Source: a virus. Taken from it: a DNA stretch of 56,557 nucleotides. Below the pieces are notes generated by a model that saw only the letters and a program-made list of their open reading frames with translations, searched no databases and was not told the DNA's origin. The translations under genes were made by a program, and so were the position numbers. Below, piece by piece: positions 1 to 56,557 of the stretch. How positions within the stretch are numbered: the first letter of the stretch is position 1; the number at the start of each line of letters is the position of its first letter. Where the stretch lies: the IMG/VR virus record IMGVR_UViG_3300034109_000654, positions 1 to 56,557 of that record; one strand, written 5' to 3'.

Positions 1-1
1 C

Positions 2-1090
2 GGCCCGGAGAAGGTAAATCCGAAGGTCGTGAAGGTGTCGCCGTGGCAGGTGTTCAAGGCTCGCCTTGAAACGTGGGTGCGGGACTACCTGCTGGACGAA
101 CCGGAGTTGGGACGCCCTGAGATCACTGCGATCCGGGTGCCTGATCCTGGTTTCAACGATGCTGACATCGCGGCGGGTATTGATCCTCCGCGCCGGAACC
201 CTGGGGTTGTCAACATCCTGGATGCGCGGGACTGGTTGAACCCCGAGGGTTCGCCGTTCAGTAGCGCGTTTGGTAAACCGCCCGCGTATTCGTTTCGGCA
301 CGATCTGTTGCCCGATACGGATGCACAGTTCATTGCGCGTACCCGCAAGGGTGGCACGCAGTTGATTACGACAAACGGTATCGACACGGCGGCGGGTACC
401 TCGCATCTGGTGCTGGCTGCTCAGCGTGGCAACGTGTACGCCACCACAACCGGCAATATCAACATCACCGGCCAGATTGTTGCGGCGAATCAGGTTGTCA
501 CCGCCGGGAACATCGTCACACTGTCGAACAAGACGATCCAGTCCCCGACAATCAACAACCCCACGATCTCGGCCACCGGGGGAATGGTGGTGAACTGGAC
601 CGCCGCCGCCACACCGACCACCAAGATCACACTGGGCCAGGAGAGCGTCCTCAACAGCGAAACCGCTTCTCAGCAGGCTTTGTCCATCAACCCGAAGATC
701 GTCAGAACGTCGATTTCCTCCCCATTGCACGGCGTGATGACCCTGAGCCCGAGGATCGACGGTCCCGGTGCCGAAGATGTGTCTCTGATAACTTGTATGC
801 CCTACCTCAACGGGCCTCCGTCGAACGTCTTTGAGGTGTTCGCCAGCGGAGATGTGGTCTGCACTTCCATCAACGCCGGCGGTCCCGACAGCACAATGTC
901 GATCTTCTCCAAGATTGCGATTAACCAAGAGGGGATGAACGAGCAAGTGCAGGTACCGGGCACTCGTGTCGTTCCTCCGGTACGCAACAACGATCCTGGC
1001 AGGCGGGGAATGTACGCCGTCGACAACAACTGGCTCTACATCGCCGTGGCCGACAACCAATGGAAACGAATCGCACTACAGACGTGGTAA
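2..1090 (+). CDS. Minor tail protein, 5' end probably cut by window edge
   Basis: The frame is open from the first bases of the window, so this is probably the C-terminal part of a longer protein; the only visible alternative is a GTG at 29 with GGAGAAGG 14 bases upstream, giving 353 aa. No catalytic motif is seen. About residues 110-200 (from the GTG) are rich in Thr, Asn, Ile and Gly with beta-strand-like repeats such as SPTINNPTIS, as in phage tail fibre or baseplate proteins. The C-terminus (NNWLYIAVADNQWKRI) resembles the end of many siphophage minor tail proteins. It lies immediately upstream of the lysis genes, the usual place of the last tail gene. Role inferred from position and composition. 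Confidence 0.6.
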   Translation, partial: GPEKVNPKVVKVSPWQVFKARLETWVRDYLLDEPELGRPEITAIRVPDPGFNDADIAAGIDPPRRNPGVVNILDARDWLNPEGSPFSSAFGKPPAYSFRHDLLPDTDAQFIARTRKGGTQLITTNGIDTAAGTSHLVLAAQRGNVYATTTGNINITGQIVAANQVVTAGNIVTLSNKTIQSPTINNPTISATGGMVVNWTAAATPTTKITLGQESVLNSETASQQALSINPKIVRTSISSPLHGVMTLSPRIDGPGAEDVSLITCMPYLNGPPSNVFEVFASGDVVCTSINAGGPDSTMSIFSKIAINQEGMNEQVQVPGTRVVPPVRNNDPGRRGMYAVDNNWLYIAVADNQWKRIALQTW

Positions 1091-1102
1091 GGAGAAACAG
1101 CA

Positions 1103-1342
1103 ATGGCACGGTATGACGAGGTTTTCGCCGACCTTCAGGCCAAGCACGCCGCTCTGCTGGCGGTGATCGCCGCGCACCCCGAGATCGCCGAGGAAGTCAA
1201 AGAGGCGTGGTCGACCACCCCTGATGACGTACAGGTCGACGACCCGACCGACGAGGCCAGGGCCAACGCGCTGGCGGCGGTGCTGCGGGAAGCGGAGAAC
1301 ACCATCGGAGTGGAGAACCCCGCCCCGCCCGTTGAAGGGTAG
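1103..1342 (+). CDS. Small helical hypothetical protein
   Basis: 79 aa, ATG start 12 bases after the tail gene stop, with AAGGAGAAA as ribosome-binding site, so probably cotranscribed with it. The sequence is Ala/Glu-rich and predicted helical (DEVFADLQAKHAALLAVIAA), with an acidic Asp/Glu-rich second half and a Pro-rich end. No family recognised. Its place between the last tail gene and the lysin fits a virion accessory or lysis-associated role, but nothing in the sequence shows this. Confidence 0.7.
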   Translation: MARYDEVFADLQAKHAALLAVIAAHPEIAEEVKEAWSTTPDDVQVDDPTDEARANALAAVLREAENTIGVENPAPPVEG

Positions 1343-1378
1343 CGGCAGTGATGCACTGCTGATTTCTACTCTCGCGGT

Positions 1379-2701
1379 GTGACCGAGAAGATCCTTCCGT
1401 ACAACGCGGATATAGCCGCGCAAGAGACCGGGTATTGGTGCGGCCCGGCCAGCGCGCAGATGTGTCTGTCGGACAGGGGCATCCACGTCGAGGAACATGT
1501 CCTGGCCGCAAAGTGTCAGACACATGAGGGCGGCACCGACCACCTCGGCCTCATCGAACGTGTGCTCAACGAGTACGTCCACAACGCCGACTACATCACC
1601 GTGTCGCTGCCCAACGACCCGCCCACGCAGGACGAGGTTGAGACGTTCTGGAACCATCTGCGAACAAGCATCGACGCCGGTTTCGGCCTGGTCATCAACT
1701 TTGTCGCCCCGCAGAACAACATCCCGTTCCCGATCAAAGGTTCCGGCCCGGCACCGAGTTTCTACAACTTCGGAACCACCTACCACTACGTCAGCGCACA
1801 TGGATACAGCGACGAGGACAACCAGCAGGCGGTGTGGATCACCGACTCCGGTGGCCCGTCAACACCGGGCAAGTGGGGTTACTGGCTGACCTTGGCGCAG
1901 ACCGTTCTGCTCGCAGCGGGCAAGGGTTACATCTGGGCGCGGCCCCACGGCAGCGTCCACGCCCCGGCGCTGCCCGGTCCCGCTCCGGCGGTCACACAGC
2001 CCGGCCGGTTCTGGCCGGTCACCGCGGATCGGATTGTCACCAGCCCGTTCGGACCTCGATGGGGGACAATCCACACCGGGGTGGACTTCGGGTTCAACGG
2101 TGGTGCTGGGGACCGCCCGGTGTTCGCGGTGCAGTCGGGGACGGTCATCTTCTCCGGTGCCGCAGCTGGTTACGGCGGCCCGGACCCGTGCGGTTGGCTC
2201 GTCATCGACTCCGACGATTCGCAGGGTGGCGGGGTGTGGGAGTACGGCCACATCGTTCGGGAGCACGCGCTCACTGTGGGTGCGAAAGTCCAAGCGGGTC
2301 AGCAGATCGGTGTGATCAACCCGAATGAGGGCACTAACGGGGGTGTTGCTGCGCATCTGCATTTGTCGTATATGCCGCGTGGTTACGATCCGGGGGCGAA
2401 GGTGGACCCGCTGCCGGTGCTGGACGGCTCCAACGAACCGGGTGTGCATCACGAGCCGCCGCCCCCTGTGCACGAACCGGCACCTGAGCCACCGCCTGTG
2501 CATCATGAGCCGCCGCCGACAATGATGCCGACTCCGCTCACAGGTAGGCCGTTCCATCATTCACAAGCCGACGACTTAGAAGGCACGCTGCTGTCGCTGC
2601 GAGCCGAGGGTCTGCTCACGCAGGCTTTGGTGTTCGCCCTGGCAGAAAAAGCCGGGATCAACGCCCGCGAACTGTACGAGAACGTGCGAGGCAGCTTCTG
2701 A
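1379..2701 (+). CDS. lysA: Lysin A: C39-like peptidase plus M23 endopeptidase
   Basis: 440 aa endolysin that should cut host peptidoglycan at the end of infection. N-terminal domain (about 8-190) is C39-like: WCGPAS around Cys21, a His in YHYVSAHGY (137/141) and Asp156 in ITDSG form a plausible Cys-His-Asp set. Central domain (about 215-335) is an M23 metallopeptidase with HTGVD (His232, Asp236) and HLHL (His326, His328). A His/Pro/Glu-rich linker (about 356-383) carries a repeated VHHEPPP unit, followed by a 55-aa helical C-terminus. No amidase or glycosidase domain is seen. The GTG start has no ribosome-binding site but TACTCT lies six bases upstream, so the mRNA is probably leaderless. The stop overlaps the next ATG (TGATG). 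Confidence 0.9.
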   Translation: MTEKILPYNADIAAQETGYWCGPASAQMCLSDRGIHVEEHVLAAKCQTHEGGTDHLGLIERVLNEYVHNADYITVSLPNDPPTQDEVETFWNHLRTSIDAGFGLVINFVAPQNNIPFPIKGSGPAPSFYNFGTTYHYVSAHGYSDEDNQQAVWITDSGGPSTPGKWGYWLTLAQTVLLAAGKGYIWARPHGSVHAPALPGPAPAVTQPGRFWPVTADRIVTSPFGPRWGTIHTGVDFGFNGGAGDRPVFAVQSGTVIFSGAAAGYGGPDPCGWLVIDSDDSQGGGVWEYGHIVREHALTVGAKVQAGQQIGVINPNEGTNGGVAAHLHLSYMPRGYDPGAKVDPLPVLDGSNEPGVHHEPPPPVHEPAPEPPPVHHEPPPTMMPTPLTGRPFHHSQADDLEGTLLSLRAEGLLTQALVFALAEKAGINARELYENVRGSF

Positions 2702-3327
2702 TGTCAATGCCGTGGGACAACCCGCCCCAGAACCCCAACGGGCAGCCGCCGGCTCAGCCTCCCCCTCAACCGCCCCCGAACTACACCTACACACCCAGCC
2801 CGGTGCCGCCGTATGTTCCCCCGGCTGGGCAGCCTTACCCGCAGCCATATCCGCAGCCATACTCGCAACCGGCTCAGCAGATGCAGCCGGATCTGCCTCC
2901 GGTGGTGGCCCGAAACCCGCAGACCGGGGAAACCGTCAAGGTGGACATCGGCACCGAACTGCGCGAAGCCATCCGGCAGGCCATCACCCAGTCGGTGGTC
3001 GAGAACAAAGACTCCATGCAGGCCGGAACGCAGCGTGCCATCGCCAAGATGGTCAAAGCAGAAGTCGCTGAAGAAGTCGAAGAACAGTCCGACAACCTTG
3101 AGGCGGCGTTCTCCGGGGGACCGGCCACCACCAGGACGTTCATCCAGGGCGCGGCACTGGACATCGGAATGGCGGTGTTCGCGGGGATGGCAATGCTGAT
3201 CGGCCCGGACGCTGATCTTTTCTCCGCTGAACTGTGGACGATTGTGGGCGTAATGATGGTCAAGACCGTCATTCAGACCGGGCTGTCTTACATGATGCGC
3301 TTCAGCGCAGGAGCACCCCCGCGATGA
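2701..3327 (+). CDS. Putative holin: Pro-rich N-terminus, two membrane segments
   Basis: 208 aa, translationally coupled to the lysin. Residues 1-60 are Pro/Gln-rich with PYPQPY repeats; about 75-140 is charged and probably helical; the C-terminus has two membrane segments (about 152-170, GMAVFAGMAMLIG, and about 180-200, ELWTIVGVMMVKTVIQTGL). Two hydrophobic helices next to lysA is the usual look of an actinophage holin that releases lysin or collapses the membrane. Its long cytoplasmic Pro-rich arm is unusual for a holin. Function inferred from context. Confidence 0.6.
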   Translation: MSMPWDNPPQNPNGQPPAQPPPQPPPNYTYTPSPVPPYVPPAGQPYPQPYPQPYSQPAQQMQPDLPPVVARNPQTGETVKVDIGTELREAIRQAITQSVVENKDSMQAGTQRAIAKMVKAEVAEEVEEQSDNLEAAFSGGPATTRTFIQGAALDIGMAVFAGMAMLIGPDADLFSAELWTIVGVMMVKTVIQTGLSYMMRFSAGAPPR

Positions 3328-3515
3328 GAGTGGTGTGCGCAGCCTGCAACGAGCACTACGCCGACCTCGACGACTCGATGGAGTTTGAGTCGATGCTGGT
3401 GTACTCCGACGCGCTGGCGGTCTACCACCTGGCACACTGCCAGGCCAGCCGCGATGAGAAGGACGCCGCCTGGGAAATGATGGAAGCGGCGTCAAAAGTA
3501 GACACCGAACAATGA
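3324..3515 (+). CDS. Small Cys/His protein in lysis operon
   Basis: 63 aa. The ATG overlaps the preceding stop (ATGA), which selects this start over longer in-frame options. Cys residues in CAACNEHY and a later HLAHC could form a small zinc site. The rest is acidic and probably helical. The stop overlaps the next start. Unknown role; coupling places it with the lysis and membrane genes. Confidence 0.7.
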   Translation: MRVVCAACNEHYADLDDSMEFESMLVYSDALAVYHLAHCQASRDEKDAAWEMMEAASKVDTEQ

Positions 3516-4192
3516 CCACGATCCGCGAGTTCCTGTTCAGCACCGCGGCTAAGACTCACGACGAAACCGTCCCTGAACGCCGGCAGCGGTGGTTTGAGAA
3601 CGTCATGGCGATCATCATGGCGGTGGCGGCGATCACGGCGACCTGGGCGTCCTTTGAGTCCTCGCAGTGGAGTGGCAAGGCTTCCGGTCTGGTGTCACAG
3701 TCCAGTGTGCTGCGCTCCGATTCCAGCCGGTGGGCTGCCCGAGGCGCGGAACAGACCAGCGTCGATGCCTCCATCTGGATCGAGTGGCAGAAGGCGATCC
3801 TGCTGGGCCGGGACGATTTCGCCGCGTTCGTCCTGGAACGGTTCTCCCCGGAGCTGGACGAAGCGCAGGACACCTGGCTGGGCGCGGTGGACCCGACTGA
3901 GGGGAAGCTGCCGAAGGGCACTCCGATGGCGTTGGACAGCTATGTCCCTCCCGGCCAGGAGAAGTCCGAACAACTGGCCGCGCAAGCCGAGGAACTGCTA
4001 GCCGAGTCCAGCATCTACAGCGCGACCTCGAGCCGATACACCATGCTCACGATCATGTTCGCGCTGGTGCTGTTCTTCGGCAGCGTGGCCACGAAGTTCA
4101 CCAGCCCGAAGATTCAGCTGGCGTTGGGGTCGCTGGCCCTGGCGCTGCTGCTCTCCGCAATGGGCAGAATGGTGCTCCTGCCGGTGATGTGA
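3512..4192 (+). CDS. Membrane protein with three predicted helices
   Basis: 226 aa. One membrane helix near residues 31-50 (VMAIIMAVAAITATWASF), a soluble helical middle of about 115 residues, then two C-terminal helices (about 172-192 and 200-222). The order resembles DUF4337-like bacterial membrane proteins, but this is only an impression. It overlaps the upstream gene by four bases and ends the rightward lysis operon, convergent with the gene at 4200-4406. It could be a second lysis membrane protein (antiholin-like) or a lysogenic-conversion protein. Confidence 0.65.
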   Translation: MTTIREFLFSTAAKTHDETVPERRQRWFENVMAIIMAVAAITATWASFESSQWSGKASGLVSQSSVLRSDSSRWAARGAEQTSVDASIWIEWQKAILLGRDDFAAFVLERFSPELDEAQDTWLGAVDPTEGKLPKGTPMALDSYVPPGQEKSEQLAAQAEELLAESSIYSATSSRYTMLTIMFALVLFFGSVATKFTSPKIQLALGSLALALLLSAMGRMVLLPVM

Positions 4193-4199
4193 CCTCGCG

Positions 4200-4406
4200 T
4201 CAGCGAGGACCCCAACGGCCGCGACCGGGCCGGGCGGCGTTCCACTCGTCGATGGTTTCCTTGAGCCATCCCTTGTGTGGCCCGATGATCGCGTCGGGCG
4301 GCGGCAGCTTGATGCGGGTCAGAGACCGCACCGATTTCAGGCCCAGGTGCGCGGCGACTTCGGCGCGGCCCATGTAGCGGGCTACCTTGCGCTTCTCGTC
4401 GGCCAT
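4200..4406 (-). CDS. Excisionase-like winged HTH DNA-binding protein
   Basis: 68 aa basic protein with an AlpA/MerR-type helix-turn-helix: GRAEVAAHLGL helps form the recognition unit, then the proline-rich turn LPPPDAIIG and GWLKETIDEW typical of small excisionases. TATTGT lies exactly six bases upstream of the ATG, in the 16-base gap after the XRE gene, so it can be made from a leaderless mRNA. Because an integrase is present at 45.8 kb this may be the recombination directionality factor, or a Cro-like regulator. Family assignment by motif; role inferred. Confidence 0.7.
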   Translation of the reverse strand: MADEKRKVARYMGRAEVAAHLGLKSVRSLTRIKLPPPDAIIGPHKGWLKETIDEWNAARPGRGRWGPR

Positions 4407-4422
4407 GCCGACACAATACCGC

Positions 4423-4800
4423 CTACGGGTGCTGTTGAGATACGAGAACGGGACGGATCACCCCTCCGGTGACCACACCGGCCCGGCCGATCACCGCGCG
4501 ATCCCATTCCTTGCGGGGGTCGTCGGTGACCTCCCAGATCACTTCCTCGAGCTTGCCTCGGGCCTCGACCAGCTTCTCTACCGCAGCGTCGTACTCGTCG
4601 ACCACTTTCTCCACCGAGTTGATGAAACCTCGCGGGCAGCGGCGCCGGCCGATCTCGATGTCGGACAGGCTGCGCTCGGCGATGCCGATTTTGTTGGACA
4701 GCGTGCGCTGCGATATGCCCAGGTACTGCCTGTAGGCGCGGACGAGCTCCCCGTAGCCGTCGCTGTAGTCGGCGGGCACGGGTGTCGATGTCGTGGTCAC
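4423..4800 (-). CDS. XRE-family repressor-like protein
   Basis: 125 aa. Residues about 15-65 form a classical HTH_3/XRE fold: ELVRAYRQYLGISQRTLSNK as helices 1-2, then ERSLSDIEIGRR as recognition helix. The C-terminus (about 66-125) contains a short coiled-coil-like segment (VVDEYDAAVEKLVEARGKLE) that may dimerise; there is no LexA-type peptidase. GTG start with AGGGAGAA eight bases upstream. It is the best candidate in the window for an immunity repressor or Cro-type switch protein, next to an excisionase-like gene. That it binds the repeated operators described below is inference. Confidence 0.75.
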   Translation of the reverse strand: MTTTSTPVPADYSDGYGELVRAYRQYLGISQRTLSNKIGIAERSLSDIEIGRRRCPRGFINSVEKVVDEYDAAVEKLVEARGKLEEVIWEVTDDPRKEWDRAVIGRAGVVTGGVIRPVLVSQQHP

Positions 4801-4879
4801 TGTGTTCTCCCTGTGGTTGGTTCGGCCCTGACCGTCTGCGGGGGACCAGACGGCCAGGGCCGAAGTTTAGTGCGGCGTT

Positions 4880-5395
4880 CTAGGCGAGCCGCCCCGCACA
4901 GATGGGGCCGATACCGGCGGCGATACTCTCCTCCTTGGTCAGCACGATGCCGCAGATGATGCAGCGTCCGTAGAGCTTGCCCAGCGCCTTGGCCCTATCC
5001 AGCGACAGCCGGGTACCGGTCTTGGCGACCTCGCCGATGAGGTTCTCGACGAAGCCGAACTTGCCGGTCTCGGTGTTGAGCAGCTTGGCGTAGGGCATAC
5101 CCGAGCCGTGGTAGGCGATCTGCACCTTGGCGATGCGGCCATCGGGCAGCTCGTAGAAGCCGTCCTCGACGGCGACCTGAGCGCGGCTGTTCTCGTCGAG
5201 CCACCGCTTGGTGGTGTCGATCTCGCCGCTGACATCAGCACTCGATGATCGGGCGATCCAGGCGTCCAGCTCGGCCTCGTCGAGGGGCTTGCCCTCGATC
5301 ACCGACCTCTTGAACTTGAGATCGCGCAGATAGCCGATCTGGCGCTCGCTGGGCGGGTAGGCCACCGGGGAGGCGGTGGCGAAGGGGTTACGCAT
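4880..5395 (-). CDS. DUF6011-type zinc protein
   Basis: 171 aa. N-terminal SERQIGYLRDL motif and the C-terminal signature CIICG-x14-GIGPICAGRL are typical of the DUF6011 family found in actinobacterial phages and plasmids; the paired Cys probably bind zinc. Biochemical function is unknown to me. The ATG is preceded by GAGAGGAAAGGA and lies about 50 bases downstream of an operator-type promoter (5446-5470). The leader contains GGGCATCACCC, shared with other early leftward genes. Confidence 0.85.
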   Translation of the reverse strand: MRNPFATASPVAYPPSERQIGYLRDLKFKRSVIEGKPLDEAELDAWIARSSSADVSGEIDTTKRWLDENSRAQVAVEDGFYELPDGRIAKVQIAYHGSGMPYAKLLNTETGKFGFVENLIGEVAKTGTRLSLDRAKALGKLYGRCIICGIVLTKEESIAAGIGPICAGRLA

Positions 5396-5470
5396 GTGAG
5401 GTTCCTTTCCTCTCGTGGTCGGGTGATGCCCGGCCGGCTAATTTCATAATACCTACCGGAGTAGGTTATT
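5396..5470 (-). promoter_or_regulatory. Leftward promoter with 9-4-9 operator (S1)
   Basis: On the minus strand TTGAAA and TATTAT are spaced 17 bases, a good -35/-10 pair. The spacer and -10 are covered by an inverted repeat, AATACCTAC (48-56) and GTAGGTTATT (61-70) on the plus strand, separated by four bases. The same arrangement recurs at 6086-6107, 10172-10193 and 32323-32344, so a shared repressor is likely. The leader then holds GGGCATCACCC and a GAAAGGA ribosome-binding site. Confidence 0.75.
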
Positions 5471-5623
5471 TCAAGACATGGCGGTCAGCAGAATCGCCAT
5501 GACAGCGCAGGTCCCCGAGGCGAACAGAGCGACTGCGAAGAACTCCGCGGCCCACTGCTTCGTGGCCAGCAACAGGCCACTGCACGACATCAGGAACACC
5601 GCGAGGGTGTAGGCGATGGTCAT
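5471..5623 (-). CDS. Small membrane protein, two helices
   Basis: 50 aa. The ATG overlaps the upstream stop (TAATG), which argues against the longer in-frame reading. Two hydrophobic helices (about 3-20, AYTLAVFLMSCSGLLLA, and 27-48) separated by KQWAAE. Too small to assign. It ends 25 bases from the operator promoter of the downstream gene. Confidence 0.6.
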   Translation of the reverse strand: MTIAYTLAVFLMSCSGLLLATKQWAAEFFAVALFASGTCAVMAILLTAMS

Positions 5624-6030
5624 TACGCGCTGGCCCCCTCGCGGATCACCACGTCGATGGCGGCGATGGGGTCGTGATCGGGCGGGAACGGCATCCCCTC
5701 GCGCGCAGCCCATTCCTCGGCCACGCCCCGGTGCCAGGTGTATTCCACGTCGCCGACCCCGGCCAGGTGCTCGTAGTACTTCTTGCCCTCGTCCCAGCGG
5801 GCCTGGGCGCGGCGCAGCTGCTCCTCCTGCTCGGCCATGTTGGGGTAGCGCAGGAAGCGCACGCCCCGGTAGGCGCTGCTGTCCACCTCCGCACCGGCGC
5901 GGGTGGCGGCCTCGAGGAACGCGGTGTAGCCCTTGAGCAGCGCGGGGTCCAGGGTGATCTTGTCGACCTCGATGTTGGCGAACTCGACGTTTTCCATCTC
6001 GATGTCCTCGAGTGACTCAGGTCGTGCCAT
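5623..6030 (-). CDS. Hypothetical early protein
   Basis: 135 aa soluble acidic protein, ATG with GGAAAGGAC ribosome-binding site. It starts with an acidic segment (ESLEDIEMENVEFANIEVD) and contains Trp/Tyr-rich stretches (DEGKKYYEHL, DVEYTWHRGVAEEW). No family recognised. First gene after promoter S2, cotranscribed with the small membrane protein. Confidence 0.75.
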   Translation of the reverse strand: MARPESLEDIEMENVEFANIEVDKITLDPALLKGYTAFLEAATRAGAEVDSSAYRGVRFLRYPNMAEQEEQLRRAQARWDEGKKYYEHLAGVGDVEYTWHRGVAEEWAAREGMPFPPDHDPIAAIDVVIREGASA

Positions 6031-6109
6031 GTGTGCGGTGTCCTTTCCATCCGGGCCCGGGTGATTCCCTGACCTTCACACTCATAATACCTATTTTTAT
6101 AGGCATTAT
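6031..6109 (-). promoter_or_regulatory. Leftward promoter with 9-4-9 operator (S2)
   Basis: Minus strand: TAGATA, 17-base spacer, TATTAT. The inverted repeat AATACCTAT (6086-6094) / ATAGGCATT (6099-6107) fills the spacer and -10. The leader carries CAGGGAATCACCC followed by GGAAAGGA and the ATG at 6030. Same design as S1 and S3. Confidence 0.75.
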
Positions 6110-6307
6110 CTAGTGCTCGGGCGGGGCAGAACGGAGCAATACCGAAAGGTTCTGAGAGCCTCTGTGCGATTCCTGGGGGCGAGGGGCTGTCCAGAACCAC
6201 CCTGGGCGATGGAACGGGGCTCTCGGGGCCACACAGAGCCAGTACGAGGGGTTCCGGTGGGGTAGACTCAGGGCACTATCGTGGTTGGTAGTGCGGCATC
6301 AAGACAG
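6110..6307. other. Non-coding gap upstream of S2
   Basis: No convincing gene is seen in either strand of the stretch between the S2 promoter and the terminator at 6308. It contains a sequence starting ACCGAAAGGTTCTGAGAGCC (6141) that resembles ACCGAAAGGCTCTCAGAGCG at 23347, in another gene-poor stretch, suggesting a small repeated element. Function unknown. Confidence 0.4.
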
Positions 6308-6339
6308 AAAGACCCGGCAGCGTCAGCTGCCGGGTCTTT
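6308..6339 (-). terminator. Rho-independent terminator
   Basis: A perfect 14-bp stem (AAAGACCCGGCAGC / GCTGCCGGGTCTTT) with GTCA loop lies 50 bases beyond the stop of the gene at 6391-6882. The minus-strand side continues TTTCTGTCTT. It closes the leftward replication operon before promoter S2; its A/T-ended stem could also act rightward. Confidence 0.85.
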
Positions 6340-6390
6340 CTGTTGCCGGGGTTCCTGCCGTCAGGGGAGCGGCAGGCCGGACGCCCTAGC

Positions 6391-6882
6391 CTAGGCCAGA
6401 CCGAGCTCGGCCATGACCTCGTGCCCGCGAGCGATCTCCTCGGGGGTCGGAGCGGCCAGGATGTACGGGGCGTTCTTGCCCGGCGAGGCGTTACCCAGCG
6501 CCAGGCGACCGAGCACCCATTCCTGCGGCCCGCGCAGGACGGTCTTGAATCCCCGGATCAGCGCGGACCCGAACACCAGCAGGTCGTCGGCCCGCTCGTT
6601 CTCGTTGTCCAGCCGGATCACATCGACCCGGCAGAACTCGCTCTCCGGGCTGATGCGGGTCGCCATCACGTCGACCTCGATGGGGTGCACCAGCAACAGT
6701 TCCCCGACGAAGTCGGTGAACTTGTAGTCACCGCCCCCGCTGGACGGCAGCGCGAACGGGTCTCCGGTGCGCGGTGCCGGTACGGGGTCGCCGTCACCGT
6801 TGGCCGCGGCCAGGCCGCCGCGTGCCTTGGTGGCGGTGGCGCCAGTGGTTTTCTTCTGGTTGTCAAACGGGTTACCGGCCAC
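6391..6882 (-). CDS. Conserved replication-region protein, possibly OB-fold ssDNA-binding
   Basis: 163 aa. N-terminal 45 residues are low-complexity Gly/Ala/Pro/Asp; the rest alternates hydrophobic strands (GELLLVHPIEVDV, FCRVDVIRLD, LLVFGSALI) and ends PGKNAPYILAAPTPEE. This pattern is common in actinophage replication clusters, where it sits beside a Cas4-like nuclease, and could be an OB-fold single-strand binding protein. That idea is inference from strand pattern and neighbours. The GTG start follows two bases after the nuclease stop. Confidence 0.6.
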   Translation of the reverse strand: MAGNPFDNQKKTTGATATKARGGLAAANGDGDPVPAPRTGDPFALPSSGGGDYKFTDFVGELLLVHPIEVDVMATRISPESEFCRVDVIRLDNENERADDLLVFGSALIRGFKTVLRGPQEWVLGRLALGNASPGKNAPYILAAPTPEEIARGHEVMAELGLA

Positions 6883-6884
6883 GG

Positions 6885-8030
6885 TTAGTTCTCCTCGTTG
6901 GTAGTGGCGGGGGTGAGAAGCTCGATACAGGTCGTACCGAGCCCGGTGAGGTCGTCATCCCAGACTTCCTCGTACTGCTCGAAGATCGCGGCGGCATCGC
7001 TGCGGTCCTCGATGTTCAGGAGCGCCTGTCGGGCTTCGACATAGCGCACGGTCGCCGGAGTCGGCGCGGGGTGGTCGGCGGCGAGAGCCTTGGCCTTGAT
7101 CTCCTTGCGCCGGGACCGGACGTCGATGGCCAGTTGCATCCCCTCGCCGCCGCAGTAGAGGTCGAAGGGGATCACCTCGGCACGCTCGGGCTGGTCGGAG
7201 GGCAGGTGCACGACCACGCAGTAGTCCTGGTTGATCTTCGGCATGTCCGACCACGTCAGGCCGTCGAGATTGAGCATCTTGGTGGCGTATCCGTAGACGG
7301 CGAACTGGATGGCGAACTTCACCGTCGAGGAGTCGAAGCTCGTCGACTTCGAGGTCTTGAGGTCGCCCAGGATCAGCTCGCCGGTATCGACCACCCGGTA
7401 GATGCGGTCGATCCGACCGGCGATGGACTCCTGACCCCGGTCGTTGAGGACCACCCGCTCGGTGTACTCCGGCACCGCCACCAGACCCGCCTGGGTCAGC
7501 GCCTTGTGGTAGCTCTCGGCATACGGCTTGACGAGATCGGGCAACTGGTGGAACAGGATGCGGCCCATGTCGAGCTCGGCGAGCCAGTCGTGGACGCAGG
7601 TGCCGAGCTCCTTGGCATCCGCACCGCCGGCCAGGTCGTGAATCATGTCGATGATGCCGTTGATGTCGGTGGACTTGGCCTCGTTGCGGACTGCGCTCTC
7701 GTAGGAGCGGAAGGCTGCGGCCAGGGCCAGCTCGGTGTCGGTCATCGAGTCGTTGGCGGTGATCGCCAACTGCTGGGCGTAGAGCACCGACGAGACCTTT
7801 TCGCGGATCTTCCAGCTCATCAGGTTCGACTCGTCGGAGATCGTGTCGGCCAGCTTGGTCGCCCGGGTGTAGGTCGTCTTGCGGCCTGTGGTGGGCGAGG
7901 GCAACTGGTAACGCTGCCAGCGGTCGGTCTGGATGGTGACCTCCTCGCGGGGCACCAGCGGCGGTAACGGGTACCGCATGTACTCGGTGTACCGGGCGGC
8001 AGGGGAACCGCCGGGGACCATTTCATGCAC
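6885..8030 (-). CDS. Cas4/RecB-type PD-(D/E)xK exonuclease
   Basis: 381 aa nuclease probably used in phage DNA recombination or end processing. Motifs in order: GTCVHDWL (about 143), GRIDRIYRV (about 205, catalytic Asp region) and ELILGDLKTSKS (about 221-231, the D-x-K part of PD-(D/E)xK), followed by an FAIQFAVYGYA helix typical of RecB/Cas4 domains. The four-Cys iron-sulfur cluster of canonical Cas4 is not evident. GTG at 8030 is chosen because GAAAGGA lies ten bases upstream; ATG at 8021 is possible. The start overlaps the end of the small gene upstream. Confidence 0.85.
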   Translation of the reverse strand: MHEMVPGGSPAARYTEYMRYPLPPLVPREEVTIQTDRWQRYQLPSPTTGRKTTYTRATKLADTISDESNLMSWKIREKVSSVLYAQQLAITANDSMTDTELALAAAFRSYESAVRNEAKSTDINGIIDMIHDLAGGADAKELGTCVHDWLAELDMGRILFHQLPDLVKPYAESYHKALTQAGLVAVPEYTERVVLNDRGQESIAGRIDRIYRVVDTGELILGDLKTSKSTSFDSSTVKFAIQFAVYGYATKMLNLDGLTWSDMPKINQDYCVVVHLPSDQPERAEVIPFDLYCGGEGMQLAIDVRSRRKEIKAKALAADHPAPTPATVRYVEARQALLNIEDRSDAAAIFEQYEEVWDDDLTGLGTTCIELLTPATTNEEN

Positions 8031-8196
8031 GGGCTGTGTTTCCTTTCGGGTTGTGAGGCCGCGGGGGATCGGACTCGGTGAAGTAGCCGGGATCGGCGTA
8101 CTCGATCAGGGAGGTAAAGGCCGACGAGGAACCGGCGGCGCGATACCAGGCGATGCCGTTGGCATCGGTGACCAGCGGGGGTAGATCGTTCACCAT
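8023..8196 (-). CDS. Small hypothetical protein
   Basis: 57 aa, beginning MVNDLPPLVTDANG; soluble, with a Ser-rich middle and SLIEYADPGYF. Its start overlaps the upstream stop by four to seven bases and its own stop overlaps the nuclease start, so all three are translationally coupled. No family recognised. Confidence 0.65.
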   Translation of the reverse strand: MVNDLPPLVTDANGIAWYRAAGSSSAFTSLIEYADPGYFTESDPPRPHNPKGNTARA

Positions 8197-8357
8197 CCCC
8201 ACCCCGTGATCTCTAGGGCGTAATTGAGAGCCTCGACCTCGTCGTCAAAGCAGCCCCGGTCAGCACCTCTGCTGTCGCAGACAACCCACCGCACGGTGGT
8301 GTTGTCGTACTCGACAACACAGGTCGGGCAGATTGCACGATCCACGGTCACGCTCAT
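8190..8357 (-). CDS. Small CxxC protein
   Basis: 55 aa, ATG overlapping the helicase stop (ATGA). ICPTCVVEYDN resembles the first half of a zinc ribbon, with a further Cys pair later (WVVCDSRGADRGC). It ends with helix EALNYALEITG. Coupled between helicase and nuclease; function unknown. Confidence 0.7.
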   Translation of the reverse strand: MSVTVDRAICPTCVVEYDNTTVRWVVCDSRGADRGCFDDEVEALNYALEITGWGW

Positions 8358-10093
8358 GCGCTGGCCTCCTCGTCGGAGTCGGTGGTGACGTTGTGGTCGA
8401 CGGTGCGGCTCATCAGCGCAATGGAGATCTCGTCGCTCAGTCGGCCCCGGGTGAAGGTCTCCGCACCGACGATCTGCAGGCGGCGAGCCATTCCCATCTG
8501 CTTTTCGGTAGCGCCCTGGTTGCGGGTGCGCCACTGGGCGAACTTGCTGGGCAGGACGAAGTTGTTGTCGATCACCCACTCCTCGGCCTTACGCAGCGCG
8601 GTGGCCAGCGGGTGGTAGATCGCCCTGCCGTCGAGGTCCACGTCGGCGAAGGCACCCTTGCCGGTCTTGGTGTTGATCGAGCCCACCGCCCACTCGGTGC
8701 GGTCGTCGTTGGGCCAGACGAACACGTTCATGCCGTCGGAGAGTGGGACGAACGGCACGCCGGCCGGGGTCTCGAGCCACAGGGTGTCGTCGTCGTCGAG
8801 CAGGTTGACGGTGACCATGTCGACGGTGCCCTGTCGCTGGCGCACCTCGATGCGCTTCTCCTCGGGCTCGCAGACGCACAACGCCAGGTTCATGCCGCAG
8901 CCGTCGCAGAGGATCTCCTCGCCGTCCTCGTCGACCTCCTTGATCGTCAGCCCCATGCCGTGCACGAGCTCGGAGAGGTGGATCAGCTTCATCGAGCGCG
9001 CGGTACCGGCCAGGTCGAGCACCAGGGCGTCGGTCTTGTTCTCGTAGAGCCGCAGCGCACGGCCCACCATCTGCGAGTACAGCACCCGGCTGCGGGTGGG
9101 GCGTGCCATGACCACGCAGTCGCACATCGGGAAGTCGGCACCCTCGGTGAGGACCATGACGGTGACCATCACGTCGATGTCGCCGTTGCGGAAGTCGTGG
9201 TAGACCGGCTGCCTCTCGTCGTAGGTCATCGCTCCGGTGGTCGACACCGCTTTGAGGACACCGCGCTCATTGATGAGGTCGGCGATCTGCCGGGCAGCCT
9301 CCACGCTGGCGGCGAACACGATGGAGCGCCGGTCGCGGGCGTGCATCTCGATGGCGTCGACGGTGTACTCCACCGCCGCCTCCATGATGTCGGCGAGGTC
9401 GCCCTGGTGGAAGTCGCCTGCGATGTTCTTGACCTTGTCGAGGGCGTTGAGTTCCCCGATCCGCACGGTCAGGCCGGTGGGCGGGACGAGGTACTCGTTC
9501 TCGATAGCCCAGCGCAGGTCCTTCTCGTAGGAGATCTTCTGGATCACGTCGCCCAGGCCGATCTGGACGGTCTTGCCCTTGGTGTTGTCGGAGCGGTACA
9601 TCGTGGCGGTGAAGCCGCACATCAGCGCGTCGTCGTAGCCGCCGAGGTCGGTGAAGGTGGCGTGGTAGCCCAGCGCCGGCGCGTGGTGCACCTCGTCCCA
9701 GATGATGACGTCACGCTTACCCAGCGCCATGCGGCGGTGGGCGGTGGCGAGGGTCTGCAGGGTGGCGAACACGATGGGGGCGTGGTGGTCGTCCATCTCG
9801 GCGCGGACCATCCCCATGTGCTGCAGCGGGATGGATGGGTCGACGGCGATCAGGTCGCGGCGCATCTGGTCGAGCAGCTCGCCCCGGTGGGCGAGGCAGA
9901 CGATGCGGTGGCCGTCGTGGTAGGCGTCGGAGACGAGCTTGCCGATAACGGTGGACTTGCCCGCTCCGGTGGGCAGTACGACGCCCACACGCTTGGTGCC
10001 GTTGGCCCAGTCCGCGTGGACGGCGTCGACAGCTTCGGACTGGTAGGGGCGAAGCTCGCGGGGCTTGGCCTTCTTCTTGGATCGGACGCTCAC
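8354..10093 (-). CDS. SF2 DEAD/DEAH-box helicase
   Basis: 579 aa ATP-dependent helicase. RPYQSEAV Q-motif-like start, Walker A PTGAGKST (about 44), DEVH box (about 131), FTATM motif III, and domain 2 with SIVFAASVEAA, VTVMVLTEGADFP and QMVGRALR (motif VI). A four-Cys zinc-like insert follows (CDGCGMNLALCVC, about 396). The last ~170 residues are specific and unassigned. GTG start with GAAGGAGG nine bases upstream. Likely loads or remodels DNA during replication or recombination. First gene after promoter S3. Confidence 0.9.
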   Translation of the reverse strand: MSVRSKKKAKPRELRPYQSEAVDAVHADWANGTKRVGVVLPTGAGKSTVIGKLVSDAYHDGHRIVCLAHRGELLDQMRRDLIAVDPSIPLQHMGMVRAEMDDHHAPIVFATLQTLATAHRRMALGKRDVIIWDEVHHAPALGYHATFTDLGGYDDALMCGFTATMYRSDNTKGKTVQIGLGDVIQKISYEKDLRWAIENEYLVPPTGLTVRIGELNALDKVKNIAGDFHQGDLADIMEAAVEYTVDAIEMHARDRRSIVFAASVEAARQIADLINERGVLKAVSTTGAMTYDERQPVYHDFRNGDIDVMVTVMVLTEGADFPMCDCVVMARPTRSRVLYSQMVGRALRLYENKTDALVLDLAGTARSMKLIHLSELVHGMGLTIKEVDEDGEEILCDGCGMNLALCVCEPEEKRIEVRQRQGTVDMVTVNLLDDDDTLWLETPAGVPFVPLSDGMNVFVWPNDDRTEWAVGSINTKTGKGAFADVDLDGRAIYHPLATALRKAEEWVIDNNFVLPSKFAQWRTRNQGATEKQMGMARRLQIVGAETFTRGRLSDEISIALMSRTVDHNVTTDSDEEASA

Positions 10094-10200
10094 AGTGCGG
10101 TCCTCCTTCGGGGTCGGGGTTGGGGTCGGGGTCGAGGTTGGTAGTCGGGGTGGAACTTCTTACCTCTTGATAATACCTACTTTGGTAGTCATTGTCTATT
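10094..10200 (-). promoter_or_regulatory. Leftward promoter with 9-4-9 operator (S3)
   Basis: Minus strand TAGACA, 17-base spacer, TATTAT. Inverted repeat AATACCTAC (10172-10180) / GTAGTCATT (10185-10193) with a four-base centre. The leader carries GAGGTAAG and short CGACCCC direct repeats before GAAGGAGG and the helicase GTG. Confidence 0.7.
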
Positions 10201-10223
10201 CCTCGGCCGCACCAAATCGACAG

Positions 10224-10255
10224 CCGAAAAGTCCCTCATTCGAGGGACTTTTCGG
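10224..10255 (-). terminator. Hairpin terminator overlapping the primase stop
   Basis: Perfect 14-bp stem CCGAAAAGTCCCTC / GAGGGACTTTTCGG with a four-base loop. The stop codon of the prim-pol gene (10236-10238) is inside the hairpin. The A4/T4 ends make it plausible as a bidirectional terminator isolating this gene from promoter S3. Confidence 0.7.
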
Positions 10256-12728
10256 TGTCGTCGCTCATCACCTCGGCTGCGTACATGCGTCTGGCGTCGG
10301 TGTCGGTGGCCGTGCCGGGGACATACCGGGTGCCCAGCCGCTGACCGGATGCGGTCTCGAGAAGGTAGAACCGCAGACCCTTGTCAATGGCCACCGCCAC
10401 TTTCTGCCGCCAGGCTTTGACGGCATCGCGGCGCATGGTGGTGTAGGAGTCGGGCTTGACCCCGGCGATGATGTCGGCGCGGGTGACGCCCTGCTCGGGG
10501 AACTGGGTGACGAAGCGCCGGATACGGATGGCGGTCTCGATCACCGGTTCCTCGGTGGGACGGGCCAGCACGATCTCGCCGATCATCGGGTCAAGCTCAC
10601 CGCTGGGGCCGGTGATGTACGGAGCCGCCAGCGGCTCGTGGCTCCGCATCAGCAGCGGCATCGGGTGCTCCATCTGCTCGGCGTTCTTCTGCTTGCTCGT
10701 GGTGAGTTGGATCTTCTTGCCGTGCGGGACACGTCCGTCGTCACCGACCAGATCGAAGTCCTCGAACTCCCACTGGCCGTCGCTGACCAGAAGCTCGGAG
10801 TCCAGGGCGGCGTTGAGCGCCGAGGAGCCGCGGCCGGAGGTCGGGTTGTTCTTGGCGGTGTGGTGGACGATCATCACTCCGGCGTTGGTGAGCCGCCGTA
10901 TCTGGTCGAACCGGGCCACCGCCTTGTTGATCTCGGTAGCGGAGTTCTCCTCGATACCCAGGCTCATGCGGGCGAAGGTGTCGAAGATGATGAGTCCGAC
11001 CCCCTGCCGGATCGCGTACTCGCACACCGCCGCCCACGCCTCCTTGGACGCGCCGAGCTGGATGATCGAGGAGCCCAGCCGGATGCCCTGGTCGAGGACC
11101 TCCTCGGGCACGTCGTTGACCGCGCACCACGCCTTCATCCGCTGCACCGCACCGGACAGACCCTCACCGGGCAGGTAGAGCACCTTGGTCTTGAGCACCT
11201 TGCGGCCCTGCCACGGGCGACCGGTGGCGATGCAGCACGCCATGTCCAACACGACGCTGGACTTGCCCACCCCGGGAGGTCCGATCACCGAGGACAGACC
11301 ACCGTGCTCGATCAATCCCTCGACGATGTACTCGGGGGCCGGCATGTCCCGCCAGTGGGAGAACGGCGCGATAACGGGGACACCCTGGATGTCGGGATCG
11401 AACACGTCGGGATCGGGCTGCTCGACCTCGTCGGGGAAGTCAGTGGGGTTCTCGAGCAGGACCGGCTCGAAGGCCATGTAGTCGTCGTCGAGCTCCTCAA
11501 TCGGCTCGTCGTGCTCGGAGGTCAACACGATGTCCTCGCAGAGATCGTGACCGGCCTGGTCGGACTCGATGGCGCGGGAGTCGACACCCTCCTCACGCTC
11601 GATGGTGGTCAGCGCCGGGCTGATCCCCTTGCCGTCCATCGTCGCGCCGACGTTGCCGCCGTACTCGATCCAGGCCACCGCCTGCAGCTTCGAGAGCGTC
11701 TGCTTGCCGGTGGTGCTGACGTAGTCGTCGAAGGGCTCACCCGGATTGTCGGTCCAGATGTGCAGCGGCGCGTTGGTCTCGGTGTAGATGCCCAGTGAGC
11801 AGCCCGCGTCGTGTGCGGTGGCCGACTTGGGGCTGGAATGTTCTCCCGGTGCCGTCCAGACCACACAGCCGCAGTTGTCGGGTCGGGAAGTCGGCACCCA
11901 GCCCAGCGGTTCGAGAATCTGCTCCCAGGTGGTGTTCTCGGCCCACAGGTCGATCGAGGACGCCAGCTCGGTGTCGACGCTGTTGTAGATCGAGCGGTCC
12001 AGTTTGACCGAGGACCGCTCTTGGATCACCGCCTGCAGCCAGGTCGGCAGCGGGTAGTCGCGCCCCACCAGTTCGTAGGGACCCTCGGGACGGGTGGACG
12101 GCGGGATCAGGACGTAGCGGCGGTCCCAGAGCACCGCGAAACCGTCCTCGCCGCCCCAGGTCATCGCGCCCATGTTGCGGGGCAGCACCGTTTCCTCGGG
12201 GACGGTGAAGTAGAAGTGCCCGCCGTCGCTGTGCACCCAGGTGCCGTCGGCGGTGCGGCTGCCGGGGGTGACCACCGTCGGCGGCAGGTCGGAGTCCTCG
12301 TCGCCGGTCGCCGCCTCGAGGAACCGGCGCTTCTGGGCCTCGGTGTCGCAGTCGACGACCACCAGCCCGGAGCCGCCGACCTCGACGGCGATGTTGACCG
12401 CGACCTGATCGCCGTACACGCTGATGTAGCGGTCCAGGTACTTGCTTAGGGTGGCCTTGTCGGAGGTCGCCAGCGCCAGGCCGGACGCGGACTTGGCTTT
12501 CTGCCAGTCCTTGTGGCCCGCCAGTTTCGCCCGCGCCTGGGCGGCGCGGTCGTCGGCGGCTTTCTTCTGCGCGGTGCGGCCGTCGAAGGGTTGCTTGGTG
12601 CCGGGGGCGATCAGCAGTAGCGACAGACCGGCGTCGGCAGCGGCCTTGAGAAACGAGCGGACAGCGTCATGGTTGGTGTTGTCGACACCGCTGCCCAGGA
12701 CAGCGGTGATCGGCGTCGAGCCGAGCAT
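10236..12728 (-). CDS. Primase-polymerase fused to RepA/DnaB-like helicase
   Basis: 830 aa. N-terminal part (about 20-270) is an archaeo-eukaryotic primase/polymerase domain: GLVVVDCDTE (about 124) gives the metal-binding acidic pair, and GGHFYFTVPEE and YVLIPPSTRP match later prim-pol motifs. The C-terminal part has a RecA-fold: Walker A GPPGVGKSS (about 484-492), GLIIFDTFARMS as Walker B, then VMIVHHTAKN and GRGSSALNAALDSEL. Such fusions prime and unwind phage origins. The ATG follows CGAAAGGTACG. Ends in a terminator hairpin. Confidence 0.9.
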   Translation of the reverse strand: MLGSTPITAVLGSGVDNTNHDAVRSFLKAAADAGLSLLLIAPGTKQPFDGRTAQKKAADDRAAQARAKLAGHKDWQKAKSASGLALATSDKATLSKYLDRYISVYGDQVAVNIAVEVGGSGLVVVDCDTEAQKRRFLEAATGDEDSDLPPTVVTPGSRTADGTWVHSDGGHFYFTVPEETVLPRNMGAMTWGGEDGFAVLWDRRYVLIPPSTRPEGPYELVGRDYPLPTWLQAVIQERSSVKLDRSIYNSVDTELASSIDLWAENTTWEQILEPLGWVPTSRPDNCGCVVWTAPGEHSSPKSATAHDAGCSLGIYTETNAPLHIWTDNPGEPFDDYVSTTGKQTLSKLQAVAWIEYGGNVGATMDGKGISPALTTIEREEGVDSRAIESDQAGHDLCEDIVLTSEHDEPIEELDDDYMAFEPVLLENPTDFPDEVEQPDPDVFDPDIQGVPVIAPFSHWRDMPAPEYIVEGLIEHGGLSSVIGPPGVGKSSVVLDMACCIATGRPWQGRKVLKTKVLYLPGEGLSGAVQRMKAWCAVNDVPEEVLDQGIRLGSSIIQLGASKEAWAAVCEYAIRQGVGLIIFDTFARMSLGIEENSATEINKAVARFDQIRRLTNAGVMIVHHTAKNNPTSGRGSSALNAALDSELLVSDGQWEFEDFDLVGDDGRVPHGKKIQLTTSKQKNAEQMEHPMPLLMRSHEPLAAPYITGPSGELDPMIGEIVLARPTEEPVIETAIRIRRFVTQFPEQGVTRADIIAGVKPDSYTTMRRDAVKAWRQKVAVAIDKGLRFYLLETASGQRLGTRYVPGTATDTDARRMYAAEVMSDDTEKSLE

Positions 12729-12988
12729 CAGGGAACGTACCTTTCGGGTAGGTGTTGGGGATATTCATTTGGGGCCGCTGCCCGGAAGCGGGGGAACTTC
12801 CGGCGGGGGAACAGCGGGGAGTGCAGTCAATCAGTCGGGGCGGTATCGGTCCTTTCGCCGTCAGTAGACGTATCTGCACGCAAACGCACGCAGTGGTACG
12901 CCGCCGAACAGGGCGGCACAACATCTAGTGGTTGGAGCGGTGGTGTGTCGGCGTGTCGCGGTGTTTCCGCAGTGAGCCATCTGTGCCT
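12729..12988. other. Non-coding leader upstream of prim-pol
   Basis: No supported gene. On the minus strand this is the leader of the prim-pol gene. It contains a short hairpin GCCGCC-ctgttc-GGCGGC (about 12902-12919). A replication origin near a prim-pol gene is possible, but I see no iteron array. Confidence 0.35.
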
Positions 12989-13396
12989 CTAGCCTATGAC
13001 ACCGGACGAGTCTTTGCTGGGTTTCGGTGCCGGTATTTCGCGGTACTTGTCCAACTCATTGTCGGACTGATCCCCCCAGCGCAGGTTGTCGACCCGGTTG
13101 CAGCGCTTGCCTCTTGAGCCGTGCAGCACCCACGTCTTGCCCTCGACCCGCGGGATGAACGTCTCGGCGACAAGGTGATGGATGTAGCGTTTGCGGGCCT
13201 TGCCCTGATGGTCGTAGAGCGTGACGCACAGGTGGCCGTAGTCGTTGCCGGTGCGCGGGGCCAGCAGACCGCCGCTGGCCCAGTAGGGCCGGGTGTGGCG
13301 GCGGTCGATGCGCCGGCGGTGGTACATCACCCGGCCCCAGGTGCTGACGCTGTAGAGACCCTCGTACCCGGGGATCGCCCTCCACTGCTCACTCAC
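12989..13396 (-). CDS. HNH endonuclease with NUMOD4-like N-terminus
   Basis: 135 aa. Starts VSEQWRAIPGYEGLYSVSTW, the NUMOD4 motif of phage homing endonucleases, then RYIHHLVAETFIP and a later HGSRGKRCNRVDNLRW segment matching HNH_3 (His-Asn-His metal site). GTG start overlaps the upstream stop. Typically a free-standing homing nuclease; here it sits directly behind the polymerase operon, a common invasion site. Function is established for the family; activity here is unproven. Confidence 0.85.
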   Translation of the reverse strand: MSEQWRAIPGYEGLYSVSTWGRVMYHRRRIDRRHTRPYWASGGLLAPRTGNDYGHLCVTLYDHQGKARKRYIHHLVAETFIPRVEGKTWVLHGSRGKRCNRVDNLRWGDQSDNELDKYREIPAPKPSKDSSGVIG

Positions 13397-13760
13397 CGCG
13401 CATCTTCTTCCGGTGCTGCGCCCGGTACTGCTTGACCGAGAACATGGTGCGTCCGAGAATGTTCGCCGCCTGCTGCGCGGACAGCTTCGGATTGAGCGCC
13501 ACCGCACGATCTTCGTCTGTCCACGGCTTGGACCTGTTGGGCATGGTGCGGGACTGCTGCTCGTTGATCCGGCGCTTGCGGTCCTCGACGCGCTTGTAGA
13601 GCTTGCGTCGCATCTCCGGGGAGGCGTTGTCACGCCACTCCTTGTGCTTGCGTCGGTGGTCGGCGGCGCAGCCCTCGCAGCGGCAGCGGTGATTGACATA
13701 CGTCGTGTAGGACACGGCGTATCCCTCGATGTGCGGCGGTCGGGGCTTCTTGGCGGTCAT
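13389..13760 (-). CDS. Zinc-finger/Myb-like DNA-binding protein
   Basis: 123 aa very basic protein. N-terminal YVNHRCRCEGCAADHRRKH resembles small Cys-rich domains seen in actinophage DNA-binding proteins; the C-terminus PWTDEDRAVALNPKLSAQQ-AANILGRT is a Myb/SANT-like helix-turn-helix often found attached to homing nucleases. ATG overlaps the polymerase stop (ATGA). It may be a DNA-binding partner of the HNH gene downstream. Confidence 0.75.
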   Translation of the reverse strand: MTAKKPRPPHIEGYAVSYTTYVNHRCRCEGCAADHRRKHKEWRDNASPEMRRKLYKRVEDRKRRINEQQSRTMPNRSKPWTDEDRAVALNPKLSAQQAANILGRTMFSVKQYRAQHRKKMRGE

Positions 13761-15562
13761 ACCTTGGCCCACCTCTCTCCCATATCGGCCCGGTCGGTAC
13801 GCAGCACCGGGGTGCGTTCGGCCCACCGCTGCAGGAACGGCGGCGGGGTTTCCATGATGTGCCTGACCTCCTCGGCAACTCCGGTGGACACCACGACCTC
13901 GTCGTGCATGGCCAGGTAGATGTCGTCCCCGATACCCTGTCGTTCCATCTCGCAGATGGTGTGGGCGAGCACGTCGTAGGCGCTGCCCTGCACGACGTAG
14001 TTCACCGCGCGGAACACGCCGTCGCGGTCGACGGGCAGGATTCGCCCTACAGCGGTGGGGACCATGCCGTGATTCTCTGCCACCGCCGCCACCCGCGTCA
14101 TCCAGCGTGCGCTGTTGGGCATCGCCGCCATCATCTGGCGGCGAATCTTGGCCGCGTCGTCCTCGGATTTCCCGATCCGTTTGGCCAGGCCCGACACGCC
14201 CTGGCCGTACATGGTCGCCAGCAGCACCACCTTGGCCAGTGTCCGGTCGATGCCGCACGCCTTCTGGACCGGGCCGTAGAGGTCCTCCCCGGCCTCGTAG
14301 GCGGCGAGGAACTTGTCGTCCTTGGCCATCAACCCCATCGTCACCGGCTCGATCTGCGACCAGTCGATGCTCGTCAGGCCGTTGCCGTCGCCGCAGAGGA
14401 TGGGGCGGGCGTCCTTGGAGAACTGCTGCAACTCCGGCGAGGAGTAGCTCATGCGCCCGGTCTGAGAGGCGCCCAGCACGCTCACCTGGGGGTGGCAGCG
14501 CCCGGTGACCTCAGACTGCCGGGCGACCTTGGCCAGATAGCCCAGCACCTTGTCGGTCTCGGCCAGCTTGCGCTGCGCGGTGGCCAGCGGGTGATCCAGC
14601 GAGTCCAGCAGCGCCTTGGTCGCGGAGAGCCGGTTGGTGGAGGTGCGCGGCCAGTCGGGGCGCAGCTGGCCGATCGAGTCGAGGTACTCGATGAGTTTGG
14701 GCCCCTTGCCCGCCCCGCCGGCCAAACCGTGCGTGGCCAGCTCGGTCTCGGCCAGCATCCGGTCGATGTCGACCATCTCCCGGTACTCGACGAGGTAGTC
14801 GGAATCGACCTTGATGCCGCGGGCGGTGCGCCGCAGCATGACCCGGTTGACGGTTTCGGTGACCGCGATGATCTCGTCGGCCTCGGCGGTGGTGGTGGCC
14901 CCGTAGTGGATGAACGGGTGGTCGGTGAGCAGTCGTCGGCAGGCGGCGCGCACGATGGGTTCCAGTCGCAGAGTGGCCACCGTGTCGGCCATCGCGCCCT
15001 GCCGGTAGATCGGGGAGTCGATGTCCATGTTCTCGTACCCGACCTGCTTGGTCTTGAAGCCCGCCGCCTTGAACGCTCGGGTCATGCCGTCGGCGAACTC
15101 CGACATGCCCAGCAACCGAATCGACAGCGAGGTCAGGTCGCGTTTGCCGGTCACCTTGTCGTAGGGGTTCGGCCAGGCCATGCGTGCCAGCACGAGGGTG
15201 TCCACGACACGGTTGACGTCGTGGGCCCCGATCAGTCCGGCCTCCCACAGGGCCGGAATGTCGAAGGGTGCGTTGTGCAGGATCAGCGTGGACCGGTTGA
15301 CCTGCAGGATGTTCGCGGCCATCGCGTAGTCGCGGGGGTTGCGGCTCACGTCGAGCAGGACGGCGTTGGTCTGGCCGTCCTGCTGCCAGGCGGCGGTCAC
15401 ACAGTTGATCTCGAAGGCACGGTCGAACCCCGGCGTCTCGATGTCAATGGCGACCTGGGTTCCGGTCGGCATGGCCTGCACGGCGTGGTAAGCGGCCATG
15501 CCGGTGTGCAGGTAGGCGTTGAGGGACGGGTCGAACCAGCGCCGGTCGGGAACGTCAGGCAT
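13757..15562 (-). CDS. Family A DNA polymerase with 3'-5' exonuclease
   Basis: 601 aa replicative polymerase. The exonuclease domain has DIE (Asp40, Glu42) and HNAPFD (Asp101). Polymerase motif A SIDWSQIEPV (about 400), motif B AKVVLLATMYGQG (about 440) and motif C AMHDEVV (about 551) are all present. In motif B the position of E. coli Phe762 is Leu (KVVLLATMY against KAINFGLIY). Reported marine-phage surveys link Leu762 to temperate phages, in agreement with the integrase here. ATG chosen because AGGAGG lies seven bases upstream; no 5' nuclease domain. Overlaps the upstream gene by eight bases. Confidence 0.93.
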   Translation of the reverse strand: MPDVPDRRWFDPSLNAYLHTGMAAYHAVQAMPTGTQVAIDIETPGFDRAFEINCVTAAWQQDGQTNAVLLDVSRNPRDYAMAANILQVNRSTLILHNAPFDIPALWEAGLIGAHDVNRVVDTLVLARMAWPNPYDKVTGKRDLTSLSIRLLGMSEFADGMTRAFKAAGFKTKQVGYENMDIDSPIYRQGAMADTVATLRLEPIVRAACRRLLTDHPFIHYGATTTAEADEIIAVTETVNRVMLRRTARGIKVDSDYLVEYREMVDIDRMLAETELATHGLAGGAGKGPKLIEYLDSIGQLRPDWPRTSTNRLSATKALLDSLDHPLATAQRKLAETDKVLGYLAKVARQSEVTGRCHPQVSVLGASQTGRMSYSSPELQQFSKDARPILCGDGNGLTSIDWSQIEPVTMGLMAKDDKFLAAYEAGEDLYGPVQKACGIDRTLAKVVLLATMYGQGVSGLAKRIGKSEDDAAKIRRQMMAAMPNSARWMTRVAAVAENHGMVPTAVGRILPVDRDGVFRAVNYVVQGSAYDVLAHTICEMERQGIGDDIYLAMHDEVVVSTGVAEEVRHIMETPPPFLQRWAERTPVLRTDRADMGERWAKV

Positions 15563-15782
15563 TTTCGATCCTCCTGGTGTTCTCGAACTCCGCACGCAGG
15601 ATCAGGTCGGACATGCCGTTACGCAGAATCCGCAACTGATCGAGCCAGTCGTCTCCGATGGTGCCTCCCTCGACCAGGTCGATGAAGCCACCGATGGTGT
15701 TGGTGGCGGCGGTGACACCCTCGATGCGGCCCTGGATCACGGCCAGCTCAAGCAGATGCCGGAGCTCGTCCTGAACGCTCAC
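15555..15782 (-). CDS. Small helical protein coupled to DNA polymerase
   Basis: 75 aa, GTG start overlapping the preceding stop (GTGA). Predominantly helical (DELRHLLELAVIQGRIEGV, DWLDQLRILRNGMSDLILR). No family recognised. Its overlap with the polymerase start suggests balanced expression. Confidence 0.75.
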   Translation of the reverse strand: MSVQDELRHLLELAVIQGRIEGVTAATNTIGGFIDLVEGGTIGDDWLDQLRILRNGMSDLILRAEFENTRRIENA

Positions 15783-15934
15783 TTCATTACCTCCGTCATC
15801 AGCCGCAGCCGGATCACGGCTGCCTCTTTGGCGTAGTCGACCGGAATGCCGGCCCGCACGTCGCCGACCAGCCAGCGCAGACGACGCGCCAGCCAGTCGG
15901 GGCTGTCGCCGACGTTGATGTCGTGGGGGATCAC
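15779..15934 (-). CDS. Small hypothetical protein
   Basis: 51 aa, GTG overlapping the upstream stop. SPDWLARRLRWLVGDVRAGI and YAKEAAVIRLRLMTEVMK suggest two amphipathic helices. Position in an unbroken run of coupled genes supports it being real. Function unknown. Confidence 0.65.
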   Translation of the reverse strand: MIPHDINVGDSPDWLARRLRWLVGDVRAGIPVDYAKEAAVIRLRLMTEVMK

Positions 15935-16155
15935 TGTGCTTCCTTTCGGTCGGCCCACGAGGTGAGCGTTCTGGCGATCTTTCGGGCGTCGTCGGGGTCG
16001 CTGAGGATGGCGGTCAGGGCGGCGGTCTTGCCGTGCCGGATCACAGAGAGCGCCAGCAGGCCGTCGACTTCGTCGACGGCGAGCATGTCGCCGTCGATGT
16101 CGATGTAGTCGTGCAGCGGCGTGGCCGTCATCTCGGGGAACAACCACTCCATCAC
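15931..16155 (-). CDS. Small hypothetical protein
   Basis: 74 aa, ATG start (16155; 16152 also possible) overlapping the preceding stop. Contains HDYIDIDGDMLAVDEVDGLL and a C-terminal helix. No recognised domain. Confidence 0.7.
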   Translation of the reverse strand: MMEWLFPEMTATPLHDYIDIDGDMLAVDEVDGLLALSVIRHGKTAALTAILSDPDDARKIARTLTSWADRKEAQ

Positions 16156-16781
16156 GACGCCTCCTCGCCGAGGAGTTCGGCGACCAGGGACGCCGCCCAG
16201 TCCTCGGCGGCGGTGTCGTCGGATTGAGCCCGTTTGCGGGGCGCGGCCTTGGCCTTCTGGTAGGCCCGATCGTGGAACTGCTCCATCTCCGCGTCCCGCT
16301 GTGCGGCCTTAGCCGCGTTGCGTGCCTTGGCGTGGCGGCGTTCGGCGGCGGTGAGCTTGGTGGGCTCGACGTAGTTGACCCATTCGCCGTTGAGTTGCTC
16401 GCACAACTCTTGCGGAGTCGCCGCGGTCAGCCATGAGGCGGTGCGTCCCGCCTCGGAGCAACTCTCGGTGTCGCGGATCGAACCCTCCGGGGTGAGGCGG
16501 TGGGAACGTCCGCAGACGTGGGAGCTGGTCTGGGCACGGCGGTCCAGCCGGACCTCGTGGAAGCGACCGTGGAAGTCGGTTGCCCACACCATGCCGGTCT
16601 GGGGGTGGTCGGACCAGTAGGTGAGATCCAGCACCGCGCAGGCGGCGACAGACTGCGCTGTCCGGTTCGGCAGTGTCCTGCCGAACCGGATCGGCGGGTG
16701 GGCGGTCAGCCGGAGATCACGGCCGGTGTTCGTCAGGCCCCAGTACCGGGCGTTGGCCTCGTAGTCGATTTTCTTGGACAC
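16152..16781 (-). CDS. Hypothetical protein with Cys/His-rich core and basic tail
   Basis: 209 aa. GTG at 16781 is chosen because AGGAGG lies seven bases upstream. The middle has scattered Cys and His (VACAVLDLTYW, HVCGRSHRLT, DTESCSEAGR) and a DFHGRFHEVRLDRR strand; the C-terminal 80 residues are Ala/Lys/Arg-rich and helical (ERRHAKARNAAKAAQRDAEM). A perfect 11-bp inverted repeat (CCGGTTCGGCA / TGCCGAACCGG, about 16664-16691) lies inside the coding region. Function unknown. Confidence 0.7.
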   Translation of the reverse strand: MSKKIDYEANARYWGLTNTGRDLRLTAHPPIRFGRTLPNRTAQSVAACAVLDLTYWSDHPQTGMVWATDFHGRFHEVRLDRRAQTSSHVCGRSHRLTPEGSIRDTESCSEAGRTASWLTAATPQELCEQLNGEWVNYVEPTKLTAAERRHAKARNAAKAAQRDAEMEQFHDRAYQKAKAAPRKRAQSDDTAAEDWAASLVAELLGEEAS

Positions 16782-16795
16782 GAGCACGCCTCCTC

Positions 16796-17005
16796 TCAGT
16801 AGTAGTCGCACCCGCCGTGGCGGGTGACGGTGGTCGGTTCTGAGTCGATGAGCCAGAACTCGCGGATGTACCGCTGCCCAGGTTCGATGACGGCCAGGCA
16901 ACCGCTGCATCGGTGCTGCTTGCGAGCGGTGACCCGTTTTCCGGACAGCTGAATCTGCGGAATACGCTCACGCTCGTAGAGAGCGTCGTCGTGGTAGCCG
17001 ATCAC
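16796..17005 (-). CDS. Zinc-ribbon-like small protein
   Basis: 69 aa. GTG overlaps the previous stop. KQHRCSGCLAVIEPGQRYI followed by a later HGGCDYY end resembles the Cys-x2-C ... H-x2-C modules found in many actinophage small proteins that recognise or wrap substrates; probable zinc site. Role unknown. Confidence 0.75.
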   Translation of the reverse strand: MIGYHDDALYERERIPQIQLSGKRVTARKQHRCSGCLAVIEPGQRYIREFWLIDSEPTTVTRHGGCDYY

Positions 17006-17271
17006 TTCGGTTCCTCGGCGATGCGCTGGACGAGGAACACCGCCAGTTCCAGGATTCGCGGCAGAACCTCCTCGGCGTCGAGCTCGGCTGCGGTGCCGGC
17101 GGCGCTGACCGACGTGACCACCAGCTTGTAGAGCCTGGTCGCCGCCTCGATGTCGGTGCAGCCGTCGTTGGTGATGTCGCGGTAGTAGTCGACCAGTGCG
17201 TCGATGACCTCCGCGGAGGTGCGCCGGTTCTGGTCGTAGGCCGCGACATTGCGCGCGCTGGGCCGCTTCAT
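17002..17271 (-). CDS. Helical hypothetical protein
   Basis: 89 aa, ATG overlapping the upstream stop. Mostly helix, with VIDALVDYYRDITND, EAATRLYKLVVTSVSAAG and VLPRILELAVFLVQRIAEE. The last helix is hydrophobic but interrupted by charges, so probably soluble. Unknown function. Confidence 0.7.
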   Translation of the reverse strand: MKRPSARNVAAYDQNRRTSAEVIDALVDYYRDITNDGCTDIEAATRLYKLVVTSVSAAGTAAELDAEEVLPRILELAVFLVQRIAEEPK

Positions 17272-17498
17272 CGTTGCCTCGCCTGGGCGAGAGCATCGGC
17301 GTCGGTGGTGTAGCCGTTGGGCTGCAGGCCGCAGTCGATGTAGAAGCGGTGGAACTGGAAGCTCGGCGCGATCTGGCTGAACGTCGAGGCGAGGTTGCGG
17401 CAGATGCGTGCCACGGTCTCGCGCTCACCCTCGGTCTTGGCGATGGCGAGTTGAACGCGCAGCATCACCGCGACGGCGCTGATCTGTTTTCGGTTCAC
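17268..17498 (-). CDS. Hypothetical protein, first gene of a leftward unit
   Basis: 76 aa. GTG at 17498 is chosen because GAAAGGAG lies about ten bases upstream and the promoter/leader (17499-17561) ends there. Sequence VNRKQISAVAVMLRVQLAIA continues with ARICRNLASTFSQIAPSFQFHRFYID. No known domain. Confidence 0.7.
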   Translation of the reverse strand: MNRKQISAVAVMLRVQLAIAKTEGERETVARICRNLASTFSQIAPSFQFHRFYIDCGLQPNGYTTDADALAQARQR

Positions 17499-17561
17499 GG
17501 TCAGGTGTCTCCTTTCGTTGCGTGGTGGCGGGTGCAGTCCCAGCCTTGCCCTTTTAGAATA
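17499..17561 (-). promoter_or_regulatory. Leftward promoter-leader element (h)
   Basis: Minus strand TATTCT (17561-17556) followed by AAAAGGGCAAGGCTGGG, then GCACCC and GAAAGGAG. It matches the TANNCT-NAARGGGTAAG consensus seen nine times in the window. Confidence 0.7.
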
Positions 17562-17619
17562 AGGCATGGGCGGTGAAAACGCAAGTGTCACAAGCGGTTT
17601 CGTCCGTACTAATTCCGGG

Positions 17620-17805
17620 TCACGAGAACTCTCCCTCGGTCTCCATCTCGAACAGGTAGTCCTTGACCGCCTCGGCCAGCTCGTAGGCGTAGGCCACCAC
17701 GTCGGCGTTCTCGGTCTGTGATTCATAGACCCGCACGAACTCACTGAGGACGCGGCGCATCTCCTGCTCGGTCTCGGCCCGGCGGTCGGCGCTGGTGTCG
17801 CTCAT
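17620..17805 (-). CDS. Small acidic helical protein
   Basis: 61 aa, ATG overlapping the upstream stop. Acidic helices (RAETEQEMRRVLSEFVRVYE, YAYELAEAVKDYLFEMETE). Last gene of its overlapping run, ending about 60 bases upstream of the next promoter. No family recognised. Confidence 0.7.
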   Translation of the reverse strand: MSDTSADRRAETEQEMRRVLSEFVRVYESQTENADVVAYAYELAEAVKDYLFEMETEGEFS

Positions 17806-18281
17806 ACGAACCTCACCACCCGGTACTCGGCGGCTTCGCTGCCGAACTGGCCGTCGATGACGGTGTCGGTGCAGACCCACCAGCCCGGCACGATCTTGGT
17901 GAACTCCTCGGTCGTGTCGTCCCAGGCGTCGGTGGCGACGTGCCTCTTGACTGAGACGATGGTGTGCAGAGCCGCCTGCGAGTCGGCGATCAGTTCGCCG
18001 GGGTGCAGTTGATCGGCGGTGCAGCGGCGTATATCGGTGACGTGGGCGGTCAGGTCCCACGGCCAGAACCGCATCAGCTTGCCCGAACGCTGCATCCTGA
18101 CCCCGACGTACTTGCGGCCGATCTCCTCGACCGTGCCGTGCATGTCGCCCTTCATCCAGGCGTCGGTGACCGGGTGCGGCATAACCCGCATCCCGACGTG
18201 GACCTGGCCCAGCGTGGACAGGTAGCCGATCATCGTGACCAGCCGGCGTTCGCCATCGGGAGTGATCTGATACACCGTCAC
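17802..18281 (-). CDS. Hypothetical protein
   Basis: 159 aa, GTG overlapping the previous stop. Beta-rich pattern (GTVEEIGRKYVGVRMQRSG, LHTIVSVKRHVATDAWDD, IVPGWWVCTDTVIDG) hinting at a small barrel such as an SH3- or KOW-like fold, but this is only an impression. Gene pattern of the neighbours supports coding. Confidence 0.7.
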   Translation of the reverse strand: MTVYQITPDGERRLVTMIGYLSTLGQVHVGMRVMPHPVTDAWMKGDMHGTVEEIGRKYVGVRMQRSGKLMRFWPWDLTAHVTDIRRCTADQLHPGELIADSQAALHTIVSVKRHVATDAWDDTTEEFTKIVPGWWVCTDTVIDGQFGSEAAEYRVVRFV

Positions 18282-18559
18282 TCACCGTCCTTGACCAAGC
18301 GCCACCCGACCGGCAGCCGGACCGACTCCTCGCCCCAGGACACGTTCTCGGGGTTGATGTCGTTGTCGATCAGCCAGCCGCCGACCTCGGCGTCGGCCAG
18401 CTCGGCGATGTCGGCCTTCTCGGACTCCTCGAGGTTGCCGCTGCCGTAACGGCACAGCGACTCCTTGAGGTCTGCGCCCTGCTCCTCGACGGTGAGGAAC
18501 AGCGCCAGCTCGTAGTTGACCTCGGTGTAGTACACCGTGACGATCTGCCGGTCGCTCAT
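18278..18559 (-). CDS. Hypothetical protein
   Basis: 93 aa. ATG overlaps the upstream stop. Starts with beta strands (QIVTVYYTEVNYELALFLT), has an acidic middle (NLEESEKADIAELADAEVGG) and ends SVRLPVGWRLVKDGE. No known motif. Confidence 0.7.
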   Translation of the reverse strand: MSDRQIVTVYYTEVNYELALFLTVEEQGADLKESLCRYGSGNLEESEKADIAELADAEVGGWLIDNDINPENVSWGEESVRLPVGWRLVKDGE

Positions 18560-18924
18560 CGGGGCTTCACCGCCTCGATGAGCAGCCGGGTCACCAGCAG
18601 CGGCAACTCCTCGGCGGTGCCGCAGAAGTCCATCGCCTTGAGTTCGCAGCCCTCGTCGGTGTAGACGCCGACGGCGTAGCCGAAGCTGGCGTCGCCGTCC
18701 CCGGTGGAGATGCGGGCGGGCATCGGCGTGATGTACGCCTCCTCACCGTGGTCGGTGTGCGGGTTGTCGGTGACCATCACCGTCAGGTCGCCCTCGAGGA
18801 ACGCCTGGATCGCGGTGCAGCCGCCTCCGGTGTGCCACCACTGGAACACGTTCTCCCCGAAGATCGCGTTAAGTGGGTCGAGCATCGGGGTGAACTGCTC
18901 GGGGTCAGTCGGGTCGTATTTCAT
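18556..18924 (-). CDS. Hypothetical protein
   Basis: 122 aa. ATG overlaps the upstream stop. Contains NVFQWWHTGGGCTAIQAF and LTVMVTDNPHTDHGEEAYI, then a repeated strand pattern; many actinophages carry proteins with an FxWWHTGGGCxA motif of unknown function. Soluble. Confidence 0.75.
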   Translation of the reverse strand: MKYDPTDPEQFTPMLDPLNAIFGENVFQWWHTGGGCTAIQAFLEGDLTVMVTDNPHTDHGEEAYITPMPARISTGDGDASFGYAVGVYTDEGCELKAMDFCGTAEELPLLVTRLLIEAVKPR

Positions 18925-19250
18925 GCGTCAGCCTCCTTCGGGAGTTGCAGCACCTCGGTGCCGTTGGAACCGGACTTGAAGTAGGCGTGCGCCTGTCTAC
19001 GCAGCGCCATCCGGTCGGCCTGGGCCTCGCGGAACTTCTGCGCGGCGGTCGGAGCCGGGGCCTCGACGTAGGCGGCGACCCGGCGGGTGGACTTGCGGAC
19101 CAGCGACCTGCCGAAGCGGTTCCGGGCCCGGTACTGACTCGACGCCTCGCGGGCCTGCGCCTCGGTGTCGTGGGTGGAGCGCACCATCCAGTGGCCCTGC
19201 CGCCACACCCACACCCGCCAGCACGGCACGGCGACCATGCGGGCGCCCAT
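18921..19250 (-). CDS. Basic hypothetical protein
   Basis: 109 aa. The ATG overlaps the upstream stop (TGATG). N-terminus VPCWRVWVWRQGHWMVRSTH, then an Arg-rich helical part and an AAQKFREAQADRMALRRQAH helix. Net positive charge suggests nucleic acid contact; unproven. Confidence 0.7.
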   Translation of the reverse strand: MGARMVAVPCWRVWVWRQGHWMVRSTHDTEAQAREASSQYRARNRFGRSLVRKSTRRVAAYVEAPAPTAAQKFREAQADRMALRRQAHAYFKSGSNGTEVLQLPKEADA

Positions 19251-19684
19251 CAGATGAACCCCTCCTGGCGAGCGGCCTTGAGCGCCCCGGCCTGCAGCCG
19301 GTCGGCGAACCACTCGTCCTGGGTCGCATTGAGCCAGGCGGCGATGTAGAAGTAGCCGTAGCTGCCGTTGGAGTTGCCGACGACCTTGATGAGGCCGTCC
19401 TCGTAGACGGTGACCTCGTTGCCGAGGTGCGACTGCACCTTGCCCTCGCAGATGAGGGTTGCCAGCGGCTGGCCCCAGGGCCGCACCCGGTCGAGCTGGT
19501 CGGTGAGGGCGTGGCGAGCGGAGGGAACGCCCCACAGAGCCTGGCGGTTGTGAACCAGATCGCCGCCGAACTTGTGGGACATGCGGTCGAGGATCAGCCG
19601 CGCGCCCCAACACGCTGCGGTGTCGGCCGGCACGGCGGCCTCGTATCCGAAGGCCAGACGGCGCTCGGAGGGTTTGTCGGACAC
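19250..19684 (-). CDS. Hypothetical protein, first gene of a leftward unit
   Basis: 144 aa, GTG with GAAAGGAG upstream. Contains FGYEAAVPADTAACWGARLI and NGSYGYFYIAAWLNATQDEW. No domain recognised. It directly follows promoter-leader element (b), whose -10 lies in a 23-bp palindrome, so its operon appears individually controlled. Confidence 0.75.
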   Translation of the reverse strand: MSDKPSERRLAFGYEAAVPADTAACWGARLILDRMSHKFGGDLVHNRQALWGVPSARHALTDQLDRVRPWGQPLATLICEGKVQSHLGNEVTVYEDGLIKVVGNSNGSYGYFYIAAWLNATQDEWFADRLQAGALKAARQEGFI

Positions 19685-19747
19685 GGTTGGTGTACTCCTT
19701 TCGGTCGGGTGATTCCCTGCCTTACCCCATCAGTGTACCTGATGGGG
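19685..19747 (-). promoter_or_regulatory. Promoter-leader element (b) with palindromic -10
   Basis: Plus-strand palindrome CCCCATCAG (19725-19733) / CTGATGGGG (19739-19747) encloses the minus-strand -10 TACACT (19737-19732). Downstream come GGGGTAAGGCAGGGAATCA, CCCGACC and GAAAGGAG. Symmetry over the -10 suggests an operator. Confidence 0.75.
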
Positions 19748-19750
19748 CGA

Positions 19751-20038
19751 CTAGACGGGTAGGTTTTCTGCGGAGCAGTTCGGAAGATTCCGGGCATGGT
19801 CGATCCGCCACACTCGGGTGTTGAAGTTGAACGTGACGGTGTACCCGGAGACGGAGAGATCGCAGTCGATGTCGTCGATGAGAACCTCCTCCCGGCCCTC
19901 CGGGTCGGGGTACTCCCAGCACCGCGACATGGCGTGCGCGTAGGAGTCCTCGCCGGTATGGCCGAGCAGCACGTCGGCGCACGCCGCCAGGTCCTGCGGG
20001 CTGCTGACGCTCACCGGGACCTCGCGCCATGCGGTCAC
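19751..20038 (-). CDS. Hypothetical protein
   Basis: 95 aa. GTG overlaps the upstream stop (20041 GTG also possible). Acidic, with DLAACADVLLGHTGEDSYAH and a strand-rich end (CDLSVSGYTVTFNFNTRVW). Last gene before the palindromic promoter (b). Unknown. Confidence 0.7.
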   Translation of the reverse strand: MTAWREVPVSVSSPQDLAACADVLLGHTGEDSYAHAMSRCWEYPDPEGREEVLIDDIDCDLSVSGYTVTFNFNTRVWRIDHARNLPNCSAENLPV

Positions 20039-20238
20039 CACTTCGCCGCCTGGATCGCGTCGAGCAGCTGGCGCACCATCGGCAGGAACGCCTCGGACAC
20101 GTCCTCGCCGTTGCGGTGGTCGATCAGGGTCTGATGACCGGCGAGGTTCTCGAGGTCGGTGATGAAGTCGCTCAGGGCGTGCTCGTCGTCGTGGAACCGG
20201 ACATCGACCTCGACGGACTTGATGATCGGGTTGTTCAT
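20035..20238 (-). CDS. Hypothetical acidic protein
   Basis: 67 aa, ATG with AAAGGAG eight bases upstream and four-base overlap with the preceding stop. VEVDVRFHDDEHALSDFITD then helices. No family. Confidence 0.7.
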   Translation of the reverse strand: MNNPIIKSVEVDVRFHDDEHALSDFITDLENLAGHQTLIDHRNGEDVSEAFLPMVRQLLDAIQAAKW

Positions 20239-20396
20239 CGTGCGTACTCCTTTCGTAGCTGTTGCTTGTCCCAGGACCGGGACCGCTTGTGCTTGCCCAT
20301 CGGAATGGGCACCGCCGCATTGGAGCGGCGGAGTTCCTGGCGGCGCACCGCGGCCTGTCGGCCGGCGGTGGCGGGGGTGGGTTTGCGCTGGCTCAC
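20235..20396 (-). CDS. Very basic small protein
   Basis: 53 aa, GTG overlapping the upstream stop. Arg/Lys-rich throughout (GRQAAVRRQELRRSN, MGKHKRSRSWDKQQLRKEY), so likely to contact nucleic acid or be disordered. Coupled at both ends to neighbours. Confidence 0.65.
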   Translation of the reverse strand: MSQRKPTPATAGRQAAVRRQELRRSNAAVPIPMGKHKRSRSWDKQQLRKEYAR

Positions 20397-20656
20397 GGCA
20401 GATCCACCCCGTCGGACAGCTCGGCGAGGTACTCGTCGACGTAGGGGTTGCGCCACGGTGCCAGCACCACGAGGTAGCCGTTGTAGGTGTGCCAGCGCAC
20501 GACACCCGGGCACGGCACGTCGATGTCGATGAGGGCCCCGTAGCGTTCCTGAACCTCGGCCAGGAACTTCGACACGTCGTGGGTGTTACCGGCATCGTGG
20601 CCGTCGCCGCTGGGGCGGTGGCCGACCCAGTAGTGGAACATTCCTCGTCCGCTCAC
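20393..20656 (-). CDS. Hypothetical protein
   Basis: 87 aa, ATG overlapping the preceding stop. FHYWVGHRPSGDGHDAGNTH then DVSKFLAEVQERYGALIDID and WHTYNGYLVVLAPWRNPYVD. No recognised domain. Confidence 0.7.
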   Translation of the reverse strand: MSGRGMFHYWVGHRPSGDGHDAGNTHDVSKFLAEVQERYGALIDIDVPCPGVVRWHTYNGYLVVLAPWRNPYVDEYLAELSDGVDLP

Positions 20657-20778
20657 TTCTCCTCCTCACAGTCGTGGCCGAAATAGAAATCCTGACGCTG
20701 ACGGATGTCGGTCAGGTCGAACTTCTTGCCGCACTCCGGGCAGCGCGGCCGGGGCACCAGGAACGGGATCACGGTCAC
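20653..20778 (-). CDS. Micro-protein with zinc-ribbon knuckle
   Basis: 41 aa, GTG overlapping the upstream stop (GTGA). PRCPECGKKFDLTDIRQRQD followed by FGHDC gives a Cys-x2-C ... H-x-C zinc knuckle. Too short for conventional gene finding but fits the overlapping operon exactly. Confidence 0.6.
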   Translation of the reverse strand: MTVIPFLVPRPRCPECGKKFDLTDIRQRQDFYFGHDCEEEK

Positions 20779-20864
20779 CACCTCAGTCCCCACACCACGC
20801 GCTCGTAGGCGCAGTCGATGCACCCACACCACGGGTCGCGGAACAACAGCCAGTCGCAGAACAT
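20775..20864 (-). CDS. 29-aa Cys/Trp-rich micro-protein
   Basis: Reads MFCDWLLFRDPWCGCIDCAY then ERVVWGLRW. The ATG overlaps the upstream stop (TGATG) and its stop overlaps the next GTG, filling the only gap in the operon. Four Cys and four Trp in 29 residues suggest a folded metal-binding or membrane-surface peptide. Coding inferred from perfect coupling on both sides. Confidence 0.55.
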   Translation of the reverse strand: MFCDWLLFRDPWCGCIDCAYERVVWGLRW

Positions 20865-21178
20865 CAGACCTCCTCGGTGTCGGGGTGGGTGTCGTAGTGG
20901 CGGGCGATGGCGCCCTCACTGTCGGTCTCGTAGTCGCAGTGATCGCACTGGTAGAACTCGCTACCCTCGATGAGCGCCACGACATGGGCCACCGACTCGG
21001 TGACGTTGAGGTAGCCGTTGAGAAGCCCGATGCTGGTGTAGATCGTCAACCGGGGCCGTGCCTGGGTGTAGTCCCTGACCGACTTGGTGGAGAGGGTGGA
21101 GATGTGGTCCGGGTTGACCTGGACCTGCCGGTACTCGGGGTCGGCCCCGAACAGGGTGAGTTGGATCAGACGCGGCAT
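20864..21178 (-). CDS. Protein with C-terminal C2H2-like zinc finger
   Basis: 104 aa. ATG overlaps the preceding stop (TGATG). N-terminal beta-rich part (RLIQLTLFGADPEYRQVQVN); C-terminal QCDHCDYETDSEGAIARHYD-TH fits Cys-x2-Cys-x12-His-x3-His. Such fingers are uncommon in bacteria but frequent in actinophage small genes. DNA or protein binding possible. Confidence 0.75.
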   Translation of the reverse strand: MPRLIQLTLFGADPEYRQVQVNPDHISTLSTKSVRDYTQARPRLTIYTSIGLLNGYLNVTESVAHVVALIEGSEFYQCDHCDYETDSEGAIARHYDTHPDTEEV

Positions 21179-21444
21179 CACGCCACCTCGCTTTCGTTGA
21201 TGTGATCGGGGTCGGGCTCCTCGGGATCGGGGCCCATGTACTCGATGGGTTCGGCACCGCAGCACTCGGTGACGAGGGCGTAGGACTCGTGGTAGTACGG
21301 GGCACCCCAGTACTCGACCCAGCCGATGCTGTTGTCCTCGACGGTGATGGCCGGGTCAACGGCGCGACAGGCGGGGCACTGCCGGTCGAAGGGGAACTCC
21401 CGGTCGACGGCGTCGTCGAAGTCCTCCTCGCAGCGGAACCTCAT
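21178..21444 (-). CDS. Cys-rich acidic protein
   Basis: 88 aa, ATG overlapping the upstream stop. QCPACRAVDP and TECCGAEPIE are probable zinc ligands; acidic Pro-rich C-terminus. Unknown function. Confidence 0.7.
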   Translation of the reverse strand: MRFRCEEDFDDAVDREFPFDRQCPACRAVDPAITVEDNSIGWVEYWGAPYYHESYALVTECCGAEPIEYMGPDPEEPDPDHINESEVA

Positions 21445-21659
21445 TCGGACACCTCCTCGCCGGCCGACGAGGCGGTGTCCATGTCGATGGCGTCCCAGCC
21501 CATGCGGGTCATGGCTTCCTCGATGGCGTCGGGGTCGGCACCGCGGAGCTCGGTGGGCGAGAAGGCGCACACCGAGAACCCGCGATCCCGCAGCATCTGC
21601 AGCGCGTCGAGGACCTCGGGGGTGAGGTCGTCCTCGATCTGGGCGTGGTAGTCGGTCAT
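21441..21659 (-). CDS. Small acidic protein
   Basis: 72 aa, ATG overlapping the preceding stop. Helix LTPEVLDALQMLRDRGFSV followed by GADPDAIEEAMTRMGWDAID. No family. Confidence 0.7.
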   Translation of the reverse strand: MTDYHAQIEDDLTPEVLDALQMLRDRGFSVCAFSPTELRGADPDAIEEAMTRMGWDAIDMDTASSAGEEVSE

Positions 21660-21940
21660 TTCCACAGCCCCAGCGAGCGCATCATGACCTCGTGCATGAA
21701 GTCGGCGAACTCCTGCACGCGGTGCCGCTGATGCGGTGCCCACCAGTCGGCGGGAGGCAGATCCCCGGTGGCGGGGTCGACCTCGACGTAGCAGGCCCGG
21801 CAGCCGGTGTAGCCGTCGCAGCCCTTCGCGCTGGCCCCGCAGCACGGGGTGACGTAGAACGCCTCGCCGTCGCTGTTGACCGCGATCTCGATGCCGTGGC
21901 GCTCATCGACGCCGACGACGCGGGTGACGTAGTTACGCAT
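21656..21940 (-). CDS. Cys-rich hypothetical protein
   Basis: 94 aa, ATG overlapping the upstream stop (TGATG). YVTPCCGASAKGCDGYTGCR is a compact Cys cluster likely to bind zinc; C-terminal helix HRVQEFADFMHEVMM. Unknown. Confidence 0.7.
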   Translation of the reverse strand: MRNYVTRVVGVDERHGIEIAVNSDGEAFYVTPCCGASAKGCDGYTGCRACYVEVDPATGDLPPADWWAPHQRHRVQEFADFMHEVMMRSLGLWK

Positions 21941-22131
21941 CAGAACACCATCCGCGAGGCGGCGGCACGATCGAGGTCGCGGATGCGGCCCCGAATGGCG
22001 ATGACGGTTTTCTCGTTGGGCCGGTCCTCGGCGAGCTCGATGTCGAGGGCGCGCTTGGCCTCCTCGATCTGGTCGAGGATCGGTTGCAGCTTCTCGGCGC
22101 GGGTCAGCAGCCGCGCAGCACGGTCGCTCAT
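21940..22131 (-). CDS. Small coiled-coil protein
   Basis: 63 aa entirely helical and charged (LTRAEKLQPILDQIEEAKRA, VIAIRGRIRDLDRAAASRM), probably a short coiled coil. ATG overlaps the preceding stop. Function unknown. Confidence 0.7.
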   Translation of the reverse strand: MSDRAARLLTRAEKLQPILDQIEEAKRALDIELAEDRPNEKTVIAIRGRIRDLDRAAASRMVF

Positions 22132-22388
22132 CGCTGACCCCGCATCCGACGCTGCAGGCGCAGCGAGAAGTTGTTGATCGCCTCGAGGTAGGTGCCGCGG
22201 GGCAGTGCGCCGTGCACGGTGGCGTCGGCGCTGATGTCGAGGGCGGTGTACTCGTCGAGGTCGTCATTGACCAGGATCGCGTAGCCGCTCCCCACGTCTG
22301 TCCAGTCGGCGAGCGCGACGAGCGGGAACTCGAAGTGCTTGTTGATCGCCTTGACCGCAGCGATGTGCTGCAGCTTCGTTGCTCTCAT
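22128..22388 (-). CDS. Hypothetical protein, first gene of a leftward operon
   Basis: 86 aa. ATG with GGAAAGGAA upstream after promoter-leader (c). ATKLQHIAAVKAINKHFEFP, then strands and an Arg-rich end (LRLQRRMRGQR). It heads the run of overlapping genes down to 19751. No known domain. Confidence 0.75.
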   Translation of the reverse strand: MRATKLQHIAAVKAINKHFEFPLVALADWTDVGSGYAILVNDDLDEYTALDISADATVHGALPRGTYLEAINNFSLRLQRRMRGQR

Positions 22389-22446
22389 TCTCGGTGATTC
22401 CTTTCCGGTCGGGTGGTTCCCTGCCTTACCCTGTCAGTCTAACAGG
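22389..22446 (-). promoter_or_regulatory. Leftward promoter-leader element (c)
   Basis: Minus strand TAGACT (22441-22436) then GACAGGGTAAGGCAGGGAAC, CACCCGACC and GGAAAGGA. A short inverted repeat CCTGT / ACAGG flanks the -10. Same architecture as (a) and (b). Confidence 0.75.
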
Positions 22447-22492
22447 TCAACCGGCATTTCGGGTAGTTCTCGGCCGCACCAGATCGGAGTAG

Positions 22493-22524
22493 AAAAATGG
22501 CCCCATCCCAGGCGGGACGGGGCC
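22493..22524 (-). terminator. Terminator after the 22.5 kb gene
   Basis: Stem GGCCCC(a)TCCC / GGGA(c)GGGGCC with a mismatch, 14 bases after the stop at 22538, followed on the minus strand by ATTTTTC. A good intrinsic terminator. Confidence 0.8.
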
Positions 22525-22537
22525 GGTGAGGGGCAGG

Positions 22538-22903
22538 TCAGCCGGACTGGCGCAGCGACTCCATCACCCGGGGCCACTGATCGAGGACCTCGCGGGCCTT
22601 TCGGTTGCGGCCGATGGCGGTCAGAGCGTCGGCCAGTGTCGGGCCGGGCGCGGTTTTGAGCGCGGCGACCCGCAGCACGGCCCGACGGATGGCGGCCTGG
22701 TCGTAGTGAGCGAGGGCGTCGTTGCATTTGTCGGCCAGCGCCGGCACTCCACCGGAGGTGCTCAGGACAACGCGACCGGCGACCTTGCGGAAGCGGGCGT
22801 CGGCGTCGAAGAAGTCGGAGAGCAGGGTGTCGATGTCGACTCCGCGGGAGGTGGCGATGCGGTCCAGGGCGTGCAGAGTCTCGTTGGTGATGTACGGGGC
22901 CAT
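22538..22903 (-). CDS. Helical hypothetical protein, monocistronic
   Basis: 121 aa, soluble and helical (ETLHALDRIATSRGVDIDTL, AIRRAVLRVAALKTAP). TAAACT lies exactly six bases upstream of the ATG, so the transcript is probably leaderless; promoter element (i) further upstream could also feed it. Followed by its own terminator. No family recognised. Confidence 0.75.
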   Translation of the reverse strand: MAPYITNETLHALDRIATSRGVDIDTLLSDFFDADARFRKVAGRVVLSTSGGVPALADKCNDALAHYDQAAIRRAVLRVAALKTAPGPTLADALTAIGRNRKAREVLDQWPRVMESLRQSG

Positions 22904-23492
22904 GCAGTCAGTTTACCGAAGGCGGCATTGTACCGTCCAGCTTTCATCCCGTCAATATCGAATGTTTGTTCGACGACATCGGCACGGGGGTTGACAAGGA
23001 CTTGACGGGGACATTAGGCTCGGAGCGAGGCCCCAAGCCAGGGAGCGAGGAGCCGCCCCCGACGAGGTCGAGGTCGACGACCTCCCCGCGCGGCGAAGCT
23101 GTTACCCTGTAGACTATCTCGAGTCCGTAGACGATGCAGGCGTGGACAGACGCCGCAGCCGTCGAGCCACGCTCTCATGCTTGACGCATCGCGGCTCACA
23201 GGCCGGGGCGAGGTCGATGCCTGACGAGCTCGGTGATGACGCCGCCCGTTCGGGCGGTGACAAGGCTGCGCGAAGTATGCGCTCTCGAGTATTCGGAAGT
23301 TTGTACCGAGGTTTGTGTCGCAGGCTGCGGTGCGGGGCCGCGGGAAACCGAAAGGCTCTCAGAGCGATTCTGCCGGGCGGTGCATACCGAACCCTCACTC
23401 AACCACCGAAAATGGCTCTCGGTGCCGTACAGGGGCGAATAGAGGGCATCTAGGCGAGGCGGTGGAATGGGCGAGGGCGTAGAATGACAGTC
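22904..23492. promoter_or_regulatory. Gene-poor regulatory gap with opposed promoters
   Basis: No convincing gene. A rightward TTGACA (22994) with an 18-base spacer to TAGGCT and a leftward TAGTCT-ACAGGGTAAC (23116-23101, element i) face each other. Hairpin CCGCCC-GTTC-GGGCGG lies near 23242. ACCGAAAGGCTCTCAGAGCG (23347) resembles a sequence at 6141. Open frames here (for example 23142-23453 plus) are rich in Arg and lack start signals. A regulatory RNA is possible but not shown. Confidence 0.4.
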
Positions 23493-23726
23493 ATGACGGA
23501 CAAGACAGCGAGGCGAACACCGAACGTCGAACGGATCAGCCTCCGCGCGCCCGAGGGCTTCGGTAGAAAGTTGAAAATGGCAGCGGCCGAGGAGGGCGTC
23601 CCGGCGGGCGTGCTGATCGACCGGCTGCTGGACGCCCGCCAGTCGCGGCTCGCTGACCTGCGGAAACGGCAACCGTCGCCGCTGCATCGGCCACGGGACG
23701 AGGATTTCGGCCACTTTTTGCGATGA
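23493..23726 (+). CDS. Small RHH-like regulator candidate, leaderless
   Basis: 77 aa basic protein. NVERISLRAPEGFGRKLKMA and VPAGVLIDRLLDARQSRLAD look like the strand-helix-helix of ribbon-helix-helix repressors. TAGAAT (23480-23485) is seven bases before this ATG, which selects it over the ATG at 23484. It is the only rightward gene between 4.2 and 28.8 kb. It could regulate its own gap; unproven. Confidence 0.6.
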   Translation: MTDKTARRTPNVERISLRAPEGFGRKLKMAAAEEGVPAGVLIDRLLDARQSRLADLRKRQPSPLHRPRDEDFGHFLR

Positions 23727-23757
23727 GATGGGCCGGGCTGCGATGAGATAGGCCCGG
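23719..23757 (+). repeat. Tandem 20-bp repeat
   Basis: Two adjacent copies of TGCGATGAGATRGGCCSGG, the first overlapping the stop of the 23493-23726 gene. GGCC and GGCCC parts can pair. May be a small operator pair or chance. Confidence 0.4.
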
Positions 23758-23870
23758 GAGCGCGTACTTTCGGACTGTTTTCTTGTCGGGTAGACGCACT
23801 CGAGGCGGGCGGCGGTTGGCGGGCGGTCGGGCGAGACCTCGAGTGCCGGCCGGGCGACGGAAATGGGCCG

Positions 23871-23906
23871 AAAAAAGCCCCCGACCCGGAATCGGGTCGG
23901 GGGCTT
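23871..23906 (-). terminator. Strong terminator after the 23.9 kb gene
   Basis: Perfect 14-bp stem AAGCCCCCGACCCG / CGGGTCGGGGGCTT, loop GAAT, then six T on the minus strand. Ten bases beyond the stop at 23917. Confidence 0.9.
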
Positions 23907-23916
23907 CGTTCCTGCG

Positions 23917-24126
23917 TCAGGCGCAGAGGATGCCGCTGTCGGGCAGCGGGCCGTTCTCCGTCAGCCAGGTGTTGGCGAACGCGAGGAGCTCGGTGGCGCC
24001 CTCGGGTCCGGTCAGCTCCCGGGTCTCGACGAAGTCGCTCATGGCGGCGCGGAAGGCGACCACCTGCGGGTGGGCGTTCCACGCGGCGTTGAGAGTGGCG
24101 CGTTCGGCGGCGCTCTGCTCGGCCAT
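23917..24126 (-). CDS. Small helical protein
   Basis: 69 aa, ATG with GAAAGGAG upstream. ERATLNAAWNAHPQVVAFRA and ATELLAFANTWLTENGPL are amphipathic helices. Bounded by a strong terminator downstream and a 15-bp hairpin upstream, so it has its own 3' end. No family. Confidence 0.75.
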   Translation of the reverse strand: MAEQSAAERATLNAAWNAHPQVVAFRAAMSDFVETRELTGPEGATELLAFANTWLTENGPLPDSGILCA

Positions 24127-24168
24127 GTGCGGATCTCCTTTCGGTTGGGTTCCTCGAGTGGGGATGGG

Positions 24169-24202
24169 GCGGCACCCCGGCCCAGCCGGGCCGGGGTGCC
24201 GC
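24169..24202 (-). terminator. 15-bp GC hairpin after the basic-tail gene
   Basis: Perfect stem GCGGCACCCCGGCCC / GGGCCGGGGTGCCGC with AGCC loop, seven bases after the stop at 24209. No T-run follows, so it may protect the 3' end or attenuate rather than fully terminate. Confidence 0.6.
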
Positions 24203-24208
24203 GCCCGG

Positions 24209-24751
24209 CTACTTGGCCGCGACCTTGGGGGCCGGAGCCTTGTCGGCCTTGGCCGCGAGCTGGGCGAGCAGCGCGTTGAGCCGCTTCCACTTGTCGCGGT
24301 CGTCCTTGCGGATGACCTCCCGGTCGCCGACCTTCACCGTGCGGACGAAGTCCTGCTCGCTGTAGGTGACGGTGACCAGGACGTTGCCCTTGCGGAAGCG
24401 CACCGTGCGGTCGAAGGGGGCCTCGGTGTCGTCCTTGTAGCCCGCGTTCTTGGCCAGCGTCAGCGTGTGCTGGCGGAACATGTGCGCCTTGCCGGTGCCG
24501 GCGGGGCGACCTGCCCACGTCGGGCCACCCGGGGCCGCCTTCTTGACCGGCGCCGCCTTCTTGACCGGGGCCGCCTTCTTGACCGGGGCCTTGGCCGGGG
24601 CCTTCTTGGCGACCGGGGCCGCCTTCTTGGCCGGGGCCTTGGCCGGGGCCTTCTTGGCGACCGCCTTGGCCGGGGCCTTCTTGACCGGGCCGGGCTTCGG
24701 CGCGGGCTTGGGGGCCTCGATGACGGCGGCGGTGCTCTCGGTGTTCGACAT
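24209..24751 (-). CDS. Histone-H1-like tail fused to a small phage domain
   Basis: 180 aa. Residues about 14-75 are Lys/Ala/Pro repeats (KKAPAKA, VKKAAP) like eukaryotic H1, HupB or Lsr2-region tails, which bind DNA non-specifically. Residues about 88-165 form a compact domain (AHMFRQHTLTLAKNAGYK, VRFRKGNVLVTVTYSEQDFV) that is paralogous to the gene at 28104-28469. ATG with GAAAGGAA after promoter-leader (d). Probably a phage nucleoid-associated protein acting on phage or host DNA. Domain match seen in sequence; role inferred. Confidence 0.75.
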   Translation of the reverse strand: MSNTESTAAVIEAPKPAPKPGPVKKAPAKAVAKKAPAKAPAKKAAPVAKKAPAKAPVKKAAPVKKAAPVKKAAPGGPTWAGRPAGTGKAHMFRQHTLTLAKNAGYKDDTEAPFDRTVRFRKGNVLVTVTYSEQDFVRTVKVGDREVIRKDDRDKWKRLNALLAQLAAKADKAPAPKVAAK

Positions 24752-24809
24752 AGGTGATTCCTTTCGTCTTGGCGGTGTCCCGCCGTGATTTTCTTACTCT
24801 TTCAGATTA
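24752..24809 (-). promoter_or_regulatory. Leftward promoter-leader element (d)
   Basis: Minus strand TAATCT (24809-24804), then GAAAGAGTAAG, a small GGCGG-gaca-CCGCC hairpin and GAAAGGAATC before the ATG at 24751. Confidence 0.7.
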
Positions 24810-24885
24810 CCCTATGGGCGATGCCCACGCAACTCATTTCTCGGGGTTTTCCGAGGTAGACGAGCTGCCGGGGAGGCATTGTCGG

Positions 24886-25137
24886 CTAGGCGTCCTCCTC
24901 TCCGTCCTCGGAGTAGCGGGGCTCGGAGGAGGTGAACTCCCCGCACTCGGAGCACTCGGTGTCCGGGTGGGTCCAGGCCGAGCACCACGGGCAGGTGATC
25001 TCGCCGGGCTCGTCGGGCTCGGGGCCGTCCATCTCGAGCCAGCGGGCCTGCGCCCACTCCTCGTCGGCGCGGGCCTCGGCCGCCCAGACGGTGTGTCCGC
25101 AGCAGCCGCAGCACGGCGCGTCCTCGCAGATCGCCAT
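24886..25137 (-). CDS. Acidic protein with multiple Cys pairs
   Basis: 83 aa. CEDAPCCGCCGH, ITCPWCSAWTH and TECSECGEFT give at least three Cys-x2-Cys knuckles, probably two zinc sites; acidic C-terminus SEDGEEDA. Last gene of the 25.1-26.3 kb unit; a weak hairpin CTCGG-ggtttt-CCGAG follows at 24840. Function unknown. Confidence 0.75.
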   Translation of the reverse strand: MAICEDAPCCGCCGHTVWAAEARADEEWAQARWLEMDGPEPDEPGEITCPWCSAWTHPDTECSECGEFTSSEPRYSEDGEEDA

Positions 25138-25138
25138 G

Positions 25139-25507
25139 TCAGATCACCCACGACACGGTGTCGGGGGCGAACAGGCCCAGCCCCTTGGCGTAGACGCGGT
25201 CGCGCTTGGCCCACTCGAGCAGCTCGGACTTCCACCTCGCCTTGCGGAGCTGGTGGAACGGCAGGGTGACCCGGCACATCCGGCCGTCCTTGAGCTCGCC
25301 GTAGCAGTACGACAGGTCGAAGAACGGGAAGTCCCGGTCGCCGAGCAGCCGCAGCCGGGTGATCCGGGCCAGCTTCGGGTCCGACCAGTACACCTCGGCG
25401 TCGCCATCGGCCGCCAGCCGGTCCAGCAGCGCCTGCTGGCCGCCCGCGGGCAGGCCGTTGATCTCGTGGGCCCCGTACTTGTCGCGGAACGGGATGGTTT
25501 CGATCAT
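25139..25507 (-). CDS. Hypothetical protein
   Basis: 122 aa, ATG with AAAGGATC and four-base overlap with the upstream stop. IPFRDKYGAHEINGLPAGGQ, LTRLR-type strands (ARITRLRLLGDRDFPFFDLS) and a basic helix. No family recognised. Confidence 0.75.
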   Translation of the reverse strand: MIETIPFRDKYGAHEINGLPAGGQQALLDRLAADGDAEVYWSDPKLARITRLRLLGDRDFPFFDLSYCYGELKDGRMCRVTLPFHQLRKARWKSELLEWAKRDRVYAKGLGLFAPDTVSWVI

Positions 25508-25713
25508 GCGTTCGATCCTTTCGTCTCGGAGGTGAGCAGTTCGAGGGCTTCCAGCGCCGAGCGCAGGCCGCTGGCGCGACCGGCCCAGAACTCTGCGCCG
25601 TCGTGGTGGGCCGGGCCGATGTGCCGCAGCCGGTCACAGCGCTCGGCCTCGTTCTCGGCGGTGAGCAGCAGCCCCCGCAGGTGCGTGAGCACCGCGGCCA
25701 TGTGCCCGGTCAC
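25504..25713 (-). CDS. Small helical protein
   Basis: 69 aa, GTG overlapping the previous stop. LRGLLLTAENEAERCDRLRH and SGLRSALEALELLTSET are helices; a DUF-like small actinophage protein, unassigned. Confidence 0.7.
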   Translation of the reverse strand: MTGHMAAVLTHLRGLLLTAENEAERCDRLRHIGPAHHDGAEFWAGRASGLRSALEALELLTSETKGSNA

Positions 25714-25922
25714 GAGGTCCGCCGGGGGAGCCGGACCTTGTAGCGGAACTCAGCGCCATCGGGGTTGGCCTCGAGGCGCTTGAGCCGGTCGAGCTCGAGG
25801 TGCAGCCGCCGCATCCACATCTCCACGGTCTCGCTGTCGCCGGTCTCGGCCAGCCGGACGATCATCTGCGCGGCCCGCAGGACGCGCCGGCGCGCGATCT
25901 CGGGGGTCATCCGATCGGCCAT
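25710..25922 (-). CDS. Small basic helical protein
   Basis: 70 aa, ATG overlapping the upstream stop. MTPEIARRRVLRAAQMIVRL and a second Arg/Leu-rich helix. Unknown. Confidence 0.7.
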   Translation of the reverse strand: MADRMTPEIARRRVLRAAQMIVRLAETGDSETVEMWMRRLHLELDRLKRLEANPDGAEFRYKVRLPRRTS

Positions 25923-26263
25923 CAGGCGCTCCGTCCCTGGAAGCGGGTGGCGACCCGGTCGTCGGACTGCATGACCCGCTCGGTGGACGGCTCGCCCTTG
26001 TAGTTCGTGTCGCAGACGACGTCGAACCACAACACCCAGCGCTGCTCGGGGCCGTGCCACTCGTAGTTGGCCGCCCGGCGCCGGAAGTTCGGATCACCCA
26101 GCGTCCCGGTCAGGTCGATCACCCCGCGGTCGAGGTTGTTCGTGAACACCCTCATCCCGTGCGTGATCACCTTGCGGTCAGCGGTGTAGACCGGGGGATC
26201 GTTGGGCGTCCAGATCGGGCGTCCGTACTCGTCCTTGCTCGGTTCCCACTTCGTGTTCGTCAT
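25922..26263 (-). CDS. Hypothetical Trp-rich protein, first gene of unit
   Basis: 113 aa, ATG with GAAAGGAAA upstream after promoter-leader (e). KWEPSKDEYGRPIWTPNDPP and YEWHGPEQRWVLWFDVVCDT suggest a small beta-rich fold. No family. Confidence 0.75.
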   Translation of the reverse strand: MTNTKWEPSKDEYGRPIWTPNDPPVYTADRKVITHGMRVFTNNLDRGVIDLTGTLGDPNFRRRAANYEWHGPEQRWVLWFDVVCDTNYKGEPSTERVMQSDDRVATRFQGRSA

Positions 26264-26305
26264 TGCGTTTCCTTTCTCGATGGAGCAACTTACCCCTTAA
26301 GACTA
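26264..26305 (-). promoter_or_regulatory. Leftward promoter-leader element (e)
   Basis: Minus strand TAGTCT (26305-26300) then TAAGGGGTAAGTTGC and GAAAGGAAA before the ATG at 26263. Lacks the GGGAATCACCC segment. Confidence 0.7.
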
Positions 26306-26586
26306 TATCACCGACCGACCATTCCGCAACTTCTCGGCCGGAGTAAAAATGCAGATCAGATAGGGCGGGCGGCCGATACAGCAAACGGGCGACCGACGAC
26401 GGGCACCCCGCCCAGCGAGCGGGCCGGTTGTCGGGCGGTGCCCGACAATTCTCGATAGATACGCCCGCCGCCGGCCGCCGCCGCCGCCGCGCCCGTGCGG
26501 CGGCACCGACCGCCATCGGGCCGCCCGAAAAGGGCAGACTCCACCCCCGGTTGGCCTGTGGTTGGCCTGCACTCACCAGGAGGGCC
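26306..26586. other. Gene-free gap with a palindrome
   Basis: No supported gene. TTGTCGGG (26428-26435) and CCCGACAA (26441-26448) form an 8-5-8 palindrome that could be an operator or hairpin. The rest is low-complexity GCC-rich sequence (26460-26500). A long rightward open frame starting here is antisense to real leftward genes. Confidence 0.4.
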
Positions 26587-26627
26587 GACCGGCCGCCCGG
26601 CCCCCGAAGGGGCCGGGCGAGCCGGTC
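26587..26627 (-). terminator. GC hairpin with UUCG-type loop after Cys-rich gene
   Basis: Inner stem CGCCCGGCCCC / GGGGCCGGGCG with CGAA (minus strand UUCG) loop, extended by GACCGG / CCGGTC, two bases after the stop at 26629. No T-run; probably stabilises the mRNA 3' end or attenuates transcription. Confidence 0.55.
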
Positions 26628-26628
26628 G

Positions 26629-27315
26629 CTAGCCGTCGAGCTCGCCCAGGGCGCGCAGGGCGTCCCGGCAGGGCTCGCAGCACCAGATCTCGGTGACCGC
26701 GTCGACGAGCCGCACCCGGACCGTCTTGCCCTCGTCGACCTTGCAGTCGTCGGCTTGCCCGGCCTCGCAGGCCCGAGTCAACGGAGCCGAGATGTGCTCG
26801 CGGCACCGGATGTACCCGAGCCGGTCGCGGTAGACCGCGTACTCGTTGCACCGCGCCGAGTAGCTCGGGCACCCGAACTCCCCGCAGCACCGGCCGTCGA
26901 CCTCGACCTCGCACGTCCAGCGGTCGGCGTGCTCGTAGCAGAGGTCGAGGCTCGTGAGGCCGCCGTCCTCGCCGTTGACCGAGATCCGCACGCCAGCCGA
27001 GCCGCCGCCGCACTCCGCGCACGGCTCCCCGACCGCCAGGTCGAACTGGCACAGCCACGCCGTGACGCCATTGCCGAAGGTCTTGCGACCCGCCGCCTCC
27101 TCCGAGCAGTCCTCGTTGGAGCACTCGAGGTGCGAGTTCGGCACCACGCACTCGATGTCGTGCGGGACGTTGGCGTCGTTGACCTGCGTCGGACACCAGG
27201 TCGAGCACTCCCCGATCCCGTGCATCGTCCGTGCCGGCCCGAGCCCGGTGATCAGGACGCTCACCTCGAGGCCGAGCCGCTCATCATTCGACACGAACCG
27301 CTGCGAATCGCTCAT
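26629..27315 (-). CDS. Large Cys-rich protein, probably multi-zinc
   Basis: 228 aa with over twenty Cys, many paired: ECSTWCPTQVND, LECSNEDCSEEA, EPCAECGGGS, WTCEVEVDGRCCGEFGCPSY, IRCREH and EIWCCEPCRDAL. Arranged like consecutive zinc ribbons. ATG with AAGGAGG seven bases upstream. No catalytic motif is recognised; such Cys-rich proteins in actinophages are unassigned. Preceded by one copy of the 63-bp hairpin repeat. Confidence 0.75.
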   Translation of the reverse strand: MSDSQRFVSNDERLGLEVSVLITGLGPARTMHGIGECSTWCPTQVNDANVPHDIECVVPNSHLECSNEDCSEEAAGRKTFGNGVTAWLCQFDLAVGEPCAECGGGSAGVRISVNGEDGGLTSLDLCYEHADRWTCEVEVDGRCCGEFGCPSYSARCNEYAVYRDRLGYIRCREHISAPLTRACEAGQADDCKVDEGKTVRVRLVDAVTEIWCCEPCRDALRALGELDG

Positions 27316-27400
27316 GCGATCCTCCTTGCGAACATCGGGCGACAGCCGCACTCCCCGGGATTGGGGAGCCGCTCGAAGCCGCCCTGCGGGAACCTCCCGC

Positions 27401-27463
27401 CCACGGGCACCGCGCGACATGCGCGGGGCCCGAGGGAAGGGGCGGGGGCCGAAGCCCCCGCCA
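27401..27463 (-). repeat. 63-bp hairpin repeat, copy 1
   Basis: Nearly identical to 28031-28092, 630 bases away. On the minus strand it gives GGCGGGGGC-UUCG-GCCCCCGCC and then a second GC stem around GCGCG. It follows the stop at 27469 and may be a portable 3'-end or attenuator module. Confidence 0.75.
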
Positions 27464-27468
27464 CCCGC

Positions 27469-27591
27469 CTACACCGGCTGCGGACCGAACTCGTCGAAGC
27501 AGTCGGTCACCGCGTGGGCCGGGCACGCGCCGTGGTCGAAGATCTCGACCTCGACCCCGCACCAGCAGCACTCGCCGAGCCACTCGCTCAC
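27469..27591 (-). CDS. 40-aa zinc-knuckle protein
   Basis: VSEWLGECCWCGVEVEIFDH then GACPAHAVTDCF: Cys-x2-C ... C-x2-H pattern of a compact zinc ribbon. GTG overlaps the previous stop. Followed by hairpin repeat copy 1. Confidence 0.65.
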   Translation of the reverse strand: MSEWLGECCWCGVEVEIFDHGACPAHAVTDCFDEFGPQPV

Positions 27592-27773
27592 AGCCCGGCC
27601 TCCTTCGCGTCGCGCACCCACTCGGGCAGCGCCGCCGCCCGGCGGTCGAGCTCGTCGGCCACCCACTCGGGCAGCCGCTGGGCGGCGCGCTTGGCCGCCC
27701 TGGCCCGACGCCGCTCGGCGTCCCGGTCCCGCCGGGCCGCCTCGCGGTCGAGGCGCTGGGCGCGGGCGCTCAC
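27588..27773 (-). CDS. Small Arg-rich helical protein
   Basis: 61 aa, GTG overlapping the upstream stop. Highly charged helix (LDREAARRDRDAERRRARAA) followed by two similar LPEWV segments. Possibly nucleic acid-binding. Unknown. Confidence 0.65.
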   Translation of the reverse strand: MSARAQRLDREAARRDRDAERRRARAAKRAAQRLPEWVADELDRRAAALPEWVRDAKEAGL

Positions 27774-27919
27774 TTGCCCGCGCCCTTCACCCGGTGCGGG
27801 GTGCGGGGCTCGATCACCTTCGGTGACCGCGTGCTCCGCCAGACCCAGCGGTCGGCCTGGGTGCTCCAGACGCTCTCGCGTTCCGTCCACGGGGCGACCC
27901 ACGGTGTCCATTCGCTCAT
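27770..27919 (-). CDS. 49-aa Trp-rich basic protein
   Basis: MSEWTPWVAPWTERESVWST continues WVWRSTRSPKVIEPRTPHRV. ATG with GAAAGG upstream and stop overlapping the next GTG. Six Trp in the first half. The coupling supports coding. No family. Confidence 0.55.
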   Translation of the reverse strand: MSEWTPWVAPWTERESVWSTQADRWVWRSTRSPKVIEPRTPHRVKGAGK

Positions 27920-28030
27920 CGGCGAACCTTTCGTCGTGCGAGGCATCGCATGTCGGTGATCCCGACCGCTGTCACCCGGTGATTCCGGGCGCGCTGTGCA
28001 CCTCGCGGTTTCTCGAAGGGCGAACCCTTC

Positions 28031-28094
28031 CCACGGGCACCGCGCGCCAGGCGCGGGGCCCGAGGGAAGGGGCGGGGGCCGAAGCCCCCGCCCC
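28031..28094 (-). repeat. 63-bp hairpin repeat, copy 2
   Basis: Second copy of the 27401-27463 element, differing by a few bases, ten bases after the stop at 28104. Stem GGGGCGGGGGC / GCCCCCGCCCC with CGAA loop (UUCG on the minus strand). Confidence 0.75.
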
Positions 28095-28103
28095 GCCTGG
28101 CCG

Positions 28104-28469
28104 CTAGGCCGTGGCCGGAGCCTTGCGGCGGCTGCGCTTGGGCGCGGTCGCCAGCTCCTTGTTGACCCGGCCGACCTTCCCGGCGTGGGTCGGGAGGACG
28201 AAGGGCGCCTTGTCGCCCTTCCGGTGCGCCTCCTTGACGAAGTCGCCCTCGTCGTAGCGCACCGTGATCTCCTCGGTGCCCCGGGTGAACACCGTCACCC
28301 GGCCGTCCGCCACCGGCTTCCAGCCGTTGTCCTCGGCGCGCTTCTTCGTGTTGAGCCGGAAGAAGTGCGCCTTCGGCAGCCCGGCGTCGAGCGCCGCCGC
28401 CCAGCTCGGCTTGGCGATGGCCGCCTCGAGGGCAGCGCCGGCGATCTTCTTCGAGGAACGAGCAGCCAT
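28104..28469 (-). CDS. Paralogue of the H1-like-tail protein, basic C-terminus
   Basis: 121 aa. AHFFRLNTKKRAEDNGWK and VTVFTRGTEEITVRYDEGDF-V align with AHMFRQHTLTLAKNAGYK and VRFRKGNVLVTVTYSEQDFV of the 24209-24751 protein, so both carry the same small domain. Here the basic tail is C-terminal and short (KRSRRKAPATA). ATG with GAAGGAG. Probably DNA-associated by analogy. Long structured leader upstream. Confidence 0.75.
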   Translation of the reverse strand: MAARSSKKIAGAALEAAIAKPSWAAALDAGLPKAHFFRLNTKKRAEDNGWKPVADGRVTVFTRGTEEITVRYDEGDFVKEAHRKGDKAPFVLPTHAGKVGRVNKELATAPKRSRRKAPATA

Positions 28470-28725
28470 GTCGGCTCCTTCGGGTTGGTGGTCGCACGCC
28501 GCACCCCGGCATCGGACCGGGGCCGCTCACGCGACCTGAGGGAACTCCCCTCGCAGAGGGCTCGGAGATGAGGCCGAGCCCTCGGCCAGGGTCCGGGGCG
28601 ATGAGTCCCCGGACTCCCGCCGCCGCCCTTGGGTGGTGTTCCACAGACACCACAGGCCAGCGGTTTTGCAGGCATCCACTATGTAAATTCTCAAACTTCA
28701 CTCAACTGCTTACCCCTTTAGATTA
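28470..28725 (-). promoter_or_regulatory. Promoter (f) and structured 5' leader
   Basis: Minus strand TAATCT (28725-28720) then AAAGGGGTAAGCAG. The ~245-base leader to the ATG at 28469 contains consecutive hairpins: GTCCGGGG/CCCCGGAC (28614-28591), GAGGGCTCGG/CCGAGCCCTC (28583-28556) and CCCCGG/CCGGGG near 28503-28523. The loops of the first two both contain CTCATC. A short frame beginning MPAKPLACGVCGT runs through it but is disrupted by hairpin sequence and is not called. Could be a cis-regulatory RNA. Confidence 0.55.
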
Positions 28726-28800
28726 CCGTTCCCCTCAACCATGCACCACCCCCCGGTTCGGAGTCCTCGCCTCCGCAATTTTTTGCTGCCGGATGGATTT

Positions 28801-28820
28801 GATACTTACCCTTTAGAATA
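28801..28820 (-). promoter_or_regulatory. Leftward promoter element (g)
   Basis: Minus strand TATTCT (28820-28815) followed by AAAGGGTAAGTAT, the same consensus as (a)-(i). It lies 95 bases upstream of (f), a tandem promoter for the 28.1-28.5 kb gene. Confidence 0.6.
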
Positions 28821-28858
28821 GCCCCGGCTCTGCCGCCGGAACACCTACCGTGGTCGGA

Positions 28859-29452
28859 GTGACCACCACGCCATTCGACAAGCCGACAGTCGATGACATC
28901 GCCAACTCCACACCGGCTTCTGACGAGTCCCTCTGGGAGCGCAGGATGCGCGCGGTCACCATGCGGAACGCTGGCAGGACTTATCAGCAGATCGCCGAGG
29001 CCCTAACCAACGCCGGCACCCCCATCTCGGTCTCCCAGGTCCGCAAGGATGTGGCCAAGGCATACAAGGAGATCATCGGGGAGGCCCGCGACGACATGAT
29101 CGCCCGGCAGCGCAGTGTGCTGTTCGACTTTCAGAGGGCCAACTACCTCGATGCCATCAACACCGACCCTGATCGCACCGATGAGCGTGCCACCGCCCAG
29201 AAGCTGATCCTCTCGGCGATGGACCACGAGGCCAAGCTGTTCGGTCTGTACTCACCGCAGCGGGTCAGCCTGGGCATCAGTGACACCGAGTTCGCCGAGG
29301 AGACCGCCAGGCTCATTTCGGAGCTTGGGTTGCAGCCACCCAAGGAGTTGCTGCTCGGCCGGGAGCGCCAGGAGGAAGCGGTCGACGCCGAGGTGGTCGA
29401 GGCGGTGGAGGCCGCACCCGTCGAACGTGTACCGGACTGGTCAAACATCTGA
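28859..29452 (+). CDS. Terminase small subunit-like HTH protein
   Basis: 197 aa. N-terminal HTH (RMRAVTMRNAGRTYQQIAEA, then ISVSQVRKDVAKAYKE) and a helical core (DDMIARQRSVLFDFQRANYL, KLILSAMDHEAKLFGLYSPQ) match the shape of phage TerS proteins, which bind packaging sites. TACCGT is seven bases before this GTG, which selects it over GTG 28850; no ribosome-binding site. It is 9 kb away from the large subunit, which is unusual, so another HTH role is possible. Confidence 0.65.
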   Translation: MTTTPFDKPTVDDIANSTPASDESLWERRMRAVTMRNAGRTYQQIAEALTNAGTPISVSQVRKDVAKAYKEIIGEARDDMIARQRSVLFDFQRANYLDAINTDPDRTDERATAQKLILSAMDHEAKLFGLYSPQRVSLGISDTEFAEETARLISELGLQPPKELLLGRERQEEAVDAEVVEAVEAAPVERVPDWSNI

Positions 29453-29487
29453 GCGGTTTTGGTGCGCCGTGTTGTTATCGTGCGGTT

Positions 29488-30042
29488 GTGGAAGATACTT
29501 GCGAACGCAACGATCCACCGAGCAGGTGGGAGCCGGACCTACAGCTGATTCCCGCGGTCATGGCGGGCGGTGGCCGCAAGATGGCGCAGCTGTCCTCCTC
29601 TGATCGCTGCTGGGTGGTGGCGGGGCTGACGGTCCTGGGCCTGACCGCCGGGGACATCGCCGACCGGCTCGACTGTTCACTGCGTCTGGTCCGCTCGATA
29701 CGCTCTGACGACATGACCGCTGTCTGTGTTTATGCGCTCACCGAGTCCACGAACTTCGCCAGCGAGATGCGCCTGGCTCAGAGTCACCTGCGTTCGCAGA
29801 GCAGCAGGATCACCGAGCTGTCCGGGGAGTTGGAGCGCACCCGGTCGAAGTTGAGCCGGATGATCGACACTCACGTCGGTGTAAGGAATTGCCCGAAGTG
29901 CGGAACCAGAATGGACCGCTGGAACGAGTACGTCTGCAACGGCAAGAGCTATTGCCGGGCCTGTCATCGGGAGCGGCAGAAGATGTATCGCAATCGTCAG
30001 CGTGAAGTCGCAGGTCTGCCGTTTGCCCTTGCTCGGGGCTGA
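29488..30042 (+). CDS. HTH protein with C-terminal zinc ribbon
   Basis: 184 aa. HTH around residues 40-72 (SDRCWVVAGLTVLGLTAGDI, ADRLDCSLRLVRSIRSDD), a helical middle (ITELSGELERTRSKLSRMID) and a C-terminal NCPKCGTRMDRW ... YCRACHRERQ four-Cys ribbon. TATCGT is six bases before the GTG (leaderless). Similar proteins are common in actinophages as DNA-binding regulators or HNH relatives lacking the nuclease motif. Confidence 0.75.
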   Translation: MEDTCERNDPPSRWEPDLQLIPAVMAGGGRKMAQLSSSDRCWVVAGLTVLGLTAGDIADRLDCSLRLVRSIRSDDMTAVCVYALTESTNFASEMRLAQSHLRSQSSRITELSGELERTRSKLSRMIDTHVGVRNCPKCGTRMDRWNEYVCNGKSYCRACHRERQKMYRNRQREVAGLPFALARG

Positions 30043-30047
30043 CAACA

Positions 30048-30067
30048 GTGACTACTTGAGTAGTCAC
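30048..30067. repeat. 20-bp palindrome
   Basis: GTGACTACT-TG-AGTAGTCAC, perfect nine-base arms, immediately after the stop at 30042. No T-run. Possibly an operator; its ACTACT half partly resembles the AGTAGTTG sites near attP and 32.3 kb. Confidence 0.55.
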
Positions 30068-30083
30068 ACCCCGGACAGGAGAA

Positions 30084-30180
30084 AGCGAAGGGGCGCAGCT
30101 CCTGCCTCACCGTGTAGGAGCGGGTCTTGGGCAGGGCTTGGCGGTGCATTTTCGGAAAACCGCTTTGACGCCCCTTCGCT
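30084..30180 (-). terminator. Large branched hairpin between convergent genes
   Basis: A 12-bp closing stem AGCGAAGGGGCG (30084-30095) / CGCCCCTTCGCT (30169-30180) encloses at least two inner hairpins, GCTCCT/AGGAGC (30098-30121) and GCGGT/ACCGC (30141-30163). On the minus strand TTTCTCC follows, so it may end leftward transcription from 30.2-32.3 kb. The branched form is unlike a simple terminator and could be a small RNA. Confidence 0.55.
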
Positions 30181-30186
30181 GGAAAA

Positions 30187-30435
30187 TCAGTAGTCGACCC
30201 ATTCCGATCTGCTCGAGGTGTGGAAGTACCCACACTCGCAGCGGTAGATCCGGCACGGCTTGCGGGTGCGCCCGTCATGGCTCATGTAGCGCAGCACCTT
30301 GATGGCGTGTTCCTCGTCCTCGAAGCACAGCTTGGTCGGAGTCGGGCATCCCTCGCGCGGAAGGCAGCGGTGGTGGTGTGTCCGGCTACCCCTCTGAATA
30401 TCGTCACTGTGACGCTTCGACCTGCGCTTACTCAT
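30187..30435 (-). CDS. Basic Cys/His protein
   Basis: 82 aa. ATG overlaps the upstream stop. RTHHHRCLPREGCPTPTKLC and PCRIYRCECGYFHTSS give a putative zinc site resembling mini zinc ribbons that end in CGxxHxx. Unknown function. Confidence 0.7.
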   Translation of the reverse strand: MSKRRSKRHSDDIQRGSRTHHHRCLPREGCPTPTKLCFEDEEHAIKVLRYMSHDGRTRKPCRIYRCECGYFHTSSRSEWVDY

Positions 30436-30725
30436 GAGGCACGCACCGACAGCAGAGCACGGGCGGTGGTGATCTTCACTCGACGGGGAGGGGTGTCTCC
30501 CATCAGCGCGTAGACCGTCGGGTTGGACAGGTCGGCGGTGCGAGCGATCGAGGCCAGCGAGGCTCCTGACTCCACCAGGGCGGCGACGTGTCGGCGCACC
30601 TCGGTGGAGTCGACGAGGTCGGGGACGTAGTCGGGGTTCCGACGCCACTTCATGTAGCAGGGCCAGCACATGCCCGCGCAGTGCCGCGGATGGTCCTGCC
30701 GGCCGCAGTTGGTGCACGCGGTCAT
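30432..30725 (-). CDS. Zinc-ribbon plus HTH DNA-binding protein
   Basis: 97 aa. N-terminal CTNCGRQDHPRHCAGMCWPC is a Cys-rich ribbon; residues about 42-75 (EVRRHVAALVESGASLASIA, RTADLSNPTVYALM) are an HTH. The same ribbon-HTH layout is found at the N-terminus of the 37527-38420 protein, so the two are probably paralogues. Likely a phage transcription regulator. Confidence 0.75.
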   Translation of the reverse strand: MTACTNCGRQDHPRHCAGMCWPCYMKWRRNPDYVPDLVDSTEVRRHVAALVESGASLASIARTADLSNPTVYALMGDTPPRRVKITTARALLSVRAS

Positions 30726-30928
30726 GTCTGTTCCTCCTCTTCTTCCTCGTCGCCGAACATCTCCTTGCCGGAGGTCATCATGTCCATGATGAGGTCGATG
30801 TCCTCGGCCACTATCTCGGCCTCGCCGCCCACCTGGATCAGCTCGCCCTTGGCGAGGTCGATCATGTAGTCCGCCTTGGCCTTGGTGCCGTCCTGCAGGG
30901 TCTTGGTGATGGTTCCGTGTATGAACAC
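30722..30928 (-). CDS. Small acidic protein
   Basis: 68 aa, GTG with CAGGAGA seven bases upstream; beta strands (GTITKTLQDGTKAKADYMID) then helices and an E-rich end (GDEEEEEEQT). First gene after promoter S4. Acidic tails of this type occur in DNA-mimic proteins, but nothing else supports that here. Confidence 0.7.
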   Translation of the reverse strand: MFIHGTITKTLQDGTKAKADYMIDLAKGELIQVGGEAEIVAEDIDLIMDMMTSGKEMFGDEEEEEEQT

Positions 30929-30977
30929 GCGGGTCTCCTGTCTTGTGAATAAAGCCTGTCTTGATAGGTATTTTACT
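30929..30977 (-). promoter_or_regulatory. Promoter with partial operator (S4)
   Basis: Minus strand AGTAAA, 17 bases, then CTTTATT as -10. It contains the half-site ATAGGTATT (30964-30972, plus strand) with a poorer partner AAAGCCTGT at the 9-4-9 spacing. Precedes the GTG at 30928. Confidence 0.5.
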
Positions 30978-31245
30978 GGTCAGGGCGGATTCCGAGAAAG
31001 TCCCTCGCCGCCTTTCTCTGCGACCTGAGCTCGGTGAGCTCCTGGGCCATATCGGTGGTGGTGTCGGTAACGCTCTCGAGCGTTACTCGCAGCGCCTCGA
31101 GCCAGCTGCCCACCTCGTTGAGGAAGTCGACGATGTCCTGCTCGGGGTCGATGACAGGCCGCACCGCCGACACGCTGCCTCCGTAGGGCATGTTGAACAG
31201 GGCGATGTTGACCCTGATCCGGGCGTCGTGTTCGTCGGCGTTCAT
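30973..31245 (-). CDS. Helical hypothetical protein
   Basis: 90 aa, ATG overlapping the upstream stop (TGATG). Helices DFLNEVGSWLEALRVTLESV and TDMAQELTELRSQRKAARDF form a likely coiled coil. Unknown. Confidence 0.7.
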   Translation of the reverse strand: MNADEHDARIRVNIALFNMPYGGSVSAVRPVIDPEQDIVDFLNEVGSWLEALRVTLESVTDTTTDMAQELTELRSQRKAARDFLGIRPDQ

Positions 31246-31427
31246 CAGTCCTCCTTACGGGGGAAGCGGATGGTGCCCCAGGACGTGGGGACGTACCCGC
31301 CGTGGATCAGCCACTCGTCCAGGGCGCTGAACAGCTCGCAGAAGCGGTTGGCCTCGTAGAGGCTGCGCTCGGTCTCCCAGGCACTGACCGCCAGCCGGAG
31401 CTCCTGCAGCGTGATGTCGGGGTCCAC
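31245..31427 (-). CDS. Small hypothetical protein
   Basis: 60 aa, GTG overlapping the upstream stop. ITLQELRLAVSAWETERSLY and FCELFSALDEWLIHGGYVP. No family recognised. Confidence 0.7.
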   Translation of the reverse strand: MDPDITLQELRLAVSAWETERSLYEANRFCELFSALDEWLIHGGYVPTSWGTIRFPRKED

Positions 31428-31600
31428 TAGATCGCCTTCTTTCGGTACGGCCCCTCGTCGGGGGTGTTGGTGGTCCGGCCGTGCCAGGGCTCGACCGGTT
31501 CGGGATTCTTGGCCTCGATCTCGCGGGCCAGCCGGCGCACGGTGGCGCCGATCTCCGCGAGGTTGTCGGCCAGGACGCGCAGCTCTCTGGCGATGCTCAC
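31427..31600 (-). CDS. 57-aa helical protein
   Basis: Starts VSIARELRVLADNLAEIGAT; GTG overlaps the upstream stop and its TAG overlaps the next GTG. Charged helix then Pro-rich tail. Coding supported by coupling on both sides. Unknown function. Confidence 0.6.
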   Translation of the reverse strand: MSIARELRVLADNLAEIGATVRRLAREIEAKNPEPVEPWHGRTTNTPDEGPYRKKAI

Positions 31601-31887
31601 GGCTGCTGGCCTCGGCTGATCTTGTCGAGCACCGCCTGGCGGGCCTGGTCTGCCAGCTTCTTGGCGGTCTCGGCGGCCTGGTGGGCGGCGACCACGTCCT
31701 CGGAGTTCTCCCAGGCGACGTAGATGGAGCTGCTGATCTCCTCGGCGAGCTTGTTCGGGATGAGGAAATACTTGCCGTATTCCCGCAGCACCACGTTGCC
31801 GCGCGAGTCGACGGTCACGTCGATGGTCAGCGTCGGGTGCTTGGGGTCTTTGATGAAGCTGCCGATCAGCACCTCGTCGCGGCTCAT
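31597..31887 (-). CDS. Hypothetical protein
   Basis: 96 aa, ATG overlapping the previous stop (ATGA). Beta strands (LTIDVTVDSRGNVVLREYGK) followed by a long helix (AAETAKKLADQARQAVLDKI). No family. Confidence 0.7.
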   Translation of the reverse strand: MSRDEVLIGSFIKDPKHPTLTIDVTVDSRGNVVLREYGKYFLIPNKLAEEISSSIYVAWENSEDVVAAHQAAETAKKLADQARQAVLDKISRGQQP

Positions 31888-32282
31888 GCGTCCACCACCT
31901 TGACGAGGTAGGGGTAGTTCAGCGGCCAGTCGTCGCGGACCTCGAAGCGTCCGATCACGGTACGCAGCACCGAGCCGACCGAGACGGGGATGCGGTAGAC
32001 GAAGTCGCGGGCGTAGTAGTGCGAGGCGATCACCGCCGCCTCGGGGCTGAAGCTGCCCTGCATGTCCTCCGGGCCGCGCTCGCCGTGCCAGCGGTGGGCG
32101 AGCTCGGGGCTCTCGAACAGGCTCACGTTGTAGGCGGTGTAGGCCCCGCAGTGCCGGAAGTCTCCGGTCAGCCGGACGGGCCACGGCATGACCCAGCGCA
32201 CGGTGCCCGGCGGCATTCCGTAGTTGTCCTTGGCCTGCTCCAACGGCAGCGTGATGGTGGTCGTTCTCGGTGGTGCGGTCAC
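31884..32282 (-). CDS. Hypothetical protein, first gene of leftward unit
   Basis: 132 aa. GTG at 32282 chosen because GGGAGGA lies seven bases upstream. Contains TLPLEQAKDNYGMPPGTVRW and AVIASHYYARDFVYRIPVSV; beta-rich. No recognised domain. Directly controlled by promoter S7. Confidence 0.75.
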   Translation of the reverse strand: MTAPPRTTTITLPLEQAKDNYGMPPGTVRWVMPWPVRLTGDFRHCGAYTAYNVSLFESPELAHRWHGERGPEDMQGSFSPEAAVIASHYYARDFVYRIPVSVGSVLRTVIGRFEVRDDWPLNYPYLVKVVDA

Positions 32283-32349
32283 GGGTGTCCTCCCTGTGAG
32301 TAGTTGAATATGCAACTATCAATTTACCTATAAAAGTATGTATTGTCAA
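32283..32349 (-). promoter_or_regulatory. Promoter S7 with two operator types
   Basis: Minus strand TTGACA (32349-32344), 17 bases, TAAATT (32326-32321). The spacer holds the 9-4-9 repeat (TTTACCTAT 32323-32331 / GTATGTATT 32336-32344). Just downstream, over the expected start site, lies the 18-bp palindrome TAGTTGAATATGCAACTA (32301-32318), which is also found beside attP. Two regulators may act here. Confidence 0.75.
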
Positions 32350-32422
32350 TTATCACGGCGTGGCAGTTCCGCTCATTCGCCCTGTTCAGAGCGTTGCAGG
32401 GGGTGTGTTTATGGTGGGGCGC

Positions 32423-33121
32423 ATGGCCTCACAGCAGCTACCTGCGCCCAACACCATGACCAGTGTTCAGCCGATGGGCCTGTCGACGTATCACCGCAAC
32501 GCCCGGCGCGGCAACGTCGATGCGATCGTCGGAAGCCTCAAAGCGAATGGGCAGTACAAGCCCATCGTGGTCAACATCGGCACGCACACCGGACGGCCCA
32601 ACGAGGTCCTCGCCGGAAACCACACCCTGATGGCGTTCCGCAATCTGGCCGAGATGTATCCCACCGACGAACGATGGAACGAGATTCAGGTCTACTGGGT
32701 CGATGTCGACGACGACCGCGCCACCCGCATCGTGCTGGCCGACAACCGCACCGCCGAGGACTCGACCTACGACGATGTGATGCTCTACGACCTCATCAAG
32801 AGCCTGGGCGATGACCTGGACGGCTCCGGGTTCACCGACACCGACGTGGACAAGCTCAGCTACCTGGACAAGATGTTCAGCCCCGACGACGGCGACGACG
32901 GCCCCGACGGCTACGACACCACCGACAACGAGACCGTGGTGATCGACGTCGGCAAGGTCCCCCCGGTCTGCGCCGAGGTCGGCGTGGTGGTGGGACGGAT
33001 CAGGTTCAAGATGGCGCGGGACCTGTATGTGTCGTGGTACGACGAGCTCCGCGAGCAGGTCGGGTACGACGACGAGGCGCTGTCCAGCGCCGTCCAGCAG
33101 CGGCTCGGAATGATCCAGTGA
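32423..33121 (+). CDS. ParB/sulfiredoxin-fold protein
   Basis: 232 aa. Residues about 12-115 form a ParB-like domain: YHRNARRGNVDAIVGSLKAN, GQYKPIVVN, EVLAGNHTLMAF (the GNHR-like catalytic loop, here GNHT) and VLADNRTAE. C-terminal acidic and variable. TATGGT lies seven bases before this ATG, preferred over the ATG at 32411. Such phage ParB proteins are often linked to DNA modification or nicking rather than partition. The next gene starts inside its stop codon, so the two probably work together. Confidence 0.85.
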   Translation: MASQQLPAPNTMTSVQPMGLSTYHRNARRGNVDAIVGSLKANGQYKPIVVNIGTHTGRPNEVLAGNHTLMAFRNLAEMYPTDERWNEIQVYWVDVDDDRATRIVLADNRTAEDSTYDDVMLYDLIKSLGDDLDGSGFTDTDVDKLSYLDKMFSPDDGDDGPDGYDTTDNETVVIDVGKVPPVCAEVGVVVGRIRFKMARDLYVSWYDELREQVGYDDEALSSAVQQRLGMIQ

Positions 33122-34650
33122 TCCTCAAGGTCGTGTCCACCGAGGACATTCGCCCCTCCACCTACAACCCCCGCCAGGCCGACCCCGAACGCCTCGAGCT
33201 GGTCAAGCTGTCGCTGTCCAAGCTGGGCTGGCTGCTGCCGATCTACGCCGACGCGGGCGGGGAGATCCTGTCCGGCCACCAGCGCCACTACGTCGCCACC
33301 GAGATGATGGGCATGACCGAGGTGCCCGTCGCCTACACCAAGGCCATGACCCTGCCGCAGCGCAAGGCCATCAACATCGCGTTCAACCGTGGCACCAACG
33401 ACATGGAGTCCCACACGCTGACCGGCACCCTGGCCGAGGCGATCAAGAGCTCTGGCGTGGTGGAGATGGCGGCGGCGCTGCCCGACGCCACCGGGACCAT
33501 GCCCATCCTCGACGCCCGCCAGGAGCCCATCGGCCCGATCCTCAAGGCCAACAAGGGCCGGTGGAGCCGTCACGCCAAGAACGTCAGCCGGATGCTGATT
33601 CACCGGGGCGTGGAGATGCCGGTGATCGTCGACGAGGACAACCGGGTCATCAACGGCATCGGCCGGCTCGAGCAGTACGCGATCCTGAAATACACCACCA
33701 TCGACGTGCTCCGGCTGCCCAACAACGTCGCCAAGGTCGCCGAGGTGATGCTCAATCTGCTCACGATGGACTTCGACCTGCACCGCCGCTATTCCGACGA
33801 ACTGCGCTACAACAGCTTCCGGCGGGCCTACACCACCCGCAAGCAGCTCGGTGTCGGCATGACCTTCGCCGCGGTCAACTCCAACCGGCGCATGGAGTTC
33901 GACATCCTCAACCCGACGCACGCCAGTGGCTGGAAGAAGGTCTACGGGGACCGGATTCTGGACTTCGGCGCCGGGCATCTGTGGGAGACCGAGATGCTCC
34001 GCAAGGCCGGATGCACCGTCAGCCCGTTCGAGCCCTACCACGTCGGCCAGGGCGGTCAGATCGACAAGCAGAAGTCCCTGGCGCTGACCGATGCGTTCCT
34101 GCGCGACGTGGCCGGCGGGGTGGACTGGGACTCGATCTTCCTGTCCTCGGTGCTCAACTCGGTGCCGTTCGAGGCCGACCGGTTCCACATCGTGCAGCTG
34201 CTCAACGCGCTGGCCCAGCCGACCGAGACCCATCCTGAGGGCGCGGCGGTGTACGCGGTGGCGCTCTCGACGGCCAACGACTCCTGGCGGGACAACACCG
34301 CTCAGAAAACCGGGCTGAACAAGACCCACTACGACCGGCCCAGCTTCCGGCTGGACCACGAGCCAGGCGTGAGCCTGGCCGACTTTCTCGAGGTCCCGAA
34401 GATTCAGAAGTACCACTCGATGCCGGAGTTCCGGGCGCTGTTCGCCAGCGGGTTCGGCAAGGCTCAGACCAACCATGTGGGAACCAACTGCCAGGGCGTG
34501 TTCCGCGACCCGCTGCCGGTGGACCCGGCCAAGCTGGCGGCGGCTATCGACTTCGAGTTCGAGCTGCCCTATCCCGACGGGACACACATGGAGCGGTCAC
34601 GTCAGGCCAGGGCGGCGTTTGAGCAGCGGCTGGGAATGACGCTGCCCTAG
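33118..34650 (+). CDS. ParB-ParB-methyltransferase fusion
   Basis: 510 aa. N-terminal ParB-like domain (STEDIRPSTYNPRQADPERL, EILSGHQRHYVA). A second ParB-like segment (about 143-205) has ILKANKGRWSRHAKNVSRML, PVIVDEDNRVINGIGRLEQY. Residues about 275-480 contain a Rossmann methyltransferase core: RILDFGAGHLWETEMLRKAG (motif I), then DWDSIFLSSVLNSVPFEADR, which resembles motif IV plus the VLN-x-VP helix of some DNA-modification-associated methyltransferases. GTG overlaps the stop of the upstream ParB gene. Probably recognises and modifies DNA or nucleotides; substrate unknown. Confidence 0.8.
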   Translation: MILKVVSTEDIRPSTYNPRQADPERLELVKLSLSKLGWLLPIYADAGGEILSGHQRHYVATEMMGMTEVPVAYTKAMTLPQRKAINIAFNRGTNDMESHTLTGTLAEAIKSSGVVEMAAALPDATGTMPILDARQEPIGPILKANKGRWSRHAKNVSRMLIHRGVEMPVIVDEDNRVINGIGRLEQYAILKYTTIDVLRLPNNVAKVAEVMLNLLTMDFDLHRRYSDELRYNSFRRAYTTRKQLGVGMTFAAVNSNRRMEFDILNPTHASGWKKVYGDRILDFGAGHLWETEMLRKAGCTVSPFEPYHVGQGGQIDKQKSLALTDAFLRDVAGGVDWDSIFLSSVLNSVPFEADRFHIVQLLNALAQPTETHPEGAAVYAVALSTANDSWRDNTAQKTGLNKTHYDRPSFRLDHEPGVSLADFLEVPKIQKYHSMPEFRALFASGFGKAQTNHVGTNCQGVFRDPLPVDPAKLAAAIDFEFELPYPDGTHMERSRQARAAFEQRLGMTLP

Positions 34651-35144
34651 CTGGGCAGGCTGAACGGCAGGTTGGCCTCGGCAGCGAAGCTGCGGGTGGG
34701 TTCGTAGGCGCTGAACTCCGGCAGCTTGCGCCAGTAGCTCTCGCGGGGGACAGGCTGGGAGTCGATGCCGTACTCGAGGTACATCGCCCGGGTACGCGGG
34801 TTGGATTCCAGGCCGAACCACAGTTCCTCGGCGTTGGGTTCCCCGTACTTGTCCACGATGCGGCGCAGGTTGTCATGCTTCTTGTGGTGCGGCATCCCGT
34901 CAGGGGTCTGGGAGAAGAAGGCGTCGTCGGGCTCCCAGTCCAGTTGATCCTTGATCCGCGCCAGAGTGGCCTCCATCGCCGATTCCGGCCGGGCGGTGGT
35001 GATGACCACGGTGGCCTCGTTGCGGGCCAGCAGCTTGGGAATCCAGGCCCGATAGGTCTCCTGCGGTATCCGCACGCTCAGAGGCCGTTTGTCGTTGTAG
35101 AGCACCTTGGCGAGCGTGAAGTTCAGGTCGAGTAGGGCGAACAT
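34647..35144 (-). CDS. HAD-fold protein with altered catalytic residues
   Basis: 165 aa, HAD superfamily. Motif I is LLDLNFTL (Asp6-Leu-Asn8), where phosphatases have D-x-D; motif II VVITTARP; a Lys region HHKKHDN; motif IV FGLESNPRTRAMYLEYGI where relatives read DDxP. The loss of the second Asp and of the acidic pair suggests a non-hydrolytic or unusual HAD. ATG 35144 chosen because homologues start M-x-ALLDLN; longer starts at 35162/35165 exist. TATAAT (35190-35185) drives it. Convergent with the ParB fusion (four-base overlap). Confidence 0.7.
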   Translation of the reverse strand: MFALLDLNFTLAKVLYNDKRPLSVRIPQETYRAWIPKLLARNEATVVITTARPESAMEATLARIKDQLDWEPDDAFFSQTPDGMPHHKKHDNLRRIVDKYGEPNAEELWFGLESNPRTRAMYLEYGIDSQPVPRESYWRKLPEFSAYEPTRSFAAEANLPFSLPS

Positions 35145-35197
35145 AGGTGTGACGACTCCCATCAAAAGGCATACTTGTCTAAGTATTATACCATATA
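35145..35197 (-). promoter_or_regulatory. Promoter of the HAD gene
   Basis: Minus-strand TATAAT (35190-35185) is a consensus -10; no clear -35 is seen. The start site is expected near 35178, 15-35 bases before the candidate ATGs. Confidence 0.65.
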
Positions 35198-35247
35198 ACG
35201 CCAGGTCACAGCCTCATTTGCAGGGTCAATGCCTACAGTTGTCGGGT

Positions 35248-35967
35248 ATGACACAGGACATTGCGGAGAGCTTCTCACCCGGTGGCTGGAAGTTCACCGC
35301 TGAGGTCACCGACGTGTTCGACGAACATGTCTCCGCGTCGGTCCCGTATTACCCGCTGATTCAGAACATCGTCGCCGAAGCAGCCGACTGGTTGCTCCCC
35401 GATGGTGGGGTCTACGTCGATGTCGGAGCCTCCACCGGAACCACCGCGGCTGCCATCGCCAGACGCCATCCCGACCGCCATATTCGGACGTACCTCTACG
35501 ACGAGGTGCCCGAGATGCTGGACAAGGCGATGGTGAAGCTGGCCGGGTTCGACAACCTCAAGGTGGAGCGCCGGCACAAGAACGTCCTGGCCGGAATGGA
35601 TCACAGCCCGTCCGATCTGGTGACCGCGCTGTTCACCTTGCAGTTCATCGCCCCGGAGAACAGGCCCAAGGTTCTCAACGAGCTGCGCCGCCGAGCCAAG
35701 CCCACCGGAGCGATCATCGTGGCCGAGAAGATCAGGCCGATTCACCCGATGTGGGCTGAGATCGCCATTGACGCCTCACACGACTTCAAGGCCGACCACG
35801 GCCTGTCCGACACCGCGATCCGGCAGAAGGCCAAGGCACTGCGCGGGGTTCTGCGGCCCTCCACCGAAGCGGCCCTGCGGTTCAGCCTTGAGGAGGCTGG
35901 GTGGTGCAATCCGGAGATTCTGTTCCGGTGGCATCAGTGGGTGGTGGTCGGAGCACTGGCCTCGTAG
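35248..35967 (+). CDS. CmoA-like SAM-dependent enzyme
   Basis: 239 aa, aligning along its length with E. coli CmoA, which makes carboxy-SAM from SAM and prephenate for tRNA cmo5U. Shared: GGWKFTAEVTDVF (against GDWTFDERVAEVF), SVP-x-Y, motif I YVDVGASTG, FTLQF, IIVAEK, SHDFKADHG (HHDFKRANG) and the hydrophobic C-terminus. The Tyr matching CmoA Tyr39 is kept (Tyr35), but positions matching Asn132 and Arg199 are Leu128 and Ala195, so carboxy-SAM binding is doubtful. TACAGT eight bases before the ATG suggests a leaderless mRNA. Neighbours (ParB, ParB-methyltransferase) suggest a nucleic acid modification role. Confidence 0.85.
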   Translation: MTQDIAESFSPGGWKFTAEVTDVFDEHVSASVPYYPLIQNIVAEAADWLLPDGGVYVDVGASTGTTAAAIARRHPDRHIRTYLYDEVPEMLDKAMVKLAGFDNLKVERRHKNVLAGMDHSPSDLVTALFTLQFIAPENRPKVLNELRRRAKPTGAIIVAEKIRPIHPMWAEIAIDASHDFKADHGLSDTAIRQKAKALRGVLRPSTEAALRFSLEEAGWCNPEILFRWHQWVVVGALAS

Positions 35968-36392
35968 CCTCTGCACCCGCAGTACATGTAGCAGGTGGTT
36001 CCGTAGGAGTGCAGCCCGAAGGGGTGGCCGCACTCGCACGGCGGCAGTTTGCCGACCTCCCAGCGGTCCACCATCTCCTCGGGAGTCAGGTGCCCTGTCC
36101 TGCCCTGGCGGCTGTGGCCGCGTGTGCCCTTGCCGTCCTCGCGGGGCGGCAGCTGTGACCACGTCGGGTCGTGCTTGACCGGGCAGCCGCACCACCCGCC
36201 GTCGTGGTTGATGAAGATGCTGTAGCTGGCGTCCACGAAACCGCAGCGCAGACACACGTCGGCCCCACCCGGGCGGTCGGGCAGACCCAGGCTCTCAACG
36301 AACTCAGCTTTCATGCGGTTCCACTCGCGCTGCTGGCGCTTCCAGCGTTCGTCCTGGGTCTCCCACAGCCCGAGCTGTTCGGGTTCAGTCAT
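35934..36392 (-). CDS. Protein with two zinc-binding Cys/His clusters
   Basis: 152 aa. ADVCLRCGFVDASYSIFINH then GWCGCPVKH forms one cluster; PCECGHPFGLHS and CYMYCGCRGYE another. N-terminal helix EQLGLWETQDERWKRQQREW. The 3' end overlaps the CmoA-like gene by 34 bases in opposite direction. No family recognised. Confidence 0.7.
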   Translation of the reverse strand: MTEPEQLGLWETQDERWKRQQREWNRMKAEFVESLGLPDRPGGADVCLRCGFVDASYSIFINHDGGWCGCPVKHDPTWSQLPPREDGKGTRGHSRQGRTGHLTPEEMVDRWEVGKLPPCECGHPFGLHSYGTTCYMYCGCRGYEASAPTTTH

Positions 36393-36480
36393 AGTAGTGC
36401 TCGCAGCTTTCGCTGTGCACCATGTGCAACCCGTGCTCGTCCTCCCAGACGTGGTTCCATGCCTCGCAGGTGCAGGTCAT
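36385..36480 (-). CDS. 31-aa Cys/His micro-protein
   Basis: MTCTCEAWNHVWEDEHGLHM continues VHSESCEHYYD. ATG overlaps the previous stop (ATGA); overlaps the next gene by eight bases. Cys-x-Cys ... Cys and several His suggest metal binding. Coding inferred from coupling. Confidence 0.5.
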   Translation of the reverse strand: MTCTCEAWNHVWEDEHGLHMVHSESCEHYYD

Positions 36481-36569
36481 CGTCTGTTCCACCAATCCAT
36501 GAACGCGGCACCGACAAACCCGCCGATACCTGCCGACAGGTACGGCATCCACCAAGAGCAGTCACTCAT
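36477..36569 (-). CDS. 30-aa membrane micro-protein
   Basis: MSDCSWWMPYLSAGIGGFVG then AAFMDWWNRR: one hydrophobic helix flanked by Trp and charged ends. It begins GCGATGAGTGAC like the two upstream genes. Coupled to neighbours on both sides; otherwise unsupported. Confidence 0.5.
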   Translation of the reverse strand: MSDCSWWMPYLSAGIGGFVGAAFMDWWNRR

Positions 36570-36855
36570 CGCGGCCACCTCCCCGATAGGTCATGGCGTA
36601 GCTGACGATCCCCTGGGCGTCCCTGTTCAACTTCTGCATAGCCTCGTAGGCCGTTTCTTTATGCAGAGGATCGTGGAAGTCAATACCCACTAGTTCCGAC
36701 TGTGCGTAACCCTGAATCGCCCCCAGTAAGGCCGCCCCGATGTCCGCGATCACCGCGTCGGCCACGTCATAAGGCGAGAACTCCACGCGCCCATCCCGCC
36801 GTTTGGACAGCTTCTCCACAACAGCGGCGGCGATCCGCTCACGGAGGTCACTCAT
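36562..36855 (-). CDS. Small phage protein, MSDLRERI family
   Basis: 97 aa from the ATG at 36855. MSDLRERIAAAVVEKLSK and YDVADAVIADIGAALLG match the next upstream gene (MSDLRTRIAAILSSKE, LLADAVIQELG), so the pair is a duplication. Frequent small actinophage family of unknown function. Eight-base overlap upstream. Confidence 0.75.
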   Translation of the reverse strand: MSDLRERIAAAVVEKLSKRRDGRVEFSPYDVADAVIADIGAALLGAIQGYAQSELVGIDFHDPLHKETAYEAMQKLNRDAQGIVSYAMTYRGGGRDE

Positions 36856-37063
36856 TGACAATCTCCCAATCCGTCACATGGCGGCGCACACGTTGATCCG
36901 GCTTTCCGTTGATGATGCGTTTCGCCAGGTGTGTTTGCAGCCCTAGTTCTTGGATCACCGCGTCGGCCAGTAGCCAAGCGCACTCCCGGTTGATGTAGTC
37001 ACCGTCGAGGACAACCTCTTTGGAAGAAAGGATGGCGGCGATGCGGGTGCGGAGGTCACTCAT
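36848..37063 (-). CDS. Small phage protein, MSDLRERI family
   Basis: 71 aa from the ATG at 37063, overlapping the preceding stop. Paralogue of 36562-36855 by its N-terminus and ADAVI helix; C-terminal half (GKPDQRVRRHVTDWEIVNE) differs. Function unknown. Confidence 0.75.
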   Translation of the reverse strand: MSDLRTRIAAILSSKEVVLDGDYINRECAWLLADAVIQELGLQTHLAKRIINGKPDQRVRRHVTDWEIVNE

Positions 37064-37530
37064 CGCGGCCACCAGTCCGGTGCCGGCCGATTGCGCCAGG
37101 TGGCGAATCGGGCCTTCTCAGCCACATAGAAACGGCGGTAGGCCGTCACCGGGTCGGGGTGGTGGTACTGCTCGGGCATGGCCTGGGGGACGTCGGTGAA
37201 GCCCCGTGATGACAGGAACGGTGGCGGGCAGGCCAGTGCGGGCAGCAATCGGGCTGAACCGTGGGTTTTGCCGTAGCGGTGCTTGTACTCGGCGCACAGG
37301 GCAGCGAACAGCCGCCATGCCCAACGATAGTTGGACACTGACTCTCCGGCCCACACGGTGCAGGGGTGGTTCTTGTGGGTGGCCCGGTAGAGCACGTCGC
37401 CGTCGTAGCCGTGCTGGCGGTGCACGGTGGAGAGCATCTGCGCTTCCTCGATGACCATTTTCAGGACGTGCTTGTCGCAGTGCATCTGCGCGGCAACGAG
37501 GGGGTCGGGATGCAGGATGAAGCGGTTCAC
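37060..37530 (-). CDS. Conserved phage protein with HCDKH motif
   Basis: 156 aa. VNRFILHPDPLVAAQMHCDK-HVLKMVIEEAQML, THKNHPCTVWAGES, YKHRYGKTH and AMPEQYH are signature blocks of a family spread among phages of unrelated hosts; its function is not established to my knowledge. The invariant His, Asp, Lys and Cys suggest an enzyme. GTG overlaps the upstream stop. Sits two kb from the modification genes. Confidence 0.75.
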   Translation of the reverse strand: MNRFILHPDPLVAAQMHCDKHVLKMVIEEAQMLSTVHRQHGYDGDVLYRATHKNHPCTVWAGESVSNYRWAWRLFAALCAEYKHRYGKTHGSARLLPALACPPPFLSSRGFTDVPQAMPEQYHHPDPVTAYRRFYVAEKARFATWRNRPAPDWWPR

Positions 37531-38420
37531 GCGCTCTGCTCCCTGAGCCAGCGGGAGGCGACTTTGATGCTCTTGCCACGTCGGCGTACCACGGTGCGTT
37601 GGGAGACGTTCAGCAGCTCGGCGATCTGGGCCGCGGATAGCTCCTCGGCGGTCAGCAGGTCCACGGCTTCGCTCAGGTCGCGGAAGGCCACGTCGATCCG
37701 GCTGAATATCTCGCGGTGGTTGAAGCCCAGATCGCGCATCTCCTCGTAGCGTTCCAGGAAGCTGACCGGCGCATCGTCGGTGTCGGGTGCGGCCTCTGGT
37801 TTGTCGATGTCGTCGTCCCAGGCCATCGGCGGCTTCCACCCGTTCTTGCGGCCCTCGTTGATCGAGCGTGAGTAGGTGCCGGGAGTGGCTTCCAGTTCGG
37901 TGTAGAGCTCGGCGATCTTGCGGGCGGTGCTGGCCAGCATCTTCGGTTCCCTGACGATGCGGCTCAGCGTGTTGGGTGTGATTCCGATTCTTCGGGCGAT
38001 CTCACGGCGCGAGTAGCCGTAAGCGACCAGGGACTGGATGCGTCGGACGCTGCCCAGCGAGTCGACCAGCTGCTTTCCGGCTATGGCGGGGTCATGGGGG
38101 ATGTCGGGAATCCGCACCGCCAGAATCGCCTCGGCGGTACTCTGATGTACGCGCTTGGTGGGTGCGCCGCCCCGCTCGGATCTGCCGTTGGTGATGATTC
38201 TGACGGTGTTACGTTGCAGTCCCGCCAGCTGGGCCAGCCGCCGCTGACCAATGCCTGCCGCCTGTAGTGCGCGAACATGTTGTCGCACGGGCTCGGCATC
38301 GACGTAACTGCACTCATAGCCGTAGCGCCTACGGCGATCGTTGTCGCAACTACGGCAGTAGCCGCGCCGCAGCGGGTAGTAGTCGCGGTGGCATTTCTCG
38401 CACGGTTTGGGGGTCGGCAC
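37527..38420 (-). CDS. Zinc-ribbon multi-HTH regulator
   Basis: 297 aa. N-terminal CEKCHRDYYPLRRGYCRSCD ribbon, then HTH 1 (VRQHVRALQAAGIGQRRLAQ, LAGLQRNTVRII), HTH 2 (VAYGYSRREIARRIGITPNT, LSRIV) and a C-terminal HTH 3 (LSAAQIAELLNVSQRTVVRR). GTG at 38420 chosen since AAAGGAG lies six bases upstream. Paralogous in its N-terminal half to 30432-30725. A likely transcription regulator, divergent from terminase; it could act on the operators in the gap. Confidence 0.8.
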   Translation of the reverse strand: MPTPKPCEKCHRDYYPLRRGYCRSCDNDRRRRYGYECSYVDAEPVRQHVRALQAAGIGQRRLAQLAGLQRNTVRIITNGRSERGGAPTKRVHQSTAEAILAVRIPDIPHDPAIAGKQLVDSLGSVRRIQSLVAYGYSRREIARRIGITPNTLSRIVREPKMLASTARKIAELYTELEATPGTYSRSINEGRKNGWKPPMAWDDDIDKPEAAPDTDDAPVSFLERYEEMRDLGFNHREIFSRIDVAFRDLSEAVDLLTAEELSAAQIAELLNVSQRTVVRRRGKSIKVASRWLREQSA

Positions 38421-38511
38421 AGTGGCTCCTTTCCGGGTGTCGTCCCAGGTAATAACACTTTCTGTAATAGGTATTTTACCAGAATGCCGGTAGCACACCT
38501 AACCTTTGCGT
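38421..38511. promoter_or_regulatory. Divergent promoter gap S5 (regulator / terminase)
   Basis: Contains ATAGGTATT (38467-38475), a good operator half-site with a poor partner at the 9-4-9 spacing. Leftward: TTATTA-like -10 before the regulator. Rightward: TAACCT (38500-38505) six bases before the terminase ATG (leaderless), and a second possible TATTTT -10 at 38472. Confidence 0.6.
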
Positions 38512-40227
38512 ATGCAAATAACGGCCTCTGATATTTACAACGAGGACGGCACGTTCTCCTCCGAGCGCGCCGCCAAGGTTTACGAGCAGGCGCGGCAATG
38601 GCCGCCGGAGCAGAAGATCGCCGCCCTCAAGTGGCTCGAGTCCGCGGTTCAGCGCGACCGCATCCGCAGCCGCTACTCCAACGCCGCCGAGCTCGCTCAG
38701 GCCGTGGACCCCGACTTCGTGATAACCCCGGCCCTGAAACTGATCGCTGACGCCATCGAGACCGTCCTGGCCAAGCCTCGCCACAACCTGCTCATCACGA
38801 CACCTCCGCAGGAGGGCAAGTCGACGATGTGCGCGGTGTGGGCTCCGATCCGGGCCTGGCAGCTCAACCCCAATCGCCGGGTGATCCTGTCCTCCTACGG
38901 CGACGACCTGGCCCGCACCCATTCCACCAACTGCCGCAGCGTCATCGAGTCGCACGGCTCCGACGTGTTCGACCCGCTGACCGGAGCGCGGGTCGAGGAC
39001 AAGCTGGGACTCAAGATCAGCACCAAGTCCCGGCGCATCGACGCCTGGAAGATCGAGGGTGCCCGCGGCGGCATGGTCGCCGTCGGCCTGGGATCGGCGA
39101 TCACCGGCCGCGCCGCAGACCTGTTCATCATCGACGACCCGTACAAGAACATGCAGGAGGCCGACTCCATGACCCACCGCGAGAAGGTGGACATGTGGAT
39201 GAGTTCGGTGGCCCTGACCCGCCTGTCGCCGGAAGCCTCGATCATTCTGGTTCAGACTCGCTGGCACCCCGAGGACCTGGCGGGTAAGACCATCGCCGCC
39301 GAGGCCGAGCTGCCCCGCGATCAGCGGACCTGGCGCTACATCAACATTCCGGCCATCAGCGAGGAAGGTGTCTACGACTCGCTGAACCGGCCGCCGGGTA
39401 AGGCGATGATCTCCGCGCGTGGCCGCACCAGGGCAGAGTTCGATGCCACCCGCCGCCAGGTCGGCGAGCGGGTCTGGTACGCGCTGTACCAGGGGATGCC
39501 GACCAACCCTGCCGGCGGTCTGTTCGAGCGTGCCTGGTTCGATCCTCGCGTCAAGTCCACCGATGTCATTCAGCCGGTCGCCGCCGTGGTGGGCATCGAC
39601 CCCGCCGATTCCGGCGAGGGTGACGAGACCGGCATCATCGGCGGCGTGCTGCAGCCAGACGGCACCGTGGTCCTCACCGAGGACTGGTCGGGACTGCACA
39701 CCGCCGAGCAGTGGGCACGCAAAGCGGTCGATCTCGCGCTGACCATCGGCGCCCGAGAGATCGCTATGGAGGGCTATGCCACGTTCCGCACCTACGAGGC
39801 GGTAATTCGGCGCTCCTACCAGGAAGCCCACCGAGAAGCGCGAGAGGCGCTGGCCGAGGGCAAGGAACTGACGGCACTGCAACTCAACGCGCTCTCACCC
39901 TCCCAGCCGTTCATCATCTCCAAGTACACCGAGGCCGGTGATCCGGTGGGCCGCGCCGCCGCGCTGCGCCAGGCGCTGGAACTCAAGCGAGCACGGGTCG
40001 TCGAGTACAAGCTGGGCGTGTTCGAGGACCAGGCCGCGGACTGGCAGGCCGGTCAGCACTGCCCTGATCGGGTGGCGGCAGCGGTGATCTGCCACTGGCG
40101 GCTGTCCCGTCTGGGGTCGGGTCAGACCGACTACGCAGCCCCTCTGCACGGCACCGCCAGACCCGCTCCGGACTGGCTGACCCGGAAGGTGAGCGGCTCG
40201 CCCTCGTTACCAGTACGAAGCCGTTAG
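38512..40227 (+). CDS. terL: Terminase large subunit
   Basis: 571 aa packaging motor and nuclease. ATPase: TTPPQEGKST (Walker A-like, about 101), LFIIDDPYKN (Walker B, about 206), VQTRWHPEDLAG coupling motif. Nuclease: VVGIDPADSGEGDETG (about 361) and further acidic residues. ATG at 38512 is chosen over an in-frame TTG six bases earlier because TAACCT is spaced six bases from it. First gene of the rightward virion operon. Confidence 0.95.
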   Translation: MQITASDIYNEDGTFSSERAAKVYEQARQWPPEQKIAALKWLESAVQRDRIRSRYSNAAELAQAVDPDFVITPALKLIADAIETVLAKPRHNLLITTPPQEGKSTMCAVWAPIRAWQLNPNRRVILSSYGDDLARTHSTNCRSVIESHGSDVFDPLTGARVEDKLGLKISTKSRRIDAWKIEGARGGMVAVGLGSAITGRAADLFIIDDPYKNMQEADSMTHREKVDMWMSSVALTRLSPEASIILVQTRWHPEDLAGKTIAAEAELPRDQRTWRYINIPAISEEGVYDSLNRPPGKAMISARGRTRAEFDATRRQVGERVWYALYQGMPTNPAGGLFERAWFDPRVKSTDVIQPVAAVVGIDPADSGEGDETGIIGGVLQPDGTVVLTEDWSGLHTAEQWARKAVDLALTIGAREIAMEGYATFRTYEAVIRRSYQEAHREAREALAEGKELTALQLNALSPSQPFIISKYTEAGDPVGRAAALRQALELKRARVVEYKLGVFEDQAADWQAGQHCPDRVAAAVICHWRLSRLGSGQTDYAAPLHGTARPAPDWLTRKVSGSPSLPVRSR

Positions 40228-40268
40228 TTCACCGTTCCGTTGCACTCGGGGTTCCTAGCGTCGCCGGG

Positions 40269-40637
40269 ATGAATCGACAACAGTTCATCCGGCTGGGCCT
40301 GTCCTCCGTTCTCGCGGGAGCGATGCTCCCGCTGGCACAGGGGTCAGCCCGAGCGGTTCCTCTGGTGGGTGGTTACGGTCTGGTTCCCAACGCCTGGGCG
40401 CTGGCTGACTATGTTCGCAGCACCTATCCGGGTGTGCAGTCCATCGGTGGGGTGCGGTCTGATCCGCTGCCCGACCACCCGTCCGGTCACGCCATCGACA
40501 TCATGGTCGGCGGCAACACCGCGTTGGGTAACGCGATCCACGCCGACATTCTCAGTCAGTCGGGCCGGTTCGGGGTCAGCTACACGTTGTGGCAGGTGGC
40601 GTATCACTACGACCACATTCACGTCACGGTGTTCTGA
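40269..40637 (+). CDS. Secreted M15-like peptidase
   Basis: 122 aa with signal peptide (about 1-29: MNRQQFIRLGLSSVLAGAML then AQGSARA). The mature part has DHPSGHAIDI (His70, His74, Asp77) and DHIHVTVF (Asp115, His116, His118), the zinc and catalytic pattern of M15/VanY-type and related peptidoglycan peptidases (ARB-07466-like). TAGCGT seven bases before the ATG indicates a leaderless mRNA. A second, exported cell-wall enzyme between terminase and portal; may act in lysis, superinfection exclusion or lysogens. Confidence 0.75.
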   Translation: MNRQQFIRLGLSSVLAGAMLPLAQGSARAVPLVGGYGLVPNAWALADYVRSTYPGVQSIGGVRSDPLPDHPSGHAIDIMVGGNTALGNAIHADILSQSGRFGVSYTLWQVAYHYDHIHVTVF

Positions 40638-40743
40638 ACACCTGACGCACCATCTCTGCCTCATACTCGTCGCGCCCGATAATCACCGTTCCGTCGGGCA
40701 GGGTGAACACCTCGGAATCCACCGGGAACTCGTCAGCAGCCAT
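40624..40743 (-). CDS. 39-aa acidic protein
   Basis: MAADEFPVDSEVFTLPDGTV then IIGRDEYEAEMVRQVFRTP. The ATG is nine bases after the RusA-like stop; 3' end overlaps the peptidase gene by 14 bases. Codon pattern resembles the neighbours. Unknown. Confidence 0.5.
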   Translation of the reverse strand: MAADEFPVDSEVFTLPDGTVIIGRDEYEAEMVRQVFRTP

Positions 40744-40752
40744 CGCCTGACT

Positions 40753-41217
40753 CTAGATCAGATCTAAGGTTTCCACGGTGATGTGGGCTCCGGTGGGCTC
40801 GTCGCGTTCGGCGATACGCTTCCAGACGTTGAACGACACGATCTGGGAGTCGTCGCAGTAGACCGTTCCGGTCAGGGCGTCACAGACCCCACGGGTCAGC
40901 TTGTCCAGATCGGGGACCTTGACGGCCAGCGGCGTCGGCTTGTTCTTGGGAGTGGCCCGAGGCCGGTGCAGCACGAAGCCGATCGACAGGTAGATGCCGG
41001 TGGGCGGGCACCACGGGTCCCGGCCGTCCATCACATAGGTCGCCCTGGTTTTGACCTGAGTCCGCCACAGCCGCAGCGCGTCACCGGACGCCTCGGTCAT
41101 CACGATGCGTTTGGTGTGCGGGTGCTGGAAGGCCCGCTTGGACCCCTGCGGTTTCGGTGTGCCGGGAACCCAGAACTGTATTCGCAGGATGCGGGTCGTG
41201 TTCAGGGTGTCGGCCAC
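40753..41217 (-). CDS. RusA-like Holliday junction resolvase
   Basis: 154 aa. GTPKPQGSKRAF N-terminal motif and KVPDLDKLTRGVCDALTGTV-YCDDSQIV carry the RusA Asp residues that bind magnesium and cut four-way junctions. GTG at 41217 is six bases after TAGGCT, hence leaderless, preferred over TTG 41223. Leftward gene inside the rightward packaging region, probably resolving branched DNA before packaging. Confidence 0.85.
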   Translation of the reverse strand: MADTLNTTRILRIQFWVPGTPKPQGSKRAFQHPHTKRIVMTEASGDALRLWRTQVKTRATYVMDGRDPWCPPTGIYLSIGFVLHRPRATPKNKPTPLAVKVPDLDKLTRGVCDALTGTVYCDDSQIVSFNVWKRIAERDEPTGAHITVETLDLI

Positions 41218-41272
41218 ACACAAAGCCTACTGACCGTAGGTGTTCTGCACCCCGGTGCGACACAGTGCTGTC

Positions 41273-41602
41273 ATGGCCTCAACCGTGCTCGTTCTCGCTA
41301 TTTACGTCCTCGCCGTGATGCGGCTTACCAGGCTGGTCAACGCCGACACGATCCTCGACCCGGTGCGTATCCGCGCAGCGCGCAAATACGGCCCGGCATC
41401 AACGCTGGTGGAGTTTCTGGGCTGCCCGTGGTGTGTCGGCATGTGGTTCTCGCTGCTGCTGGCGATTCCGGTGGTCAGCTTCCTGGGGTGGCCGTGGTGG
41501 TCGCTGATTCCTGTCGGCCTGGCCTGTTCGCAGTTGGTCGGTATGTTCGCCCCGCTCTACAACGACGACGAGATTGAGTACGAGCCGCTCGAGGCCGACT
41601 AG
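41273..41602 (+). CDS. DUF1360-like membrane protein
   Basis: 109 aa. RLTRLVNADTILDPVRIRAA and FLGCPWCVGMWFSLLL match the DUF1360 pattern (Cys-Pro-Trp-Cys). Three hydrophobic segments (about 2-14, 50-68, 74-92). Weak leaderless signal CACAGT six bases before the ATG. Function of the family unknown; it often lies beside portal genes in actinophages. Confidence 0.8.
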   Translation: MASTVLVLAIYVLAVMRLTRLVNADTILDPVRIRAARKYGPASTLVEFLGCPWCVGMWFSLLLAIPVVSFLGWPWWSLIPVGLACSQLVGMFAPLYNDDEIEYEPLEAD

Positions 41603-41627
41603 CACCACCCTTGGATAACGTGACAGC

Positions 41628-43472
41628 GTGGCGGCTCCTGATCTGCGAATAGTCCGGCGGCGGCGGCGGGGCGCTGTGTCGGCATCTCTGGTCGCGGCGA
41701 GCGCCCCGGTTGACAACCCGCAGGCGACGTTCAAGAACTCGATGGCCATTGCCGGCCGAACCGGCTGGCAGACCGAAGCCTGGAACATGATGGACAACGT
41801 CGGCGAGCTCCGGTACTACGTCAACTGGCGGTCGCACTCCTGCAGTCGCGTTCGACTGGTGGCCTCCGAACTCGACGATTCCGGCCTGCCTACCGGCAAG
41901 ACCTCCAACGCGCGGGTCGACGCCATCGTCAAAGCCATCGGTGGCGGCTCTCAGCTGACCGTGGGACAGCTCATCAAGCGGACGGTGGAGTGTCTGACCG
42001 TCGTCGGTGAGGTGTGGGTCGCCATCATCATTCAGCCTGACGGTCGGGAGCGGTGGTACGCCTTCTCCCGCGACGAGATCCGCAAGAAGGGCGAGGAGGT
42101 CACGGTCACGCTGCCCGACGGCACCGATCACGACCTGCGGCCCAACGTCGATGTCATCTTCCGTGTGTGGAACCCGCACCCTCGCAAGGCTGCCGACCCC
42201 GACTCCTCGGTGCGCTCCAATCTCGACGTGCTCCATGAGATCGTCCGCACCACGCAGACCATCGCCAACGCCGGGAAGTCCCGCCTGATCGGCAACGGCA
42301 TCGTGTTCGTGCCCCAGGAGATGAGCCTGCCGATGGCGCACGGCCCGATGGCGGCGGCTCCTGACGGCGGTCCTCGAGGGCTGGGGCTGACCGGGCTGCC
42401 TGCCGTTCAGGAGCTGCAGGAGCTTCTGTTCAACGTCGCCAAGGTCGCCTACGAGGACGATGAGTCCTTTGCGGCGATGATCCCCATATTCGCCAGCGTG
42501 CCCGGCGACATGATCGGGAAGGTGTCGCATCTGAAGTTCGACAACGAGATCACCGACACCAACATCAAGATTCGCAACGACGCCATTCACCGCCTCGCTC
42601 TGGGCCTGGACGTGTCCCCGGAACGGATGCTCGGTCTGGGGTCCTCGACGAATCACTGGTCGGCCTGGCAGATCGGTGACACTGACGTGCAGCTGCATAT
42701 CGCCCCGGTGATGGAGACCGTCTGCGACGCCATCACGCAGCAGGTGTTCCGCAACGTGCTGATCCGCGAGGGCATCGACCCCGACGACTACATCGTCTGG
42801 TACGACGCCTCGCAGCTGACCGTCGATCCGGACAAGACCCACTCGGCCACTGACGCCTTCGACCGGGGTGTCATCAACGCCGAGGCGTACCGCGCCTATC
42901 TGGGCCTGGACGCCGATGCGGGCTACGACCTGGCCAGCCTGGACGGGTGGCGGCGGTGGGCGCAGGATCGGGTGTCCCAGGACCCGAAGATGTTCCCCCA
43001 GTTCCTGCCGCTGCTGGACCCCAAGGTGCAGAACGCGATCCCCGAACCGGAGCCGATCGGAAATCCTGTGGGTCGGCCCGAAGTACCCAAGACATCGGAC
43101 ACCACCAACACCGGAGGTAAGCCGTTGACCGAGGGGAAGTCACCCGGCTACGACCAGGGCAAGCGCGGGCGCAAATCTGATGTCGCCTCGAGGGCGATCA
43201 TCGAGGTGATGGTGTCGCGCGCTCTGGAACTGGCCGGGAAACGACGCCGCACCCGCGCCGACAATGACCGGTTGCGCGGCTTGAAACCGCAGCACTTCCA
43301 CCGGGTGATGGAGCCGGTCGGCGAGGACGACATCCCTGAACTCATCAAGGGCTGGGACGACGCACTGGAAGCCGACACGCTGGCCCTGGTCGGACTGGAC
43401 ATCGAGGTGGTGCGCGACGAGGTGCGCCGCGAGGTTCGCCGGCAGTTGACCGCGCAGGTGGTCAATGCCTAG
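41628..43472 (+). CDS. Portal protein
   Basis: 614 aa dodecameric ring at the capsid vertex through which DNA passes. Recognised by position, length and typical segments (WNMMDNVGELRYYVNWRSHS, VGEVWVAIIIQPDGRERWY, VIFRVWNPHPRKA, SPERMLGLGSSTNHWSAWQI). The C-terminal ~100 residues are basic and polar. TAACGT six bases before the GTG and no ribosome-binding site, so leaderless. Ends 41 bases before the protease start. Confidence 0.92.
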   Translation: MAAPDLRIVRRRRRGAVSASLVAASAPVDNPQATFKNSMAIAGRTGWQTEAWNMMDNVGELRYYVNWRSHSCSRVRLVASELDDSGLPTGKTSNARVDAIVKAIGGGSQLTVGQLIKRTVECLTVVGEVWVAIIIQPDGRERWYAFSRDEIRKKGEEVTVTLPDGTDHDLRPNVDVIFRVWNPHPRKAADPDSSVRSNLDVLHEIVRTTQTIANAGKSRLIGNGIVFVPQEMSLPMAHGPMAAAPDGGPRGLGLTGLPAVQELQELLFNVAKVAYEDDESFAAMIPIFASVPGDMIGKVSHLKFDNEITDTNIKIRNDAIHRLALGLDVSPERMLGLGSSTNHWSAWQIGDTDVQLHIAPVMETVCDAITQQVFRNVLIREGIDPDDYIVWYDASQLTVDPDKTHSATDAFDRGVINAEAYRAYLGLDADAGYDLASLDGWRRWAQDRVSQDPKMFPQFLPLLDPKVQNAIPEPEPIGNPVGRPEVPKTSDTTNTGGKPLTEGKSPGYDQGKRGRKSDVASRAIIEVMVSRALELAGKRRRTRADNDRLRGLKPQHFHRVMEPVGEDDIPELIKGWDDALEADTLALVGLDIEVVRDEVRREVRRQLTAQVVNA

Positions 43473-43512
43473 CACTGCCGGTCGATACCGTGGCACCGGA
43501 TTGGAGGACGCA

Positions 43513-45156
43513 ATGACTGACACCATCGGTGACTTCGACACGTCGCTGGATGAGGTGACGGAGGTGGAGGGCGAGACCTTCCGCACGTTCACCAACGCGG
43601 TGATCGCCCTGGTGGGCCAGCCCACCAGCGACGGCAGGATGCTGGCGCAGAACATCGACTTGTCGTTCCGCACCTTCCCGCTGCCGCTGATGTGGTGCAA
43701 GCAGTCCAAGGAAGGTCACTCCGACTCCTACACCGTCGGGGTCATCGAGAGCGCCGCGCTCAACGGCGGCACGGTGGTGGCGTCGGGGTATCTGCTCAAC
43801 ACCGCCGAGGCTGACGAGGCTGCCAACGAACTGGCGCATGGAGTGTCCAGCCCCAGTGTCGATCTGGCGTCCGCGGAGTGGGTGTTCACCGACGCTTCCG
43901 GGGTGGAGTTGGCCGAGGACGCCTCGCCGGACACTCCGATGTTCATGACGTTCACCAAGGCTGAACTGATCGGCACGACGCTGGTCGCCACCGCCGCGTT
44001 CGGGGACACCAAGCTGTCGCTCAACGAGAACCGGGAGCCGCGCGAGGTCGCTCTGGTGGCCAGTGCCGCCGAGGAGTTCCGGCCCAAGGTCTACGACCAC
44101 CGGCTCTTTGAGAACCCGAACCTGCCGGGCCCGACGCTGCCGACGATGGGGGCCGACGGTCGCATCGTGGGGCACCTGGCGGTGTTCGGTCAGTGCCATC
44201 GCAGTGTGCAGACCGAGTGTGTGATGGTGCCGCGCTCACCCAGCGACTACACCCATTTCCACACCAGCCCGGCGATTCGGCTGGACAACGGACAGCGGCT
44301 GCCGGTGGGGCGGCTGACGGTGGGGACCGGACACGCCGACCCTCGGCTTGGGGCAGCCCCGGCAGCCGCTCACTACGACAACACCGGGTCGTGCTTCGCC
44401 CTGGTGCGGGTCGGGGAGGATGCTCATGGCATCTGGTTCTCCGGTGTGGCCGCTCCGTGGGCCACACCGGATCAGGTGGAGCAGGGGGTGTCCTCGCCGC
44501 TGTCCGGTGACTGGCGCAACTTCGGCCAGGGACTCGATCTGGTGGCCGCGTTGGCGGTGAACACGCCGGGGTTCTCGGCGCGGGGCCGTGACGACGATCA
44601 GGGCCAGCCGTTGGCGTTGGTGGCGTCGGTGGGGCCGGTGGTCAAGCCGGGCCACAAGCACACCGGCCTGACTCGCAGCCAGATCAAGGAAGTGGTGCTC
44701 GAAGCCCTCCTCGAGGAGTCCGAGCGTAAGAACCGGGCCATCGAGACGATGGCGGCGATCATCCGGGCCGAGAAGCTGGTGGGCAAGCCGCCCACGGTGC
44801 GGGAGCGCGTCAGGGACCTGCTGGCGGGATTCTCCGAGGGAAACACCCCGCCGCCTGCCGTCCGGGCAGAGGCCCGCCGCGGACTCAAGTGGCGCGACGA
44901 GTTCAACCGCGGCGGCACCGCTGTCGGGGTGGCTCGCGCCCGCGACCTGTCCAACGGCAAGTCGATCAGCAGCGACACCATCAGCCGGATGAACTCCTAC
45001 TTCGCCCGCCACGAGGTGGACAAGAAGGGCAAGGGGTGGAGCCCCGGTTCGGAGGGCTACCCCAGCGCCGGACGTATCGCCTGGGCCTTGTGGGGCGGCG
45101 ATGCGGGCCGGTCGTGGAGCGCGTCAGTGTCGAAGAAGAACAAGAAGGAGAACTGA
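43513..45156 (+). CDS. Capsid maturation protease with C-terminal accessory domain
   Basis: 547 aa. N-terminal half contains HSDSYTVGVIESAAL and repeated strand blocks (GHLAVFGQCHRSV ... FHTSPAIRLDNGQRLPVG) as in phage prohead proteases, with a helical scaffold-like middle. The last ~80 residues (RRGLKWRDEFNRGGTAVGVA, ISRMNSYFARHEVDKKGKGW, GRIAWALWGGDAGR) form a small domain found in many phage and plasmid proteins. ATG chosen for GGAGG six bases upstream; a TACCGT (43487) may give its own transcript. Confidence 0.85.
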   Translation: MTDTIGDFDTSLDEVTEVEGETFRTFTNAVIALVGQPTSDGRMLAQNIDLSFRTFPLPLMWCKQSKEGHSDSYTVGVIESAALNGGTVVASGYLLNTAEADEAANELAHGVSSPSVDLASAEWVFTDASGVELAEDASPDTPMFMTFTKAELIGTTLVATAAFGDTKLSLNENREPREVALVASAAEEFRPKVYDHRLFENPNLPGPTLPTMGADGRIVGHLAVFGQCHRSVQTECVMVPRSPSDYTHFHTSPAIRLDNGQRLPVGRLTVGTGHADPRLGAAPAAAHYDNTGSCFALVRVGEDAHGIWFSGVAAPWATPDQVEQGVSSPLSGDWRNFGQGLDLVAALAVNTPGFSARGRDDDQGQPLALVASVGPVVKPGHKHTGLTRSQIKEVVLEALLEESERKNRAIETMAAIIRAEKLVGKPPTVRERVRDLLAGFSEGNTPPPAVRAEARRGLKWRDEFNRGGTAVGVARARDLSNGKSISSDTISRMNSYFARHEVDKKGKGWSPGSEGYPSAGRIAWALWGGDAGRSWSASVSKKNKKEN

Positions 45157-45157
45157 G

Positions 45158-45277
45158 ATGGGTCACAACAAGACGCCCAACAAGCCGGGAACCACGACGC
45201 ACGCCAATCCGTCGGGTCCGGTGAAGAAGGCAGACCCGCGAGGCTACAAGGGTCTCGGCGGCGGTAAGAGCAAGTAA
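45158..45277 (+). CDS. 39-aa basic protein
   Basis: MGHNKTPNKPGTTTHANPSG then PVKKADPRGYKGLGGGKSK. ATG right after the protease stop with AAGGAGAA; its stop overlaps the next ATG (TAATG). Basic, Gly/Pro-rich, probably disordered; possibly a minor virion or scaffold peptide. Confidence 0.65.
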   Translation: MGHNKTPNKPGTTTHANPSGPVKKADPRGYKGLGGGKSK

Positions 45278-45477
45278 TGGGATGCGGGTGCTCCAAAGCG
45301 TCCCGCTACCGCGCGGCCGGCATGGAGATCAGCGGCTACCGGGTGACGCTGCCGGACGGCACCGTCGTGCCGCCGCTGGACATGCCGCCGTTCCTGTCTC
45401 CCATCGAGGCCAAGGCCGAGGTACGGGCAGCCGGGGGCGGCACAGTCCGCACCGAGGCGCACAAGAGGATCGAATGA
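45277..45477 (+). CDS. MGCGC-type small protein
   Basis: 66 aa starting MGCGCSKASRYR, an N-terminus seen in many phage head-operon proteins of unknown function. Cys3 and Cys5 could bind metal. Overlaps neighbours at both ends. Confidence 0.75.
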   Translation: MGCGCSKASRYRAAGMEISGYRVTLPDGTVVPPLDMPPFLSPIEAKAEVRAAGGGTVRTEAHKRIE

Positions 45478-45767
45478 TCCGCGCAATGGCGGTCGGGGCA
45501 CTGCTGGCGGCGGTGGCCCTGGCCCCTCACGCCAGGGCCGACGACCGGTCGTTCCTCGACGCGGTGGCGGTGTTGGGTTACACCGACCGCAGTGAGGCTC
45601 TGCGTAACGGCTATACGGTGTGCGTGATGCGTACCGAGGCCAGCGGTGATTTGACCGACCGCGTGCTGCGGGAGGTGCTGAGCCGGTTGGATCGCCCGGA
45701 GGCGGCGGCAGAGAGCGACGAGTTCGCCGCTCTTGCCGTCAAGCACCTCTGCCCCGAGCTGGCCTAG
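45474..45767 (+). CDS. Secreted DUF732-like protein
   Basis: 97 aa. Signal peptide (MIRAMAVGALLAAVALAPHA then RA). The mature part DRSFLDAVAVLGYTDRSEAL, GYTVCVMRTEASG and AVKHLCPEL, with two Cys likely disulfide-bonded, matches DUF732, a family abundant in Mycobacterium secreted proteins. Probably acquired from a host; may be expressed from the prophage or displayed outside the cell. Convergent with the integrase (four-base overlap). Confidence 0.75.
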   Translation: MIRAMAVGALLAAVALAPHARADDRSFLDAVAVLGYTDRSEALRNGYTVCVMRTEASGDLTDRVLREVLSRLDRPEAAAESDEFAALAVKHLCPELA

Positions 45768-46717
45768 TCCTCACTGAGCCGGTCGGTGATCCGGCGCAGA
45801 TCATCCAGCGACGACGCGGTGTATATCTGAGTCGTGGCCACGCTGGCGTGGCCGAGCAGATCGCGCACCTGAATCAGATTGGCTCCCAGACGCAGGCTCC
45901 GGGTGGCGTAGCGGTGACGCAGCTTGTGCATCGTCCACCCGCCGGGCATCAGTTCCCCGACCAGCTTGCCCACCGTGGCTGCCGACAGGTGTCCGTTCTC
46001 CTGGCCGGGGAACAGATACCCGCCGTTGGGCCGAAACCGGCGTATCGCCAGGGCCAGCTTCTCGCCGACCGGAACGATCCGCTGCTTGCCGCCCTTGCCG
46101 TGCACGATCAGTGACCAACCGACGAGGTCCTCGATGAGGTCCTGAGTGTGGCAGCGGGCCACCTCTCCGCGCCGCATTCCCGCTTCTCCGGCCAGGCGCA
46201 CCATCATCCGTTCCCGTTCGGGAGCGGCGATGAGGGTCTCCTGCCACATGCCGTCGGGGACAGGTCGAGGTCTGCCTGGCCGTGCTGAGACCTTGGGCAG
46301 CCGGATGGCCGGATTGCTCTCGCAGAGACCATTGGTCACCGCCCAGTCGTAGAACCCGATCAACGAGCACCGCACACCGCGTCGGTGCTCGTTGCTCCAT
46401 CCCTCCTCGCTGCACAGCCGAACCAACGTCGCCAGGTCGATGTCGCGGGGATGGTGTGTCTCGCTGCGGCGGGCTATCTCGCGGACGTGGCCCCGCCGTG
46501 TCCGTTGCGTGGTTTTCGGCATCCCGCTGGCGGCCAGCCAGATCAGCCAGCCGCTGACCGCGCTTTCCCAGGAAGCCGAGAGTTGATACTTCTGTTTGTG
46601 TGTGCGGGGTCTGGGCACGTCTGAATTAATTACACTGCCGTTGATTTCTTCCACAACAAGTTTCAGGACTTGTTGCCGTTTTGTAGCAAACTTACTTACA
46701 CGGGTGTTACCTGACAT
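45764..46717 (-). CDS. int: Tyrosine integrase
   Basis: 317 aa site-specific recomb., with core-binding domain (SAVSGWLIWLAASGMPKTTQ) and catalytic residues Arg in AGMRRGEVARC (about 183), HKLRHRYAT (about 264) and the LLGHASVATTQIYT block with Tyr near 300. ATG has GGAGGGA nine bases upstream. It integrates and excises the phage via the attP at 46771-46807, directly upstream of its own start. Orientation opposes the surrounding virion operon. The short, non-L5-like N-terminus suggests a simple att. Confidence 0.92.
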   Translation of the reverse strand: MSGNTRVSKFATKRQQVLKLVVEEINGSVINSDVPRPRTHKQKYQLSASWESAVSGWLIWLAASGMPKTTQRTRRGHVREIARRSETHHPRDIDLATLVRLCSEEGWSNEHRRGVRCSLIGFYDWAVTNGLCESNPAIRLPKVSARPGRPRPVPDGMWQETLIAAPERERMMVRLAGEAGMRRGEVARCHTQDLIEDLVGWSLIVHGKGGKQRIVPVGEKLALAIRRFRPNGGYLFPGQENGHLSAATVGKLVGELMPGGWTMHKLRHRYATRSLRLGANLIQVRDLLGHASVATTQIYTASSLDDLRRITDRLSED

Positions 46718-46749
46718 GGTTGACGGTCCCTCCGCACCGTTGTGGCTAG

Positions 46750-46767
46750 TAGTTGACTTTTCAACTA
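46750..46767. promoter_or_regulatory. 18-bp palindrome beside attP
   Basis: TAGTTGACTTTTCAACTA. Identical outside the centre to TAGTTGAATATGCAACTA at 32301-32318. Lies between the integrase start and attP core, so may regulate int or be an accessory protein site. Confidence 0.7.
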
Positions 46768-46770
46768 CTC

Positions 46771-46807
46771 ACCGGGCGGTTGATGGTTCGAGTCCATCCG
46801 GGGGAGC
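46771..46807 (+). other. attP core (tRNA 3'-half identity)
   Basis: ACCGGGCGGTTGATGG, TTCGAGT, CCATC and CGGGGGA-GCA are exactly the anticodon-stem 3' side, variable loop, T-arm (GATGG/CCATC) and acceptor 3' strand of a tRNA. No 5' half exists, so it is not a tRNA gene but the shared core for integration into a host tRNA gene, restoring its 3' end. The shape suits a tRNA-Asn but this is not proven. Confidence 0.8.
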
Positions 46808-47124
46808 AGCAAAGCTGTGGTAGCCTTGGCTCGGCTTCGGCCACAGCCTTCCCGTCGGGGGACGTGGAACCGGCTGTATCGGCGGTGGTAGGTCCGGTCA
46901 GGGGACGGGACCTACCCCCGTCGAGTTCCCGGTGGACTGTCATCGTGACCCTTTTTCGGGCTCCTGAAAAGACCTATTTCGTTCGCATTTTGCGTTCGCA
47001 AATACTTTGACTGCACGGCCTGTACTTACTGTCGGCAACTGCGAGAGCTTCTGATCTGGCTACGGGCCGGGGAGCGATCAACGACAGAGATGTACGGGTT
47101 CGATTCAGAACAGGAGTCAGCGCA

Positions 47125-48777
47125 GTGACGTTCCAACTGCCCGACGAGTTGCCGATCACTCCCGAGGAACTGACCTCGCTGCGTGACCAGGCCACCGCCG
47201 ATATCACCGATATTCAGCGCCGCTACGAAGCGGGTGAGGAATTGTCCGACGCCGATGTGGAGGGCTTGACCACTCTGCTCGACGCGGTGGATTCCCTCAA
47301 CTCCGCTCTGGCGGCGGCAGAGGCCGAAGCCGAGGCACACCGTGCCGCCGTGGCCGAGGTCATCGAGCGGTCCAAAGCGGCCACCGCCGAGCCGGTCCTC
47401 GAGGAGGCCGTCGTGGAGGAAACCGAGGACGACAGGTACAGCGGCGACGACGTCGCCGAGCCGGTCGCAGTCGCCGCGTCCGCTCCTGCTCCGGTCACCT
47501 TTGCCGGTGCCGGTGCCACCGAGCCGCCGGCCGAGGAGACCGGACCGGGCTGGGAGATGGTTCCCGGTGCGCCGGGCTGGCGACCCGGAAAGATCGGGTT
47601 CAAGGAGATGGGTGCCGCCATCGACTCCGTGCGCGGTCACAACGCACGGGTTCGCCCCAACCGCTCCGATGTCCGTTCAATGGCCGCCCGCGGCCTGGCC
47701 CAGTTGTCCCGGCAGATGACCGTGGTCAACGACAGCCACGAACTGGTGCGTGAGATCGAGCGGGCCACCTCCGAGATCCCCGGATACGGCAAGGTGACCG
47801 CTCAGGCTCTCACCGCAGCCGGTGGCTGGTGCGCCCCGTCGGAGCAGATCTACACGTTCTGCGACGTGCCCGAGGCCACCGACCTCATCAGCCTGCCGGA
47901 AATCGCCATCAACCGTGGCGGCATCCGCTGGCCGGTGGAGCCGGACCTCTCGGCGATCTTCGAGAGCTACGAGTTCTTCTTCACCGAGCCGGAACTGGAA
48001 GCAGTCGACGCCGACGGTCACCCGACCGCCATCAAGCACTGCGTCGAGATCCCCTGCCCCGATGAGTTCGTCGAGATGCGGCTCAACGCTGTGGGCTACT
48101 GCGTGGAGGCGGGCATTCTGCAGCGGCAGGGCTGGCCCGAGTCCATCGAATGGTTCCTGCGGTCGCTGACCCAGGAGCACTTCCGGGCGCTGAGCCGGCG
48201 CACCATTCTCGACATGGTGGCCGGGTCCACGCCGAAGAAGATCACCGCCGATCAGGTCAACGCGACCTCCTCAGTGCTCAACTCGATTGCGCTGATGGCC
48301 ACCAACCTTCGGCTCAACCGTGGGTTGAGCCGAAGCGCCACCATCGAAGGTGTCGCACCGAACTGGTTGCACGAGGTGCTGCGCGCCGATCTGGCGCTCA
48401 TGCAGGGCCGCAACAACCTGGCCGTGGGTGACGGTGAGATCAGCGGTTGGCTCAACGCCCGCAACATCTCGCTGCAGTTCGTCGGTGACTGGCAGACCCG
48501 TGGTGTGGGCGAGCCGGGCCACCTGGACACGATGAAGTGGCCGAGCAAGGTCAACGTGCTGCTCTACCCGGCGGGGACCTGGTTCCGGTCGCTGAGCAAC
48601 ATCATCGAGGTCGGGGTGCTCTACCCGAAGGAACAGTTGCAAATCAACCGCTACACCGAGTTCTTCACCGAGGACGCGATTGCGGTCGGCAAGCGGTGCA
48701 ACCACTCGCTGAACGTCGAAATCCCGATCTGCCCGACCGGCGGATACGGGGCTCCGGTCGAGATCACCTGCTCCTGA
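47125..48777 (+). CDS. Major capsid protein with N-terminal scaffold region
   Basis: 550 aa. Residues 1-110 are helical and acidic (SLRDQATADITDIQRRYEAG, SALAAAEAEAEAHRAAVAEV), like a delta domain removed by the protease; 110-160 Pro-rich; from about 190 an HK97-like core (SEIPGYGKVTAQALTAAGGW, ISLPEIAINRGGIRWPVEPD, LLYPAGTWFRSLSNIIEVGV, KEQLQINRYTEFFTED). GTG with CAGGAG upstream. Several Cys in the core are notable. Followed by a 16-bp hairpin. Confidence 0.85.
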   Translation: MTFQLPDELPITPEELTSLRDQATADITDIQRRYEAGEELSDADVEGLTTLLDAVDSLNSALAAAEAEAEAHRAAVAEVIERSKAATAEPVLEEAVVEETEDDRYSGDDVAEPVAVAASAPAPVTFAGAGATEPPAEETGPGWEMVPGAPGWRPGKIGFKEMGAAIDSVRGHNARVRPNRSDVRSMAARGLAQLSRQMTVVNDSHELVREIERATSEIPGYGKVTAQALTAAGGWCAPSEQIYTFCDVPEATDLISLPEIAINRGGIRWPVEPDLSAIFESYEFFFTEPELEAVDADGHPTAIKHCVEIPCPDEFVEMRLNAVGYCVEAGILQRQGWPESIEWFLRSLTQEHFRALSRRTILDMVAGSTPKKITADQVNATSSVLNSIALMATNLRLNRGLSRSATIEGVAPNWLHEVLRADLALMQGRNNLAVGDGEISGWLNARNISLQFVGDWQTRGVGEPGHLDTMKWPSKVNVLLYPAGTWFRSLSNIIEVGVLYPKEQLQINRYTEFFTEDAIAVGKRCNHSLNVEIPICPTGGYGAPVEITCS

Positions 48778-48799
48778 CCGACAGGACGTGCCGAGACCA

Positions 48800-48841
48800 G
48801 GCGGGCGGTGTGAGCACCAGAGGCCGCTCACACCGTCCGCC
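48800..48841 (+). terminator. Hairpin behind the major capsid gene
   Basis: Stem GGCGGGCGGTGTGAGC / GCTCACACCGTCCGCC, 16 bp with one G-U, ten-base loop, 22 bases after the capsid stop. No T-run, so likely an attenuator or RNase stop giving extra capsid mRNA over downstream genes. Confidence 0.6.
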
Positions 48842-48864
48842 TTCCGGCGCAGAAGGGACTGACG

Positions 48865-49749
48865 ATGACCTCCCCAGAGCAACTAGGCAAGCTCTACCCG
48901 CCACACAGCCCCGCCGTTGGTGACGGGCTCTACGACGACGCAGGACAGCCCCACGTCGACGGGCTCTATGACCCGCGATCCGGCAGCGCGGGGGACCGCT
49001 GGACGCCGCTGTTCTACCCTCCCTACCTGCCGCCGCCGCGCGGCCTGTATGACGTGGTGACCTGGGTGCAGGACGGCGGCACGCCGCTGCGCTTCCTGGA
49101 AGGGCTTCAAGTCCGGCTGACCAACGTCGATCTGGACACCCAGTTCGGAGTCTGGGGCGAGGACTGGTGCGCCGACCCGGACTCCATCACCGACACCAAG
49201 GCCAAGGACCGCCCCGACGCGGTGACCGCCGACTTCGAGGCCATGACTGTGTACGGCTTCGACCAGAACCAGTGCGGGGACCTGTCCAGGGATTCTCGCG
49301 CAGAGGTCCGCACCCGGGCGGCCCAGGTGCTGGCAGTGACCGAACAGATCGCGGTGGAGACCACTCTGGCTCCGCGGCTGCTGGCAGACGCTCCGACAGC
49401 TGTGACAGCTTCGTCTGTCACAGATGCGGTAAGCCTGCTCGAGGTCGGTCTGGCCAAGGCCGGGCTGACCGGCTACCTGCACGCCAGCCCCAAGTGGGCC
49501 GCGTATCTGGCCGAGCACCGGCTGAACCTGGGTGGGCGCAGCCCGATGGGCCACATGTGGGCGTTCGGCGGCGGTTACGCCGACACGTTGGGCGACACCA
49601 TCGTCGGGACTACCGCCGTGTTCGGGTGGCGCGGCCCGATCACTCTGCGGGACGCCATCAAGTACGAGCTGAACCAGTATGTGGCCGTGGCCGAGAGGTC
49701 GCTGCTGATCGCCTACGAGACCGCTGTGGTGGCGGTCAAGGTCGGATAG
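48865..49749 (+). CDS. Virion structural protein, capsid-like second head protein
   Basis: 294 aa, ATG with AGAAGGGA upstream. WVQDGGTPLRFLEGLQVRLT, AQVLAVTEQIAVETTLAPRL, YLHASPKWAAYLAEHRLNLG and FGWRGPITLRDAIKYELNQY resemble parts of HK97-fold head proteins found next to the capsid gene in some actinophages. It may be a minor capsid or decoration protein. Assignment from position. Confidence 0.6.
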   Translation: MTSPEQLGKLYPPHSPAVGDGLYDDAGQPHVDGLYDPRSGSAGDRWTPLFYPPYLPPPRGLYDVVTWVQDGGTPLRFLEGLQVRLTNVDLDTQFGVWGEDWCADPDSITDTKAKDRPDAVTADFEAMTVYGFDQNQCGDLSRDSRAEVRTRAAQVLAVTEQIAVETTLAPRLLADAPTAVTASSVTDAVSLLEVGLAKAGLTGYLHASPKWAAYLAEHRLNLGGRSPMGHMWAFGGGYADTLGDTIVGTTAVFGWRGPITLRDAIKYELNQYVAVAERSLLIAYETAVVAVKVG

Positions 49750-49759
49750 GAGAAACACC

Positions 49760-50497
49760 ATGCCCGCTGGCATCGAAGCAGTCGTCGAGGACGGATTCGC
49801 CACCGTCGACTTCATCAACAAGTCTCTGCGCGGACCCGCCTTGGAGAAACTGCGCAAGGCCGGGTCGAAGGTGACCAAGGAAACCCGCGTGGGTCCTCGC
49901 GCCCGGTACGTCATGCCTGAGGCTGATGCCCGCGCTGCGGGTCTGATCGACGGTGCCACCGGGCCGGGCCCGCTGAAGTACGGCGACACCGGGTTCGCCA
50001 AGGTGTTGCAGGACGTGGGGATGGAAGGTGCTCGCCCGGAGCAGCCCACCATCCGTAACCATTACAGCGGTGCCACCCCGGCAGCCGCTGTGATGGCCAT
50101 TCCCGGCCCGTCGACGACTGTGAGCGGGTCTAAGCCGGATAACCGGATCGTGACTCCGATTCACGGTTCGGTGGATCAGTACGGCCTTTACGGGCTTCCG
50201 GTCACTGCCGGTGACGGTTCCGGTGTGGCTGCCGATGGTGTCATCGACTATGTGGAGCCGACCACCATCCACTCCCCGGCGATCACGCGGCCTCCGACCA
50301 CCGAGCACATCACGCTGGATGCGCCTCGTCAGACCCCGCCCAGCGGAGTGGTGACCACCGTTCCGCGTGGGGCCGCGGCGCCGGATATGACGTGGACGGT
50401 GGCCGACCTCAAGCAGTACGCCGCCGACAACGGCATCGACCTGGGTGCGGCCACCAGGAAGTCCGACATTCTCGCCACCATTCAGGCGGCGGGCTGA
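49760..50497 (+). CDS. Head protein with C-terminal HeH/SAP-like domain
   Basis: 245 aa, ATG with AGGAGAAA. N-terminal KVTKETRVGPRARYVMPEAD, a Pro/Thr-rich middle, and C-terminal TWTVADLKQYAADNGIDLGA-ATRKSDILATI, an HeH/SAP/Rho-N helix-extension-helix that can bind nucleic acid. Such domains are common at the ends of phage head connectors. Function inferred. Confidence 0.65.
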   Translation: MPAGIEAVVEDGFATVDFINKSLRGPALEKLRKAGSKVTKETRVGPRARYVMPEADARAAGLIDGATGPGPLKYGDTGFAKVLQDVGMEGARPEQPTIRNHYSGATPAAAVMAIPGPSTTVSGSKPDNRIVTPIHGSVDQYGLYGLPVTAGDGSGVAADGVIDYVEPTTIHSPAITRPPTTEHITLDAPRQTPPSGVVTTVPRGAAAPDMTWTVADLKQYAADNGIDLGAATRKSDILATIQAAG

Positions 50498-50570
50498 TTG
50501 CACGGCGGTGCGCTTGACTGAGCGCATGGCCTCGAAGAATGACCGAGAAACCACCAGGAGGTAGCGGCGC

Positions 50571-51374
50571 ATGAGCGTCTTTCCCGTGGTCAAGGGCCTC
50601 CGGCTCCGCGCCACCAAAATCAACCGGTGCGGCCTGCCGATGTCCGGCAATGCCAATCGGCTCGTCACCGAAGGCTTCGTCTCCGTTCGGCTCAGTCCGG
50701 TGATGAAGGACGCTCAGGAGCTCGAGCAGGAGAACGCCGAGGGCAGGGTGTGCGTCCAGGACCGCACTCCGGCGATCCGCAAGCACTTCAACGTCGAGCT
50801 GGAGTTGTGCAACGTCAACACCGGCCTGATCGCCATGTTCAGCGGGTGGAGCCAGGTAATCGACTTCGCCAACAACCCCATCGGGTTCCAGGATTCTCCC
50901 AACGTGGACGATCAGTACGGGGTCGTCTTAGAGGTGTGGACCGGCGGTCGTTCCGACGAGGACTGCGAGCCGCAGAAGCTGGACACCGTGTTCACCACGC
51001 CCAGCACGGGGATCAACTACGGCTACCTGCTGTTCGGGGCCACCGAGTTCACTCTGGGCAACATCGAGATCGGCGCGAGCATCTCGACGTTCACTCTGAG
51101 CGGGATCACCATTCCGATCCCCCAGTGGGGTCGTGGGCCGTACAACGTCGCCGCCACCAACTCCACCGGCACTGCCGGTCGGCTGTTGGCCCCGGTGGAC
51201 GACGACGCCCACTTCACGATGTTCCGCACTCCGGTGGCACCGCCGGCCCCGACGCCGGGTTCGCGTCCGGCCAAGCTGGACATCCCCGGCAAGTTCACCG
51301 GCACCACCTACTACTTCGGTGGTCCGACGAACGCCCCGGCCGCCGCTATCGCCCCGGCGCAAACCGACACCTGA
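50571..51374 (+). CDS. Major tail protein
   Basis: 267 aa, ATG with AGGAGGTAG. FPVVKGLRLRATKINRCGLP, EGFVSVRLSPVMKD, FNVELELCNVNTGLIAMFSG and TLSGITIPIPQWGRGPYNVA follow the tail-tube beta-barrel pattern; C-terminal FRTPVAPPAPTPGSRPAKL is typical of actinophage tail-tube proteins. Stop overlaps the next ATG (TGATG). Confidence 0.8.
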   Translation: MSVFPVVKGLRLRATKINRCGLPMSGNANRLVTEGFVSVRLSPVMKDAQELEQENAEGRVCVQDRTPAIRKHFNVELELCNVNTGLIAMFSGWSQVIDFANNPIGFQDSPNVDDQYGVVLEVWTGGRSDEDCEPQKLDTVFTTPSTGINYGYLLFGATEFTLGNIEIGASISTFTLSGITIPIPQWGRGPYNVAATNSTGTAGRLLAPVDDDAHFTMFRTPVAPPAPTPGSRPAKLDIPGKFTGTTYYFGGPTNAPAAAIAPAQTDT

Positions 51375-51847
51375 TGAACGTCCTGCCCGTCGCAGCCATC
51401 CTGCTCGCGGTGCTGTTCGTTCTTCTGGGACAACTGAATAGCTTTCACGCCTTACGCCGCGTGGCCGAGGCGCACACCGCATATCTGGATAGGAGACTGG
51501 AAGTGTCAACACAAGCCGTAGTCGACGCTCTCGTCGCTCAGCTGGCCAAGGCCAAGGACGAGATCGTCGCCAAGCTGGAAGCCGCCACCAGCAACGTGCA
51601 GTCGCAGCTGGTGGACGCCGGAGTCGCAGATCAGGTCGATCTGTCGGCGCTGGCTGCCATCGCGCAGCAGCTGGACGACATCGTGCCCGACGAGGTGGCC
51701 GTGGACCCCGAGGTCGACGAGGCCGTCGAGGGTGACGAGGTCGAACTGGTCGAGGTCGACGACACCGACGAGGGTGTCGAGGTCGATGAGGCCGTCGAGG
51801 ACTTCGACGAGGCTGTCGAGGACTTCAACGAGCCCGAGAACGCCTGA
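51374..51847 (+). CDS. Membrane-anchored coiled coil with acidic repeat tail
   Basis: 157 aa. One N-terminal membrane helix (LPVAAILLAVLFVLLGQLNS), then a coiled coil (VVDALVAQLAKAKDEIVAKL), and a C-terminus with repeated EVDEAVE/EDFDEAVEDF acidic units. Unusual between tail-tube and connector genes. May anchor assembly to the membrane or be a decoy; unassigned. Coupled by TGATG to the tail protein. Confidence 0.7.
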   Translation: MNVLPVAAILLAVLFVLLGQLNSFHALRRVAEAHTAYLDRRLEVSTQAVVDALVAQLAKAKDEIVAKLEAATSNVQSQLVDAGVADQVDLSALAAIAQQLDDIVPDEVAVDPEVDEAVEGDEVELVEVDDTDEGVEVDEAVEDFDEAVEDFNEPENA

Positions 51848-51865
51848 GGGTAAGGAGAAGTCGTC

Positions 51866-52108
51866 GTGGCGACAGCACGCAATACCGGCACCGTGGTGGT
51901 CGAGGGAAGCCTCACTCCGGCGGTCGGCCATCCCCGTCGAGGCGTCAAGATCGAGGTTCCGCTGACCGACAACGTCAAGGACCTCGAGGCCAGGGGATTC
52001 ATCTTCATCCACCCCTCGGGCACCGCCCCTGATTCCGGTGCCGTGGAGGCTCCCGTGGAGCCGGTGGAGTCTGCCGCGCCGGCCGACGGCGACGGCGACA
52101 AGAAATAA
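51866..52108 (+). CDS. Small virion-operon protein
   Basis: 80 aa, GTG with AAGGAGAAG upstream. Beta-rich start (GTVVVEGSLTPAVGHPRRGV) and a Pro/Ala/Glu tail ending GDGDKK. Possibly a head decoration or connector accessory protein. Last rightward gene before terminator. Confidence 0.7.
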   Translation: MATARNTGTVVVEGSLTPAVGHPRRGVKIEVPLTDNVKDLEARGFIFIHPSGTAPDSGAVEAPVEPVESAAPADGDGDKK

Positions 52109-52130
52109 ACCGCGTCCCCCGACGCAGAAG

Positions 52131-52163
52131 AAACCCCCGGCCACCCTTCGGGCCGGGGGTTTC
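52131..52163. terminator. Bidirectional terminator
   Basis: Stem AACCCCCGGCC / GGCCGGGGGTT with an eight-base loop and T-runs on both sides, between the convergent stops of 52108 (+) and 52174 (-). It separates the virion operon from the leftward island. Confidence 0.85.
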
Positions 52164-52173
52164 CTCGTTTGCG

Positions 52174-52350
52174 CTACTCGCTGACGAGCCAGTCGTCGAT
52201 CGCGCTCTTGAGCAGCAGTGCCTGGTCGGCGTCGAGCTTGGCGACGGCTCTGTTGTGTCCGTTCAGGGACTGCACGCGCACCGTCAGCAGCTCATCGTCG
52301 CCAACGATGACCAACCGGTGATGGTTGGCGGTGTTGATCGGCCCGGTCAC
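52174..52350 (-). CDS. Small protein of leftward island
   Basis: 58 aa, GTG overlapping the upstream stop. HHRLVIVGDDELLTVRVQSL then a helix ADQALLLKSAIDDWL. No family. Last gene of the island. Confidence 0.7.
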   Translation of the reverse strand: MTGPINTANHHRLVIVGDDELLTVRVQSLNGHNRAVAKLDADQALLLKSAIDDWLVSE

Positions 52351-52832
52351 TCGTCGAGCTCCGCGCTCTTGGCGGTCCACTCGATGTCCGAGTAGTCCGA
52401 CAGCACGCAGCTGTTCCCCAGCGCCGAGAAGATCAGGTCGGAGCTGGACTCGTCGACCTCGGATACCGCCTCGTCACCGTCGCGGGCCTGCACGTTGACG
52501 TTGGCGTAGAACGTCAGCGTGACCTGGGTGCGGACGCTGTACTGCTTGCGGCGGGGGTCGAGCTTGAGAACCGTGAACTGATCGTTGAGTTGGTCGACAA
52601 CGTCGTCGTATTCGCTGCACCAGTCGCGCTCGTTGGACTCCTCGATGAGCCTGCTGTTGAGGATGCCCCAGTCGGACTTGGCGTTGGTGAAGTTCTGCTC
52701 GGCCACCTCGAGGCGGCGCTGGACCTGGGCGAGCTGCTCGACCAACGTGTTGATGCGATGCTGCTGCACCTCGGTGCGCTGCAGCAGGCTCTCGCGGGTC
52801 TCGGTGTTGTCGATGGTGTCGGTCACGGTCAC
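52347..52832 (-). CDS. Coiled-coil protein of leftward island
   Basis: 161 aa. Residues about 12-65 form a strong coiled coil (QQHRINTLVEQLAQVQRRLE), followed by beta strands (VRTQVTLTFYANVNVQARDG). GTG 52832 overlaps the previous stop; GTG 52826 has a better-spaced GGAG. Unknown. Confidence 0.7.
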   Translation of the reverse strand: MTVTDTIDNTETRESLLQRTEVQQHRINTLVEQLAQVQRRLEVAEQNFTNAKSDWGILNSRLIEESNERDWCSEYDDVVDQLNDQFTVLKLDPRRKQYSVRTQVTLTFYANVNVQARDGDEAVSEVDESSSDLIFSALGNSCVLSDYSDIEWTAKSAELDE

Positions 52833-53020
52833 TTCTCCTTCGGGGTCAGGTGGTCGATGATGGCGGGGATGTCGATGTCGTCGATGAGGACGGCGGCGTG
52901 GCGTTTGTCGTTGTTGCCGGTGACGGTGAACTTGTAGCCGCCGTCGTAGGCTTCGATGAGCAGGCCGTGTTTGGTGCCGGTGCTGCTCAGGCCGTAGATA
53001 CCGAGGGTCGGCTGGATCAC
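52829..53020 (-). CDS. Small beta-rich protein of leftward island
   Basis: 63 aa, GTG overlapping the upstream stop. VIQPTLGIYGLSSTGTKHGL, FTVTGNNDKRHAAVLIDDID. No domain recognised. Confidence 0.7.
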   Translation of the reverse strand: MIQPTLGIYGLSSTGTKHGLLIEAYDGGYKFTVTGNNDKRHAAVLIDDIDIPAIIDHLTPKEK

Positions 53021-53355
53021 AGCCCCTCCATCGACTTCAACGGCCACTGGTGGGCGTCGTAGCTGCGGAACATGCCCGCGTAGTAGGCGGCGGCGCTGAC
53101 CTCGTCGGCGTAGACGTGGACTCGCTTGCCGTGCTCGAACTCCTTGCCGCCGCGGATGAACACCCGGGTGACGGTGTAGTCGTCGATGGGGGTGAGCTGA
53201 ACGCGGACGCGGTAGCCGTTGGAGACCGGCAGTTCGATGCCGTCGGGGATCGGGGTGACCCGGCCCCCGCTGATCGACAGAATCGCCATGAGGCTGATCT
53301 GCCGCACCATCTCCTGACGCTGGGCGTCCTCGATGGTGAAGGTGGATGATGTCAC
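53017..53355 (-). CDS. First gene of leftward island
   Basis: 112 aa, GTG with GAAAGGAAG upstream. Helical N-terminus (DAQRQEMVRQISLMAILSIS) then strands (GYRVRVQLTPIDDYTVTRVF). No family. Expressed from promoter-leader (a), the same type as the 17-28 kb genes rather than virion genes. Confidence 0.7.
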   Translation of the reverse strand: MTSSTFTIEDAQRQEMVRQISLMAILSISGGRVTPIPDGIELPVSNGYRVRVQLTPIDDYTVTRVFIRGGKEFEHGKRVHVYADEVSAAAYYAGMFRSYDAHQWPLKSMEGL

Positions 53356-53425
53356 GGGCGTGCTTCCTTTCTCGGTGGGTGATGCCCTGCCTTACTCCCT
53401 TAGTTTATCAACAGTAATAGGCATT
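53356..53425 (-). promoter_or_regulatory. Promoter-leader element (a) with operator half-site S6
   Basis: Minus strand TAAACT (53407-53402), AAGGGAGTAAGGCAGGGC, ATCACCC and GAAAGGAAG. ATAGGCATT (53417-53425) is a half-site of the 9-4-9 operator. Confidence 0.7.
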
Positions 53426-53466
53426 TACTATCTCTGCGCCGCACTGGTTCGGACTAATCTCGGGCC

Positions 53467-54216
53467 ATGTCCTGCAACTGGCCGGTAGACGACAGCTGCC
53501 TTCCCCCACTGCCTCTCGAGGACGATCCGAACTACCAGAGCCAGCTACGCGACCGGATGGCTGCCTGCGATCTGGCGGTCAGTGTTCTGTGGTCGCTGTC
53601 GGGCCGCCAGTTCGGGGTGTGTGAGACCCTGGCCCGCCCCTGCCCTCCCGGCATGTGCGGGGGAGGGTTCAAGGCCGGATCGACGTGGAACCAGACCGTG
53701 GCCCCGTTCATCCCCACCTACGAGTTCGGCAGGTGGATCAACTACACCTGTGGCTGCACCGGACGGTGCACCGCACCGGGACCGCGCACCGTCCATCTGC
53801 CGGGCCCGGTACAGGCAATCGTCACAGTGACGATTAACGGTGACATGCTCGACCCCTGCGAGTACGCGCTGGAAGGCGACATGCTCTACCGGAAGGGCAC
53901 AAACTGGCCTGCCCAGGACTACAACAAGCCACTGGACGAGAACGGAACGTGGTCGGTGACCTACCTCAAGGGTGTCCCCGTCCCCGAGGGAGTCGCCGCC
54001 TTCGTCGGCCAGCTGGCGCGGGAGTTCCTCGCCGCCTGCTCCGGTGACGCCTGCCGGCTGCCCCGCAATGTCGTCGCCACCACCAACCGCGGAGTGAGCC
54101 GGGTGTTCGACCCGTCGATCATGTACGCCAACGGCAAGACCGGGCTCTCCGAGATCGACCTGTGGCTGGCAGCGGTCAACCCCTACGCCGTGATGGCCGC
54201 GCCGAGGGTGATGTGA
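53467..54216 (+). CDS. Head-to-tail adaptor
   Basis: 249 aa. LRDRMAACDLAVSVLWSLSG RQF-type helical opening, then Cys-rich middle (CETLARPCPPGMCGGG, YTCGCTGRCTAPGPR) and VTVTINGDMLDPCEYALEGD, the usual adaptor beta part. TAATCT six bases before the ATG (leaderless), so the connector operon restarts after the leftward island. Confidence 0.75.
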   Translation: MSCNWPVDDSCLPPLPLEDDPNYQSQLRDRMAACDLAVSVLWSLSGRQFGVCETLARPCPPGMCGGGFKAGSTWNQTVAPFIPTYEFGRWINYTCGCTGRCTAPGPRTVHLPGPVQAIVTVTINGDMLDPCEYALEGDMLYRKGTNWPAQDYNKPLDENGTWSVTYLKGVPVPEGVAAFVGQLAREFLAACSGDACRLPRNVVATTNRGVSRVFDPSIMYANGKTGLSEIDLWLAAVNPYAVMAAPRVM

Positions 54217-54707
54217 GCGAGCACTGCCACGACCGCGCCTCCGATGTCGTCAACACGGTCATCACCGCGCTCAAAGACGTGTACGGCCCCGGTCTGGACT
54301 GCCCACCGCTGGGCGGCACCACCACGACGGTGAGGTTCTTCGCCGGGGACGGTGCCCCCATCGAGGAGATTCACTGCGACAGCCCGCTGCTGTGGGTGCG
54401 CCTGATGTCCCGGCACCGGTCGGTGGACTTCCCCGAGCCGGACCTGATCGCCTCTCCCTGCGGGGCGATGGACGTGATCGTCCTCGAGGTCGGTGTGGCT
54501 CGCTGCGCCGACATGGACCCCACCGCATCGGTGCGGGCCGGTGAGGCCGAGATCGCCCTGGACGACACCTGGCGCATCTCCAAGGCGATGTGCCTGGTGT
54601 CCAGCCGTCTCAAGAACGACCACTTGGTCGGCACCGACGTGATCGAGCCCTACGGCCCCGAGGGCGGGGTCATCGCCTGGACCTCGACCCTGTACGTCAG
54701 CGTCTGA
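54213..54707 (+). CDS. Head-to-tail connector or tail terminator
   Basis: 164 aa, GTG overlapping the upstream stop. VVNTVITALKDVYGPGLDCP, LLWVRLMSRHRSVDFPEPD, VIVLEVGVARCADMDPTA follow the tail-terminator/stopper pattern. Coupled to the next gene. Confidence 0.7.
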   Translation: MSEHCHDRASDVVNTVITALKDVYGPGLDCPPLGGTTTTVRFFAGDGAPIEEIHCDSPLLWVRLMSRHRSVDFPEPDLIASPCGAMDVIVLEVGVARCADMDPTASVRAGEAEIALDDTWRISKAMCLVSSRLKNDHLVGTDVIEPYGPEGGVIAWTSTLYVSV

Positions 54708-55309
54708 TGACCAAGATCACCCTGTCGGAGTCCCTGACGCTCGAGGTCGACAACCAGCGGCAGCTGATGGTCAAGTGCCACCCGATGTTCAGGCGGGAGC
54801 TCAACAAGATTCTGCGGGAGATCAAGGAGGAAGCCCGCGAGCACGTCCGGCGGCAGCACCACATCACCGGGGCGCTGATGCGCTCGATTCAGGTCGGCGA
54901 TGTCAAGACCGTGTCCGGAGGGCAGCGGTTGCAGGGCACCGTCAAGGCCGGATCGCGGCTGTGTCGCTACGCCTGGTACGTCCACGAGGGCACCGATCGG
55001 CACCGGATGCCCCGCGAGGGCGAGAGCATGGGCCGGGGGTCGATGCGGTTCTGGATGCCTGAGCGCCCCAGCCGCAGCTACACCGTGTCAGACAACAAGT
55101 GGGTGAATCAGAACAAGATCGGTGCTCCGATGAGGCTCATCAAATCGACCAAGACCATCACCATCGGCGGCGGTCCCGGCATCGGGGACACCAAACGGGT
55201 CAACCACCCCGGATACAAGGGCGACCCGTTCCTGCACAAGGCCGCGATCCGGGTGGTCCGCAAGTACGGCGGCGCACGCAAGCAGCGGGACGGCACCTGG
55301 ATCAGATGA
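54707..55309 (+). CDS. HK97 gp10-like tail completion protein
   Basis: 200 aa, TGATG-coupled. ELNKILREIKEEAREHVRRQ, GALMRSIQVGDVKTVSG and YAWYVHEGTDRHR are typical of HK97-gp10-like neck/tail proteins. C-terminal HPGYKGDPFLHKAAIRVVRK. Confidence 0.8.
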   Translation: MTKITLSESLTLEVDNQRQLMVKCHPMFRRELNKILREIKEEAREHVRRQHHITGALMRSIQVGDVKTVSGGQRLQGTVKAGSRLCRYAWYVHEGTDRHRMPREGESMGRGSMRFWMPERPSRSYTVSDNKWVNQNKIGAPMRLIKSTKTITIGGGPGIGDTKRVNHPGYKGDPFLHKAAIRVVRKYGGARKQRDGTWIR

Positions 55310-55333
55310 CAATGCACCCCAAGGTGGCATTGT
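55309..55333 (+). other. Small intergenic hairpin
   Basis: ACAATG-CACC-ccaa-GGTG-(g)-CATTGT between tail completion and chaperone genes. May be a processing site. A 22-codon frame (55308-55374) runs through it, coupled at both ends, but is not called. Confidence 0.45.
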
Positions 55334-55370
55334 CCGAATCAACCTCTACACCGAAAGGTACGGCCTCGAC

Positions 55371-55787
55371 ATGAGTTCTCCTGCTGCCTCCAACGACTTC
55401 ACCGATCTGGTGGAACCCGCCGACAAGAACGCCGCGCCATCCGAGACCCCCGAGGAGCACGTCCTCGACCGGGACTGGCCCCACCAGCGCTTGGAGTTCC
55501 TCGGCGACAACCTGGCGGTGCGGATTCCCACTCAGCAGGCGCTGGCCGGGTTCTCCCTGGCCTCCTCGAAGTACGTCCCCAATCAGGTCAAGAACGACAT
55601 GACCGGGCTGTTCCTGACCGAGCACATCGGGCCGGAGTCCTACGGCCGGGTCATGCAGCGCCTCATGGACGGCGACGACCCCGACTACACCACTGAGAGC
55701 ATCGGGGCGATGATGCGCGAAATCGTTCTTCTGGGGGTCAAGGAGCCCGTCGAGGAGCCCGACGATCAGCCTGACGTGGCCGAATAA
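55371..55787 (+). CDS. Tail assembly chaperone
   Basis: 138 aa immediately before the tape-measure-like gene. LEFLGDNLAVRIPTQQALAG FSLA-type core and LTEHIGPESYGRVMQRLMDG fit actinophage tail assembly chaperones. No clear slippery heptamer for a frameshifted longer form was seen. Confidence 0.75.
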   Translation: MSSPAASNDFTDLVEPADKNAAPSETPEEHVLDRDWPHQRLEFLGDNLAVRIPTQQALAGFSLASSKYVPNQVKNDMTGLFLTEHIGPESYGRVMQRLMDGDDPDYTTESIGAMMREIVLLGVKEPVEEPDDQPDVAE

Positions 55788-55815
55788 CGCCACCCCTGAT
55801 CGTTAGCCTGAGCCC

Positions 55816-56557
55816 GTGGCGAAGCGGGGACCTAAAGTCGGCGAGATCGTTCTCGGCGTAGGCATCTACGACCAGGACATCGCCAAGAATCTGACCAAGG
55901 ACATCCTCGACGAGATCTACCCTGCGCTCGAGGGCTGGCACGACCGTCTGGATCAGATCAACAAAGACATCACCAAGATCAAGAAGGAGTCCTACGGCCA
56001 GCGCCGGCGGAAATCCGGTCTGGACCGCGACGACTTCGACACCACCGATGCGCTGCAACGGCAGCTCAGGAAGAAGGAAGCCGGGCTCACGGCCCAGATC
56101 GCCAGGGTCAACCGCCTGCAACGGGCGTTCCTGGCGCAGAAGGAGCTGGCCGACAAGGAGGAGCGCCGCACCGGATGGGTCGGTAAGGCGCAGCAGAACT
56201 CGCTGGACAACGCCCGAGAGAACTACGCGGCGGCCAAGGCGAACTTCAGGGTGTTCAACGAGGAGCTCGCCGAGCTACGGGAAAAGATCAACGAGCGACA
56301 ACGCGAGGACGAGGACCGCTACTCCGCAGCCATTCAGGAGGTATGGAAGCAGCGCATCAAGGCGCTGGAGGATCTGCGGGACAGAGAACGCCAGATCAAA
56401 GACGAGATGATCGTCGATGCCGAGAAGCGCAGCGAGGAGGCCATCGCCATCGGCACCCGCGAGTACAAGGCGCGGGAGGACTTCTACACCAAGCTGGAAC
56501 GGCTGGAACGTAAGCGGGAGCGGGAACGCAAGGCACGCGAGAGGCAGCGCAAGAAGG
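55816..56557 (+). CDS. Tape measure protein, N-terminal part, cut by window end
   Basis: At least 247 aa, open to the window end. GTG six bases after TAGCCT, leaderless. Starts VAKRGPKVGEIVLGVGIYDQ and becomes a long charged coiled coil (KLERLERKRERERKARERQR). Position after the chaperone and size fit a tape measure, which sets tail length; the usual hydrophobic helices would lie beyond the window. Confidence 0.75.
   Translation, partial: MAKRGPKVGEIVLGVGIYDQDIAKNLTKDILDEIYPALEGWHDRLDQINKDITKIKKESYGQRRRKSGLDRDDFDTTDALQRQLRKKEAGLTAQIARVNRLQRAFLAQKELADKEERRTGWVGKAQQNSLDNARENYAAAKANFRVFNEELAELREKINERQREDEDRYSAAIQEVWKQRIKALEDLRDRERQIKDEMIVDAEKRSEEAIAIGTREYKAREDFYTKLERLERKRERERKARERQRKK

Follow-up and report, generated by a model that had tools for sequence, protein, structure and literature searches.

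Phage proteins joining two ParB domains to a methyltransferase fold, encoded beside a CmoA-like enzyme, are candidate DNA carboxymethyltransferases

Introduction

What is the task of a phage protein in which two ParB-like segments are joined in a single chain to a methyltransferase-like domain, and which chemical group would such an enzyme transfer when a gene for a CmoA-like protein stands close by? From SAM and prephenate, CmoA forms the rare cofactor carboxy-S-adenosylmethionine (Cx-SAM). Natural DNA carboxymethylation was first shown in December 2025, by way of a C5 enzyme: in the Synechococcus phage S-B43, CmoA feeds CmoX, a cytosine-C5 carboxymethyltransferase, after which the ligase CmoY adds glycine, and ParB genes are frequent neighbours (PMC12783734). 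CmoX is recognized by an SPPC motif, by Arg350 in motif X, and by the profile PF00145. In a preliminary search the same authors found CmoA paired with no enzyme of the N6 or N4 type (PMC12783734).

Here we examine one such fusion protein, its gene neighbourhood and its relatives. The family is already known as PHROG 5475 and through the annotation of Gordonia phage Evaa, where the depositors labelled the relative gp2 a ‘ParB-N-terminal-like domain methyltransferase’; what we add is the link of the fusion to a cassette that contains a CmoA homolog.

Results

The window, by which we mean the whole stretch of DNA that was analysed, is 56,557 nt long, comes from an IMG/VR virus record, and is possibly an incomplete genome. 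It is actinophage-like, with genes for a terminase, portal, major head protein, DNA polymerase, primase/helicase, and endolysin. Across its whole length it contains 391 GATC sites, more than the 293 that shuffled sequences would lead one to expect. At 26428-28107 (+) there is a 559-codon open reading frame that matches nothing in Pfam, NCBIfam, or PHROG; this could be a true gene, of unknown function, or else a shadow frame.

The cassette is placed immediately ahead of the packaging genes, of which the terminase large subunit (38506-40227, +; PHROG 38, E 3e-92) is the downstream landmark. Its first gene (32423-33121, +) encodes a single-domain ParB-like protein of about 232 aa, equivalent to Evaa gp1 (PHROG 6392 and 723, E 6e-58 and 5e-54). 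The second is the fusion gene (33118-34650, +), a real open reading frame of 510 aa whose GTG start at 33118 overlaps the stop codon of the ParB gene. The third, on the opposite strand (34650-35165, −), encodes a HAD-phosphatase-like protein with the segments DLNFTLA, TTARP, and LESNPRTRAMY (PHROG 32036, E 2e-19). Most HAD phosphatases have a second Asp in motif I where this protein has Asn, so that its motif reads DLN in place of DxD; the equivalent in Evaa, gp4, is annotated ‘phosphatase’. The CmoA-like protein, a 239 aa member of the Cx-SAM synthase family, follows at 35248-35967 (+).

Over its whole length the fusion matched Evaa gp2 (54% identity, E 1e-172), and residues 1-506 matched PHROG 5475, whose function is unknown (E 5e-90). 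The original prediction, made from the letters alone, had read two ParB-type segments followed by a Rossmann methyltransferase, and it proposed structure prediction as a check. In an AlphaFold2 model built with 47 relatives (mean pLDDT 91.3, pTM 0.88) the protein is modelled as two ParB folds followed by a class I SAM-methyltransferase fold, and since all three were recovered, the observation of a double-ParB-methyltransferase chain holds; neither result that would have spoken against it, a missing SAM-type fold or a missing second ParB fold, was obtained. The first ParB domain (residues 1-95; 33118-33402, +), with an LSGHQRHYVA box and the segment FNRGTND, was matched weakly by Pfam ParB_N (E 0.009) and strongly by ParB PHROGs over residues 1-99; in VIA-align its structure matched the CTP-bound ParB 7bnr with Z 11.5 and 2.0 Å over 92 residues, and by its ParB fold and GxxR box it belongs to the ParB_N superfamily. 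The second segment (residues ~130-215; 33505-33762, +), with a VINGIGRLEQYA box, gave no match with family profiles and was therefore examined in two ways. Profile-profile alignment (hhalign) related it to the first segment (P 8e-7, probability 91.5%), and when folded alone (pLDDT 86.9) it matched the ParB/Noc/SerK/sulfiredoxin superfamily (Foldseek E 4.8e-4; Z up to 8.8), SerK/SbnI structures being among the matches. By these two lines it passes as a ParB superfamily domain in its own right.

For the catalytic domain (residues ~218-468; 33769-34521, +) the closest solved fold is METTL6 with bound SAH (Z 13.0, 3.1 Å over 188 residues). The two motifs that had been picked out from the letters are present, motif I as DFGAGH at residues 282-287 and SSVLNSVP, within SSVLNSVPF, at 343-350; there are also an acidic residue, E305, in FEP, and the segment PKIQKYH. 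In the family alignment D282, G284, G286, and E305 are invariant. The matches to enzymes with bound SAM or SAH, motif I, and the acidic residue after strand 2 together identify a class I SAM-dependent transferase. Four basic residues, R235, R236, K428, and K431, are likewise invariant and are candidates for contact with a carboxylate or with DNA. A PDB sequence search with the single protein found no match, while the family profile found ParB-type proteins and UbiG O-methyltransferases only. The fold relatives of the domain (METTL6, glycine N-methyltransferase, and UbiG-type enzymes) methylate ring nitrogens, amines, or oxygen. CmoB was not among the 50 VIA-align matches listed, which excludes nothing.

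Several familiar identities could be set aside. The motif of N4/N6 DNA methyltransferases, [DNS]PP[YFW], is missing in 129 of 129 family members, which rules out that class. The C5-type motif (PPC, SPC, or GPC) is absent from the C-terminal half of all 129, and PF00145 has no match in the window, so the fusion is not CmoX or another C5 enzyme. Nor is it CmoB, whose profile PF08003 matched nothing in the window and did match the E. coli control.

A further suggestion in the original prediction, that the VLN-x-VP helix resembles methyltransferases of DNA phosphorothioation clusters, did not survive. The fusion had no hit at E<=1 to TIGR04096, the DNA phosphorothioation-associated methyltransferase, and a true TIGR04096 protein used for comparison (locus L146, its gene beside a cysteine desulfurase gene) aligned with the fusion family profile over motif I only, with a probability of 4.5%. 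Ordinary class I methyltransferases carry ‘VLEHVPD’ where the fusion has its VLN-x-VP segment, and this placement agrees with the METTL6 and UbiG matches. In a review of phosphorothioation we found nothing on the family.

Although the chain had been thought unusual, it proved to be a conserved family in many phages. Relatives drawn from viral contigs, bacterial genomes, and phage records amount to about 129 loci, of which 51 form a non-redundant set at <90% identity. A CmoA homolog stands beside the fusion gene in 48 of these 51, on the same strand and usually as the next or next-but-one gene (the count leaves out two shadow ORFs). Fifty have a ParB gene upstream of the fusion gene, the remaining locus being at a contig edge, and the HAD-like gene accompanies the cassette in 45, reversed in the window and in Evaa and on the same strand in most loci. 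The hosts and source genomes include Alphaproteobacteria, Rickettsiales, Vibrio, Photobacterium, Verrucomicrobia, Anaerolineae, Rhodothermia, Pseudomonas, Aeromonas, and Gordonia. The records first tested had a CmoA homolog in 14 of 14. Among the 50,697 records of the phage collection only about 100 have one, yet all 14 of those with full-length fusion relatives do, 12 of them belonging to one Pseudomonas phage genus; of the 22 matches to its ParB part only in the search of phage records that found Evaa gp2, none was seen among the CmoA hits.

The three loci that lack CmoA are L055, L125, and L136. In L125 and L136, both bacterial contigs, the HAD-like gene is the last of the cassette and non-phage sequence follows, which suggests prophage remnants. 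L055 is a viral contig with intact packaging genes, in which ParB gene, fusion gene, and HAD-like gene are directly followed by the terminase; perhaps this phage relies on a CmoA of its host.

The family profile TIGR00740 found the CmoA-like protein of the window with E 1e-29 and 104 bits, below the curated cutoff of 193 bits, as were all CmoA matches; CmoA was nevertheless the best family by far, the best PDB matches of the protein are the CmoA structures 4gek and 1im8 (E. coli and H. influenzae), and it also matches PHROG 4752. Homology therefore suggests that the protein makes Cx-SAM. It keeps Y39, D62, G64, S66, D89, and E164 (nearly every CmoA homolog of the cassette retains Y39, D62, and S66) and has Ala at the position of Arg199, through which E. 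coli CmoA binds the carboxylate of Cx-SAM (PMC3663124). This substitution, together with the scores below the equivalog cutoff and the pair Glu199 and Asp164 in 24 of 46 CmoA sequences, could mean that the enzyme has changed, so that it produces a different analogue of SAM or serves as a methyltransferase in its own right, in succession with the fusion, and that the mark is not a carboxymethyl group. We consider that quite unlikely. Of the 46, 14 have Arg199 alongside the same fusion, even the divergent sequences match CmoA better than any other family, and the loss of Arg199 is not disqualifying because the verified CmoA of S-B43 also lacks it, having Glu199; Lys200 and Arg203 are common to the S-B43 and window proteins. 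A further argument comes from Aeromonas phage HJ05 (L004), which has the fusion and CmoA but no CmoX. It encodes a class I DAHP synthase (6257-7420; TIGR00034, 275 bits, over the cutoff) beside the terminase and an Asn-synthase-type protein (10287-11504; over the Pfam cutoff), both deposited as ‘hypothetical protein’. DAHP synthase is the entry enzyme of the pathway towards prephenate, the co-substrate of CmoA, and its presence fits a demand for prephenate. The Asn-synthase-type protein may be a CmoY; no such amide ligase was found in the window, Evaa, PA_L9, or SM1.

Does the fusion stand in for CmoX? No C5-methyltransferase (PF00145) occurs in the window or in Evaa, HJ05, PA_L9, and SM1, which are complete in the sense of being deposited phage records. 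Three related contigs do have one, but its motif X reads GN.V, with the ordinary Asn and not the CmoX Arg, so we rejected these enzymes as CmoX and take them to be ordinary C5-methyltransferases. Conversely, the full fusion is absent from four phages with a C5-methyltransferase beside CmoA (S-B43, TurkishDelight, PaBG, and an SPbeta-like phage); PaBG and Erwinia phage Alexandra match its ParB part only. The CmoA of Streptomyces phage TurkishDelight is 56% identical to that of the window, and its cluster runs ParB-ParB-CmoX-amidoligase-CmoA; from this order we conclude that the fusion occupies the CmoX position.

Other arrangements around CmoA were also seen. Alcaligenes phage Afa-NA1 (L035; 5947-6699 and 9172-10491) has a CmoA with Arg199, no C5-methyltransferase, and no ParB fusion, and 2.5 kb from its CmoA there is a D12-class adenine methyltransferase with a DPPY motif. 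A similar D12-class enzyme lies near CmoA in Erwinia jumbo phages (Alexandra, L036, 11650-12492). It is possible that these are N6-adenine carboxymethyltransferases.

The position of the fusion also bears on the nature of its target. The second ParB domain resembles free serine kinases of the SerK/SbnI type as well as ParB, the closest methyltransferase fold is that of a tRNA enzyme, METTL6, and the cassette adjoins packaging genes; on these grounds the ParB domains might be nucleotide-binding or kinase-like, and the substrate a free nucleotide, an RNA, or a packaging protein. However, the fusion takes the place of a DNA enzyme, CmoX, in related clusters, and ParB genes accompany CmoX too (PMC12783734), so a target other than DNA seems to us highly improbable.

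A last alternative makes the fusion a plain DNA methyltransferase that depends on SAM, with CmoA serving tRNA wobble modification or some other use and the genes held together as a mere shared block before the terminase. The catalytic fold is a generic class I fold, and the trees give this account some room: the agreement between fusion and CmoA trees (Mantel r 0.63) is no closer than that with the terminase (0.87 and 0.80), and common ancestry by itself could therefore explain why the genes stay linked. Since all the genes follow the terminase, however, tree congruence is uninformative on partnership. A role in tRNA modification is unlikely in the actinophages, because CmoB (PF08003) was found neither in the window nor in any of the four complete phages, with a positive E. 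coli control, and Corynebacterium glutamicum, a control from Gordonia's order, had no match for CmoB or CmoA. The pairing with CmoA across very different phages, the mutual exclusion of fusion and CmoX in the genomes checked, and the DAHP synthase of HJ05 likewise speak against an ordinary methyltransferase, which we regard as unlikely.

Discussion

The fusion is probably a phage DNA-modifying enzyme that takes a carboxymethyl group from the Cx-SAM made by the adjoining CmoA-like enzyme and transfers it to a base of the phage DNA. Our best reading is thus a second class of phage DNA carboxymethyltransferase, structurally unrelated to CmoX. Carboxymethyl rather than methyl transfer is probable because the fusion gene almost always adjoins a CmoA-like gene, and the name methyltransferase, in contrast to the architecture that came with it, therefore probably names the wrong group.

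As we picture it, the CmoA-like protein would convert SAM and prephenate to Cx-SAM, as its homologs do; the two ParB domains, perhaps with the stand-alone ParB protein encoded upstream, would hold or scan the DNA; and the METTL6/UbiG-type domain would transfer the carboxymethyl group, a step suggested by the gene pairing and by its replacement of CmoX. The group probably goes to an amino or ring nitrogen, a base nitrogen being likeliest and oxygen less likely, because the domain has neither the catalytic Cys motif of C5 enzymes nor the (D/N/S)PP(Y/F/W) motif of N4/N6 enzymes. We also considered, and set aside, that the base is first hydroxylated and the group then transferred to oxygen; a thymidylate-synthase-family enzyme is absent from the window, Evaa, PA_L9, and SM1, although HJ05 has one, and a search for TET/JBP enzymes, which matched nothing even in its controls, is uninformative. 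The modified genome would then resist restriction, and some phages, such as HJ05, may go on to cap the carboxylate by means of an amide ligase. More tentatively, the family may represent a phage enzyme class, widespread in phages and prophages of several bacterial phyla, that uses Cx-SAM for N-linked (or O-linked) carboxymethylation of a DNA base and so produces an undescribed natural base.

If true, a second enzyme class replacing CmoX would widen the chemistry of DNA carboxymethylation and point to a new modified base, and what ParB domains do when phages modify their DNA becomes testable. In the literature on phages SM1, PaMx31, and HJ05 we found no DNA-modification data; the cultured phages Evaa, SM1, and HJ05 offer DNA open to direct examination.

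How does the fusion compare with known systems? With METTL6, a tRNA m3C methyltransferase, it shares the fold of the catalytic domain at 14% identity, but METTL6 is a eukaryotic tRNA enzyme that uses SAM, not Cx-SAM. TIGR04096 proteins, judged by the member in L146, carry their methyltransferase domain at the N-terminus, show no ParB part, and end in a long C-terminal region of another kind; what they share with the fusion is motif I of the generic class I type and a VxNVI segment of loose similarity. Phage ParB-domain DNA methyltransferases such as PHROG 498 also join an N-terminal ParB to a methyltransferase; the fusion matches PHROG 498 by its ParB part only, and differs in its second ParB domain and in a catalytic domain that resembles METTL6 and UbiG and lacks [DNS]PP[YFW]. 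CmoB, the tRNA carboxymethyltransferase (PF08003; PMC4482062), shares the class I SAM fold, the presumed use of Cx-SAM, and a CmoA partner, whereas the fusion has ParB domains, a presumed DNA rather than tRNA substrate, and no PF08003 match. The closest parallel is the CmoA-CmoX-CmoY system of S-B43, in which a phage CmoA homolog likewise stands beside a transferase, often with ParB genes. Unlike CmoX, the fusion has no catalytic PC motif and belongs to a different fold class; and unlike that system as a whole, its cassette carries two ParB domains within the transferase chain, usually has no ligase, and conserves a HAD-like gene.

What the first reader, a model, noticed from the sequence alone, without database searches (positions are those of the whole stretch)
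45764..46807. Integrase and attP inserted between protease and major capsid genes
The integrase, reversed relative to its neighbours, with attP just 54 bases upstream of its start, splits the virion operon. Integration would put different DNA upstream of both int and the capsid gene. In most known actinophages int lies elsewhere.
Basis: partly seen in the sequence, partly recalled or inferred. Interest (0 to 1): 0.6.

Follow-up and report, generated by a model that had tools for sequence, protein, structure and literature searches.

The report
Phage integration site inside capsid operon
This phage carries its integrase and its chromosome-attachment site in the middle of the genes that build its head, so becoming a prophage cuts that gene set in two; a small, old family of related phages shares this layout together with a pair of conserved RNA hairpins between the attachment site and the capsid gene.

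Summary
A complete tyrosine integrase (45764-46717, minus) and an attP core (46773-46808) lie between the head protease and the major capsid gene. The core matches the 3' half of tRNA-Asn(GTT) genes, 36 of 36 bases in the best hosts. The order is not unique: it recurs on three other metagenomic contigs, and Mycobacterium abscessus MabQ prophages are the same layout opened at this site (capsid at one end, protease-int at the other). Of 70 distinct contigs with both protease and capsid, only 4 hold this int in the gap; 0 of 11 prophages from one host genus do. The embedded integrases form one clade, so the layout is old and inherited. Integration does change the DNA upstream of int and capsid, but the capsid gene keeps 316 bp of its own upstream DNA, with a promoter-like/leader block also found in int-less relatives. 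I infer that they shield capsid genes from tRNA-Asn transcription in lysogens and that excision rejoins the operon; neither is tested.

The parts
43465..45156 (+). head maturation protease gene; becomes the attR-side end of the virion genes in a prophage
   Evidence: PHROG matches to head/packaging proteins including head maturation protease
45280..45477 (+). small gene (DUF7196, starts MGCGCS); similar short ORFs precede the capsid gene in int-less L063-L065
   Evidence: PF23826 E=1.7e-21; read by eye in L063-L065
45474..45767 (+). DUF732 gene, tail-to-tail with int (4-bp overlap)
   Evidence: PF05305 E=2.2e-7; coordinates; a similar ORF is in L061
45764..46717 (-). tyrosine integrase
   Evidence: PF00589 2.9e-22; phrog_1 integrase; catalytic columns invariant
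46748..46769 (.). perfect 9-bp inverted repeat (4-bp spacer) between int and the core; role unknown
   Evidence: position
46773..46808 (+). attP common core = 3' half of tRNA-Asn(GTT), sense strand pointing to the capsid gene
   Evidence: 36/36 bases identical to host tRNA-Asn in L160 and L161; ARAGORN; same tRNA region at both ends of prophi79-1
46809..46826 (+). GCAAA-N7-TAGCCT: conserved promoter-like (or Int-binding) element on the capsid side of the core
   Evidence: same kind of element, spacer 6-10, in 5 of 5 att regions; pattern occurs once in the whole window; function inferred
46843..46877 (+). hairpin 1 (RNA sense)
   Evidence: folds
46879..46924 (+). hairpin 2 (RNA sense), long stem with RGGG loop, covarying
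47012..47079 (+). conserved capsid promoter-like block (TGCAC..TACTGT, 47012-47032) and leader motif (47043-47079)
   Evidence: present in int-less relatives and cluster-B-type phages; function inferred
47125..48777 (+). major capsid (hexamer) gene; becomes the attL-side end of the virion genes in a prophage
   Evidence: phrog_777 6.4e-213
48865..49749 (+). capsid pentamer gene
   Evidence: phrog_779; the homologous LittleMunchkin gene is annotated as pentamer protein

Best explanation
This is the phage's own chromosomal integration module, kept since an old ancestor inside the head-gene operon of a temperate relative of cluster B mycobacteriophages. SHOWN by sequence: a complete tyrosine integrase; one attP whose core equals the 3' half of a host-type tRNA-Asn gene; the same order in related phages; the split, permuted prophage form in M. 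abscessus MabQ; conserved tandem hairpins between core and capsid gene. INFERRED: Int recombines attP with the tRNA-Asn gene; the phage supplies the new 3' half of that tRNA, so the tRNA gene stays whole and, at attL, is transcribed straight toward the capsid gene; terminase-portal-protease-int end up at the other end of the prophage. The tandem RNA hairpins most likely stop or process that incoming transcript, so capsid and tail genes stay silent in the lysogen; excision rejoins the two halves of the late operon. The capsid gene's own promoter-like/leader block stays attached in both states.
For: Int family and catalytic columns; exact attB-type match in host tRNA-Asn; prophi79-1 ends: tRNA-type core then capsid 523 bp in at one end, protease-int-core at the other, and its listed attB-4 overlaps a host tRNA 3' end (PMC8092301 passages); five further MabQ-like contigs with capsid at one end and int at the other; same order in L061, L062, L069; embedded ints one clade. 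Hairpin 2: 94% of cells paired, 11 of 20 pairs with changes on both sides, covariation 0.70 against 0.28 shuffled, 0/500; 17 of 94 pairs are G.U, which would be A.C on the other strand; the hairpin regions fold better than all 200 shuffles in 5 of 5, z -4.4 to -8.4; strong model hits only in the five int-bearing att regions among 59 loci searched.
Against: No transcript, termination or lysogen data. The hairpins lack the U-run of a standard terminator (sequence; scan did not list them). L062 has the int and hairpins but no tRNA core, so the hairpins cannot serve tRNA read-through alone, unless its attP uses another site. The capsid gene seems to have its own promoter-like block, which weakens strict gating by excision. 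The consensus scan found no sigma-70-type promoter in the region. No repressor or excisionase was recognised beside int, and none was clear in a sample of the window's other ORFs.
Confidence: 0.7

Rival explanations
1. The tandem hairpins are a regulatory leader RNA of the capsid transcript (protein-binding or antitermination site, put-like), made from the conserved element next to the core, rather than a barrier to tRNA transcription.
For: Conserved RGGG loop with GUC/GAY flanks in addition to pairing; conserved GCAAA..TANNNT just before hairpin 1 in 5 of 5; present in L062, which has no tRNA core.
Against: The hairpins end about 90 bp upstream of the conserved capsid promoter-like block, and int-less relatives make do without them.
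Confidence: 0.3
2. The 11-base repeats in the hairpins are DNA arm-type sites for Int (P' arm), and the pairing is incidental.
For: Two direct repeats 43 bp apart, starting about 42 and 85 bp beyond the core; only in int-bearing phages.
Against: Stem letters change while pairing is kept; many G.U pairs that would not help a DNA palindrome; no copy on the int side of the core; no arm-binding domain was found by Pfam.
Confidence: 0.2
3. The int is a remnant of a satellite or another mobile element that landed in the late operon (helper-embedded PICI-like, or one of the insertions that this gap attracts), and it does not integrate the whole phage.
For: The protease-capsid gap also holds HNH endonuclease genes in relatives (L064, L122, L140; JAMaL by annotation); embedded satellites in prophage late genes are known (PMC10111431 abstract).
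Against: No other satellite genes between protease and capsid; the boundaries of a whole 76-kb prophage coincide with this att; the core matches a host tRNA gene, not a phage gene.
Confidence: 0.05
4. Two separate gains of sister int modules at the same spot, not one gain with later losses.
For: On the capsid tree the embedded phages fall in two groups, with int-less L063, L064 and L065 among them; at least 2 changes are needed.
Against: The ints form one clade with the same inner grouping as the capsids, and the hairpins are shared; one gain and three losses fits too. Both trees are quick ones.
Confidence: 0.3

Closest known systems
Mycobacterium abscessus cluster MabQ (HQ) prophages, e.g. 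prophi79-1 (MW584153)
   Same: Portal-protease-int(reversed)-att-capsid order, int 57% identical, tRNA-type core, tandem hairpins
   Different: Known as a prophage, so permuted; capsid 53-57% identical; lacks the DUF732 gene; in the passages I read (PMC8092301, PMC9934374, PMC10654092, PMC9434293, PMC8092298) nobody remarks on the int place or the hairpins
Cluster B mycobacteriophages and Gordonia relatives (e.g. LittleMunchkin)
   Same: Related terminase, portal, protease, hexamer and pentamer capsid genes in the same order; conserved capsid leader
   Different: No int between protease and capsid in those examined; the name cluster B for the phages listed is recalled
Standard mycobacteriophage integration cassettes (e.g. 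Bipper; cluster J)
   Same: Tyrosine int; in cluster J beside a tRNA-core attP (PMC3706429 passages)
   Different: Cassette near the genome centre, in Bipper with repressor and excise nearby (PMC3706429 passages)
Helper-embedded PICIs (PMC10111431, abstract)
   Same: Works alike in one respect: a recombinase element interrupts late genes until excision
   Different: There a satellite sits in a helper's gene; here the phage's own attP sits between genes

Membership tests
Tyrosine integrase (PF00589) | Domain match and catalytic residues | tested here: met
   2.9e-22; R182, K208, H264, R267, H290, Y299 columns invariant in 6 rows
tRNA-targeting phage integration module | attP core identical to the 3' part of a host tRNA gene, beside int | tested here: met
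tRNA-targeting phage integration module | attL/attR junctions in a lysogen of this phage | not testable with these tools
   window is a virus record without host flanks; seen for the relative prophi79-1
MabQ-type arrangement | protease-int(reversed)-att-capsid | tested here: met
Cluster MabQ membership | shared gene content above the published cut-off (35%, PMC9434293 passage) | not tested
   only the structural block and int were compared
Integration-dependent immunity system | attP inside the repressor gene | tested here: not met
   attP lies between int and capsid; no repressor family seen at this place
Known Rfam RNA family (hairpins) | match to a curated family | tested here: not met
   0 matches at gathering score in the window; 0 up to E=1 in 46600-47200
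Intrinsic terminator | hairpin followed by a U-run | tested here: not met
   hairpins 1 and 2 not listed by the terminator scan; no U-run seen in the five
Helper-embedded satellite | satellite genes (AlpA, replication zone) beside int | tested here: not met
   only small ORFs, two of them DUF7196 and DUF732 genes, between protease and int

The most novel reading that the evidence does not exclude
A temperate phage lineage has turned its attP into a switch for head building: integration physically separates packaging genes from capsid and tail genes and points a host tRNA promoter at the capsid genes, while a dedicated tandem-hairpin RNA keeps them silent until excision rejoins the operon. This would be an integration-dependent late-gene switch, parallel to integration-dependent immunity but acting on virion genes.
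Probability: 0.25. Interest if true: 0.75.

Novelty: new variant of a known kind. Interest (0 to 1): 0.5.

Why it matters
Temperate phages normally keep attP outside the virion operon (general knowledge). A lineage that has kept it inside offers a natural test of whether integration itself can gate late genes, and of how a prophage copes with a host tRNA promoter aimed at its capsid genes. The covarying tandem hairpins are an RNA element with no Rfam match that can be tested with simple reporters in M. smegmatis. Practically, prophage finders will see such prophages with capsid at one end and portal at the other.

Tried and rejected
Rfam search of the window and of the att region: nothing. Single-motif search GTCGGGGGAYG in the window is no more than chance by count alone (4 found with one mismatch, 7.6 expected); the case rests on pairing and position, not on the motif. 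Tandem-motif scan of viral contigs gave 8 stretches: 3 are int-capsid loci (L069, L070=L062, L072=L061), 5 (L066, L067, L068, L071, L073) look unrelated by eye. A looser single-hairpin scan gave 34 stretches, 2 of them the known loci; of the others only L235, selected by that very pattern, scored 33 bits with model R1, in a Streptomyces-like contig of no clear relation. One of 396 genus genomes gave a weak R1 hit (33 bits) that looks like a host terminator. The single genome-contig scan with the capsid alignment found only one relative. Integrases from class genomes: 5 of the 9 lie by other tRNA-type ends; not followed further. Attempt to read int through attP as an extended gene: in L061 the frame is open through att, but in the window the listed ORF starts at 46717, so dropped. 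No ORF spanning attP seemed kept between relatives, by eye only. Protein-structure tools were not used.

Dropped rows before counts: in the gap count (74 loci) L070, L072, L117 and L144 are second copies of L062, L061, L069 and L114 (same contig, or same length and place), leaving 70 contigs; int was sought only with the window and prophi79-1 integrases, so another recombinase in a gap is not excluded. Of 16 int-less loci with gaps over 700 bp ORFs were listed but only three were tested. Of the 11 genus prophages several have gaps of 1.2-2.5 kb whose genes were not identified. Leader motif: 36 of 68 upstream stretches match a strict pattern; misses include rows where the alignment began inside the gene and rows with a GCTATGTGCC variant. 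The 59 loci were a choice out of about 150 then held, and two of the 59 (L002, L109) are other stretches of MabQ-type prophages.

Full report
What is there. The window is a 56,557-bp IMG/VR virus record. Its structural block runs terminase (38506-40227), portal (41628-43472), protease (43465-45156), capsid hexamer (47125-48777), capsid pentamer (48865-49749), major tail protein (50571-51374) (the pentamer name comes from the annotated homologue in LittleMunchkin). Between protease and capsid, on the other strand, is a 317-aa tyrosine integrase with the usual catalytic columns. Fifty-six bp from its start codon begins a 36-bp stretch that is the 3' half of a tRNA gene. ARAGORN finds no whole tRNA in the window, as expected for an attP core.

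The attachment site. The 30-base core was found exactly in 4 of 393 genomes drawn from an actinobacterial class and with one mismatch in 2 more; all six lie in tRNA-Asn(GTT). In two of the four exact hosts the identity is 36 of 36 bases. The relatives L061 and L069 carry the same tRNA part; L209 and MabQ contigs show it at the int-side end, with T-stem letters that differ in pairs. L062 has no such core. The T-loop motif occurs nowhere else in the window.

Relatives with and without it. Scans of viral contigs with the integrase, the capsid gene, a capsid alignment and an integrase alignment and comparison with 50,697 phage records give this picture. Three metagenomic contigs (L061, L062, L069) have the same order. 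M. abscessus prophi79-1 (MabQ) has portal, protease and reversed int at one end of the prophage and the capsid gene starting 523 bp from the other end; five IMG/VR contigs show the same two ends (capsid L109, L110, L111, L115, L121; int L057, L006, L008, L005, L009). L007, L189 and L209 show the protease-int side only. Among 70 distinct contigs with both protease and capsid, 4 (the window and those three) have this int in the gap; the other 66 do not. In one host genus, 11 of 396 genomes have the capsid gene and none of the 11 has this int between protease and capsid. The gap receives other insertions too: HNH endonucleases in L064, L122 and L140.

History. In a quick tree of 77 integrases the 11 embedded ones form one group (support 99). 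In a quick tree of 83 capsid proteins the embedded phages form two groups inside one larger group (98) that also holds int-less L063, L064 and L065. One old gain with three losses, or two gains of sister modules, both fit. Either way the layout is inherited over long distances, not a recent accident in this phage.

The tandem hairpins. In all five intervals between att and capsid (window, L061, L062, L069, prophi79-1) two hairpins follow each other, each with an apical GUC-RGGG-GAY. For the second hairpin five sequences align without gaps over 44 bases; 94% of cells pair in a 20-bp stem, 11 of 20 pairs show changes on both sides, and no shuffle reaches the observed values. Seventeen of 94 pairs are G.U in the plus strand; on the minus strand these would be A.C, so the structure is most likely selected as RNA transcribed toward the capsid gene. 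Fold energies beat all 200 shuffles in all five. A covariance model searched over 59 loci gives strong hits only in these five. These five also built the model, so that part is by construction; what counts is that the other 54 loci, 52 of them not from MabQ-type prophages, give nothing above 25 bits. Just before hairpin 1 all five have GCAAA-N6-10-TANNNT, a pattern present once in the whole window; it may be a promoter or an Int-binding site.

The capsid side. A block TGCAC..TACTGT followed by AGAG..TGGCTACGGGCCGGGGAGCGATC lies directly upstream of the capsid gene in the int-bearing phages and in int-less relatives (36 of 68 by a strict pattern of its core). It lies on the capsid side of att and therefore stays with the capsid gene after integration. 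That it is a promoter and leader is inference; the consensus scan found no sigma-70-type promoter in the region, and the leader alone does not fold unusually well (z -1.8).

How it probably works. Int recombines the core with tRNA-Asn. The phage core replaces the 3' half of the tRNA, so the gene is rebuilt at attL, reading toward hairpins and capsid. Terminase, portal, protease and int come to lie at attR. Late genes upstream can therefore reach the capsid gene in one transcript only after excision. The hairpins would stop or process the tRNA transcript. Shown: anatomy, attB identity by sequence, the prophage form in MabQ, the conserved hairpins. Inferred: recombination by this Int, insulation, gating. 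L062, with hairpins but no tRNA core, is the main fact against a pure tRNA-insulator role.

Literature. I read section 6 (part 1) and passages of PMC8092301, passages of PMC9934374, PMC10654092, PMC9434293, PMC8092298, PMC3706429, PMC5559632 and PMC3986857, and the abstract and outline of PMC10111431. In what I read nobody comments on the int position in MabQ or on such hairpins; nine full-text searches listed no paper on it by title or abstract start. PMC8092301 states that attB-4, the site listed for prophi79-1, overlaps a host tRNA 3' end; that it is tRNA-Asn is my inference from the core.

Verdict. Its strongest new element is the paired RNA hairpins between attachment site and capsid gene.

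Noticed in passing
window 47012-47079; also L004, L065, L069, L174 and others: A promoter-like and leader block upstream of the capsid gene is conserved across cluster-B-type phages of several hosts, with or without int.
   Followed up: partly
L064 about 1350-1790; L122 and L140 in the protease-capsid gap: HNH endonuclease genes (PF13392) sit in the same gap in int-less relatives, so the gap is a spot that takes insertions.
   Followed up: partly
L235 1970-2004: A single hairpin with the same loop lies upstream of a helix-turn-helix-like gene, about 1.5 kb from another integrase-like ORF, in a Streptomyces-like viral contig.
   Followed up: partly
window 28850-29452: Gene matching a phage RNase E family (phrog_645, 1.9e-43).
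   Followed up: no
window 33034-34650: Large gene with ParB-like nuclease domain (phrog_5475 and ParB families).
   Followed up: no
window 46654-46675: Terminator-like hairpin with a weak T-run on the plus strand inside the 5' part of int, which would face rightward transcription.
   Followed up: no
window 46748-46769: Perfect 9-bp inverted repeat between int start and attP core; could be an operator or an Int core site.
   Followed up: no
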